Shown here piece after piece: positions 1-41,506 of a DNA stretch of 41,506 nucleotides (position 1 is the stretch's first letter; each line of letters starts with the position of its first letter). Source of the DNA: Candidatus Kaiserbacteria bacterium. GTDB lineage: Bacteria > Patescibacteriota > Minisyncoccia > Phycocordibacterales > Phycocordibacteraceae. The position numbers were made by a program, and so were the translations under genes. A model generated the notes under the pieces. It did not search any database. It saw only the letters and a list, made by a program, of their open reading frames with translations, and had not been told where the DNA came from. The stretch lies in assembly GCA_027451665.1 (NCBI GenBank), contig DAIDIW010000009.1, positions 1-41,506 on the forward strand, given 5' to 3'.

Positions 1-235
1 GCACCACGTAGTGCTAATGCAAGCGACTAGGATTCTATGGCTCAATAGAGCCATATTCTAGCGTACCTATCCGAAGAGCACAGTGCGTTTTTCGGTTCGG
101 AAGCCGTCTAGGATACCTCCCCTTCGCGGCCAAGTTCAGAATGGCCAACTGGGCGGAGATTGAGCGCGACCTTCAATACAGCGGCCTCCTTGACCTGCCT
201 CTTATCATGAACGGACTTCGGGTTTTTACGTAGCC

Positions 236-1144
236 CTAATGGTCATGCACTTCCTTGACCCCGCAATACAGGTCATTTGGGTCGCATCCTTCAATCTCAA
301 TCTGGATAGTCGTATGTCCAATCTGGAAACGAGTTTTTAGCTCCCGAACAATGTTTTTAATAATTTGCTGGCCATCCTCGACAGTTTTCCTCGAAATGAC
401 AGCATGACACGAGCATGCGAGCATGCCTGATGAAATCGTCCAGACGTGCAGGTCGTGTGTGGCAAGTACTCCAGCAACACCCCGTATTGCTTCCTCGACC
501 TGCTTCATATCGAGACCTGCAGGAGCGGCTTCCAAGAGTATGTTTACCCCTTCGCGCACCACACTCCATGAAGTCCAGAGAATGAAGAACCCGATTAGAA
601 CCGATGTAAGGGGGTCTACCCAATAAGCTCCCGCAAAGAGAATAACTACGCCCGCAACTATGACACCCATCGAAGCGACAGCGTCCCCAAGCATATGAAC
701 GTAAGCGCTACGCAGGTTCAGGTCATGCGTCTCTTTGCGAAGCAGAAAAGAAATAGCGGTATTGAGTACGAGAGCGGAAAGAGCGACCACAATCATCAGG
801 TGGCTGTTCACATCCTGATGCACCCCAAGTCGACGGTATGCCTCCCAGAAAATGTAGAAGGCGATGGCTATAAGTGCGAGAGCATTGAAGAGTGCCGCTA
901 AAATGGTCGCACGATGATAGCCAAAAGTTCGAGACGAAGTGGCAGGACTTTGTGCGACCCTTGCTGCACCGTACGCGAGAAGCAATGCAAGGGCATCAGC
1001 AAAGTTGTGTCCTGCGTCCGAGACGAGAGCCAAGCTGTGAGCTACGATGCCAGATAAAAGCTCAAAAACAACGAAAATGAGCGTAAGACCAAAGGCAATC
1101 AGCAAAGTACGGGTCGGTGCAGAATGAGAGTGAGTATGAGGCAT
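236..1144 (-). CDS. czcD: Cation diffusion facilitator (CDF) family efflux transporter, CzcD-like
   Basis: 302 aa; N-terminal HTHSHS, multi-TM, SDAGHNFADALAL and HMLGDAVASMGVIVAG motifs, C-terminal cytoplasmic domain with HDLHVWTIS. Confidence 0.93.
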   Translation of the reverse strand: MPHTHSHSAPTRTLLIAFGLTLIFVVFELLSGIVAHSLALVSDAGHNFADALALLLAYGAARVAQSPATSSRTFGYHRATILAALFNALALIAIAFYIFWEAYRRLGVHQDVNSHLMIVVALSALVLNTAISFLLRKETHDLNLRSAYVHMLGDAVASMGVIVAGVVILFAGAYWVDPLTSVLIGFFILWTSWSVVREGVNILLEAAPAGLDMKQVEEAIRGVAGVLATHDLHVWTISSGMLACSCHAVISRKTVEDGQQIIKNIVRELKTRFQIGHTTIQIEIEGCDPNDLYCGVKEVHDH

Positions 1145-1467
1145 GATTATGGGTGCTCTATGTGCTCATTGTAGCGCATGCATTTTCGCCGTGTTTTCAG
1201 TAGGACAAGTTCAGAACTACTTAGGCCAAGCGAGATAGATTTGAACACTCGACACGTGTGTTTTCCATCAGTCGCCGCGCAGGCAGTATCTTCACTCGTT
1301 CTGAACCAAACGAGAAACGTGTACTTTTGAACTTCTTACTTCAGAACCCGACCGTAGACGGAAAAACGCTAGGGTTTACCTTGCGTTCTCCGTTCAATAC
1401 CGTCCTTGAACTGGCTAACTGTCCTTCTTGGCTTGCATTCTCGTGCACCGAGAGCTAGTGATCCATA

Positions 1468-1698
1468 TTGAGCAAGGGCGTACACGATCTCAATGAAGAG
1501 GAGTGCTTGCAGTATTTCGAGTCGGTTAAGATTTGTATTGAGCAAATTTTGGATGAGAAACTCGAAAAAACAAAGAAACTTGCGAAGGCCATAAAAGCTC
1601 GAGCGGCCGTACAAAAAGTGACTGGTGAATTGAGCACGAAAGCATCATCAGTCGCTACGTCATCAAACGAGACCGATGCATCGATCCTGGAGAGTTAA
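1468..1698 (+). CDS. Small hypothetical protein, Lys/Glu-rich helical (76 aa)
   Basis: ORF fills the gap between czcD and the recombinase and overlaps the recombinase 3' end by ~35 bp on the opposite strand; no recognised domain. Confidence 0.35.
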   Translation: MSKGVHDLNEEECLQYFESVKICIEQILDEKLEKTKKLAKAIKARAAVQKVTGELSTKASSVATSSNETDASILES

Positions 1699-2982
1699 TT
1701 TGCTCTTGAGGCACGCGAGCAGCTCCCGCTTCTCAGTGAGCGTGCCCTCCTTGAGCAGATACTTCGCGTAATTGCGAATGTCGATATCGGTCGCGCGGTC
1801 TTTCTTTGAGGCACCGAGTACGCCAATACGGAATTTGTTATATCGCGCCAGTTCTTCCTCGATCCGCGCTTTCATACCAAGCTCGTCTATATGCACGGTA
1901 TCCAAGAGGGCAGAGAGTGCCTCGATAAGCTGCGGCTCATTGATGGGCGGGTTGGCACACTCGACTCCTTTGCCTCGCGTGCAGCGGTAGTAGACATAGC
2001 GGGCAGAGCCGCCGCCCTTGAGGAGTTTCCATTTTTCATCTGCTGTGATGCCGCTGCCACAGTAACCGCAGGTGATGAGTTTCGTGAACGCGAACTCCTT
2101 GCTCTCGGTCTTAGGGATGTAGTGGTCAGCGATAGAAGCCTGCACCTTCTCAAAGAGTTCCTTGGTGATAATCGGGTCGTGCTTGCCCTGATACCAGTTG
2201 CCGCTGCCATAGGGGTACTCGAACTCGCCGTAGTAGAAGGGGTTGCGGATGAGGAGGTAGATGTTTCCGAGGACGAGCGGCTTGCCACTCCTGGCCTTAA
2301 AGCCGATCTTCTTGAGCCACCGATATACCTGACGCCCGCTCCACCCCTCGTTACCCACCTTCTCGAATATCTGCCGCACCACGATGGATCTCTTGGGGTC
2401 CACCCGCATCTGGCAGCGCTTGTCTCGGTCTTTCTCATTCAGATAGCCGGTCGGGGCAAGCCCAGGACGGTATCCCATCTCGGCACGCGCTCGTAGTCCG
2501 CGCTTCACATTGATGACCTTCTGATCGTTCTCGAGCTTGGCCTGGCTCCCGAGGATCATGAGCATGAATTTCTCGTTCGGGTTGTTGGTGAATTTCTGCG
2601 TATAGGTGCGAATCTCCACGAGGTGTTTAGAATCGAGGAGGTCCACGACGGCTCCCAGGTCTCCGGCGTTTCTTGATAGCCGATCCGGTGCCCAGGTGAG
2701 GATGCCGTTGTATTTTCCCGTTCTGATTTCCGCGAGCATCTCGTTGTACACCGCCCGCTGGCCCACCTCCTTGGAGGAGTGACTTTCACGTTTTAGCTCG
2801 ACCACGTTCAGCCCCTCCTTCTGCGCCAGATCGGTCATCTCACGCACCTGGCTTTCTATGGATAATGCCTGACGATCCTCTTCTTCGGTGCTCTTTCTCG
2901 CATAGAGGCAGTACGTCACGGGCGTTGCAATGGCTACGGTTAAGGGGCCCGAGATACGCGCTCTGGTTGCTGTATGTTCCAT
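1663..2982 (-). CDS. Large serine recombinase (resolvase + recombinase + zinc-ribbon domains)
   Basis: CLYARKSTEEEDRQALSIESQ N-terminal catalytic motif, RLSRNAGDLG, NPFYYGEFEYPYG, zinc ribbon CGYCGSGITADEK...CTRGKGVECANPPI; likely ATG at 2982 (MEHTATRARISG) rather than the upstream TTG. Confidence 0.95.
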   Translation of the reverse strand: MEHTATRARISGPLTVAIATPVTYCLYARKSTEEEDRQALSIESQVREMTDLAQKEGLNVVELKRESHSSKEVGQRAVYNEMLAEIRTGKYNGILTWAPDRLSRNAGDLGAVVDLLDSKHLVEIRTYTQKFTNNPNEKFMLMILGSQAKLENDQKVINVKRGLRARAEMGYRPGLAPTGYLNEKDRDKRCQMRVDPKRSIVVRQIFEKVGNEGWSGRQVYRWLKKIGFKARSGKPLVLGNIYLLIRNPFYYGEFEYPYGSGNWYQGKHDPIITKELFEKVQASIADHYIPKTESKEFAFTKLITCGYCGSGITADEKWKLLKGGGSARYVYYRCTRGKGVECANPPINEPQLIEALSALLDTVHIDELGMKARIEEELARYNKFRIGVLGASKKDRATDIDIRNYAKYLLKEGTLTEKRELLACLKSKLTLQDRCIGLV

Positions 2983-2983
2983 A

Positions 2984-3030
2984 CAGTACAAGGGATGACG
3001 CAACCCCTCCTAGGAGTCCAGATGCCCTAG
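2984..3030. repeat. Candidate att site copy 1 (47 bp direct repeat; palindromic core CTCCTAGGAG)
   Basis: cagtacaagggatgacgcaacccctcctaggagtccagatgccctag; 42/47 identical to 8679-8725; directly abuts the recombinase start codon. Confidence 0.75.
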
Positions 3031-3100
3031 AGGGTGGGGGAGTTGGTAACTAACTCTCTACCACATCTTCCTTTCTTCGATCTTCGTAGCGAGAAACGAA

Positions 3101-5116
3101 TTAATTATATGTATATTCCACATCGAGCGTTCGCAAGCTCATAGCATTCGCCACAACGATGATAGTCGACGCGCTCATAAGGAGCGCGCCGATCTCGGGA
3201 CGCAAGAAGAGTCCCCATGCCGCAAAAACACCTGCGGCTGCGGGAATGGCCACTATATTGTAGCCAAGCGCCCAGATAAGATTCTGCACCATCTTGCGAT
3301 ACACTGCCCGAGAGAGAACGATAAGCCGCACGATATCGCCCGGATTGCTGCGTGTAAGGATCACATCACCCGCCTCAACCGCGATGTCCGTACCGGCACC
3401 GATTGCGATGCCGACATCGGCTTGAGTGAGTGCTGGCGCGTCATTCACACCGTCACCGACCATGAGAACGGTGTCGCCATCTTTTTGGAGCGTCTTGATA
3501 TGCCGGTACTTGTCTCCCGGCAAGACCTCGGCGAAGTACGTATCGATGGCGAGTTCGTGCGCGACGCCTTGCGCTACTTGCTCAGTGTCCCCGGTGAGCA
3601 TCGCGACCCTGAGGCCGAGCGCGTGGAGTTTGCGCACGGTCTCTTTTGATTCAGGCTTCACCTCGTCCGCAAGCGCGATGAGGCCGAGCGTCCGACCGTT
3701 GCCACCGACAAAGACAACTGTCTTTCCGTCCTGAGAAAATCGTTCGGCCGTGGCCACGGCGGCGTTCAGAGGAATCCGCATTTCCGTCATAAGCGCTCTA
3801 TTGCCGACCGCATATTCTTTTCCATCCATCGTTGCGACGATACCCTTGCCCGCGATGTTTCTGAAGTTGCCGATTGAGGCAAGCGGCACACTGCGCTTCT
3901 TTGCATAAGTAACAATCGACTGTCCGATGACATGCGAAGAATGCTGCTCAAGCGATGCGGCGATGCGCGCGACATCATCTTTTTCGACATCCTCGAACAC
4001 TTCGACACCGACGACACCGAATACCCCCTTCGTGAGAGTGCCGGTCTTGTCGAATACGACATAGTTTGCCTTCCGAATCGTTTCGATCTTCGCGAGATTC
4101 TTTATGAAAATGCCGTTTTTGACCGAGAGCGAAGTCGCGATAGTCGTCACGGTCGGTATGGCAAGGCCGAGCGCGTGTGGACAGGCGATAACGAGCACGG
4201 TGATGGCAAGGGTGATGGCAAAGGCGAACGGCGCGCCGATGATGAACGACCAGACAAGGACGGTGAGGAGTGCAACACCGAGTGCGACGAATACGAGGAC
4301 GGCGGAGGCTATATCTGCGATACGCTGTGAACGCGGCTTGGTCGTTTGCGCGGAGGCAATAAGTTTGTAGATCTGCCCGATGGTTGAGTGTTCGCCGACA
4401 CGCGAAAGAATGACCGTGAGCGAGCCGTCAATCGCGAAAGACCCGGCAATCACTGCATCTCCTTTTTGTTTTTCAATCGGTTTCGATTCGCCGGAAATGA
4501 GGGATTCGTCCACATTTGACCGTCCCTCTATGACCGTGCCATCTGCCGGTATTTTCTCACCCGGCTTCACGAGTACCGCATCCCCTTCCTCAAGCACGAC
4601 AATATCGACTTCTGTTTCGATACCATTCGCGAGCTTGTGAGCTCGTTTCGGCAAAAGTTTTGCGACTTCCTGGAGCGCATCGCCGGCGGCAGAACTTGAG
4701 CGCGCCTCAAGGTAATGACCGAAGAGAAGCACCCAGATGAGAGTGGAGATTTCGAGATAGAATTGCACGCCAAGCGAAGGGATGAATGTCGAGACAACCG
4801 AGAATAGATAGCCTGAGCCGACGGCAAGCGAGACGAGCGTCATCATGCCGAATGCGCGGGCCTTTATCTCGTGCCACGCATGCTGGAAGAAAACAAGCGA
4901 GAATCCGAAGATGATAGTCGCAATACCGAACTGGATCCACGGCCCGAGAGCGAGCATCGGTACATGCAAGAGTGTTGCTACAGGCGGATTTGTGAGCGCG
5001 AGCGGAATCAAAAGCACCGTAACAATCCAAAAACGTCGGAGATAACTCTGTGCAGAGCCGTGCCCCATACCATGACTCATGTGGGGCGAGTGAGTATGAG
5101 CGTGGTGAGAAGGCAT
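3101..5116 (-). CDS. copB: Heavy-metal (copper) translocating P1B-type ATPase, CPH/CopB-like
   Basis: 671 aa; His/Met-rich N-terminus, CPH transmembrane motif (VIACPHALGLAIPT), DKTGTLT, MVGDGVNDAPAL. Confidence 0.95.
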   Translation of the reverse strand: MPSHHAHTHSPHMSHGMGHGSAQSYLRRFWIVTVLLIPLALTNPPVATLLHVPMLALGPWIQFGIATIIFGFSLVFFQHAWHEIKARAFGMMTLVSLAVGSGYLFSVVSTFIPSLGVQFYLEISTLIWVLLFGHYLEARSSSAAGDALQEVAKLLPKRAHKLANGIETEVDIVVLEEGDAVLVKPGEKIPADGTVIEGRSNVDESLISGESKPIEKQKGDAVIAGSFAIDGSLTVILSRVGEHSTIGQIYKLIASAQTTKPRSQRIADIASAVLVFVALGVALLTVLVWSFIIGAPFAFAITLAITVLVIACPHALGLAIPTVTTIATSLSVKNGIFIKNLAKIETIRKANYVVFDKTGTLTKGVFGVVGVEVFEDVEKDDVARIAASLEQHSSHVIGQSIVTYAKKRSVPLASIGNFRNIAGKGIVATMDGKEYAVGNRALMTEMRIPLNAAVATAERFSQDGKTVVFVGGNGRTLGLIALADEVKPESKETVRKLHALGLRVAMLTGDTEQVAQGVAHELAIDTYFAEVLPGDKYRHIKTLQKDGDTVLMVGDGVNDAPALTQADVGIAIGAGTDIAVEAGDVILTRSNPGDIVRLIVLSRAVYRKMVQNLIWALGYNIVAIPAAAGVFAAWGLFLRPEIGALLMSASTIIVVANAMSLRTLDVEYTYN

Positions 5117-5120
5117 GTGG

Positions 5121-5390
5121 TTATTTCTTCTTAGAAACCTTATAAACCGACAGGATCTCCCGAATGGCTTTTGCCTGAGAGCCTCCTTTCATTTGTTCAA
5201 CAACGTGGGTAGAGAGGTGGTTCTCAAGCATCGCGTCTTCGACTGCCGAAAGCGCTTGGCGCACTGCGGAGGTCTGAGTAATAATATCAATGCAGTATGC
5301 TTCATGATGGACCATCTTCTCCAAGCCCCGGATCTGACCCTCTATTGTCTTGAGTCGGCGCTCAATCTTTTCCTTGACTAGTTTCTTCAT
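5121..5390 (-). CDS. csoR: CsoR/RcnR family metal-sensing transcriptional repressor
   Basis: MKKLVKEKIERRLKTIEGQIRGLEKMVHHEAYCIDIITQTSAVRQALSAVEDAMLENHLSTHV; characteristic Cys (YCIDI) and His positions. Confidence 0.92.
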   Translation of the reverse strand: MKKLVKEKIERRLKTIEGQIRGLEKMVHHEAYCIDIITQTSAVRQALSAVEDAMLENHLSTHVVEQMKGGSQAKAIREILSVYKVSKKK

Positions 5391-5400
5391 AGCGATATGA

Positions 5401-5415
5401 TACCCCCAGGGGGTG
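5401..5415. promoter_or_regulatory. Putative CsoR operator (TACCCCCAGGGGGTG)
   Basis: G/C-tract palindrome in the divergent intergenic region immediately upstream of csoR and the SHOCT gene; matches the general TACCCC...GGGGTA style of CsoR sites. Confidence 0.7.
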
Positions 5416-5459
5416 TTTTGGGTCAATCGATGAAGATTATTCATCTAACTAAAAATCAT

Positions 5460-5750
5460 ATGATGTGGGGATACGATCCGAGCGGGTATGGATACGGTTC
5501 AATGATGGGTTGGGGAGGTTTTGGTCTCCTCTTTATGATTTTCTGGTGGGCCATCATTATTGCAGTGGCGATTTCCCTGTTTCGTTGGTTCTCGCATAAA
5601 TGCGATGGACATGACTGTGAACATTCGGGGAGGCGAATACGGCACGAGTATGAGAAATCTGCTCTCGATCTTCTCAAGGAGCGATATGCGAAGGGCGAGA
5701 TAGATAAAGACGAATTTGAGACGAAGAAAAAAGATCTGACGGAAAATTAA
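5460..5750 (+). CDS. SHOCT-domain small membrane protein
   Basis: MMWGYDPSGYGYGSMMGWGGFGLLF... one TM segment then ALDLLKERYAKGEIDKDEFETKKKDL (SHOCT motif). Confidence 0.85.
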   Translation: MMWGYDPSGYGYGSMMGWGGFGLLFMIFWWAIIIAVAISLFRWFSHKCDGHDCEHSGRRIRHEYEKSALDLLKERYAKGEIDKDEFETKKKDLTEN

Positions 5751-5751
5751 T

Positions 5752-6135
5752 ATGCGGTACGGGTACAGCAAAAAGATTGATCTCCCGTTTATAGAGGTGG
5801 TGGCGAAGATGAAAGATGCCCTTGCATCCGAAGGATTCGGCGTGCTCACCGAAATTGACGTCAAGGCGACTATGAAGAAGAAGCTCGATATCGAGTACGA
5901 CAATTACACTATTCTCGGAGCATGCAATCCAACATTCGCCCACCAAGCACTCCAGATGGAGAAGGAAATCGGACTTCTCTTGCCCTGCAACGTCATCGTG
6001 TATGAAGACAGTGATGGCATACACGTTTCCGCCATCGTGCCATCGGTTGCTATGAGCATGGTAGAAAACCCAAGCCTGTCGGTTCTCGCTGAAGAGGCTG
6101 GGGAACGGCTAAAGCGCACGATTGATTCGCTCTAA
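5752..6135 (+). CDS. DUF302 domain-containing protein
   Basis: 127 aa; MKDALASEGFGVLTEIDVKATMKKKL...ILGACNPTFAHQALQMEKEIGLLLPCNVIVYE. Confidence 0.9.
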   Translation: MRYGYSKKIDLPFIEVVAKMKDALASEGFGVLTEIDVKATMKKKLDIEYDNYTILGACNPTFAHQALQMEKEIGLLLPCNVIVYEDSDGIHVSAIVPSVAMSMVENPSLSVLAEEAGERLKRTIDSL

Positions 6136-6740
6136 TAACCTTCGACGAAGGTATAGTTTGAAGGAATCGCGAGCGTACTTGAAGCTGTACCGTACACCAC
6201 CGCTATTTCCTCGTGTTCGGTGAGCGCGAGGTCGCGCGGATCACCGGCGACAAGCTTATCATCCGCATAGACTTTGAGCGTATGCCTGGTGTCCGCACGA
6301 TAACCGCCAAGAGCATTCTTCGTGAAGCGCACGCCCCAGATATCGAAGAACTGTCCGAGCGTGAAGTCGCGAACGGTGTTTGACTCGACATGAATAACAC
6401 CGCTCGTGTCGTGCGTGTGGACGGGAGAGATGAATCCCGCAGCTTCATCAATGCCGATGCCAGCGGGAATGGCGACTGAATTACCGTTGATGATGATGTC
6501 TATATGCTGGTGGATATGAAGGGCAGATCCTTCTGAAGCGAGTGCCGGTAACCCGATGTCGGCAAGTCGCGCACGCAGATTTGCCATCTCCGGAATCCAT
6601 GGAACATTTCCCGTTTCTATTCCGGGAAGATTATTCGGGTCAGTAATGAGAACCGTTTGAGTCGTTGGGAAGAGACGGCCCCACGACAAGAGAAGGCCAA
6701 TCGCAATAACGAGTGCGCCTATGATTAGAGTCGTTTTCAT
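6132..6740 (-). CDS. Exported/membrane-anchored His-motif protein of unknown function
   Basis: N-terminal TM anchor; LHIHQHIDIIINGNSVAIPAGIG and SPVHTHDTSGVIHVES histidine clusters. Confidence 0.8.
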   Translation of the reverse strand: MKTTLIIGALVIAIGLLLSWGRLFPTTQTVLITDPNNLPGIETGNVPWIPEMANLRARLADIGLPALASEGSALHIHQHIDIIINGNSVAIPAGIGIDEAAGFISPVHTHDTSGVIHVESNTVRDFTLGQFFDIWGVRFTKNALGGYRADTRHTLKVYADDKLVAGDPRDLALTEHEEIAVVYGTASSTLAIPSNYTFVEGY

Positions 6741-6760
6741 AATTTAGGTGTTTAGTGCGA

Positions 6761-7438
6761 TCAGCAGATGCTTGAGGTGTCCCAGTATGCGGCGACTTGC
6801 GCGGCGGTGTAGTGGTAATCCCGAATCATCTTCTTCGCGATGCCTTCGTTCACGTAGTAGTGCCAGCACTTGCAGCAACAGGGACCTTCTTTGGAGAGGT
6901 GCACCGCCTGATCCATCACCACTTGCTCGCCGGGTGTGAGAGTCGTCGCGTGGTCGTAGTTAATCCACTTCTTCGCGAGCGGTATCGGGGTTTTGTATGG
7001 ATTCATCGGCACATCGGGTATGTCCTTGTATTGCTGAAGACTCTTTAGCTCTTTGTTATATTCGGTTAGGTCTTTCATTGCGCCACAACACTGGCCGCCA
7101 AGATAGAGGCCGGTCGTGGTTGCGAGCGTCGAAGCTCCTGCGACACAGCTGCCACCTGCGACGGGAGTGCTCGATACTAGGCTGTCGATGTTCGGACTGC
7201 AGCTGATGATTTGTGAGTCGAGATCGACTAATATCGGGTCAACGTTTTTCGTGAGGTTTGCGCTCTGTGTTAGGAAGATTGCTTTGCCGCTTGCCGTCGG
7301 GATAGCGTTATAGGATGCAACGAGCTCGGCATGCGCTTTGGGTGTTCCGACTACGTTGGTCTTGGTAAGGACGAGCCCACCGACAACAATGACACCAGCC
7401 AGAATTGCCAGTGATATGTGGGGTTTGGAGATATTCAT
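6761..7438 (-). CDS. Exported Cys-rich protein of unknown function (CC / CCCKC motifs)
   Basis: 225 aa, N-terminal TM; GGQCCGAMKDL and EGPCCCKCWHYYVNEG motifs, C-terminal Cys. Confidence 0.8.
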   Translation of the reverse strand: MNISKPHISLAILAGVIVVGGLVLTKTNVVGTPKAHAELVASYNAIPTASGKAIFLTQSANLTKNVDPILVDLDSQIISCSPNIDSLVSSTPVAGGSCVAGASTLATTTGLYLGGQCCGAMKDLTEYNKELKSLQQYKDIPDVPMNPYKTPIPLAKKWINYDHATTLTPGEQVVMDQAVHLSKEGPCCCKCWHYYVNEGIAKKMIRDYHYTAAQVAAYWDTSSIC

Positions 7439-7440
7439 GC

Positions 7441-8151
7441 TTATCCATTCTTAAGCGCCGTTTCAATCGCTGTCTGCAACTGCGTATAGGGCACGGCTCC
7501 AACGATGAGTTGTTTGCCGATGATGAAGCTTGGCGTGCCGCTGACACCGAAGCCCGATCCTTCTGCTTTATCTGCGTCCATCTCTTTTTGATAGGTCGCT
7601 CCATTCGTCTTCACGAGCGCAAGAACCTTGTTCGTATCAGCGGTACCTAATACACCTTCGGTAATCGAGCGAATCTTATCCGCCGTCGCCCACCCGGTGT
7701 TTTCGGTGCCCTGGTTGTCATACACGGCCTTGTGCCACTCGTAGAACTTATCCGGCGCGACGTCCCACACGGCGCGAGCGGTCTGTCCGAGCGTCTGCGA
7801 ATCCGCGCCGAGAAACTGGTAATCCTTGAAGACCACCTTCGCCTTGCCGGTATTCACGTAGTCGCTCACGATCTGCGGCATCGCAGTTTCTTCGTTCTGC
7901 TTGCAGAAGGGGCATTGATAGTCGAACCAGTATGCGATGGTGACGGGAGCGTTCGGATTGCCAATGAACGGCTCGCCGGCGGTCTTTACTTTGCTGATGT
8001 CTGCGGTTTGTGCGGGAGGCGGCTGATTGGGAGCGGTTGCTGTTTGAGTGTTCGGATGGCCGTTATTCCACAGCACGGCACCGGCAATGAGAATGCCGGC
8101 AGCAAGAACAGAGAGCGGGGTTGAGAGTTGTGCGAGTTTTTCTTGATTCAT
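7441..8151 (-). CDS. DsbA-family thiol:disulfide oxidoreductase (thioredoxin fold)
   Basis: 236 aa; N-terminal TM, YWFDYQCPFCKQNEETAMPQI (CPFC), cis-Pro region VSGTPSFIIG. Confidence 0.93.
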   Translation of the reverse strand: MNQEKLAQLSTPLSVLAAGILIAGAVLWNNGHPNTQTATAPNQPPPAQTADISKVKTAGEPFIGNPNAPVTIAYWFDYQCPFCKQNEETAMPQIVSDYVNTGKAKVVFKDYQFLGADSQTLGQTARAVWDVAPDKFYEWHKAVYDNQGTENTGWATADKIRSITEGVLGTADTNKVLALVKTNGATYQKEMDADKAEGSGFGVSGTPSFIIGKQLIVGAVPYTQLQTAIETALKNG

Positions 8152-8204
8152 AGCTAATTGCTAAAGGAGTAATAGGCCGCAAGGCGGCTACACCGAAGCA
8201 ATGG

Positions 8205-8603
8205 CTAGAATGCTTTTGAATTGAGAATGCCGTTTGAAAAAGCGTCTTGAAGGGAGTGTCGGGAGATGAACCGGTCTTTTCTTGCAGGAGGCCGTATGTG
8301 CGGTTCAAGGAGTTTGAAAGAAATACCCCAAAGCAAGGGTACGAGGGGGATTATTGAAAGAGAAACAAGAAGAGCGATGAAAAGCGCAAATATGCCGCTG
8401 AATGGAATGGCCGTGAGCATGTTTTGGAGCGTGAAGGCATGCTCAAGCGGACTCATGTGGCAGAGTGCGGGAACGCCCATGAGCGGGCAATTGGATGTTT
8501 GTCCATCGATATCCGTCGACATTCCCAACTGAGTTATTCCAGGGGCACAAACAAAGAGAAAGGCGACCACGCTTGTGAGTAGGATATATTTTACTGCGCC
8601 CAT
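8205..8603 (-). CDS. Hypothetical multi-TM membrane protein
   Basis: 132 aa, 2-3 predicted TM segments; last gene of the minus-strand exported-protein cluster. Confidence 0.6.
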   Translation of the reverse strand: MGAVKYILLTSVVAFLFVCAPGITQLGMSTDIDGQTSNCPLMGVPALCHMSPLEHAFTLQNMLTAIPFSGIFALFIALLVSLSIIPLVPLLWGISFKLLEPHIRPPARKDRFISRHSLQDAFSNGILNSKAF

Positions 8604-8678
8604 TGCTCTTGAGCATATCGCAAATCAAGAAACACTCAAGCTTTGTTTATTGGTAACCTCCTTCACAAACCTTTGAAT

Positions 8679-8725
8679 CAGCACAAGGGATGACGCAGAG
8701 GCTCCTAGGAGTCCAGATGCCCTAG
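8679..8725. repeat. Candidate att site copy 2 (47 bp direct repeat of 2984-3030)
   Basis: cagcacaagggatgacgcagaggctcctaggagtccagatgccctag; followed by ttggtaa, which also recurs 12 nt further out in copy 1. Confidence 0.75.
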
Positions 8726-8775
8726 TTGGTAAGAAACGGCTTCAGAAAATGAAGGTTTTATGCTAGGGTTGACCT

Positions 8776-8915
8776 TGTAACCCCATAGTTCGGTGCATCC
8801 TCTTCCGCGTTAATTTGCCCGGGGGAATGCTGTCTTTTTCTCCTGTTGTGGGCGGAAAGGGGCAGTCGGGTCCATAACAGGACTTCCCTCGGGAGGACAC
8901 CGCTATGGGGTTACA
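8776..8915. repeat. ~140-nt imperfect palindrome bounded by a perfect 13-bp inverted repeat (TGTAACCCCATAG / CTATGGGGTTACA)
   Basis: 8776-8788 pairs with 8903-8915; inner GGTG(ca)TCCTC 8792-8802 pairs with GAGGACACC 8893-8901; TTCCGC 8803-8808 with GCGGAA 8852-8857. Confidence 0.7.
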
Positions 8916-8940
8916 GCCCGGCTGTCCCTTTTCTCTTTTT
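8914..8940 (+). terminator. Terminator-like hairpin (ACAGCC-C-GGCTGT) followed by a pyrimidine/T-rich tract
   Basis: acagcccggctgtcccttttctcttttt immediately 3' of the palindrome. Confidence 0.4.
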
Positions 8941-8971
8941 AGGAACCGTCGCGGCATAGAGCTGTAACCCT

Positions 8972-11900
8972 ATGCCTCAACAAAAAACCGCCTCTTCGGC
9001 GGTACAAACATACTTCACTGATCTAGCGGATAAATTCGTAACGGGTCAAGCGCGCGAGCACGCGTACCGTCCGGTATTCGAAGCGCTCATCAAGTCGCTT
9101 GAACCGTCGCTCAAGATTTTAAATGATCCTTCGCGTAGCGAACACGGTAATCCCGATTTCGTATTCCTGCGCGGCAGCATCACGGTTGGCTATACCGAGA
9201 CGAAGGATATAGGTGTTGATTTAGATAAAACAGAGAAGAGCGATCAGCTTGAGCGCTATCTCGGATACTCCAACCTCATACTCACCGACTATCTCGAATT
9301 CCGTTTCTTCCGGAACGGTCAGCGATACGGCGAAGCGATACGTATTGGAGCGCCCATAAACGGAACGCTTTCTGCCAAGCAGGAATCATTTGATGAATTA
9401 GAGGACGCGCTGATTGCTTTCCTCTCAGGCACGCCGGAGAAGATAAAGAGCGGCAGACGGCTTGCTGAAATCATGGGCGGCAAGGGTCGGCGTATTCGAG
9501 ATAACGTCCGGCATTTCCTCAGCGAAGAAGCCGATCGAAACAAGGAACTGCTTCGGGTATACGACACTATCAAACGCTTGCTCGTCCACGACCTCACCAC
9601 CGACGCGTTTGCCGACATGTATGCGCAGACGCTCGTATACGGGCTCTTCGTCGCCCGGTACCACGCGAAGTCCGGTACGTCATTCACACGCCAAGAAGCA
9701 CGCGATCTTATCCCGGCGTCCAATCCTTTCCTTCGGCATTTCTTCGATCATATTGCCGGAGCGGATTTCGACAAGCGGCTCGGCTATATCGTCGACGAAC
9801 TCTGCGAAGTGTTTTCGCTCGCCGATGTGCATGAACTTATGGCAGAATATTATACACAGACGCGTTCTATAACTGGGAAGGCGCGGATCGTAAAAAGTGA
9901 AGCACCTGTTGCTTCAGAGGTTTCTTCCTTTAGAAAAGAGGAAGGTGAACAAAAAATTGAAAGCTCTACAGCAACCCACGACCCCGTCATCCATTTCTAT
10001 GAAGACTTCCTCAGGGAATACGATGCCGAGCAGCGCAAGAAACTCGGCGCGTTTTATACGCCCCTTCCGGTCGTTCGCTTCATCATCCGTGCCGTCGACC
10101 ACCTGCTCGAGAAGGAATTTGACCTCCCCAAGGGCCTGGCTGATACCGCAAAGATAACGGTGGAGCGAGTGCGATCAGGCAAGAAAGGAAAGACCGATAT
10201 CCATCGCGTTCAGATTCTCGACCCCGCTACCGGCACCGGCACCTTCCTCAATGAGACCGTTCGCTCTATCGCCGCACGCTTCGAGAATCAGGCAGGCCGC
10301 TGGAGCGCGTACGTCGACAGTGATCTCTTGCCGCGCCTCCACGGCTTCGAGCTCATGATGGCTCCGTATACCATCGCGCATCTCAAGCTCGGCATGACGC
10401 TTCAGGAAACCGGATACTCCTCCTTTGACCGCCGCCTTGGTATCTACCTCACGAACTCGCTCGAAGAAGCCGAGTCGTACGACGATACGCTCTTCGCCGG
10501 ATTTGGCCTCTCACAGAGCATCGCCGAGGAGGCGCGTGAAGCGGGCATCATCAAACGCGAGACGCCGATCATGGTCATCATAGGAAATCCACCGTACTCG
10601 GTGAGTTCGTCGAATAAGGGTGAGTGGATACAGAACCTTATCAAGCCGTACAAAGAAGGCCTCGGGGAACGCAAGATTAACCTCGACGACGACTACATAA
10701 AATTCATCCGCTACGCCGAGCACTTCATCGAAAAGAACGGCTCGGGCATCGTCGCGATGATCACCAATAACTCCTATATCGACGGCATCACGCACCGGCA
10801 GATGCGCAAGCACCTCCTCGAAACTTTCGACTCCATCTATGTCCTCGACCTCCACGGCAACTCGAAGAAAAAAGAGAAAGCCCCGGACGGCGGCAAGGAC
10901 GAGAATGTGTTCGACATTCAGCAGGGCGTCGCCATCTCTGTCTTCGTGCGAACGAGCCAGAAAAAGAAAGGCCTCGGTACCGTCTATCACTCGGAACTAT
11001 GGGGCAAGCGCGAACAGAAATTTGCGGCGCTCAATGCGGCGATGATTGAGAGTACGCACTGGCAGAAACTTGATTGCCCAGCGCCTAACCATTTTTTCGT
11101 GCCGAAGGATTTCGGAGCCGAGGGAGAATATCGAGAAGGGTTCAGTGTGGCCGAGCTATTCACCCACTATAACTCTGGTATACAAACGAAACGAGATGAC
11201 ACTACCATTCAATTTACTGAACAGTCGATACGGCAAGTCTCCGAGGATTTCCAGAATTTCACGAGCGCCGAGTTAACGGAAAAGTATTCTCTGCCGCCTG
11301 ATGGGCGTGATTGGCAGGTGGCATGGGCGCAAGAAGATATCAAGAAGGGGTTCCATGCAGAGCCGATACAGTATCGTCCCTTTGATACTCGATTCACGGC
11401 CTATACTGGCAGGTCGAAAGGGTTCGTCGCCTATCCCCGTGAACAGACCAACAAGCACGTAGTGGGGCGGGACAACATCTCTCTGCTTACGAGCCGGATG
11501 ATTCCTCCTAACCAGAGCTTCGACCGGGTGCTCGCGACGAGACACATTTCCGACATCCATGCCGCTAGCGACCAGACCTACGTCTTTCCGCTCTATCTAT
11601 ACGCCGATGACGGCTCACGCGTCCCGAACTTGAATAAGGAAATCGTCGCAAAGATTGCCACCGCCATCGGGAAAGAGCCGACTCCGCAAGAGATTTTTGA
11701 CTATATCTACGCCATCCTCCACTCACCTTCATATCGCGAAAAGTACAAGGAGTTTTTGAAGATCGATTTCCCACGTGTGCCATATCCGACAAGCGCGGAT
11801 CAATTTACAGCACTCTCGGAGAAAGGCGCGGAACTGCGTACCCTGCACCTTCTCGAATCACTCAAGGTAAACGATTTCATCACTACGTATCCGGTACCCG

Positions 11901-12142
11901 GCTCGAACCTTGTCGAGGCCGTTTCGTACAAAAATGGAAACGTATATATCAATGCGACTCAATACTTTGGCGATGTGCCAGAAGCGGCGTGGAATGCTCA
12001 TGTCGGCGGCTACCTTCCCGCGCAAAAGTGGCTCAAGGATCGCAAGGGTCGCGTCCTCTCCAACGACGATATTGAACACTATCAGAAAATGGTAGCCGCC
12101 CTCGCGGAGACAGCGCGGGTCATGGGAGAAATTAATAATTGA
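8972..12142 (+). CDS. Type ISP/IIG-like restriction-modification enzyme (N6-adenine DNA methylase with N-terminal PD-(D/E)xK-like region)
   Basis: 1056 aa; LDPATGTGTFLNE (motif I), IIGNPPYSVSS (NPPY motif IV), N-terminal NPDFVFLRGSITVGYTETKD, C-terminal Type ISP-like specificity region. Confidence 0.9.
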   Translation: MPQQKTASSAVQTYFTDLADKFVTGQAREHAYRPVFEALIKSLEPSLKILNDPSRSEHGNPDFVFLRGSITVGYTETKDIGVDLDKTEKSDQLERYLGYSNLILTDYLEFRFFRNGQRYGEAIRIGAPINGTLSAKQESFDELEDALIAFLSGTPEKIKSGRRLAEIMGGKGRRIRDNVRHFLSEEADRNKELLRVYDTIKRLLVHDLTTDAFADMYAQTLVYGLFVARYHAKSGTSFTRQEARDLIPASNPFLRHFFDHIAGADFDKRLGYIVDELCEVFSLADVHELMAEYYTQTRSITGKARIVKSEAPVASEVSSFRKEEGEQKIESSTATHDPVIHFYEDFLREYDAEQRKKLGAFYTPLPVVRFIIRAVDHLLEKEFDLPKGLADTAKITVERVRSGKKGKTDIHRVQILDPATGTGTFLNETVRSIAARFENQAGRWSAYVDSDLLPRLHGFELMMAPYTIAHLKLGMTLQETGYSSFDRRLGIYLTNSLEEAESYDDTLFAGFGLSQSIAEEAREAGIIKRETPIMVIIGNPPYSVSSSNKGEWIQNLIKPYKEGLGERKINLDDDYIKFIRYAEHFIEKNGSGIVAMITNNSYIDGITHRQMRKHLLETFDSIYVLDLHGNSKKKEKAPDGGKDENVFDIQQGVAISVFVRTSQKKKGLGTVYHSELWGKREQKFAALNAAMIESTHWQKLDCPAPNHFFVPKDFGAEGEYREGFSVAELFTHYNSGIQTKRDDTTIQFTEQSIRQVSEDFQNFTSAELTEKYSLPPDGRDWQVAWAQEDIKKGFHAEPIQYRPFDTRFTAYTGRSKGFVAYPREQTNKHVVGRDNISLLTSRMIPPNQSFDRVLATRHISDIHAASDQTYVFPLYLYADDGSRVPNLNKEIVAKIATAIGKEPTPQEIFDYIYAILHSPSYREKYKEFLKIDFPRVPYPTSADQFTALSEKGAELRTLHLLESLKVNDFITTYPVPGSNLVEAVSYKNGNVYINATQYFGDVPEAAWNAHVGGYLPAQKWLKDRKGRVLSNDDIEHYQKMVAALAETARVMGEINN

Positions 12143-12152
12143 GAAATAATCT

Positions 12153-12446
12153 ATGAATTTTCTAACGGTAAAAAAGAGTTCCGGTTCACAATCGCCAGAA
12201 AAGAAGAAAGAAATTCGCGAGACCAAATGCACCTGCCAGGCTTGCGGCAACGTGTGGTTTTACGGCAAGCAAGATCAGCTCAAAAGCGCCGGGGACGCCA
12301 TGAGCAACTGTGGCAAATCGATGATGTGTTGCAGCGGTTGTGCCCCGGCGATTTTTATCCCGAACAAGCAGGTGATCGATCTGAATAAATGTCCAAAGTG
12401 TGGATCAAAAGCGGTACAGAAAGAAATTGTCACTCACTATGTCTAG
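12153..12446 (+). CDS. Zinc-ribbon hypothetical protein
   Basis: 97 aa with CTCQACGNVWFYG, MMCCSGC and CPKCGSKAVQKE. Confidence 0.65.
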   Translation: MNFLTVKKSSGSQSPEKKKEIRETKCTCQACGNVWFYGKQDQLKSAGDAMSNCGKSMMCCSGCAPAIFIPNKQVIDLNKCPKCGSKAVQKEIVTHYV

Positions 12447-12664
12447 CGCTTCTGTATTTCTTATTCGCATCTATCAGAAAACGCTCTCGCCATTGCTGTA
12501 TCGATATGGCGTGCGTTGTCGATTTTACCCATCCTGTTCCGCCTACGCCATTCTCGCATTTTAGGACTACGGATTTATTGGTGGTTTCTCAAAGACATAT
12601 CATCGTTTACTGCGTTGCCGCCCGGACAATTTTGAAAGCTGTATAGATTTCCCCTCAGCCCATT
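12440..12664 (+). pseudogene. yidD: YidD-like membrane protein insertion efficiency factor, interrupted by an in-frame TAG
   Basis: Continuous frame from ATG 12440: MSSASVFLIRIYQKTLSPLLYRYGVRCRFYPSCSAYAILAF*DYGFIGGFSKTYHRLLRCRPDNFESCIDFP. Confidence 0.85.
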
Positions 12665-12713
12665 AATGGATAATTAGGGCTCTGTTCTTTTCTTGATTCG
12701 GATAGTGTCGCGA

Positions 12714-13986
12714 GCGGGCACATCGGTTCAATGTGCCCGGGCCGTGAGTCAGCGACTCACCACAACTCCGTATGAAAACAACCACCGTATTGACCCACGA
12801 AGAATACCAAGCGCGCCTAAAATCCGTTACCACCCCCGAAGAAGCTGCCGCCTTCGCTCAAGAGCTGCTCGCTCCCATGATTGCAGGTCTGTCGCATGCT
12901 CCAGAACCAGAGGCAGTACCGGCGATCGAGGAGAAACCCCATACCAACCAGGGTCGCCGACCAACCGTCCCAGAACTCGCGAGCAGACAGAATCCGGTAG
13001 CGAGTCCGTGGTATGAAGTCACGTCGAACGACAACGAGGCGATGGTTATCTCCTTGTATGCGAAAGGCCTCACCACTCGTGACATCTCCAGCTACATGAA
13101 AATCCATCAGAACATGGATTTGTCGCAGCCGGGCGTGTCGACGATCACCGACAAGGTATTCCCGCTCGTCAAAGAATGGCAGAGCCGACCGCTCTCGTCC
13201 TGCTATCCCGTCATGTATCTCGACGGCCTGCACTTCAAGGTGCGCGATGGCGGCAAGATCGTGTCGAAGGTCGCATACATCGCGCTCGGCATAAACCAGT
13301 ACGGCATGAAGGAAGTCATGGGGATCTGGATCAGCGACAGCGAGTCGGCGAAATTCTGGATGGGCGTCATGAACGACATGAAGAATCGAGGTGTCGATGA
13401 CATATTCATCATGTGCGTCGATGGTCTCAAAGGATTCCCCGAGGCGATCAAGGCGATATACCCGCAAGCTGATGTGCAGGTATGCGTCGTGCACATGATC
13501 CGTCACACGGTCATGTTCATTCCGCACAAGGACCGCGAAGCGTTCTGCAAAGACTTGCAGAAGGTGTATACGGCCCCATCCGAAGAGGCTGGGAGAGAAG
13601 CACTGCATGAAGTCGGTGAGCGATGGAGCCAGTACAAGGCATATCTCAAGAATTGGGAGAACCGCTGGGAAGACATCGCACCGTTCTTCAGCTATCCGGA
13701 TGCAATCCGCCGCGTGATATACACCACCAACGCGATCGAGAATCTCAACCGTCAGTTCAGGAAAGTCACCAAGACGACCACCGTGTTTCCGCATGATGAG
13801 TCGCTGATGAAACTCCTATGGCTCGCTCAGGCCGACATTACCCAGGGCAAGACGCTCGCCGTCCGCAACTGGAACGAGATCATGGCGCAGCTGTCGATCG
13901 TGTTTCCGGATCGCGTGCAGTTCTAACCCTTAACAACAGCAATTAATAATCGCTGGCTCATGGCCGGAGATCTGAACCGTGCCCGC
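12714..13986 (+). mobile_element. IS256-family insertion sequence (approximate ends)
   Basis: Transposase plus imperfect terminal inverted repeats GCGGGCACATCGGTTCA (12714-12730) / TGAACCGTGCCCGC (13973-13986, reverse complement GCGGGCACGGTTCA); no convincing target duplication seen. Confidence 0.55.
12772..13926 (+). CDS. IS256-family (mutator-type) transposase
   Basis: 384 aa; YLDGLHFKVRDGG, CVDGLKGFPEAIKAIYPQADVQVCVVHMIRH, YTTNAIENLNRQFRK. Confidence 0.96.
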   Translation: MKTTTVLTHEEYQARLKSVTTPEEAAAFAQELLAPMIAGLSHAPEPEAVPAIEEKPHTNQGRRPTVPELASRQNPVASPWYEVTSNDNEAMVISLYAKGLTTRDISSYMKIHQNMDLSQPGVSTITDKVFPLVKEWQSRPLSSCYPVMYLDGLHFKVRDGGKIVSKVAYIALGINQYGMKEVMGIWISDSESAKFWMGVMNDMKNRGVDDIFIMCVDGLKGFPEAIKAIYPQADVQVCVVHMIRHTVMFIPHKDREAFCKDLQKVYTAPSEEAGREALHEVGERWSQYKAYLKNWENRWEDIAPFFSYPDAIRRVIYTTNAIENLNRQFRKVTKTTTVFPHDESLMKLLWLAQADITQGKTLAVRNWNEIMAQLSIVFPDRVQF

Positions 13987-14015
13987 AGAAACCGCGCGTT
14001 ATGCGCGGTTTCTGC
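13985..14015. terminator. Perfect 13-bp stem hairpin GCAGAAACCGCGC-gttat-GCGCGGTTTCTGC
   Basis: Inverted repeat at the right edge of the IS. Confidence 0.55.
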
Positions 14016-14142
14016 TGTATAGCAACAAGAAGCGCTACAGGACATCCGGCGACGTTCGCTTCGGATACGAATCGGTGCTAGATTTCAGAGCGCTATGACT
14101 GCATCACGCGCCGCTCGAACAAAATTAAAAACAGGCGGGTTC

Positions 14143-14817
14143 ATGACGAACCCCATCTATGTGCAGGTGATTTATCCTCTTCTCCTCTGGCTCGCGCGCC
14201 AGAGAGATTCGGTTACCGATCGAACCGAACGCATGAGTATAAACGGCGGAATCATACTCTACAGCGCGATATTCCTCGAGGGTTTTCTCGAAGATGTTCT
14301 TTGCACGTTTATCCCGCACTACTCTGACGGCGCTGGCGGGAAAACAGCAGCGTTAACGGACATCGAACGGGCAAGTTCCCTTGACGGTTACAAGCTCCTT
14401 TTCAAAGGATTCGGTTTGCACATGCGAGATTTTTTAAATGGTAGGGAGCAGGAGGACCTCGACTTCATTTTCCGCTATCGCAATTTGCTCGCACACGGAC
14501 AGCGCGATTCGTATATCCTCCTCCATGAGGCGGATTTTGTCCCGAAAGGAATCGCTGGGAGCGTGTACGCGGATATTGAGAAATTCCTCGTCAAGAGAAA
14601 AGTGCTGACGAAGACGGGCTCCGTTCAACCAAATCATTCTGAACTTTTTTCGGATCCGGTGGCTGATTGGGTATTCGCGAGGTCGAAGGTAATTTCCGTC
14701 AAAATAGCGAGAGCTTTGGAACAGCGGCTCCCAGACTACCAGATGTCTCAGCGGATGAATGTACTCCGACTTACACAACTCATGCAGGTTGTCGATGCTC
14801 GTGCTTCGCAAAGCTGA
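14143..14817 (+). CDS. Putative HEPN-motif protein (Rx4H), unknown function
   Basis: Helical protein with FRYRNLLAHGQRDS (R-N-L-L-A-H), an HEPN-like signature; start chosen at MTNPIYV. Confidence 0.6.
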   Translation: MTNPIYVQVIYPLLLWLARQRDSVTDRTERMSINGGIILYSAIFLEGFLEDVLCTFIPHYSDGAGGKTAALTDIERASSLDGYKLLFKGFGLHMRDFLNGREQEDLDFIFRYRNLLAHGQRDSYILLHEADFVPKGIAGSVYADIEKFLVKRKVLTKTGSVQPNHSELFSDPVADWVFARSKVISVKIARALEQRLPDYQMSQRMNVLRLTQLMQVVDARASQS

Positions 14818-14849
14818 GATTCTAAGTGTGTAATTCCACAGAGCTGCTT

Positions 14850-16724
14850 TCAGCGTTCGAGATACCTGCTTGCTGCTCCACCGAGCATCCCGCCGATTGA
14901 TCCTCCTCCACTCGACCTTCCGGAATGTCCGCCGGAGTCCGAGTCGTATGAACGCTCGGAACTGCCTCCAAAGAGCTGGTCGACCGCGTTGCCCCTTCCC
15001 GCAGTGCCGCTTGACCGAGTGGCATCACTCGGGTCGTTATCGCTTCTGCGGCCCATGCTCTCAAACGAATCGAGGGTCGAGTAGCGACGCTGGCGCGGTT
15101 CCGGATCGGGTTCAGGCTCGACGTGCTCCTCCCGTTCATCTTGCCACCATGGACGGCGCGGTGAATCATCGCAAAGCTTGGGAGCTGAGTAGTTGAAGGG
15201 GAGGAGTCCGCCTGCGGGCACATACGCTGGGCGGCCGCTGTCGATGAACATGCTCCCATTCTTCTTCACCCAATTCAGCCAGCCACGGAACGAGTTTCCT
15301 TCCTGGTGATTCTCGAGAATAGCGGTCACGAGCATGGTGAGCGCGTCGACGAGGTCGTCATGGCGTTCCTTCCCGAAGCCGATCAGTTCGGTGATGAGCT
15401 CTCGGGAGCGGTTGGGGAACTGGATGGTCCCGTCCTTGATGAACTTCGTGATGAGTGCGAGACGCGTGCGCTTGTCGTGCATCGTTTTAATCGACTCAAC
15501 TTGCGTGTATCCGTCCTGGAACATGACTTGATAGAAGGCCTCTTGGAATCCGTTCGTCTCGATGAACATCTTGGTTTTCTCTTTCTCGCCGTGCATATCG
15601 AGTACGCCCTTCATTCTCTCGATCGCTTGCGGGAAATTGAAGTGCTGGTTGATGGGGTCGGGCAGGATGTATATCTTGAGCTGTCCATCCTTCTCGTACA
15701 CTTGCGCCGAGACGATGGCGGTACAGTCGGCCGCCTCGTTCTGAGAAATGGCGAGGTCGACCGCAGACCAGGTATAGAGATAGTCGTCGTCTTTGGGCGG
15801 CAGATCGTTCAGATTGTACTGATGGATCCACGAGAGCGGTACGAGCTTGTCGTCGCTCGATATGAGCGTCAGCAGATATTCACGCGCCCATGTCGCGTCG
15901 TCGCCAACCTTGCGGCGCTTCGCTTCGAGCGACGCCGCGTCCGGATACATGCCGGGCCAGAGGCAGGTACCGTACTCGTCAACGAGGGGATATCGTCGTG
16001 CGACACCGTCCCGCTCTTTCGCCTCTATTTGCGTCATGAGCCGCGCGACAAGCGAGAACTCATGCAGGAAGTTTCCCAGCACAAAAATGCGAGTATGTTT
16101 GCTGCCGAGCGGAATGATCTCCGAAACGAACCAGTTGAATATCCGCTCGCGTGATTCCTGTGTTTTCGTGGACGAGAGATCCTCGATGTCATCGCAGACA
16201 ATAAGATCGGGACGATAGTGCTTGTAGAGGAGGCCGCGCACTGCCGTCTCGGTCGAGACGGCGATGATGCGGGCGTCCAATTTCTTGGATGTCATAGCGT
16301 ATGCGCCCCATTCGTCGCTCTCTTCTTCTATCTCGCCAAAGTCGTTCCGCAAAAGTGGATTGCTCTCAAGATGGCGTTTGATGTTCGCAAGATGCGCTCG
16401 CGCCTGCGGGCGCGTCTGGCTCACAATCACGATGAAGTGCGCCTGTCCGGAGAGCATGGCCCACAAGGGAAATGAGATGGTGCAGATGCTCGTCTTGCCC
16501 GATTCGCGGAATCCGGCGATGATGCACAGCTCGACACTCTTGTCCTCCGTGAGCTTGAATATCTCGCGCTGGAATGGGGCCATCGGCACCGCTAATTCAA
16601 GCGGACGCGGCAGATATATAGCATTGAACAGGGGATGGCTCCACTGAGCCACCTTACGGCGGAGCGTCCGATTGTACCGAATCGCATTCACGAAGAAACC
16701 CAGCTTATCAGTGTTAATTTTCAT
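14850..16724 (-). CDS. terL: Phage terminase large subunit
   Basis: 624 aa; Walker A GFRESGKT, Walker B LIVCDDIEDL, nuclease FIETNGFQ / HDDLVDALTM; Gly/Ser-rich C-terminal tail. Confidence 0.92.
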   Translation of the reverse strand: MKINTDKLGFFVNAIRYNRTLRRKVAQWSHPLFNAIYLPRPLELAVPMAPFQREIFKLTEDKSVELCIIAGFRESGKTSICTISFPLWAMLSGQAHFIVIVSQTRPQARAHLANIKRHLESNPLLRNDFGEIEEESDEWGAYAMTSKKLDARIIAVSTETAVRGLLYKHYRPDLIVCDDIEDLSSTKTQESRERIFNWFVSEIIPLGSKHTRIFVLGNFLHEFSLVARLMTQIEAKERDGVARRYPLVDEYGTCLWPGMYPDAASLEAKRRKVGDDATWAREYLLTLISSDDKLVPLSWIHQYNLNDLPPKDDDYLYTWSAVDLAISQNEAADCTAIVSAQVYEKDGQLKIYILPDPINQHFNFPQAIERMKGVLDMHGEKEKTKMFIETNGFQEAFYQVMFQDGYTQVESIKTMHDKRTRLALITKFIKDGTIQFPNRSRELITELIGFGKERHDDLVDALTMLVTAILENHQEGNSFRGWLNWVKKNGSMFIDSGRPAYVPAGGLLPFNYSAPKLCDDSPRRPWWQDEREEHVEPEPDPEPRQRRYSTLDSFESMGRRSDNDPSDATRSSGTAGRGNAVDQLFGGSSERSYDSDSGGHSGRSSGGGSIGGMLGGAASRYLER

Positions 16725-17133
16725 GGTTGGGTTCGTTAGGATCGATTAATTCCTCATGGGAGAACCCCATGAGCTTCAGAGCTTCGTGGAGCATCTCCGT
16801 TTCTTCATCGCTCAGCGCTTCGCGTACGTGTTTCAACTGTCCCGAGATCTCCAGTTTTGGTTTGTAGTCCTGGTGATGATGCTTGAGCCACGTGATAATC
16901 GCGGTGATATTGCCTTCTTTGATCGATACGATGAGTTGGCTTTCGGCGACGTCTGACACGAGCTGCTTTCCGGCTTCGAGCGCATCGTCGGCAAGCCGCG
17001 CAAATTCCGGATCCTCCCGCCGCCAGAAGTAATAGGTGGAGCGGCCGACTCCCGTCTTCTGGCATGCGCTCTCAATGATAGGCGCTTTCTGCAGTTGCTC
17101 GAGGAGCAAAATCTTGTTCGGTTCCATGGTCAT
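16714..17133 (-). CDS. Terminase small subunit-like / HTH DNA-binding protein
   Basis: 139 aa; helix-turn-helix ESACQKTGVGRSTYYFWRREDPEF, overlaps terL start. Confidence 0.75.
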   Translation of the reverse strand: MTMEPNKILLLEQLQKAPIIESACQKTGVGRSTYYFWRREDPEFARLADDALEAGKQLVSDVAESQLIVSIKEGNITAIITWLKHHHQDYKPKLEISGQLKHVREALSDEETEMLHEALKLMGFSHEELIDPNEPNHEN

Positions 17134-17888
17134 ATACGTATCGCTTTAATGCCTGTCAATCGCTCGAAGTCTTGAATCGTCGCTGCCACATACTCGGGAT
17201 CGATTTCGATGCCTATGCACACGCGCTTAGTCTGGTGGCATGCATGGAGGCAGGTGCCCGATCCGAGGAAGCCGTCGTATACCACATCACCCATGCGCGT
17301 CGCGTTCAGCACAAGGTGGCGGATAAGGGCGACGGGTTTCGTCGTCGGATGCCGCGGGCTTCGACTCGGCCTCGGATATACGATGACACTCTTATCTTTT
17401 GCTTTCACGAATTCATGCGTCCCGAACCATCCGTATGCGATGAGTTCGTGTTGAGGCGCATAGTCGAGACGGCCGATGACGGCACTCGTTTTCACCCAGA
17501 TGAGGAGTTGGCCGAATTTGAGACCGGCCGCGAGCATGCCCTCATGCAAGGCAAAGATCATCTTATCGGCGTTGAAAATATGGAACGTGTTCTTGCGAGC
17601 GAGGTGGGGTGTGACCGCATCCAACCATTCGCGCGTGAAGGTCGCATACTCTGCATCGCTTTGCAGATGGTCGCCCACAATCGGTTTGTTCTTAAGAAGC
17701 GTCTTGAATCCCTGCTTGCTTTCTGTGACTGCGACGCCAAATGGCGGATCAACAATCACCGCTTTGATCGTGCGGTCGCCGACTACACGCGTGACGAACT
17801 CTTTGTCGCGGCTGTCGCCACACGCGAGCACATGCTCCCCGAGACGGAAACAGTCGCCCGGCCTAATTGAGTTTGGTAACCTTTTCAT
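17130..17888 (-). CDS. DNA methyltransferase (N4/N6-type, PF01555-like)
   Basis: VIVDPPFGVAV catalytic DPPF motif; DVVYDGFLGSGTCLHACHQTKRVCIGIEID SAM motif. Confidence 0.93.
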   Translation of the reverse strand: MKRLPNSIRPGDCFRLGEHVLACGDSRDKEFVTRVVGDRTIKAVIVDPPFGVAVTESKQGFKTLLKNKPIVGDHLQSDAEYATFTREWLDAVTPHLARKNTFHIFNADKMIFALHEGMLAAGLKFGQLLIWVKTSAVIGRLDYAPQHELIAYGWFGTHEFVKAKDKSVIVYPRPSRSPRHPTTKPVALIRHLVLNATRMGDVVYDGFLGSGTCLHACHQTKRVCIGIEIDPEYVAATIQDFERLTGIKAIRI

Positions 17889-19143
17889 GGGAGATATTCT
17901 TAAACCGATTAATGACCAACTGACAAAATACCGGTTCGATGTCTGCGCAATACGCCGTGCGTTTCAGTTGCTCGCACGCGGACAACAAACTTCCAGAGCC
18001 ACAGGTCAAATCGAGCACAGCGTCGCCGGGTCGCGTACAACGACGCAGAGCTTTCTCATGCAAGGTTGGCGGTTTCTGCGTCGGATGCGCATACTCATTG
18101 CCGGGCAGACGCTTCGCGATCCACACATTGAACATGTCCAGCACTTCGTCGGTGAGCCGGTTGCCGGTCGACACTTCTTTGTTTATAATTTCATTCAGAT
18201 TGCGCACTTTGTCAGAAAGGAATGGGCGACCCACCGTGCCGTACACGACGAATTCCGTGACCTTGTTGAAGGCAATCTGAGGGGTGGGTGAGCTGTTGTC
18301 TTTTAGCCAAATGCACAGGCGCTTGGAATCAACGCCAAGCTCTCGATATATCTCCTGAAAGAGAAATACCCAGCGCTCATCGCACCAGAAGAAGGCATGT
18401 ACATCGGGCTTCGCGACCGACAGCGCATTCTGCATGACGGTTTTCACGAACGTGCGGTATTCGGCCTCCGTCTTGTTATCGTTGGTATGCCCACCGTATC
18501 GCGCTTTGCCGCCAACGCCTTTTTCGTATGACAAGCCAATGTTATAAGGCAAATCGTCATTGATCATGTCGGCACGAACCTCGCCCATGAGCGTCTTCGC
18601 AGTATTCGGGTCAAGCGCATCGGCGCAAATCAGGTGATGCTTGCCGAGCATGAACCGATCGCCCGGTTTAATATCGGTCGTCTTTGCGGCTTCCAATTCC
18701 TTCTCCTCGTCAAAACGATCGTCTTCGACATCGAGATTGTCGTCGAAGACCATACTGAGATCGCTTGAGTCGAATCCCACATCGAGTAACAAGTCGATCT
18801 GGAAAGACTGGAGAAGCTCGTAGTCCCACGCACCGCCGTTGGCATTCATGCGCAAGAGAAGCTCGCGCTCCTTTTTCTCTGACGCTATGCTGACGAAAAC
18901 AACAGGTACGATCGTGAGACCGAGCTCCTTCGCAATCGTCCAGCGGAAGTGACCGGAGAGTATGCGGTTCTTCCGTTTCGGATAGGCGTTCACCAACAAT
19001 GGCTCCGTGAGACCGAAACGTTTGATGCTCTCGCGCAGATCTTGCCGCGCTTTGTCGCTCCAGAGACGCGGATTCACCGGCGAAGGGTGGAGCGAATCTA
19101 TCGGAACATATGTGATTTTTATTTTTGTATCGTGTGTGTTCAT
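17863..19143 (-). CDS. ParB/Srx N-terminal domain fused to DNA methyltransferase
   Basis: YVPIDSLHPSPVNPRLWSDKARQDLRESIKRFGL...ILSGHFRWTIAKELG (ParB-like), INDDLPYN and AVLDLTCGSGSLLSACEQLKRTAYCADIEP. Confidence 0.93.
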   Translation of the reverse strand: MNTHDTKIKITYVPIDSLHPSPVNPRLWSDKARQDLRESIKRFGLTEPLLVNAYPKRKNRILSGHFRWTIAKELGLTIVPVVFVSIASEKKERELLLRMNANGGAWDYELLQSFQIDLLLDVGFDSSDLSMVFDDNLDVEDDRFDEEKELEAAKTTDIKPGDRFMLGKHHLICADALDPNTAKTLMGEVRADMINDDLPYNIGLSYEKGVGGKARYGGHTNDNKTEAEYRTFVKTVMQNALSVAKPDVHAFFWCDERWVFLFQEIYRELGVDSKRLCIWLKDNSSPTPQIAFNKVTEFVVYGTVGRPFLSDKVRNLNEIINKEVSTGNRLTDEVLDMFNVWIAKRLPGNEYAHPTQKPPTLHEKALRRCTRPGDAVLDLTCGSGSLLSACEQLKRTAYCADIEPVFCQLVINRFKNISHEKVTKLN

Positions 19144-19255
19144 AAAAGTGAAATTTAGATGCCAAGAAAAAATCCTGGCCTATAGCCAGGATATAAGGTG
19201 GCGACAAAATGACTATGTATTTGCTGGTTATTTCAGGACATCTTCCGTATCACAC

Positions 19256-20059
19256 TTATTGTCCACGCTTCTTTTCACGAGCAATCGTCTTGCTTATGCT
19301 GCTCACCTTGAGCGGCTTCTCCGGGAACTTTTCGCCGACGGTCTTTGCAAGTCTCTTGTTTGAGCCGCTGCTATTTTCTTTGAGAAGCTGATTACGCTCG
19401 CGCACAGTTTGGTTGCGTTTTCGGTATTTGCCGATCTTCACATCACTCTTTTTGTACTGCGTGAGTATCCGTGCCATCTCAGGGTTAAAAGTCTTACGTA
19501 TGAAATCGAGAATGTCGCGTTCGCTCGCGTATGGGCTTATATGTATCAAGAGAGGATACGCTTGCCGGTGAGTCTGATCGATCTTGTGCCCAAGCAGATC
19601 CGTACCGGTAACAGCATCGCTCATGAAGCAAAGATTGCGCGCGTGTGGCTCGGCAGAAAAGAGAACATGATCATAGAAAAGATAGTCCTCCATGAGGCTC
19701 GTCCAGTCGCGGGGAAGGAGGGAGTATTCGACACAAAGAGAATTGAGATCTTGCTGGACGCGAGATCTGGCGGGCAGCCGATCTCTGTCCTTCTGCGCCT
19801 TCCACTCGAAGGGTGGGTGTGTCCATTCTCCTTTGTCAGGATGCGAATATCCATCTTTGGGGATACCATGTGCCACGCGAATTTTCTTGATCTTTTTGTT
19901 GAATTCACCACTCTCCGTTATTGCGAGAAAATACCACCAGAGTTTCGCGAACCCGCTGGTTTTATAGAACGCAGGGGTGTTGCGTTCTTTGTCGAATTCT
20001 CGTACATGTCTAGAATATCCCATGCTCAAATGGTCGTGCTGAATCCTTTCTCTTGGCAC
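19256..20059 (-). CDS. Hypothetical protein at the head of the phage-like operon
   Basis: 267 aa ORF, same strand and spacing as the packaging/methylase genes; no recognised domain. Confidence 0.6.
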   Translation of the reverse strand: MPRERIQHDHLSMGYSRHVREFDKERNTPAFYKTSGFAKLWWYFLAITESGEFNKKIKKIRVAHGIPKDGYSHPDKGEWTHPPFEWKAQKDRDRLPARSRVQQDLNSLCVEYSLLPRDWTSLMEDYLFYDHVLFSAEPHARNLCFMSDAVTGTDLLGHKIDQTHRQAYPLLIHISPYASERDILDFIRKTFNPEMARILTQYKKSDVKIGKYRKRNQTVRERNQLLKENSSGSNKRLAKTVGEKFPEKPLKVSSISKTIAREKKRGQ

Positions 20060-20352
20060 CTTTTCTCAAGGACATGGACCATACCCTCAGTATATTGCAC
20101 AGTGGCATTAGACGCTTGGGAGTGTCTAACGTGTCTAGTGTCTAGTTTCAGACCCCTGACTAGGATGCCTCGCTCTGCGATATCGAAAATCGCCAAGGAA
20201 CCCTTATAGTGCCTTGTCCCACAAAGTTCACGACTAGGGTGGGGCACTGAGCACGAAAGCAATCCAGACACTCTTGCGATTTTGAATCTCGCGCACGCAC
20301 GCGCGTATCTCGCGTACGATGTACATGCCGCTCGGCCGCTTATGGACACAAG

Positions 20353-20790
20353 TCAGAAATTACAGGTCGGGGGGCTGCCCCACCATCCGGGGTTTACGTT
20401 GATGCCGGTTCGGCAGTAACCGTTATTCGCGGCAGTGTATACGTAGAGTCCGTAGCCGTAGGTCCCGTCCCAGGCATACTGATCCCCGTCGGTGGAGAGC
20501 TGACTCGGCATGCTCGGAAGATCGCCGTCTGCCGTGAGGCATGAGCCGAGGGCGGTCATGGAGAGACCAACGTCAGGACTGCCGGCACAGGCCTGCGGGT
20601 AATGGTTATTAGTGTTGTAGTACAGCTCCATCGCCGTCTCGATTGATTTTATGTCGGAGATGCGCGCCGCATCCTCACCTTTCGTTCGCGCGGTGTTGAG
20701 GCTCGCAAGGACGATAGACGAGAGCAAACCGATGATCGCAATCACGACGAGGAGCTCGATCAGGGTGAAGCCGCGTGATAGACTAGGCAT
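20353..20790 (-). CDS. Type IV pilin / prepilin-like protein
   Basis: MPSLSRGFTLIELLVVIAIIGLLSSIVLASLNTAR N-methylation and TM motif; C-terminal Cys. Confidence 0.93.
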   Translation of the reverse strand: MPSLSRGFTLIELLVVIAIIGLLSSIVLASLNTARTKGEDAARISDIKSIETAMELYYNTNNHYPQACAGSPDVGLSMTALGSCLTADGDLPSMPSQLSTDGDQYAWDGTYGYGLYVYTAANNGYCRTGINVNPGWWGSPPTCNF

Positions 20791-20797
20791 GGGATGG

Positions 20798-21061
20798 TTA
20801 TTGACCGCTTGTCGGCGTGCCAAGGATGTTCTGTCCAGCTCGGTAAGGGTTCACTGGCTTTCCGGCTCCGCCGCTTCCAAATATAAAAACAATGATGATA
20901 GCAGCGACGGTCAGCCCGAACATGACGAGAAGGACTTTCTGTGCGCTCGAAGAATCTCTTGCGAGGCCAGTTCGTATCACGATATCCGTGAGCCACGACG
21001 AGCCGCGCTCGGGGTCCGGGGACGCGTATGACTGCTCCTCTTGAAACTCAATGTCCGCCAT
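20798..21061 (-). CDS. Hypothetical single-TM protein
   Basis: 87 aa; VLLVMFGLTVAAIIIVFIFG TM; directly upstream of the pilin on the same strand. Confidence 0.7.
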   Translation of the reverse strand: MADIEFQEEQSYASPDPERGSSWLTDIVIRTGLARDSSSAQKVLLVMFGLTVAAIIIVFIFGSGGAGKPVNPYRAGQNILGTPTSGQ

Positions 21062-21135
21062 ACGGATAAGTATACACCGTGCTCGCAGGGCGCCGCATTG
21101 AATGAGCCTGCTTCACCGGTGCGTAGTAATGGCAT

Positions 21136-21489
21136 ATGGCGAATCCGCGCAAGATAGTGGTGACGGGCGCTGCGGTGGCGGTGCTTGCAACCGGTGGGGC
21201 GCTCCCGGTTCAGGCAGCAACCCAGGCTCTCGGCGCAACCGATTCCATCGGAAGCGTCTTCTCGGGAACCGTCGAGATCGCGTCTACGGACGGTCTGCTC
21301 GTCGAGCGCAAACAGCGCAAGGGAACGCCGGTTCTCATCATGGTCGACACGGATCGGGATACGGTTGTTTCGAAGGGGGGTCAACAGCAATCGGTTGAAG
21401 ATCTTGCCCGCGGGAAGGATGTCATCGTCTCAGGAACGAAGAATACAGACGGAAGCATACTCGCCTCGAAGATCATCATCCGCGGTTAG
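21136..21489 (+). CDS. DUF5666-like exported protein
   Basis: Signal peptide plus repeat-like SGTVEIASTDGLLVER...DLARGKDVIVSGTKNTDGSILASKIIIRG. Confidence 0.7.
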   Translation: MANPRKIVVTGAAVAVLATGGALPVQAATQALGATDSIGSVFSGTVEIASTDGLLVERKQRKGTPVLIMVDTDRDTVVSKGGQQQSVEDLARGKDVIVSGTKNTDGSILASKIIIRG

Positions 21490-21540
21490 CCGCCTGTGGA
21501 TAACTACGCGTGCTATACTACACGCATAAACCAATCGCAT

Positions 21541-21777
21541 ATGGATAAGAACGTCACCATTTACAGCACGCCCACCTGTCACTTTTGCCAGATGACGAAG
21601 GATTTCCTCGCGGAGAAGGGTATCGGCTATACGGACTACGACGTCGCGCACGATGTCGAGAAGCGCCAGGAAATGGTCCAGAAATCCGGACAGATGGGGG
21701 TGCCAGTTATTTTCGTTGGAAAGGAGATGATCATCGGTTTCGACAAGGAACGGTTGGAGCACGCTCTCGGGGCATAG
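21541..21777 (+). CDS. Glutaredoxin-family protein
   Basis: MDKNVTIYSTPTCHFCQMTKDFLAEKGI...GVPVIFVGKEMIIGFD. Confidence 0.93.
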   Translation: MDKNVTIYSTPTCHFCQMTKDFLAEKGIGYTDYDVAHDVEKRQEMVQKSGQMGVPVIFVGKEMIIGFDKERLEHALGA

Positions 21778-21787
21778 CTCTACCTGG

Positions 21788-21825
21788 AGCGAACGCGCGG
21801 CCGGCTCTGCCGGCGCGCGTTCGCT
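21788..21825 (+). terminator. Strong GC hairpin downstream of glutaredoxin
   Basis: agcgaacgcgcggccggctctgccggcgcgcgttcgct followed by ttatg. Confidence 0.65.
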
Positions 21826-21845
21826 TTATGCTACTCTGCCTCTGC

Positions 21846-21920
21846 GCCCTCATAGTTCAATGGATAGAACGGCTCACTCCTAACGAGCAGATCTAGGTTC
21901 GACTCCTGGTGGGGGCACCA
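21846..21920 (+). tRNA. tRNA-Arg (anticodon CCT), CCA encoded
   Basis: GCCCTCA acceptor pairs with TGGGGGC; D-arm GTTC/GAAC, anticodon loop CTCCTAA, T-arm CTAGG TTCGACT CCTGG. Confidence 0.88.
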
Positions 21921-22099
21921 ACTAGTGCTAGTTCGAGTGACCGAGACAACCTAAGCCTCTACTTCTAGCTCAACCCTAGAACATCTCCAAATTTCGAGAT
22001 GTCCATGATATCGGTCACTTTGCTCTACGGATATACACCGACGCGGATCTAGTGCAATCGGGCTGCTATACTTTTCGCATATCCCTAACGCGCATCCGC

Positions 22100-22561
22100 A
22101 TGTTTACCGATCTCGCGAACTCGATTAGCCGATTCTTCTATCGCCAATCCGCCGGCATGTTCTTCCTTCGGCTCGTGACAGGCGTGATATTCATAGTGCA
22201 CGGTTCAAGTAAGCTCGGTGCCATCAACCACGTCGCTGGTTTTTTTATGACGCTTGGGCTCTCCGCTTGGGTTGCCTGGTTCATTGCGCTCCTTGAGGTC
22301 ATCGGCGGTGCTGCTCTCATCTTAGGCGTCGCGACCCGACTGTTCGGCGCCCTTTTCACGATTGAGATGGTCGTTGCCATCTTCCTAACGGGTATCGGGC
22401 GCGGATGGAGTGCCCATGAGTTCGAACTGCTTTTGGCGGCGGCATCGCTCGCGATTGCGCTTGCCGGAAGCGGTAGCTGGTCGCTCTATAAGATGGAGTG
22501 CGATGCCTGCGGCGGCTTCCTCTGCGACGGTGACCGCTGCGTGATGGTTGAAGAGGCGTAG
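22100..22561 (+). CDS. DoxX family membrane protein
   Basis: RLVTGVIFIVHGSSKL...ALLEVIGGAALILGVATRLFGALFTIEMVVAI. Confidence 0.88.
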   Translation: MFTDLANSISRFFYRQSAGMFFLRLVTGVIFIVHGSSKLGAINHVAGFFMTLGLSAWVAWFIALLEVIGGAALILGVATRLFGALFTIEMVVAIFLTGIGRGWSAHEFELLLAAASLAIALAGSGSWSLYKMECDACGGFLCDGDRCVMVEEA

Positions 22562-22628
22562 CACTCTCTTCACACGCTACGGCCACGTTAGCGCCCTCGT
22601 CGTTGCCGTTCCCGCGCATCGCATGATA

Positions 22629-22647
22629 TAGTTAGGGAACCTAACTA
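22629..22647. promoter_or_regulatory. Putative MarR-family operator (TAGTTAGG-gaa-CCTAACTA)
   Basis: Perfect 8-bp inverted repeat with 3-nt spacer, 9 bp upstream of the efflux operon start. Confidence 0.7.
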
Positions 22648-22656
22648 ACCACGTGC

Positions 22657-24198
22657 ATGAAGGACTTGCTAAATTCCATCCTCTCTCTCATTGCTCGGCC
22701 CGCCGTATCGCTAGGCGGAGCTGTCGTAATCGGCGTCGCACTTGTCGCATATACTTTCGTATCAACGTCGGTGGCGCCGAGCGGCGCCACCGTGCTGGTG
22801 ACGCAGGGTGCGATCACGCAGGAAGTGGATGTGAGCGGCACTGTAAAGGCAGCGCAGCGCACGGACCTCGCGTTTCAGGTGCCTGGCCGTGTGAGCGCGA
22901 TCCGTGTGCAGGTGGGCGATCATGTCACCGCAGGGGAGACCCTGGTCTCCCTCGACGGCGCGACTGAAGCTGCGGCGCTCGCGCAGGCGCAGGCGGCGCT
23001 CGAGGTACAAGAAGCGCAACTTGCGTCACTCAAGAGCGGAACACGTCCCGAGCAGCTCTCGATAGATGTTGCTAATTTGCAGCAGGCACGTGCCGCGCTC
23101 GATGACGCACTCCAGAACGCATATGTCGCGGCTGACGATGCCGTGCATGCGAAGGCAGACGAGCTGTTCACGAACCCGCGCACCGCGGGCGCGGCGCTCG
23201 CCTTCACGGCTCCAGACGCGACGCGTGCCACGGCCGTTACGAATGAGCGTATCGCCTTGCAACAGGTCTTCAGCGCGTGGCAATCTCTTTCGGCAAGCTC
23301 GACAGACCCTGTGGCGACTGCGGGCGTCGTGAACGGATACCTCGTGCAAGTGAACGCATTCCTGAACGATCTCGCGACCTTGCTCGCGGAGACACCCGCA
23401 GGGGGATCGCTTACCGCAGCAGAGCTGACCGCGTACCAAGCGAGCGTGAACGCTGCCCGTTCGGAAATCACGGGTTCGCTCACGGGTGCGCTTCCGGGGC
23501 TTACCGGCGCACTCACGGGCTACAAATCGGCGCAGGGTGCCCTTACGCTCGCGCAGGCGGGTGCGACTCCTGATCAGATTGCCGCACAGCAAGCTGCGGT
23601 CGATGCCGCGCAGGCTGCCGTGACTAGCGCACAAGTAGCGGTCGACAAGACCGTCCTCGTCGCGCCCATCGCCGGGACGATAACCGTCCAGAATGCGAAT
23701 CCCGGAGAGACGGTGACTCCTGGCGCCCCGATCGTCTCGCTTATCGCAGACGGGAAGTACGAAGCGGTCGCGAACGTTTCCGACAACGATATCGCGAAGG
23801 TAAAGATCGGGCAGGAGGTGGAAGCGACATTCGATTCCTACCCGGGCGTCTCCTTTCTGGCTAAGGTGACGACCGTCGATCCTGCGGCGACGATGGAAAA
23901 TGGCGTACCGTCGTACGGGGTTACCGTGACGTTTGATACGAACGACCCGCGCCTCTCGGCAGGCATGACCGCGAATCTTCGAATCATCACTGCCACGAAG
24001 GATAATGCGCTCCTCGTGCCGACAAGTGCGATTATCACGGACGGGACGGGCTCGTTCGTCTATGTACGCACCGCTAGGCAGTACGTGAAGACACCGGTCG
24101 AGACGGGCCTCTCAAGTGTGTCCGGTATGACGGAGATACTCAATGGAGTGACCGCAGGACAAGCGGTGCTTACCTACGGCTCTAATGCCACATCATGA
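22657..24198 (+). CDS. HlyD/RND-type efflux periplasmic adaptor subunit
   Basis: 513 aa; QEVDVSGTVKAAQRTDLAFQVPGRVSAIRVQVGDHVTAGETLVSLD; long helical hairpin; VLVAPIAGTITVQNANPGETV. Confidence 0.9.
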   Translation: MKDLLNSILSLIARPAVSLGGAVVIGVALVAYTFVSTSVAPSGATVLVTQGAITQEVDVSGTVKAAQRTDLAFQVPGRVSAIRVQVGDHVTAGETLVSLDGATEAAALAQAQAALEVQEAQLASLKSGTRPEQLSIDVANLQQARAALDDALQNAYVAADDAVHAKADELFTNPRTAGAALAFTAPDATRATAVTNERIALQQVFSAWQSLSASSTDPVATAGVVNGYLVQVNAFLNDLATLLAETPAGGSLTAAELTAYQASVNAARSEITGSLTGALPGLTGALTGYKSAQGALTLAQAGATPDQIAAQQAAVDAAQAAVTSAQVAVDKTVLVAPIAGTITVQNANPGETVTPGAPIVSLIADGKYEAVANVSDNDIAKVKIGQEVEATFDSYPGVSFLAKVTTVDPAATMENGVPSYGVTVTFDTNDPRLSAGMTANLRIITATKDNALLVPTSAIITDGTGSFVYVRTARQYVKTPVETGLSSVSGMTEILNGVTAGQAVLTYGSNATS

Positions 24199-24848
24199 TC
24201 ACTATGACTGACCCTATGCCAGCCCGTACACCCGATACCCGCAAGAAGGCGATTCTCTACGGCAGTGCAGGTGTCTTCATCCTCATTCTTGCCGGCATCG
24301 CGAGCTATCTCATATCGAGCAATCGCGAGATTGCAATTACGAGCTCGACAATCTCCGCGCCGCTTATCACTCTCTCGCCTACGATCGGCGGGCGTCTGAA
24401 TGCCGTGTACGTGAATCCCGGCGACTACGTGAATGCGGATGCGCCGGTAGCGCTCGTGGGCACTGAGGTTGTAAACGCGAAGGTCGCGGGACTCATCGTC
24501 GATACGAGTGACACCGTGGGCGCCGAGGTGGCGCCGGGTACGCCGGTTGTCACTGAGATAGACCCCTCACAGCTGCGCGTCGTAGGGAAGATAGACGAGA
24601 ATAAGGGGCTTGCGCAGGTAGCCGTGGGCGACCCCGTGCTCTTCACGGTCGACGCATACGGATCGCGCCTGTTCAAGGGAGTGGTCGATGAGGTCGCACC
24701 GACATCAAATCAGAGCGGGATTGTCTTCGATATCTCGAATCAGCGGCAGGTACAGCAGTTCGATGTCAAAGCGCGCTTCGATACGAGCGCGTATCCGTTC
24801 TTGAAGAACGGTATGAGCGCGCGGATGTACGTCTATCCGTCGCACTAG
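24195..24848 (+). CDS. Short EmrA/HlyD-like membrane fusion protein
   Basis: 217 aa; N-terminal TM, LSPTIGGRLNAVYVNPGDYVNADAPVALV lipoyl-like half motifs, no coiled coil. Confidence 0.8.
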   Translation: MITMTDPMPARTPDTRKKAILYGSAGVFILILAGIASYLISSNREIAITSSTISAPLITLSPTIGGRLNAVYVNPGDYVNADAPVALVGTEVVNAKVAGLIVDTSDTVGAEVAPGTPVVTEIDPSQLRVVGKIDENKGLAQVAVGDPVLFTVDAYGSRLFKGVVDEVAPTSNQSGIVFDISNQRQVQQFDVKARFDTSAYPFLKNGMSARMYVYPSH

Positions 24849-24851
24849 CGC

Positions 24852-26372
24852 ATGACGGGAACGGCGGAGCGTAAAGACCACTCGCTAGTCGGACATCCGT
24901 GGCTTGTGCTCGCCACGGTCATGCTCGGGACGCTCCTTATTGGTCTCGACCGCACGGTCGTGAACCTCGCCGTGCCGAAGATAATCGGCGATTTCGGTAT
25001 CTCGGTGAATACGGCCGCGTGGATTGCGACGGCGTACATTATCTCGAATGCGGTCTTCGTCCCTGTTTTCGGCAAGCTCGGAGATCTTTTCGGAAATCGC
25101 CAGATCTATATCTGGAGCTTTACGGGATTCATCGTGGTCTCGGTGCTTACCGGCTTGTCCTGGAACTTCAGCTCGCTGGTCTTCTTCCGCACGATCCAGG
25201 GGCTCGTAGGCGCGGCGATCTATCCCACCGCGATGTCGCTTATTGCGAAATCGTTCACCGATACGAAGGCGCGCGCGCAAGCACTCGGTATCTGGTCCTC
25301 TTCGTTCGCCGTTTCCGCGATCATCGGTCCGCTCCTCGGCGGCTATCTGATTGATCAGTTCTCCTGGCGAATGATCTTCTACATAAACCTGCCGATCGGC
25401 ATCGCCGGGCTCGTAATGACCCTCCTGTATCTCCCGCACGACCACCCCGAGGAGCGCGGTGCGTTCGATTGGTTCGGTTCAGTGCTTCTTGCCGGAGCGA
25501 TCACTGCCATGGTGCTCGTCCTCGATCAGGGGCAGGTATGGGGGTGGTTCTCGACTGCGAGCATCCTCTGCTACGCGGCTACCGTCATATTCGGCTACCT
25601 CACGTTCTTGTGGGAGACGCGTCATACGCACCCCGTCATAGACTTCAGGCTGTTCAAGAATCCGACCATCTCTTCCGTGCTCGTCGTCTCCTTCATCTCA
25701 TTCGGCGGCATGATGGGAGCCATGTTCCTCCTTCCGGTCTTCACGCAGTCCTTCCTCGGCTATGATGCGATCAAGACAGGGCTCCTTTTCGTGCCCATGG
25801 GGCTCACCTTGCCCATTTTCGCGCCTCTCGGCGCGCGGCTCGCCGTCTCATTCCACCCCCGTTATACGGTCTCGTTCGGAATGGCAGTAGCCGCTCTCTC
25901 GTTTTACCTGCTGCGGTCGCTTGACCCGGCGATGACGTACGGCGACTTCGTACTTCCGCTCATTCTTTTCGGCGCTGGACTCGGGCTCGGCATGGCGCCG
26001 CTCACGAATGCGGCGACGACCGCAGTACCGCTCCATGAGGTCGGCATGTCCTCCGGGCTCTTGAACCTGACGCGCAATATCGGGGGTGCCTTTGGCATCG
26101 CTCTTTTCGGCACGCTTCTCACGAATGCGACGAACGCGAACGTGCTCTCGGTCGCACTTAATTCGCACATCCGCTCCATGAACCCGGGCGTACTCGCACA
26201 GGGCGCACAGCTTATTATTATGAAAGCTGACCTGCTCGCCTATAGCACCGTGTTCGAGTGGGCGGCCGGCGCGATGCTCATCGGAGCATTCGCGGCGCTC
26301 TTCCTGCAGTCGTCCGGCTCGATAGCTGATCTGCCGCCAGAGGCGCGTGCGGAGGCGATGGCGGGCGGATAA
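24852..26372 (+). CDS. MFS transporter, DHA2 (EmrB/QacA) family
   Basis: 506 aa; LIGLDRTVVNLAVPKIIGDFGISVNTAAWIATAYIISNAVFVPVFGKLGDLFG; ~14 TM. Confidence 0.95.
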   Translation: MTGTAERKDHSLVGHPWLVLATVMLGTLLIGLDRTVVNLAVPKIIGDFGISVNTAAWIATAYIISNAVFVPVFGKLGDLFGNRQIYIWSFTGFIVVSVLTGLSWNFSSLVFFRTIQGLVGAAIYPTAMSLIAKSFTDTKARAQALGIWSSSFAVSAIIGPLLGGYLIDQFSWRMIFYINLPIGIAGLVMTLLYLPHDHPEERGAFDWFGSVLLAGAITAMVLVLDQGQVWGWFSTASILCYAATVIFGYLTFLWETRHTHPVIDFRLFKNPTISSVLVVSFISFGGMMGAMFLLPVFTQSFLGYDAIKTGLLFVPMGLTLPIFAPLGARLAVSFHPRYTVSFGMAVAALSFYLLRSLDPAMTYGDFVLPLILFGAGLGLGMAPLTNAATTAVPLHEVGMSSGLLNLTRNIGGAFGIALFGTLLTNATNANVLSVALNSHIRSMNPGVLAQGAQLIIMKADLLAYSTVFEWAAGAMLIGAFAALFLQSSGSIADLPPEARAEAMAGG

Positions 26373-26384
26373 CTATCATCAACC

Positions 26385-26825
26385 ATGCGATACCGACACA
26401 GTTCCGAAGACATCATGCGCGCCGCCTCGAGCTTCTTTGCGGTGCGTGGCGCCATACGCACCCGGTTCGCGCAAGGCAAGCGGCTCGACCCGTCGAAATG
26501 GCTTCGCGTCGAGACTATGCGATTCATCGCGACGCGCAACCGTCCCTCGATGAGGGCGCTTGCTGACTATCTCTCGATCACGGCGCCGTCGGCGACTTCG
26601 CTCGTGCGCGGACTCGTCGCGTACGGTCTCGTCGAGCGTACGGTAAATCCCTGCGATCGGCGCGCATCGGAACTTTCGCTCACGCCGAAGGGAGACGCGG
26701 AGCTCAAGTCGACAATGGATCGTGGCACGGAGATACTCTCGGAAGTTTTTGCGTCGCTTTCACCCGAGGAGCTCGCGGCGTTCATCGCGACCCTCGAGCG
26801 CATCCGGGAGTCGGCCGGAACATGA
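26385..26825 (+). CDS. MarR family transcriptional regulator
   Basis: Winged HTH RPSMRALADYLSITAPSATSLVRGLVAYGLVERTVNPCDRRASELSLTPKG. Confidence 0.93.
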   Translation: MRYRHSSEDIMRAASSFFAVRGAIRTRFAQGKRLDPSKWLRVETMRFIATRNRPSMRALADYLSITAPSATSLVRGLVAYGLVERTVNPCDRRASELSLTPKGDAELKSTMDRGTEILSEVFASLSPEELAAFIATLERIRESAGT

Positions 26826-26841
26826 TGCTACTATAAGGCAT

Positions 26842-27126
26842 ATGGAACCAGATCTGCGTACAGAGTTCGAAGAGCTGCGCGCGCTCGTCCGTGATAACCA
26901 TCGAATGCTGCGCCGTGTCCGCCGCCATCAGATACTCGAGACTTTCGGCCACTACGCCCTCTGGGTCATCCTTATCCTCGCTTCGGCGTATGCCTATATG
27001 GTCTACCTGCGACCGCTTATGCAGAAATTCCGCACCAACCCGCAGGCGGCGGCGCAGGGCATCCTCGGGCTCCCGACTTCCGCGGATCTCCAGAATCTGA
27101 TAAACTCAAACAAACCTGCCCGTTAG
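26842..27126 (+). CDS. Hypothetical single-TM protein
   Basis: MEPDLRTEFEELRALVRDNHRMLRRVRRHQILETFGHYALWVILILASAYAYMVYLRPL. Confidence 0.7.
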   Translation: MEPDLRTEFEELRALVRDNHRMLRRVRRHQILETFGHYALWVILILASAYAYMVYLRPLMQKFRTNPQAAAQGILGLPTSADLQNLINSNKPAR

Positions 27127-27134
27127 GCAGGAAG

Positions 27135-27210
27135 GCTTGGGTAGCTCAGTTGGTAGAGCATTCGCCTGAAGAGCGAAGGGTCGGCGGTTCGAACCCGCCC
27201 CCAAGCACCA
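27135..27210 (+). tRNA. tRNA-Phe (anticodon GAA), CCA encoded
   Basis: GCTTGGG/CCCAAGC acceptor; anticodon arm TTCGC CTGAAGA GCGAA; T-arm with TTCGAAC. Confidence 0.95.
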
Positions 27211-27215
27211 CGGTC

Positions 27216-27249
27216 ACGGAAAGGCCTGGCGTATGTCAGGCCTTTCCGT
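27216..27249 (+). terminator. Hairpin ACGGAAAGGCCTG / CAGGCCTTTCCGT downstream of tRNA-Phe
   Basis: Perfect 13-bp stem. Confidence 0.6.
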
Positions 27250-27265
27250 ATACTTAAGGTTACGC

Positions 27266-28351
27266 ATGTTCCGCAAGCTCTTTGCGCTTATCCAGAAATA
27301 TGAACGACACATCGCGGTGGCGTCCATGCTCGGGGGCTTCGCAATCGATCAGATTTTTTTCGAACGCGTCGACCTCTGGCAGACGCAGGCGCTTTTCGCC
27401 GCCTACGCTTCCGTCTGTTTCCTCTCGATCCTTCTCCTCCACTGGATCGAAGAGCGCGCTGCGCGTGGGATTGCGCGTCCGCGATGGCGGGGCGTCGTCC
27501 CGATTTTCACCCAGTTTTCTCTGGGCGGTTTCTGGAGCGCTTTTTTCTATTTTTATGGCCACAGTGCTTCGATCGCGGCCTCCTGGCCGTTCTTGCTCCT
27601 CATCGTCTTCATCCTGGTCGGGAATGAGTACTTCGCGAAGTATCATGAACGCCTCGTCTTCACGAGCATACTATTCTTCTTTGCGCTTTACTCCTATGCG
27701 ATCTTCGAGGTGCCGATCATCCTCGGCCGGATAAGCAGCGGCGTATTCCTTCTGTCAGGTCTCGTCGCCGTTGCGCTGTTCGCGCTCTTTCTTCTCCTGC
27801 TGAGGCTCACCGGGCGCTCTCGTTTCCGCCGGGATGCCTGGCGCATACGCGCCGGCGCAATCATCGTGCTCGTGGTCATCAATCTCTTCTACTTCACAAA
27901 CGTTTTACCACCCCTACCGCTCTCGGCGAAAGCAGCAGGCATCTATCACGCGGTGTGGCGCGTTCCGGGCGATTACCTTGCGATCACGGAGCAGGAACCT
28001 TGGATGGTACGGTATCTCGGCTTTACGCCCACCTATCACGTGGTCGCAGGCGAATCGCTCTATGCGTATAGTGCGGTATTCGCACCAACCGCGCTTGCGA
28101 CGACCATCATCCATAGGTGGCAGTGGTACGACCCCGCAGCGAACGCTTGGGAAACCCGCGCTTCGATCAAGTATCCGATCGTGGGCGGGAGAGACGGAGG
28201 GTACCGCGGCTACTCGGCGGTCCTTATGAACAAAACAGGGAAGTGGCGCGTCGACATCATGACAACGGACGGACTGATCATCGCCCGCTTACGATTCAAC
28301 GTCGCGCGCGTGCAGCTTCCGCCCGTCGAGTCGACGATACCGCTGCGTTGA
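27266..28351 (+). CDS. DUF2914-containing multi-TM membrane protein
   Basis: Multi-TM N-terminal half; C-terminal AGESLYAYSAVFAPTALATTIIHRWQWYD...GGRDGGYRGYSAVLMNKTGKWRVDIMTTDGLIIARLRFNV. Confidence 0.8.
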   Translation: MFRKLFALIQKYERHIAVASMLGGFAIDQIFFERVDLWQTQALFAAYASVCFLSILLLHWIEERAARGIARPRWRGVVPIFTQFSLGGFWSAFFYFYGHSASIAASWPFLLLIVFILVGNEYFAKYHERLVFTSILFFFALYSYAIFEVPIILGRISSGVFLLSGLVAVALFALFLLLLRLTGRSRFRRDAWRIRAGAIIVLVVINLFYFTNVLPPLPLSAKAAGIYHAVWRVPGDYLAITEQEPWMVRYLGFTPTYHVVAGESLYAYSAVFAPTALATTIIHRWQWYDPAANAWETRASIKYPIVGGRDGGYRGYSAVLMNKTGKWRVDIMTTDGLIIARLRFNVARVQLPPVESTIPLR

Positions 28352-28407
28352 ATAGTGCTGCGCCGCGCGTGCCGCGCCCTGTCTTTAGCGAAGTATAAAA
28401 CCAGACG

Positions 28408-28908
28408 CTATCCGGCTTTCACCTTAAGCTTCGTCTGCCTCGCTTTATCGAGCTTCGGAAGTATGAGCGTGAGAAGCCCGTCCTTCGCGTTCGCGGACGC
28501 GCTTTCGACATCCACCTCCTGCGGCAGCAGGATGCTGCGCGAGAAGGAGCCCCAGAAAAGTTCACGGGTGAAATAATCCGGTCCGGCGACCTGCTCCCGC
28601 TCCATGCGAGAACCTTCAATCTCCACCATGTCGCGTCCGATTGAGATACTGATCTCATCGGGGCGCACGCCGGCGACAAAGGCGCGAATGACGATGTCGC
28701 TACCGGTCTGGTAGACGTCGACCGGCAGCTGTCCTTCATTTGCAGAAGGGAGGTCATCCTCGCGCACGGTGCGGCGCACGGGCTCGGGGCGGACGGGCGA
28801 TGGCGAGCGTTCCGGGATCGTGACCTCCTGGATCTCGTCGTCGAACGAATCGAGATGCTCTCCAGTCGAGACGGAGCCGGAAAGTCGATCGAAGAATGAG
28901 CGCTTCAT
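28408..28908 (-). CDS. Hsp20/alpha-crystallin family small heat shock protein
   Basis: LPVDVYQTGSDIVIRAFVAGVRPDEISISIGRDMVEIEG...GLLTLILPKLDKAR. Confidence 0.93.
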   Translation of the reverse strand: MKRSFFDRLSGSVSTGEHLDSFDDEIQEVTIPERSPSPVRPEPVRRTVREDDLPSANEGQLPVDVYQTGSDIVIRAFVAGVRPDEISISIGRDMVEIEGSRMEREQVAGPDYFTRELFWGSFSRSILLPQEVDVESASANAKDGLLTLILPKLDKARQTKLKVKAG

Positions 28909-28960
28909 GGGTATCGGAAAATCGGATAATGCGGATAAGGGGTGATGACAGGCATACGGA

Positions 28961-29671
28961 TCAGCACGTGTTCGGAGGAAGATTCCGATAGCGGAAATAT
29001 TTCAGCACTTCGAACGCGGCAAAGAAGATGACGGCGACGGACCAGACGAGGAAAAATGCAGAAAGCGCCGTCGTGCTGCCTTTCTGCATGATAAGGGCGT
29101 TAAAGGCGGTGTGCAATGACACGGCGAGGATAAGTCCGAGTGCCGCGAACAGAGTACGAGCCGCCGGCCTGAAGGATACGGAAAAGGCGAGCGTGAAGCC
29201 AATTGCTGAAGATGCGACGACATGGAGGAGCGTAGAACCGAGGAACCGCAGATCGCCGGTGAAGAGCCCAAGTGCGAGACGTCCGCTCTCGAAAGGAACG
29301 AGCAGGAACAGCATGTTTTCGGCAGCCGCGAAGCCGAGCGCTACGGTGAGCATATAGACCACGTAATCGGGAGCTTCATCCACGGCTCCGCGCCAGAAGA
29401 TGAAGATCGCGGCCATCGCGTACTTCGTCACTTCCTCGATGAGCGCCCATGCGGTGAGCACATGGAGCTGCCCCGCGGCGCCGAGCTGCGCTGCCGCAAA
29501 TTGCTCGAGCGGCAGCACGACGGGTACGCCTGCCATTCCGGCGATGAACGCAAGCGCAATCATAGAACGCGGTTCAGGGCAGCGGGCGTCCTCCTTGAGG
29601 AGGAAATAGAGCCAGACAAAGGACGGCAATAGGCCTCCGAAGAATGCGTAGCCGAGCGAGGTAACCGTCAC
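28961..29671 (-). CDS. PrsW family intramembrane protease-like protein
   Basis: EEVTKYAMAAIFIFWRGAVDEAPDYVVYMLTVALGFAAAENMLFLL; multi-TM. Confidence 0.85.
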   Translation of the reverse strand: MTVTSLGYAFFGGLLPSFVWLYFLLKEDARCPEPRSMIALAFIAGMAGVPVVLPLEQFAAAQLGAAGQLHVLTAWALIEEVTKYAMAAIFIFWRGAVDEAPDYVVYMLTVALGFAAAENMLFLLVPFESGRLALGLFTGDLRFLGSTLLHVVASSAIGFTLAFSVSFRPAARTLFAALGLILAVSLHTAFNALIMQKGSTTALSAFFLVWSVAVIFFAAFEVLKYFRYRNLPPNTC

Positions 29672-29740
29672 GTCCCTATTCTACCGCATGGGAGAGAAGC
29701 AAATAGACATCCTCAATACCGACGGTCTGGTTCTTATGCA

Positions 29741-31894
29741 TTAACGACGAGGCCACGGGGCGATCATGAGGAATTCGGTCTCCTTTGCGGGTAACGACTG
29801 CCAGATCTCCTCCGTGAGGAACGGCATGAACGGATGGAGTGCCTTCAAGAGCTTCGTAAGAAGGTCGAGCAGGAGCGACTGGCGCGATGACTTGATTGCG
29901 ACATCCTCGCCGGAAAGGATGGGCTTGGATGCCTCGAGAATCTTATCCGCGAGCTCATGCCATGCATAGTGATAGAGCTTTTCCGCGGCCAGGTAGACGC
30001 GGTACTCGTCAATATCCTTGGTCACGTCCGCGAGCAGTACATCGAATGCCGTTGCGAGCGCTTGGTCCTCCGCAGTCTTCGCGTTTGTCGCGTGAGCATC
30101 TCCGGCATTTTCGAGAATAAAGCGCGCAATGTTCCAGAGCTTGTTCGCGAACAGCTTGTACGCCTTCACCTTGTCCTCGCTAATGCGCATGTCGGTGCCT
30201 GGGGTGTTGCCGACAACGAGCGCCATGCGCGCGGCGTCCGCACCGAATTTTGCCGCGATATCGAGCGGATCAAGGTTATTGCCGAGCGATTTGCTCATCT
30301 TGCGGCCCTGCGCGTCGCGCACGAGTCCGTGCAGATAGACGTGCGTGAACGGCACCGTATCGAGCGCGAACTCGGTCAGGAGAATCATACGTGCGACCCA
30401 GAAGAAAAGGATGTCATACCCGGTCTCGAGGAGCGCCGTCGGGTGGTAGGTCTTGAAATCAGGCGTCTCGTCAGGCCAGCCGAGCGTTGAGAAGGTCCAG
30501 ATGCCCGAAGAGAACCATGTATCGAGCGTATCTTCGTCCTGAACCCAGTCAGGTTCGTTCGGCTCGACGCCGACGATGATCTCCTCGCCCTTGTACCAGA
30601 CGGGGATGCGGTGGCCGTACCAGATCTGGCGGCTGATGCACCAATCTCGCAAGTTCTCGATCCAGTGGAAGTAGGTCTTCTCGAAATGGGTGGGCGTGAT
30701 CTTGATGCGACCGCTTTCGACCGCGTCGTGCATGAGCGCCTTGAGCGACCTGCCGCGACCAGGCACTTCCTTCGTAACGTTGATCCACCACTGAAGCTTC
30801 GGGAGCGGTTCGATAATCCCGCCAGTGCGCTCGGCCGTTGCGATGTTTTGAGAGACATCCTCTTCCTTCTCGAGAAGCCCTTCATTCTTGAGCCAGGCAA
30901 CGATGGTTTCGCGCGCGTCGGCAGTCTTGAGTCCGCTCAAGCGGCCGGGGACCGCCATCTTCGCGTATTCATTTATGACGATCACTTCGTGCGAGAGTGC
31001 GTGCCGATCGGCGATGTCCCAGTCGATCTGGCTGTGCGCCGGAGTGACGCCGAGCGCACCGGTACCGAAGGCCGGGTCGACAGACTCGTCCGCAATAATC
31101 CGCACGTGGATAGGGACGTCGAAGAACACCGCATCGTATTCCATGCCTACGTATTCCCTGTAGCGTGCATCTCCTGGGTGTACCGCGACGGCGACATCAC
31201 CCACCTTGGTCTCCGGGCGCGTGGTAGAGATGGCGATCGGGAAATCCTTCGCATACTTGAAGGTGTAGAGCTTCGCGGTCCGCTCCTCATAAACGATCTC
31301 GTCGTCGGAGATAGTCGTCTGGCCTTTCGGGTCCCAGTTCACGATCCGGTAACCGCGATAAATAAGGCCCGCGTTATACATGCGTCTGAAGATCTCCTTC
31401 ACGGCGCGCGAGCGCGCCTCATCGAGCGTGAATGCCTCGCGCGACCAATCGAGCGATGCTCCCATCGTCTTTACCTGGCTCACGATGGTGTCATGGCTGG
31501 CTTGCGCGAACGTCCCGATGCGCGCGAGCATTGCTTCGCGACCGAGGTCATGTCGGCTTTTGCCCTCCTCCTTCTTTATCTGTTTCTCGACGACCGACTG
31601 CGTCGCGATAGCGGCGTGGTCAGTACCCGGCAGCCACAGCGTCTTCTTTCCCAGCATCCGGTTGTATCGCACGAAGATGTCTTCGAGGGCGAGCATAAGC
31701 GCATGGCCCATATGGAGACGTCCCGTCACATTCGGTGGTGGCAATACGATCGAGAACGGTTCCGCGTCAGGGGCGGTCACTTCCTTCTCGACGCATACGT
31801 CCGGATTGAAATACCCGCTCTTCTCCCACGCGTCATAGATGCGCGATTCGGTCTCCGCGGGGTTATAGGGCTTCAGAAATTTCTCTGGAATCAC
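29741..31894 (-). CDS. valS: Valine--tRNA ligase
   Basis: PPPNVTGRLHMGHALM (HIGH), GRKMSKSLGNNLDP (KMSKS), 717 aa. Confidence 0.97.
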   Translation of the reverse strand: MIPEKFLKPYNPAETESRIYDAWEKSGYFNPDVCVEKEVTAPDAEPFSIVLPPPNVTGRLHMGHALMLALEDIFVRYNRMLGKKTLWLPGTDHAAIATQSVVEKQIKKEEGKSRHDLGREAMLARIGTFAQASHDTIVSQVKTMGASLDWSREAFTLDEARSRAVKEIFRRMYNAGLIYRGYRIVNWDPKGQTTISDDEIVYEERTAKLYTFKYAKDFPIAISTTRPETKVGDVAVAVHPGDARYREYVGMEYDAVFFDVPIHVRIIADESVDPAFGTGALGVTPAHSQIDWDIADRHALSHEVIVINEYAKMAVPGRLSGLKTADARETIVAWLKNEGLLEKEEDVSQNIATAERTGGIIEPLPKLQWWINVTKEVPGRGRSLKALMHDAVESGRIKITPTHFEKTYFHWIENLRDWCISRQIWYGHRIPVWYKGEEIIVGVEPNEPDWVQDEDTLDTWFSSGIWTFSTLGWPDETPDFKTYHPTALLETGYDILFFWVARMILLTEFALDTVPFTHVYLHGLVRDAQGRKMSKSLGNNLDPLDIAAKFGADAARMALVVGNTPGTDMRISEDKVKAYKLFANKLWNIARFILENAGDAHATNAKTAEDQALATAFDVLLADVTKDIDEYRVYLAAEKLYHYAWHELADKILEASKPILSGEDVAIKSSRQSLLLDLLTKLLKALHPFMPFLTEEIWQSLPAKETEFLMIAPWPRR

Positions 31895-31920
31895 CTCAAA
31901 AATATAGCAAAAATATGGTC

Positions 31921-33117
31921 TTATGCGAGGCTTTGGGTGCCGTGTGCGATAAGCGCATCCGGGTCTGCAAAATCGCTCATGCGTGCGCGATAGAAGCCCG
32001 CAAGCGCGATCATAATGGCATTGTCGGTCGTAAGACGTGCCGGCGGTATGCGAAGTGCGACGCCGGGGTGTGCCTTCGCGATCTTGTCCTTGAAGACGCG
32101 GCGTATGTGAGTGTTTGCGGAGACGCCGCCGCCGATGACGAGCGTCTTCGCACCGGTTTCCTCAAGCGCTCGCGCGGTCTTCTTCCAGAGCACTTCGGCT
32201 ACCGCGTTTTCGAACTCGTAGGCCATCTGTACGCGCTCGTCCGGCGAGAGGCCGGTGCGTTTCTTAAGCGCATAGAGCACGGCAGTCTTCAAACCCGAGA
32301 AAGAGAAGTCGCAGGTGTTGTCATGGAGAAGGGGGCGGGGGAGCGAGAACGGCGTTTCCAGATTTCCGCCTGTGGGGTCCGGATCCGTCTTTCGCAGGAA
32401 TTCCGAAAGCTTCGAGATCTCCGGACCACCCGGATACGGAAGGTCGAGCATGCGCGCAACCTTGTCGTACGCCTCACCAACCGCATCATCCTTCGTCTGT
32501 CCGATAAGCGTATACGAACGCCATTCGCTCATCGCGACGAGTTCCGTATGCCCGCCCGAGATGAGGAGGGCGAGCAAGGGGAACGCCACGTGCTCGATGG
32601 ACAAGCCTTCGACGTCCTCCTCGGCAAGCGCCGCGAGGATGTGGCCTTCCATATGATTGACGGCGATGACGGGCTTCTTCCACACGAGCGCGAGTGCCTT
32701 CGCGAAATTGATGCCCACCCAGAGCGCCGGCTCGAGCCCGGGCCCGGCGGTCACCGCAATCGCGTCTATTTCCGGCGTCTCAGTCTCCCCTATGAACTCG
32801 AGAAATGCTTCGTCGAGGCCCGGTTCGCGCTCAAGGAGCTTCGCGACCGCGTCATACATTTGCTCGGGAAGCGCCTGCGTATCCTCCGTCAGGAGTTCAG
32901 CTTCCTCGAGTGCCGCAGAAAGAAGCGGCACGAGATTCTTCGCGTGTTCGCGCTTTGCGAGCATGGGGAAGACGCCGCCATATTCCTTATGGATCTCAAT
33001 CTGCGAGAGGAGCGCGTTGCCGAGCACGGTGAAGCGCGCCGAGAGCTCATCGCCCTCGGCGTTTATGATCGCGACCGCCGTCTCATCGCAGGAAGTCTCG
33101 ATGGCGAGTATTCGCAT
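31921..33117 (-). CDS. tsaD: tRNA N6-adenosine threonylcarbamoyltransferase TsaD
   Basis: MRILAIETSCDETAVAI; VNHMEGHILAA; LVIGGGVSANTHIRR. Confidence 0.96.
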   Translation of the reverse strand: MRILAIETSCDETAVAIINAEGDELSARFTVLGNALLSQIEIHKEYGGVFPMLAKREHAKNLVPLLSAALEEAELLTEDTQALPEQMYDAVAKLLEREPGLDEAFLEFIGETETPEIDAIAVTAGPGLEPALWVGINFAKALALVWKKPVIAVNHMEGHILAALAEEDVEGLSIEHVAFPLLALLISGGHTELVAMSEWRSYTLIGQTKDDAVGEAYDKVARMLDLPYPGGPEISKLSEFLRKTDPDPTGGNLETPFSLPRPLLHDNTCDFSFSGLKTAVLYALKKRTGLSPDERVQMAYEFENAVAEVLWKKTARALEETGAKTLVIGGGVSANTHIRRVFKDKIAKAHPGVALRIPPARLTTDNAIMIALAGFYRARMSDFADPDALIAHGTQSLA

Positions 33118-33137
33118 ATGCGGGGTATTATACCTGT

Positions 33138-33698
33138 ATGCGCCGAAATGACCTCCTTTGCTGGATGGACCTCGAAATGACCTCGCTGCAGGACGCTACG
33201 AAGGACCGAATCATCGAGATTGCAGTCCTCTTGACCGACAAGAATCTGCGCGTGGTTGCAGAAGGGCCGAATCTCGTCATCCACGCCGACCAAAGTCTCT
33301 TCGAGGACATACCAGAGTCGGCGCGAGCGCTGCATAAGAGGAGCGGCCTCATGGAGGAAGCCGAGCGGAGCACGCTTTCCATGCGTGACGCCGAGGCACA
33401 GGTACTCGCCTTCTTGCAGGAGCATGTCCAACCGCAGACCGCGCCTTTGTGCGGTAATTCGATACACATGGACCGCCACTTCCTGCGTCTTCAGATGCGC
33501 GAACTCGACGAGTATTTTTTCTATAGGTGCATTGATGTTTCCACGATTAAAGAGCTCTCGCGCCGTTGGGCGCCTAAGATTTATGAGGAAGCACGCGCTC
33601 GCAAAGGTGAGAGCGCACATCGGGCGATGGACGATATTAAAGCTTCACTCAGCGAGCTCGCATTTTATCAAGGCGCATTCTTCTCGCACCCGACCTAG
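33138..33698 (+). CDS. orn: Oligoribonuclease
   Basis: LLCWMDLEMTSLQDATKDRIIEIAVLLTD; CGNSIHMDRHFL; HRAMDDIKASLSEL (DEDDh). Confidence 0.95.
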   Translation: MRRNDLLCWMDLEMTSLQDATKDRIIEIAVLLTDKNLRVVAEGPNLVIHADQSLFEDIPESARALHKRSGLMEEAERSTLSMRDAEAQVLAFLQEHVQPQTAPLCGNSIHMDRHFLRLQMRELDEYFFYRCIDVSTIKELSRRWAPKIYEEARARKGESAHRAMDDIKASLSELAFYQGAFFSHPT

Positions 33699-34546
33699 TC
33701 CTGCTCGAGCTCTTCCCACGGCAGCTTGTGGTCGTTCGGAATGAAGAATCCAGCGCTTCCCGCATGGCCGCCGCCGCCATACTTCGCGGCAAGCGCCGAG
33801 ACATCTACCGAGCCATCGCTCCGTATCGATACGCCGAAGCCGTCGGGGTGCGCGGAGACGACGAGCGCGATCGGCGGCAGCTTTGCGTAGAGCAAATTGC
33901 CGATGCGCGAGCGCATCGTGATCGAGGGGAGGGAATTGGCGAAATAACACTCATGCCCCTCAAAGCGCACTTTCTTTGCTGCCTCGACCGCAATTGCACA
34001 AAGCTTCTCATAGAACTCATCATACGTGCGCGCTTTAGCAAGGAAAGCGGCTCGCGATTCGGTAGCATCAAACGCGTGCACCATCCCGTCCCAGACGTCG
34101 AAATCGTACGGCTGCACGATGAGATAGGTCGCGATATAGCGCGTCTCCGGAAGCGCCATGCGAAAAATGTCGAAGTCCTCGATGTACGACAAGAGTTTCG
34201 GAACCGGTTCATCAGGATGGAAATACGTCCACGCGAGCGTGGCGCCGGAGCGCTCGGTGTCGAAGACATGCTCGGGCGCGGATTCGGTGATGGCGCGCGC
34301 GCTCAGGTGATGGTCGATCGCGACCACACGTTTCGCGCGCGCGATAAGCTCCCGCATGGCTTCGGGAGTCTCGTCGTATGAGAAGTCGAGGATGTATACC
34401 TCTTTTCCATCGATACTCTCCGGCAGCGGGTCGCCGTACCCGGCTTCGACATAGTCCGCGGTATCGCCGAACTTCTTCCAGGCGGCATATGCGGCACCGA
34501 ACCCGTCGGGGCAGCGCTTGTGATAGATGACGACGATACCCTTCAT
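33695..34546 (-). CDS. DHH-family phosphoesterase
   Basis: YHKRCPDGFGAAYAAW, VYILDFSYDE, VVAIDHHLSAR, YGGGGHAGSAGF. Confidence 0.93.
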   Translation of the reverse strand: MKGIVVIYHKRCPDGFGAAYAAWKKFGDTADYVEAGYGDPLPESIDGKEVYILDFSYDETPEAMRELIARAKRVVAIDHHLSARAITESAPEHVFDTERSGATLAWTYFHPDEPVPKLLSYIEDFDIFRMALPETRYIATYLIVQPYDFDVWDGMVHAFDATESRAAFLAKARTYDEFYEKLCAIAVEAAKKVRFEGHECYFANSLPSITMRSRIGNLLYAKLPPIALVVSAHPDGFGVSIRSDGSVDVSALAAKYGGGGHAGSAGFFIPNDHKLPWEELEQD

Positions 34547-34555
34547 ATGCTGATA

Positions 34556-35449
34556 CTAATGCACGAAGCGGACGTAGATACCGGCGGGGATGACGCGTAC
34601 GCTGCGTTCCTCTGACGCAGTCGCGCGGAGGCCGCCGGACTCTTCTATGTGAAGCTCGCCGCATTCGCCGGCAACGTCGCCAAACGCGCTCTCGACGGCT
34701 TGCGCGAGAGAACACGGCGCATAGCCGGCCGCATAGCCACTCACGAGGAAGAAAGAACCCGGGACGTCAGAGAGCAGGTCCCTCAGCGCGGAAAGCAAAG
34801 CGGGGAGGTCTTCCTCGATCTTCCAGACTTCGCCCTTCGCCCCGCGCCCGAACGCGGGCGGATCGAGGATGATGCCTTCATACCGATTGCCGCGACGCAT
34901 CTCCCGCTTCGCGAATGTGAGCACGTCGTCAAGCAGCCAGCGGATGGCGTCATGCGGAAGTCCTGAACGCTGTGCATTTTCGTTCGCCCAGTCGAGCGCT
35001 TGCTTAGAGGCATCGACGTGCGTCACCTTCGCGCCCGCTAGGGCCGCGACGATCGAAGCGGCACCGGTATAGCCGAAGAGATTCAGCACTTTCGGCGCGT
35101 CAAGCTGCCTGATACGTTCACGCGACCAGTCCCAGTTCGGCGCTTGCTCGGGAAAGATTCCGGTGTGTTTGAAATTTGTAAGCCGCGCGCCAAGCCGGAG
35201 GTCTTCCCATGGGACCTCCCAGTCTTCCGGCAACGCCCGGCGCACGTCCCATGAGCCCTTCGTCTCGCCGCCGAACGCGAATCGCGCGTGTGCCTCCTCC
35301 CAACGTTCAGGAGCGCGCTTCGCCCACAGGGCTTGCGTCTCGGGACGGGCCGTCACGATGGCCCCAAAGCGTTCGAGCTTCATATTCTCGCCCGAGTCGA
35401 TGAGTTCGTAGCCTTCCCAGGGCTTGGTCAGGAGGTGATGGTCGTATCT
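34556..35449 (-). CDS. Class I SAM-dependent rRNA methyltransferase (RlmI/RlmK-like)
   Basis: LNLFGYTGAASIVAALAGAKVTHVDASKQALDWANENAQRSGL; GIILDPPAFGRG. Confidence 0.92.
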   Translation of the reverse strand, partial: RYDHHLLTKPWEGYELIDSGENMKLERFGAIVTARPETQALWAKRAPERWEEAHARFAFGGETKGSWDVRRALPEDWEVPWEDLRLGARLTNFKHTGIFPEQAPNWDWSRERIRQLDAPKVLNLFGYTGAASIVAALAGAKVTHVDASKQALDWANENAQRSGLPHDAIRWLLDDVLTFAKREMRRGNRYEGIILDPPAFGRGAKGEVWKIEEDLPALLSALRDLLSDVPGSFFLVSGYAAGYAPCSLAQAVESAFGDVAGECGELHIEESGGLRATASEERSVRVIPAGIYVRFVH

Positions 35450-36228
35450 CATACGAGAAATTCGGGATGCTTGCGAGACCAATCGTAGAAGACGACTGCG
35501 GCCGATACGGCAGCGTTCAGCGATTCAGTACGCGAATGCATCGGTATCGCGAGCTTGACGTCGCAGTGTTCGAGCGTCTTCTCCCTGATGCCGGCCCCCT
35601 CGTTCCCGACTATGAACGCCGCTGGCGCGTCATACGTATCGACGCCGAGCGTGGTGGAGCCGTCCATCGAAAGTCCGTAGGTCCAGAAACCGTGCTTTTT
35701 CAGCACTTCGAGCGCTTGATTCACATTGCCGATCGCGACGAGCGGGATGCAAAATGCCATCCCGGCAGACGTCTTTACGACCGTACCCGTGACAGGCGCT
35801 TGATTGTGCTCGGGTATGAGCACGCCCGAGAGGCCGAAGGCTGCCGCGCTGCGTATGATCGCGCCCACATTATGCGGATCCTGAACTTCTCCAAGAATCG
35901 CGACGGCGGGATTCGTCGTGAGGTCGATGCGTGCGAGGAAATCGTCGAGCGAGATAAGGAGTTTCTCGGGCGCCATGATGGCGATGACACCCTGATGGAT
36001 CGCATCTCGACCGACGAGCTCCTTGCCCTCATCGCCTTTCAGCTCCTGGACAGGGATGCGATAGTCCTCGAGCTTGGCGCGCAGCTTCTCGTTCTGCAGG
36101 CCTTTCGCGAGGAACACCTTGCGTATCGTCTGCGGTGCGCCCTCAAGCGCCTCCATAAGCGCATGGAGTCCGTAGATATAGATTTTCTCACGTTTCGGCG
36201 ACCGCCTTTTCTGGTTCCGGTCTTTCAT
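35449..36228 (-). CDS. rlmB: 23S rRNA (guanosine-2'-O-)-methyltransferase, SpoU/TrmH family
   Basis: YIYGLHALMEALEG...LGEVQDPHNVGAIIRSAAAFGLSGVLIPE...FIVGNEGAGIREKTLEHCDVKLAIPMHSRTESLNAAVSAAV; start set at MKDRNQK. Confidence 0.93.
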   Translation of the reverse strand: MKDRNQKRRSPKREKIYIYGLHALMEALEGAPQTIRKVFLAKGLQNEKLRAKLEDYRIPVQELKGDEGKELVGRDAIHQGVIAIMAPEKLLISLDDFLARIDLTTNPAVAILGEVQDPHNVGAIIRSAAAFGLSGVLIPEHNQAPVTGTVVKTSAGMAFCIPLVAIGNVNQALEVLKKHGFWTYGLSMDGSTTLGVDTYDAPAAFIVGNEGAGIREKTLEHCDVKLAIPMHSRTESLNAAVSAAVVFYDWSRKHPEFLV

Positions 36229-36229
36229 C

Positions 36230-36350
36230 TGGTGGCTTTGTATCAGTCTGCTCGAACGCATTTTAGCAGAAACGGGGCGCTCTAGGGTAGTCATGCAGGT
36301 AGTCATTCGGGGTATGGTGGAATGACTACCCCCCCTCGCGCCTCTCTCGC
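36230..36350. repeat. Inverted repeat A, copy 1 (rlmB upstream region)
   Basis: 121 bp, reverse complement at 36776-36898; the only visible difference is a homopolymer (C7 vs G9). Confidence 0.92.
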
Positions 36351-36546
36351 GGGATAGACATGTTATTTAGGCCTATGGCCAATGACTTTAGTTTATCCCA
36401 ACAAACCCCAACTTGAAACTTGCGGTTTTTGTCGCGGGGGCGTTAGTCGTAGGGGGTCGGCGGCCTCACTTCTTGCGAACTTTTTGAGATAGGTTCTCGC
36501 CATACAAGGTACTCCAATTGTACCAATTCCCGACCCCCGGAAACGA

Positions 36547-36652
36547 GGCCTTCCTCCTTCCCGTCCTATCCTTTTTCGCAGTTCTACCCCCCACCGACGA
36601 GCAAAAGAAACAGAAGGACGGAAGGAGAAGGCCGAGGCACGAACTCGGCCTT
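36547..36652. other. Overlapping, mutually exclusive inverted repeats in the loop between the two A copies
   Basis: GGCCTTCCTCCTTCCCGTCCT (36547-36567) vs AGGACGGAAGGAGAAGGCC (36615-36633); AAGGCCGAG (36628-36636) vs CTCGGCCTT (36644-36652). Confidence 0.5.
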
Positions 36653-36775
36653 GGGGCGGGCGGACGTGGTACTCCACGGCCGCCATTCACGGAGGAACGC
36701 CACGGGGGCGTTCCGGAGGGAAGTCGGGGTTGCGTTTTGAGAGGAGGCGGCGCTGAAAACGCGAGCGTTGGTGCG

Positions 36776-36898
36776 GCGAGAGAGGCGCGAGGGGGGGGGT
36801 AGTCATTCCACCATACCCCGAATGACTACCTGCATGACTACCCTAGAGCGCCCCGTTTCTGCTAAAATGCGTTCGAGCAGACTGATACAAAGCCACCA
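36776..36898. repeat. Inverted repeat A, copy 2 (duplicate of the rlmB upstream region)
   Basis: gcgagagaggcgcgagggggggggtagtcattcc...actgatacaaagccacca. Confidence 0.92.
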
Positions 36899-37061
36899 TA
36901 GTAGGAACAAGATTTTTTTCAGTGAGGTTTTCTTTGGCATGAGCCAAAGAAAACCATGGATTTTGGGGCAAACCGCGCGCTTCGCGCGACGAGAGGGTGA
37001 GGTTCGAGAATACGAAAGCCGAAGATTCTTTGGAGGGAGGATTTTTTGGAGGGGAGGTCGC
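36894..37061. repeat. Inverted repeat B, copy 1 (serine-recombinase 3'-end remnant, minus-strand sense)
   Basis: Reverse complement of 39099-39255 except a 10-nt insertion (aatacgaaag), T7/A6 tract difference and one C/T; encodes FVFSNLTLSSREARGLPQNPWFSLAHAKENLTEK on the minus strand. Confidence 0.9.
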
Positions 37062-37159
37062 ACTCATCGAGCATACCCCTTACCCCACCCGTCCCGTGCG
37101 CGGGCTATGCAGAGATTTATTTTTTCGCCAAGTTTTTCTGGGCTTGGCGAAAACTCCCT

Positions 37160-37504
37160 TCACACATGGAAGTAAGCGTATATCAATAAAGACGCGGCGC
37201 AGAATATAACACCTGTTCTCGCAAGAAACCTGCTTGATAGGTGGCCTTGCGTGAGGCGATATGTATAGTAGCTAGCGTAGCTGAAATTATACGTTAGTGC
37301 CGGATTGAGTTTCTTTCGTAAGTCGAACTCCCATTTACTCAATATGCAATAGCCGAGAGTGAGCGTTGAAATCAGAGTACCGATAAGCACTCCCAGATAG
37401 ATAACCCAAAATGATGGAACGAGCCAGCCGAAAAGCGCGATGCAGACAACGGCAAAGTGTACTAGCCAAATTGAGTCCGCAGCAATCTTATACAGTGTCC
37501 GCAT
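37160..37504 (-). CDS. Small membrane protein, DUF2784-like
   Basis: 114 aa; SIWLVHFAVVCIALFGWLVPSFWVIYLGVLIGTLISTLTLGYCILSKWEFDLRKKLNP. Confidence 0.6.
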   Translation of the reverse strand: MRTLYKIAADSIWLVHFAVVCIALFGWLVPSFWVIYLGVLIGTLISTLTLGYCILSKWEFDLRKKLNPALTYNFSYASYYTYRLTQGHLSSRFLARTGVIFCAASLLIYAYFHV

Positions 37505-37525
37505 AGCGTTCCCCGCTAGCGAGGA

Positions 37526-37924
37526 CTATATCTTTTTGAACCAATCGTGGTATGGGAGAAGCTCCTTTAGCGGGGCTGATTTACTTTCATCCAAAATCAC
37601 CTCTGTTTCCAAGTTGTCTTTATCTATTTGACGCATGAACTCACGACATCTGCCGCACGGCGATAGAACGTAAGCATCATCATTTTTATCTTTCCAGATA
37701 GCGACTATCTTTTTTATTTTGGATTCTCCGGCTGTAATCATAGCACCGATGGCGTTGTGCTCGGCGCAAAATCCCATACTCGAACTGGTATCTATGCAAA
37801 CGCCAAGATAGACGTTGCCCTTGTCGGTAAGCAACGCACAGCCAACGTCGCCGATAATGTAATCGCCGTTTTGTCGGCTACGCACTACTGCCGCAGCTTT
37901 CGCAATAAGTTCGTCATTCGTCAT
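37526..37924 (-). CDS. Cytidine deaminase-like protein
   Basis: 132 aa; zinc motifs CAEHNAIGAM and SPCGRCREFM. Confidence 0.9.
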   Translation of the reverse strand: MTNDELIAKAAAVVRSRQNGDYIIGDVGCALLTDKGNVYLGVCIDTSSSMGFCAEHNAIGAMITAGESKIKKIVAIWKDKNDDAYVLSPCGRCREFMRQIDKDNLETEVILDESKSAPLKELLPYHDWFKKI

Positions 37925-37932
37925 TTTTAATT

Positions 37933-38451
37933 TTAGTTGAAAAGGGCGATTATATTTTTTCTTGCAAATAAGAATAACATCAGTGCGGCGTAGCTGTAAA
38001 TAATCAGGCCGAACGGGAGATAGCCGCCAAAGCCGAGTATCGGCATTTCAAATACTTTCCAAAAATCGACATACGGAATGGTATATATCCATTTAGGGAT
38101 AGAGTAAAAATTCCACATTTCCCAGAAAAAACCTGTAAAGAGGGTCGCAAACATTACGGAAAACGGGAGTGTCCAATTTCCTTCGGCTGTTTCAGATAGG
38201 AGCGAAGAACTACCGAGCCAACGTGCAAGCGATTCTAGTATCAGAATAGGGGCGACCCATACCAACGCGAATGCTTGCATCGGAAAAGTGTATACAAGCC
38301 AATAGCAAATCGCGGCAAGCAACACACTAATCAACAATGAAAGTGTTTTTGGACGGAAGGGAGCATAGTGCCAAGAGACGAGGCGATGGAAGGAGAGCGG
38401 CGGGAGGCCGTGGAAGAAAGACCAAATAACGAAGTTCCTCTCAAACCCCAT
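37933..38451 (-). CDS. Hypothetical multi-TM membrane protein
   Basis: 172 aa hydrophobic ORF; its 5' end overlaps the truncated recombinase on the opposite strand. Confidence 0.6.
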   Translation of the reverse strand: MGFERNFVIWSFFHGLPPLSFHRLVSWHYAPFRPKTLSLLISVLLAAICYWLVYTFPMQAFALVWVAPILILESLARWLGSSSLLSETAEGNWTLPFSVMFATLFTGFFWEMWNFYSIPKWIYTIPYVDFWKVFEMPILGFGGYLPFGLIIYSYAALMLFLFARKNIIALFN

Positions 38452-39280
38452 CTACTACGGCTACTTCCGCTACTGCGGCGAGATGCACGAAGGCAAGCAT
38501 ACGCCCATTGTCAGCAAGGAACTTTTTGACCGCGTGCAAAAAGTGCTCGCGATGCGCAGCCGAGCGCAGAAGCCGACGAAGCAGCCGCAAGTGCTGTGCG
38601 GCCTGTTGAAATGCGGTATCTGCGGCTGCTCCATCACGGGCGAGGTACAGACCAAAAAGAGCGGTCGAAGGTACGTCTACTATCACTGCACCAAGAAACG
38701 CGGCATGTGTGCCGGAGAGTACATCCGAGAGGACGCGCTTGCCTCGCAACTCACCGAGTTGCTCGCTCGCTTTACCATGCCGGAGGCGTGGGCGGCCGAG
38801 CTATTGCGCATGGCCGCCGAGGACGAAACGAAAGCACACGAAACGGCAGCGTCCGCCGTTCGCACCCTGCGGTCGAGCATCGAGAAGATGGAGAACAAGC
38901 TCGCCCGCCTCACCGACCTCTTTATAGAGCAGGACATAGACCGCCCTGTATATCACGAGAAGAAGGCTGCTCTCATGTCCGAGAAGCGGTCGGCGCAGGA
39001 GCAAGTCCTGCGGCTCGAAGGCGATGCTGCCTCTTGGATTGAACCACTCCGCAAATGGGTTGCGGAGGCTTCAATGCTGGACGAAATACGAAAAAACGGC
39101 GACCTCCCCTCCAAAAAATCCTCCCTCCAAAAAATCTTCGGCTCGAACCTCACCCTCTCGTCGCGCGAAGCGCGCGGTTTGCCCCAAAATCCATGGTTTT
39201 CTTTGGCTCATGCCAAAGAAAACCTCACTGAAAAAATCTTGTTCCTACTATGGTGCGCGGTAAGGGACTCGAACCCCTGA
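38420..39280 (+). pseudogene. Serine recombinase fragment (N-terminally truncated: recombinase-domain end, zinc ribbon, coiled coil)
   Basis: ...FLSNPIYYGYFRYCGEMHEGKHTPIVSKELFDRVQ, CGLLKCGICGCSITGEVQTKKSGRRYVYYHCTKKRGMC, SNLTLSSREARGLPQNPW; lacks the catalytic Ser resolvase domain. Confidence 0.88.
39099..39255. repeat. Inverted repeat B, copy 2 (3' end of truncated recombinase, abutting tRNA-Val)
   Basis: Reverse complement of 36894-37061 with small indels. Confidence 0.9.
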
Positions 39281-39326
39281 CCCTCCCCACGTCAAGGGGA
39301 TGCTCTACCAACTGAGCTAACCGCGC
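39251..39326 (-). tRNA. tRNA-Val (anticodon GAC), CCA encoded
   Basis: Reverse complement GCGCGGTTAGCTCAGTTGGTAGAGCATCCCCTTGACGTGGGGAGGGTCAGGGGTTCGAGTCCCTTACCGCGCACCA. Confidence 0.95.
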
Positions 39327-39369
39327 GCACGCCTCGCAGGATACCCGATTTTCGCCTAGTATTCAACGC

Positions 39370-39978
39370 ATGAAGCGAATCACGCTTAACTCAACGAATG
39401 TGGAACGAACGGCAGAACGCGCGGCCGAAGTGCTTGCAGGCGGAGGCGTGGTGCTCTATCCGACGGATACCCTCTACGGGCTCGCCGTGGATCCCGCGAA
39501 TGCGGAAGCGGTGCGCCGGCTCTATGCGGTCAAAGAACGGGATCCGCAGAAGCCTGTCTCTGTGATCGTACCGAGTCTTGCGGTGGCAGAGTCGCTCGTC
39601 GCGTTCACGCCTGAAGCGCGGTCGCTCGCCGAGCGCTTCCTTCCGGGCGCGCTCACGATCGTCGCGCCGGGAAGGGTAGACGGCGAGAGCATTGGCATAC
39701 GGATACCTGACGATGCGTTCTGTCTCGCGCTCGCGCGAGCATTCGGGCGGCCGTTTACGGCGACTTCAGCGAACCGTTCAGGACTGCCGGCGCCCCGGAC
39801 GGTGGATGCGATACTTGAGCAACTCGACACACGCGCACTCGGCATCGACCTCGCGATCGACGGCGGCATGCGTTCGCTTGGCGTAGCGTCTACCGTGATT
39901 TCATTCATGGGCGCACATCCGGAAGCGATCCGCGAAGGCGCTATTCCGCTCGCCGCGCTCGGACTCTCCCTTTCTTAG
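39370..39978 (+). CDS. tsaC: L-threonylcarbamoyladenylate synthase (Sua5/YciO/YrdC family)
   Basis: GGVVLYPTDTLYGLAVDPANAEAVRRLYAVKERDPQKPVSVIV; FTATSANRSGLPAP. Confidence 0.94.
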   Translation: MKRITLNSTNVERTAERAAEVLAGGGVVLYPTDTLYGLAVDPANAEAVRRLYAVKERDPQKPVSVIVPSLAVAESLVAFTPEARSLAERFLPGALTIVAPGRVDGESIGIRIPDDAFCLALARAFGRPFTATSANRSGLPAPRTVDAILEQLDTRALGIDLAIDGGMRSLGVASTVISFMGAHPEAIREGAIPLAALGLSLS

Positions 39979-40098
39979 TGTCGCAGTATCCGGCGGGGGC
40001 GAAGGGATACGAAAGCTCTCGGGTCGTACCTTCGCCCATGGCTTAAAATATAGCGATTTTAATTTTCGGAAAAAGTTCGAATCTCGGCGGGGTTAAAT

Positions 40099-40431
40099 TT
40101 AACGCTCCCAAACTTCGAGTGGGTAAAGATCGTACGCAACTTCTTCGTATGGGTGTACACGCTTCATCGCAGCGATCACGTTGCCTACAATCTGGTGATC
40201 AAGTGTTACTTCAATTCGCTCCTCTTCTACCGCCTCGAATTTACCTACCTTGCCGATATGCGGATGAGTGCCTTCTTCAGGCTTGAAGCGGTCAGTTCCC
40301 TTTGAAGAGAAGGTACAGAATGTGTAGTTGCCAATTTTGCCTCCGCCCGCTCGACCGATCGCTTCTCGTAGATCGTCCGCGTTTTTTACGGGCACATATA
40401 CAACTAACTTGTATTTGAGAGCCATATTCAA
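40099..40431 (-). CDS. NIF3/YqfO-like (CutA-fold) domain protein
   Basis: KLVVYVPVKNADDLREAIGRAGGGKIGNYTFCTFSSKGTDRFKPEEGTHPHIGKVGKFEAVEEERIEV...HPYEEVAYDLYPL. Confidence 0.85.
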   Translation of the reverse strand: MNMALKYKLVVYVPVKNADDLREAIGRAGGGKIGNYTFCTFSSKGTDRFKPEEGTHPHIGKVGKFEAVEEERIEVTLDHQIVGNVIAAMKRVHPYEEVAYDLYPLEVWER

Positions 40432-41015
40432 TCGCTAATTGCACTAAGTGCGGAGGGTAGCTCAGTAATGCCATCCTCACCGCTAAAATGTCCCTTGTTA
40501 TGTTCAACAATAACCTTGGCACCGAGCTTAGATTCAAAATCCTTTTTAGCTTCCTCAAGCGGAACCCACTCGTCATTATCTGAGAGGACCACGGTAAATG
40601 AATCTGCCTTGCTTTTTATTTTTGAGAAATCGATCGGCATTTTAATCCACGGCTCGACTATTTGTTCAGCTGCCTTAGATTCCAGATTTACGAGATTGAG
40701 CCAAGCGGCGACAAGGACAACCTTGGTGACGTGCGCACCGTACATCAATTCAAGAGTGCGAAGAATGGTCTGACAACCAATGCTATGACCAACGAGAACA
40801 ATCTCTTCGTCTGTTCCGATAGCGCCAATCATCTCAGAAAGTTTGCCTACCCATGCGCTTATCACCGGGTGCTCTGTGTTGGGCATCTCCGGCACCTCAA
40901 CTTGGTACCCTTGTTTTTCAAGTTCCGTTTTAAGCCACGGGAACCAGCCTTCTTCCGGGACACCATCCCAGCCGTGAATAATAAACGCGTGTTTATTTAG
41001 CTGCGGCCCAGACAT
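40428..41015 (-). CDS. RBBP9/YdeN-like alpha/beta hydrolase
   Basis: AFIIHGWDGVPEEGWFPWLKTELEKQGYQVEVPEMPNTEHP; VLVGHSIGCQTILR. Confidence 0.9.
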   Translation of the reverse strand: MSGPQLNKHAFIIHGWDGVPEEGWFPWLKTELEKQGYQVEVPEMPNTEHPVISAWVGKLSEMIGAIGTDEEIVLVGHSIGCQTILRTLELMYGAHVTKVVLVAAWLNLVNLESKAAEQIVEPWIKMPIDFSKIKSKADSFTVVLSDNDEWVPLEEAKKDFESKLGAKVIVEHNKGHFSGEDGITELPSALSAISD

Positions 41016-41153
41016 AAACCAAATCTATCATTTTTCTTGCGAGTTTGGAAAAGTTCGAATCCCTTCGCGGTGAACTAGATTTTGTAAAAATGTACTGCGT
41101 AATAACGGCCCAGAATAAGGCTCTCGGGTCTGTCCGATAAAAAAGTCTGACTG

Positions 41154-41240
41154 CGGAGAGGGTGGGATTCGAACCCACGGTCCAGTTACCCGGACGCCGC
41201 ATTTCGAGTGCGGTGCCTTCGACCACTCAGCCACCTCTCC
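41154..41240 (-). tRNA. tRNA-Ser (anticodon CGA)
   Basis: Reverse complement GGAGAGGTGGCTGAGTGGTCGAAGGCACCGCACTCGAAATGCGGCGTCCGGGTAACTGGACCGTGGGTTCGAATCCCACCCTCTCCG; long variable arm. Confidence 0.93.
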
Positions 41241-41298
41241 GTTGCGAGCTACCTTACCATTTTTGAATCTACTCGGAAAGATGGTAGATTCTCGATAC

Positions 41299-41370
41299 GG
41301 CCTCATCGTCTAACGGCTAGGACGGCGCCCTTTCACGGCGCAAATCGGGGTTCGATTCCCCGTGAGGTCA
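41299..41370 (+). tRNA. tRNA-Glu (anticodon TTC)
   Basis: GGCCTCATCGTCTAACGGCTAGGACGGCGCCCTTTCACGGCGCAAATCGGGGTTCGATTCCCCGTGAGGTCA. Confidence 0.93.
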
Positions 41371-41506
41371 CAATTCCAGGATGACGTCAAATTCGCGAGC
41401 TCCGAAAACGGAGAGCGCAGCGCAATTGCTATCTTTTTTCCGGTCACCGTCGAGTTCGAACACGTCGCGTGCACCAATTCGCGCTTTTCGACGGGATTCG
41501 CGATTT

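Follow-up and report, generated by a model that had tools for sequence, protein, structure and literature searches.

A tRNA-inserted element family of Patescibacteria with an inverted internal attachment site and a probably self-inactivating serine integrase

The window, by which we mean the whole 41,506-nt stretch of Candidatus Kaiserbacteria DNA that was analysed, carries two nested pairs of inverted repeats between the host gene rlmB and a tRNA-Val gene. rlmB, a SpoU-family rRNA methyltransferase gene (Pfam PF00588/PF08032), occupies 35449-36228 on the minus strand, and tRNA-Val (GAC), called by ARAGORN, lies at 39251-39326 on the same strand; an Rfam scan of the region returned tRNA and no other match. 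The pentamer TGGTG stands at 36230-36234 and again at 39251-39255, the latter copy forming the CCA end of the tRNA. The first inverted pair, A, has an outer arm at 36230-36351 (plus strand) and an inner arm, A', at 36777-36898 (minus strand), each of 122 nt and 96-98% identical. The second pair, B, has an outer arm of 157 nt at 39099-39255 (plus strand), which contains the 3' end of an integrase gene, and an inner arm of 168 nt, B', at 36894-37061 (minus strand); the two differ by 1 substitution, one 10-nt indel and one 1-nt indel. The pairs meet at CACCA, 36894-36898 (TGGTG on the minus strand). An earlier sequence-only reading had described the same sequences, inverted copies and three TGGTG junctions, and all of them are present in the window.

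Between the A arms lies a 425-bp segment (36352-36776) without a family match, a position that holds 0.9-8 kb of cargo in relatives. Between B' and the integrase remnant sit three cargo genes on the minus strand, encoding a DUF2784 protein (37160-37504, PF10861), a cytidine-deaminase-like protein (37526-37924, PF00383) and a predicted membrane protein without a Pfam family (37933-38451). The remnant itself (38393-39277, plus strand) contains the recombinase (PF07508, from position 47) and zinc-ribbon (PF13408) domains of large serine integrases and reads into the antisense strand of tRNA-Val. It corresponds to positions 206-493 of a 500-position integrase model and has thus lost the N-terminal resolvase catalytic domain, which the family possesses: 64 loci cover the whole model. 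A second large serine recombinase, full-length, of a different type and without the inverted-repeat architecture, is encoded in the window at 1663-3003 (minus strand). At 37066-37170, a motif TTGCCCCACCCNCCCGTGCGCGC is followed by a hairpin and CTCCC; in relatives, the motif lies downstream of B' and of a non-coding region described below, often twice per element, and is possibly an RNA or terminator motif.

An empty site was found in a genome of the same genus (G031, locus L110), in which tRNA-Val is followed directly by a single G and the rlmB start codon (tRNA-Val-CACCA-G-ATG; ...CGCGCACCAGATGAAAGACCG). When the window's tRNA and rlmB are joined at the core, the alignment reproduces this locus; a single base separates the rlmB ATG from the element end, just as a single base separates it from the tRNA in the empty site. 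In two further genomes (G017 and G011), matches continue beyond the tRNA, so tRNA-Val and rlmB are probably adjacent there as well. Because the two genes are contiguous in the relative, all of 36230-39255 is inserted DNA, and the interval represents a single insertion with its ends at the 3' end of tRNA-Val. The sequence-only reading had taken the DNA from 36235 onward for an uninterrupted rlmB upstream region, but 36230-36776 belongs to the insertion. Its short-core serine recombinase acting at a tRNA CCA end holds up, whereas its two host target loci give way to one insertion.

We therefore call A the left element end, joined to host DNA at the core in 36230-36234, and B the right end, joined to the tRNA through the core shared with its CACCA end. 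Since A is an element end and not host DNA, the B-TGGTG-A junction is the element's own attP, lying inside the element in inverted orientation. The middle junction reproduces in full, and inverted, the sequence that the joined ends would have in a circle (B-core-A); it is an intact internal attP.

The same anatomy recurs widely. Among the first relatives examined, L102 (tRNA-Glu) and L104 (a tRNA-Thr-like end) have both nested pairs, which overlap by 6 bp, and two others (L103 and L108) have partial nested structures. After about 100 further loci had been examined, the integrated order tRNA|B-int-B'|A'-cargo-A|host with a shared core was found in the window and some 25 further complete elements, which span 2.7-11.8 kb, carry cargo and lie at tRNA 3' ends (L033, L041, L102, L104, L117, L120, L125, L128, L130, L136, L142, L147, L149, L150, L152, L154, L155, L179, L186, L192, L199, L206, L207, L211, L212 and L217). 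Among these, L149 is counted as complete with an outer flank that is not a tRNA and an integrase that keeps a tail-like end; the second inverted pair of L143 was dropped, as it consists of two tRNA-Ala genes. In about 25 loci other than the window, from independent genomes, the nested pairs overlap by 3-28 bp. The targets include tRNA-Val, Glu, Thr, Arg, Gly, Lys, Leu, Cys, Gln, Ala, Ser, Phe and others. The suggestion of a multi-target recombinase is borne out.

A search with an integrase alignment of 15 rows (A1; E<=1e-40) matched 263 of the 397 genomes of the order, a count that includes outgroup-type integrases. The start of many matches is 50-500 bp away from the end of a contig, a pattern that assembly breaks at the attP copies would be expected to produce. 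In the first set of full-length integrases, the B/B' repeat accompanies 51 of 64, and 31 of the 34 for which at least 3 kb of upstream sequence was available. When 145 integrases were placed in a tree, all 95 with the repeat fell into one group of 112 rows (SH-aLRT 92, quick search); the remaining rows of this group are 11 with too little upstream sequence to judge and 6 without the repeat, which was found in none of the 33 outgroup rows. Because the double-attP architecture is restricted to one clade that spans several Patescibacteria phyla, its distribution suggests that it probably arose once and is old. The window belongs here, with B/B' and A/A' pairs joined at the core and an integrase tail encoded across it. 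Clade members also occur in bins of other phyla (L031, Syntrophaceae UBA7520; L028, Elusimicrobia), which may reflect transfer or binning contamination. Viral contigs hold only distant integrases, of 24-37% identity, and plasmid and phage databases likewise returned distant integrases only.

What does the joined junction encode? Across the family, B-core-A specifies a conserved C-terminal tail of the integrase, LxxARTYFxxN, in frame in 24 of 26 elements, for a chance expectation of 1 in 3 per element. In-frame tails read through the core into A, as for example LYSLARTYFIRNS, LDKVRMYFGQNP or FARTFF. L212 has a stop ahead of the core. The window's B copy lacks one nucleotide, which shifts the tail frame, and the ARTHF tail is in frame from B' alone: the archived copy reads in frame as ...LVPTMVALYQSARTHFSRNGAL, and its tail (36843-36896, minus strand), identified by reading the sequence against relatives, ends in ...VALYQSARTHFSRNGAL and a stop. 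With its integrase N-terminus deleted and its B copy frameshifted, the window copy is a decayed and dead member of the family. Integrated integrases run into antisense tRNA instead of the tail (VRDSNP and similar). Among 107 tRNA-adjacent integrases, 103 have the tRNA at the 3' side, and the tail is present in none of them. In the other four, a tRNA flanks the 5' side alone. Two of these, L180 and L191, lie in the opposite orientation with the tail preserved, L124 stops at a contig end within an exact repeat, and the tail of L148 is broken. These sequences show an integrase gene that extends over attP and has its tail replaced when the element enters a tRNA gene.

The tail motif also occurs at the native C-terminus of some outgroup integrases that lack the repeat (L042, LVDDVRTFF; L073, VLNEVRMYF; L062; L068), and other outgroup integrases end in antisense tRNA. 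Because repeat-less relatives share either the tail motif or antisense-tRNA ends, an attP spanning the integrase gene is probably ancestral and the inverted second attP derived. It follows that the spare copy would not be essential to the basic cycle, which relatives without a second attP probably already had.

Within the A half of attP is a copy of the tRNA T-arm motif, GTTC[G/T]A; the distance from its GTTC to the core exceeds that of the T-arm GTTC in the target tRNA by 4-6 bp (offsets were re-read by eye where a second TTC gave spurious script values). In A118-type integrases, the zinc-ribbon motif of attB is shifted 5 bp towards the centre relative to attP (Rutherford et al., PMC3783163). 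The offset in the family matches this shift, which supports A|B as attP and the tRNA as attB and could account for the range of tRNA targets. The same GTTC motif codes for the conserved R-T of the integrase tail, so that protein and DNA constraints overlap here.

Cargo is varied and includes type I restriction-modification, AbiEii, GMP synthase, lipoproteins and many unknowns. A reverse transcriptase adjoining an Lcl_C-domain protein (L128:11148-13853) resembles, by its gene content, a diversity-generating retroelement within a mobile element. No replication family was among the families listed for 53 cargo proteins (bundled as alignment A2 merely for family scans), and no transfer or replication genes were noticed in the cargo scanned. 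In L218 (493-2311), an integrase lies between two different tRNA-Ser genes, tRNA-Ser(GCT)|B-int-B'|tRNA-Ser(GGA), which could be the natural product of an internal attP and a second tRNA gene; an assembly chimera is also possible. Near a second, distant serine recombinase, L142:102-340 reaches the gathering score for a group I intron (RF00028).

Based upon these observations, we consider it probable that the family consists of tRNA-inserted elements with a self-inactivating integrase and a spare, inverted copy of attP and of the gene end. In its free form, the element would be a double-stranded circle that bears two inversely oriented attP sites, attP1 within the 3' end of the integrase gene and attP2 elsewhere; among the assemblies examined, no circular contig was recognised and a free circle was not observed. 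If attP1 recombined with a tRNA gene, the integrase would lose its tail and a stable, "locked" insert would result, and we infer from the conservation of the tail that activity would be lost with it. In the locked state, an intact attP2 would be safe in a chromosome full of tRNA targets. Recombination through attP2 would give the rare opposite orientation with an intact integrase, here termed "open", which a later inversion could also produce. We infer the role of the spare copy as follows: it would archive the intact gene end together with attP, so that a locked insert retains the information to restore a full integrase, and gene conversion or template copying would maintain the identity of the arms. 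More tentatively, and with somewhat less than even confidence, we suggest that this acts as a lock throughout the clade, in which integration through attP1 strips a needed tail and silences the integrase, and the inner copy offers either a choice between locked and open at each insertion or later reactivation.

A circle with two identical attP sites would be expected to use both at the same rate, but the locked form accounts for 96% of inserts, which calls for selection against open inserts or some other asymmetry. Such selection could arise if an active integrase beside an intact attP were to attack other tRNA genes. Among the open cases, L124 could reflect an assembly error, and L180 and L191 could have arms that have decayed. 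Two further ideas were set aside. First, A' could be the integrase promoter; however, the integrase gene has a promoter-like sequence at its own start (L136, L102), and B' can be kilobases away. Second, the integrase could act directly on a folded, single-stranded attP; double-strand cleavage would then leave hairpin-capped chromosome ends.

The arms of each element co-evolve: B and B' are about 95% identical within one element (median 0.95), compared with 70-88% for the B arms of related elements, and A/A' pairs show the same within-element similarity. Such homogenisation without inversion would also be produced if A'|B' acted as a splint for ends A and B of a single strand imported by competence, which would be circularised without excision while pairing and repair homogenise the arms. 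This would account for the exact duplication of both arms up to the core and for a splint position anywhere in the element, and it fits the lack of transfer or replication genes in the scanned cargo. Still, a serine integrase requires a double-stranded circle, and perfect pairing is broken by an insertion of 9-11 nt that is specific to B', occurring in 16-17 elements, mostly about 114 nt from the core, and never in B (in the window, 10 nt at 37009-37018 on the minus strand, about 115 nt from the core, at the same place as in the B' arms of 15-16 others). We regard self-splinting as unlikely. The length of the insertion is about one helical turn.

Beside the outer A arm of 13 elements lies a conserved non-coding region of 350-500 nt, always on the integrase strand (for example L136:3091-3643, L104:1021-1558, L150:4084-4622, L128:14481-15007 and L142:11977-12537). 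It is apparently structured, with a long closing stem and compensatory changes in 19 of 76 pairs (covariation term near zero), and has no match in Rfam; none of the open contigs extends to it. Its strand bears on a further alternative, slightly less likely again than the splint, in which the integrase, acting on the inverted attP sites, would flip one half of a replicating circle and thereby amplify the circle in the manner of Flp/FRT. In the yeast 2-micron plasmid, inverted repeats contain the recombination sites and the recombinase gene is carried on the circle (PMC3147054), and the topology is alike, with two inverted repeats bearing sites and a recombinase gene running into one of them. 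Equal isomers would be expected, but the conserved region is on the integrase strand in 13 of 13 elements and cargo is never flipped relative to the integrase. Fixed orientation together with homogenised arms suggests that the arms are converted without lasting inversion; it also leaves frequent switching between locked and open by inversion unsupported. Moreover, attP x attP is not a normal reaction of serine integrases (PMC3783163), and neither both isomers nor, among the families listed for the 53 cargo proteins, a replication gene was found.

Less likely than either, A'|B' could be a regulatory repeat upstream of the integrase gene, serving as an operator or pairing in antisense with integrase mRNA. 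B' does end 50-70 nt ahead of the integrase start in minimal elements, but 2-11 kb of cargo separates the two in the window, L104, L132 and L139, and an operator needs no arms of 80-380 bp on either side. Chance rearrangement through microhomology at TGGTG, or an assembler fold-back, is very improbable. A short shared core with inverted repeats invites such a view, as does the frequency with which relatives' contigs break exactly at the repeats, where assembly is difficult. Against it, about 26 elements share the nested anatomy in independent assemblies, including genomes of 3-10 contigs, the architecture is restricted to a clade, the empty site is exact, and the arms differ by features conserved among relatives, such as the B' insertion, which argues against fold-back; recurrence across the whole integrase clade refutes both of these alternatives, which the sequence-only reading had offered. 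Its main model, in which one recombinase end inserted independently at the rlmB upstream region and at tRNA-Val, draws on two B-TGGTG junctions with different partners but is refuted by the empty site, from which the partner A, being element DNA, is missing; A is likewise duplicated in relatives at unrelated tRNA genes.

The family is widespread in Patescibacteria, bacteria with tiny genomes, and apparently undescribed. We found no description of it in the literature on Patescibacteria/CPR serine recombinases or on attP in serine integrase genes, in a search that took in few subscription papers, so that this absence is weak evidence. Mobile DNA of Patescibacteria is little known, and here a common family carries defence genes and other cargo and has repeats that break short-read assemblies. 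If the proposed self-inactivation is correct, a self-truncating integrase with an inverted spare attP would represent an unusual control logic. Its serine integrases, which may recognise a broad range of tRNA genes via the T-arm and CCA end, could also be of use as a tool.

Several known systems share parts of this arrangement. In SSV-type archaeal viruses, attP lies inside the integrase gene and integration at a tRNA disrupts the gene; that integrase is a tyrosine recombinase, its gene is split into two large parts, and there is no inverted archived copy. The present family has serine recombinase domains only and does have such a copy. In temperate mycobacteriophages, attP lies in the repressor gene, and integration truncates the gene and alters its product; unlike this integration-dependent switch, the family alters the integrase itself. 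CTXphi-like elements have two inverted attP copies (dif-like sites) per molecule, and their integrated topology would match that of the family, but they use host XerCD on a folded single-strand site of about 100 nt, whereas the family has its own serine integrase and targets tRNA 3' ends rather than dif. The 2-micron plasmid differs in its Flp tyrosine recombinase, its equal isomers, its autonomous replication and its lack of an integration cycle. A further likeness is to large serine integrase elements and prophages of the phiC31/A118 type, which integrate at tRNA or other genes: full-length relatives have the resolvase catalytic, recombinase and zinc-ribbon domains, attP x attB gives attL and attR, and, as for A118 integrase, the motif of attB lies nearer to the core than that of attP, by about 5 bp (PMC3783163). 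Unlike that type, the family has its attP within the integrase 3' end, a second complete attP inverted inside the element, and a wide range of tRNA targets, perhaps reached through the conserved T-arm.
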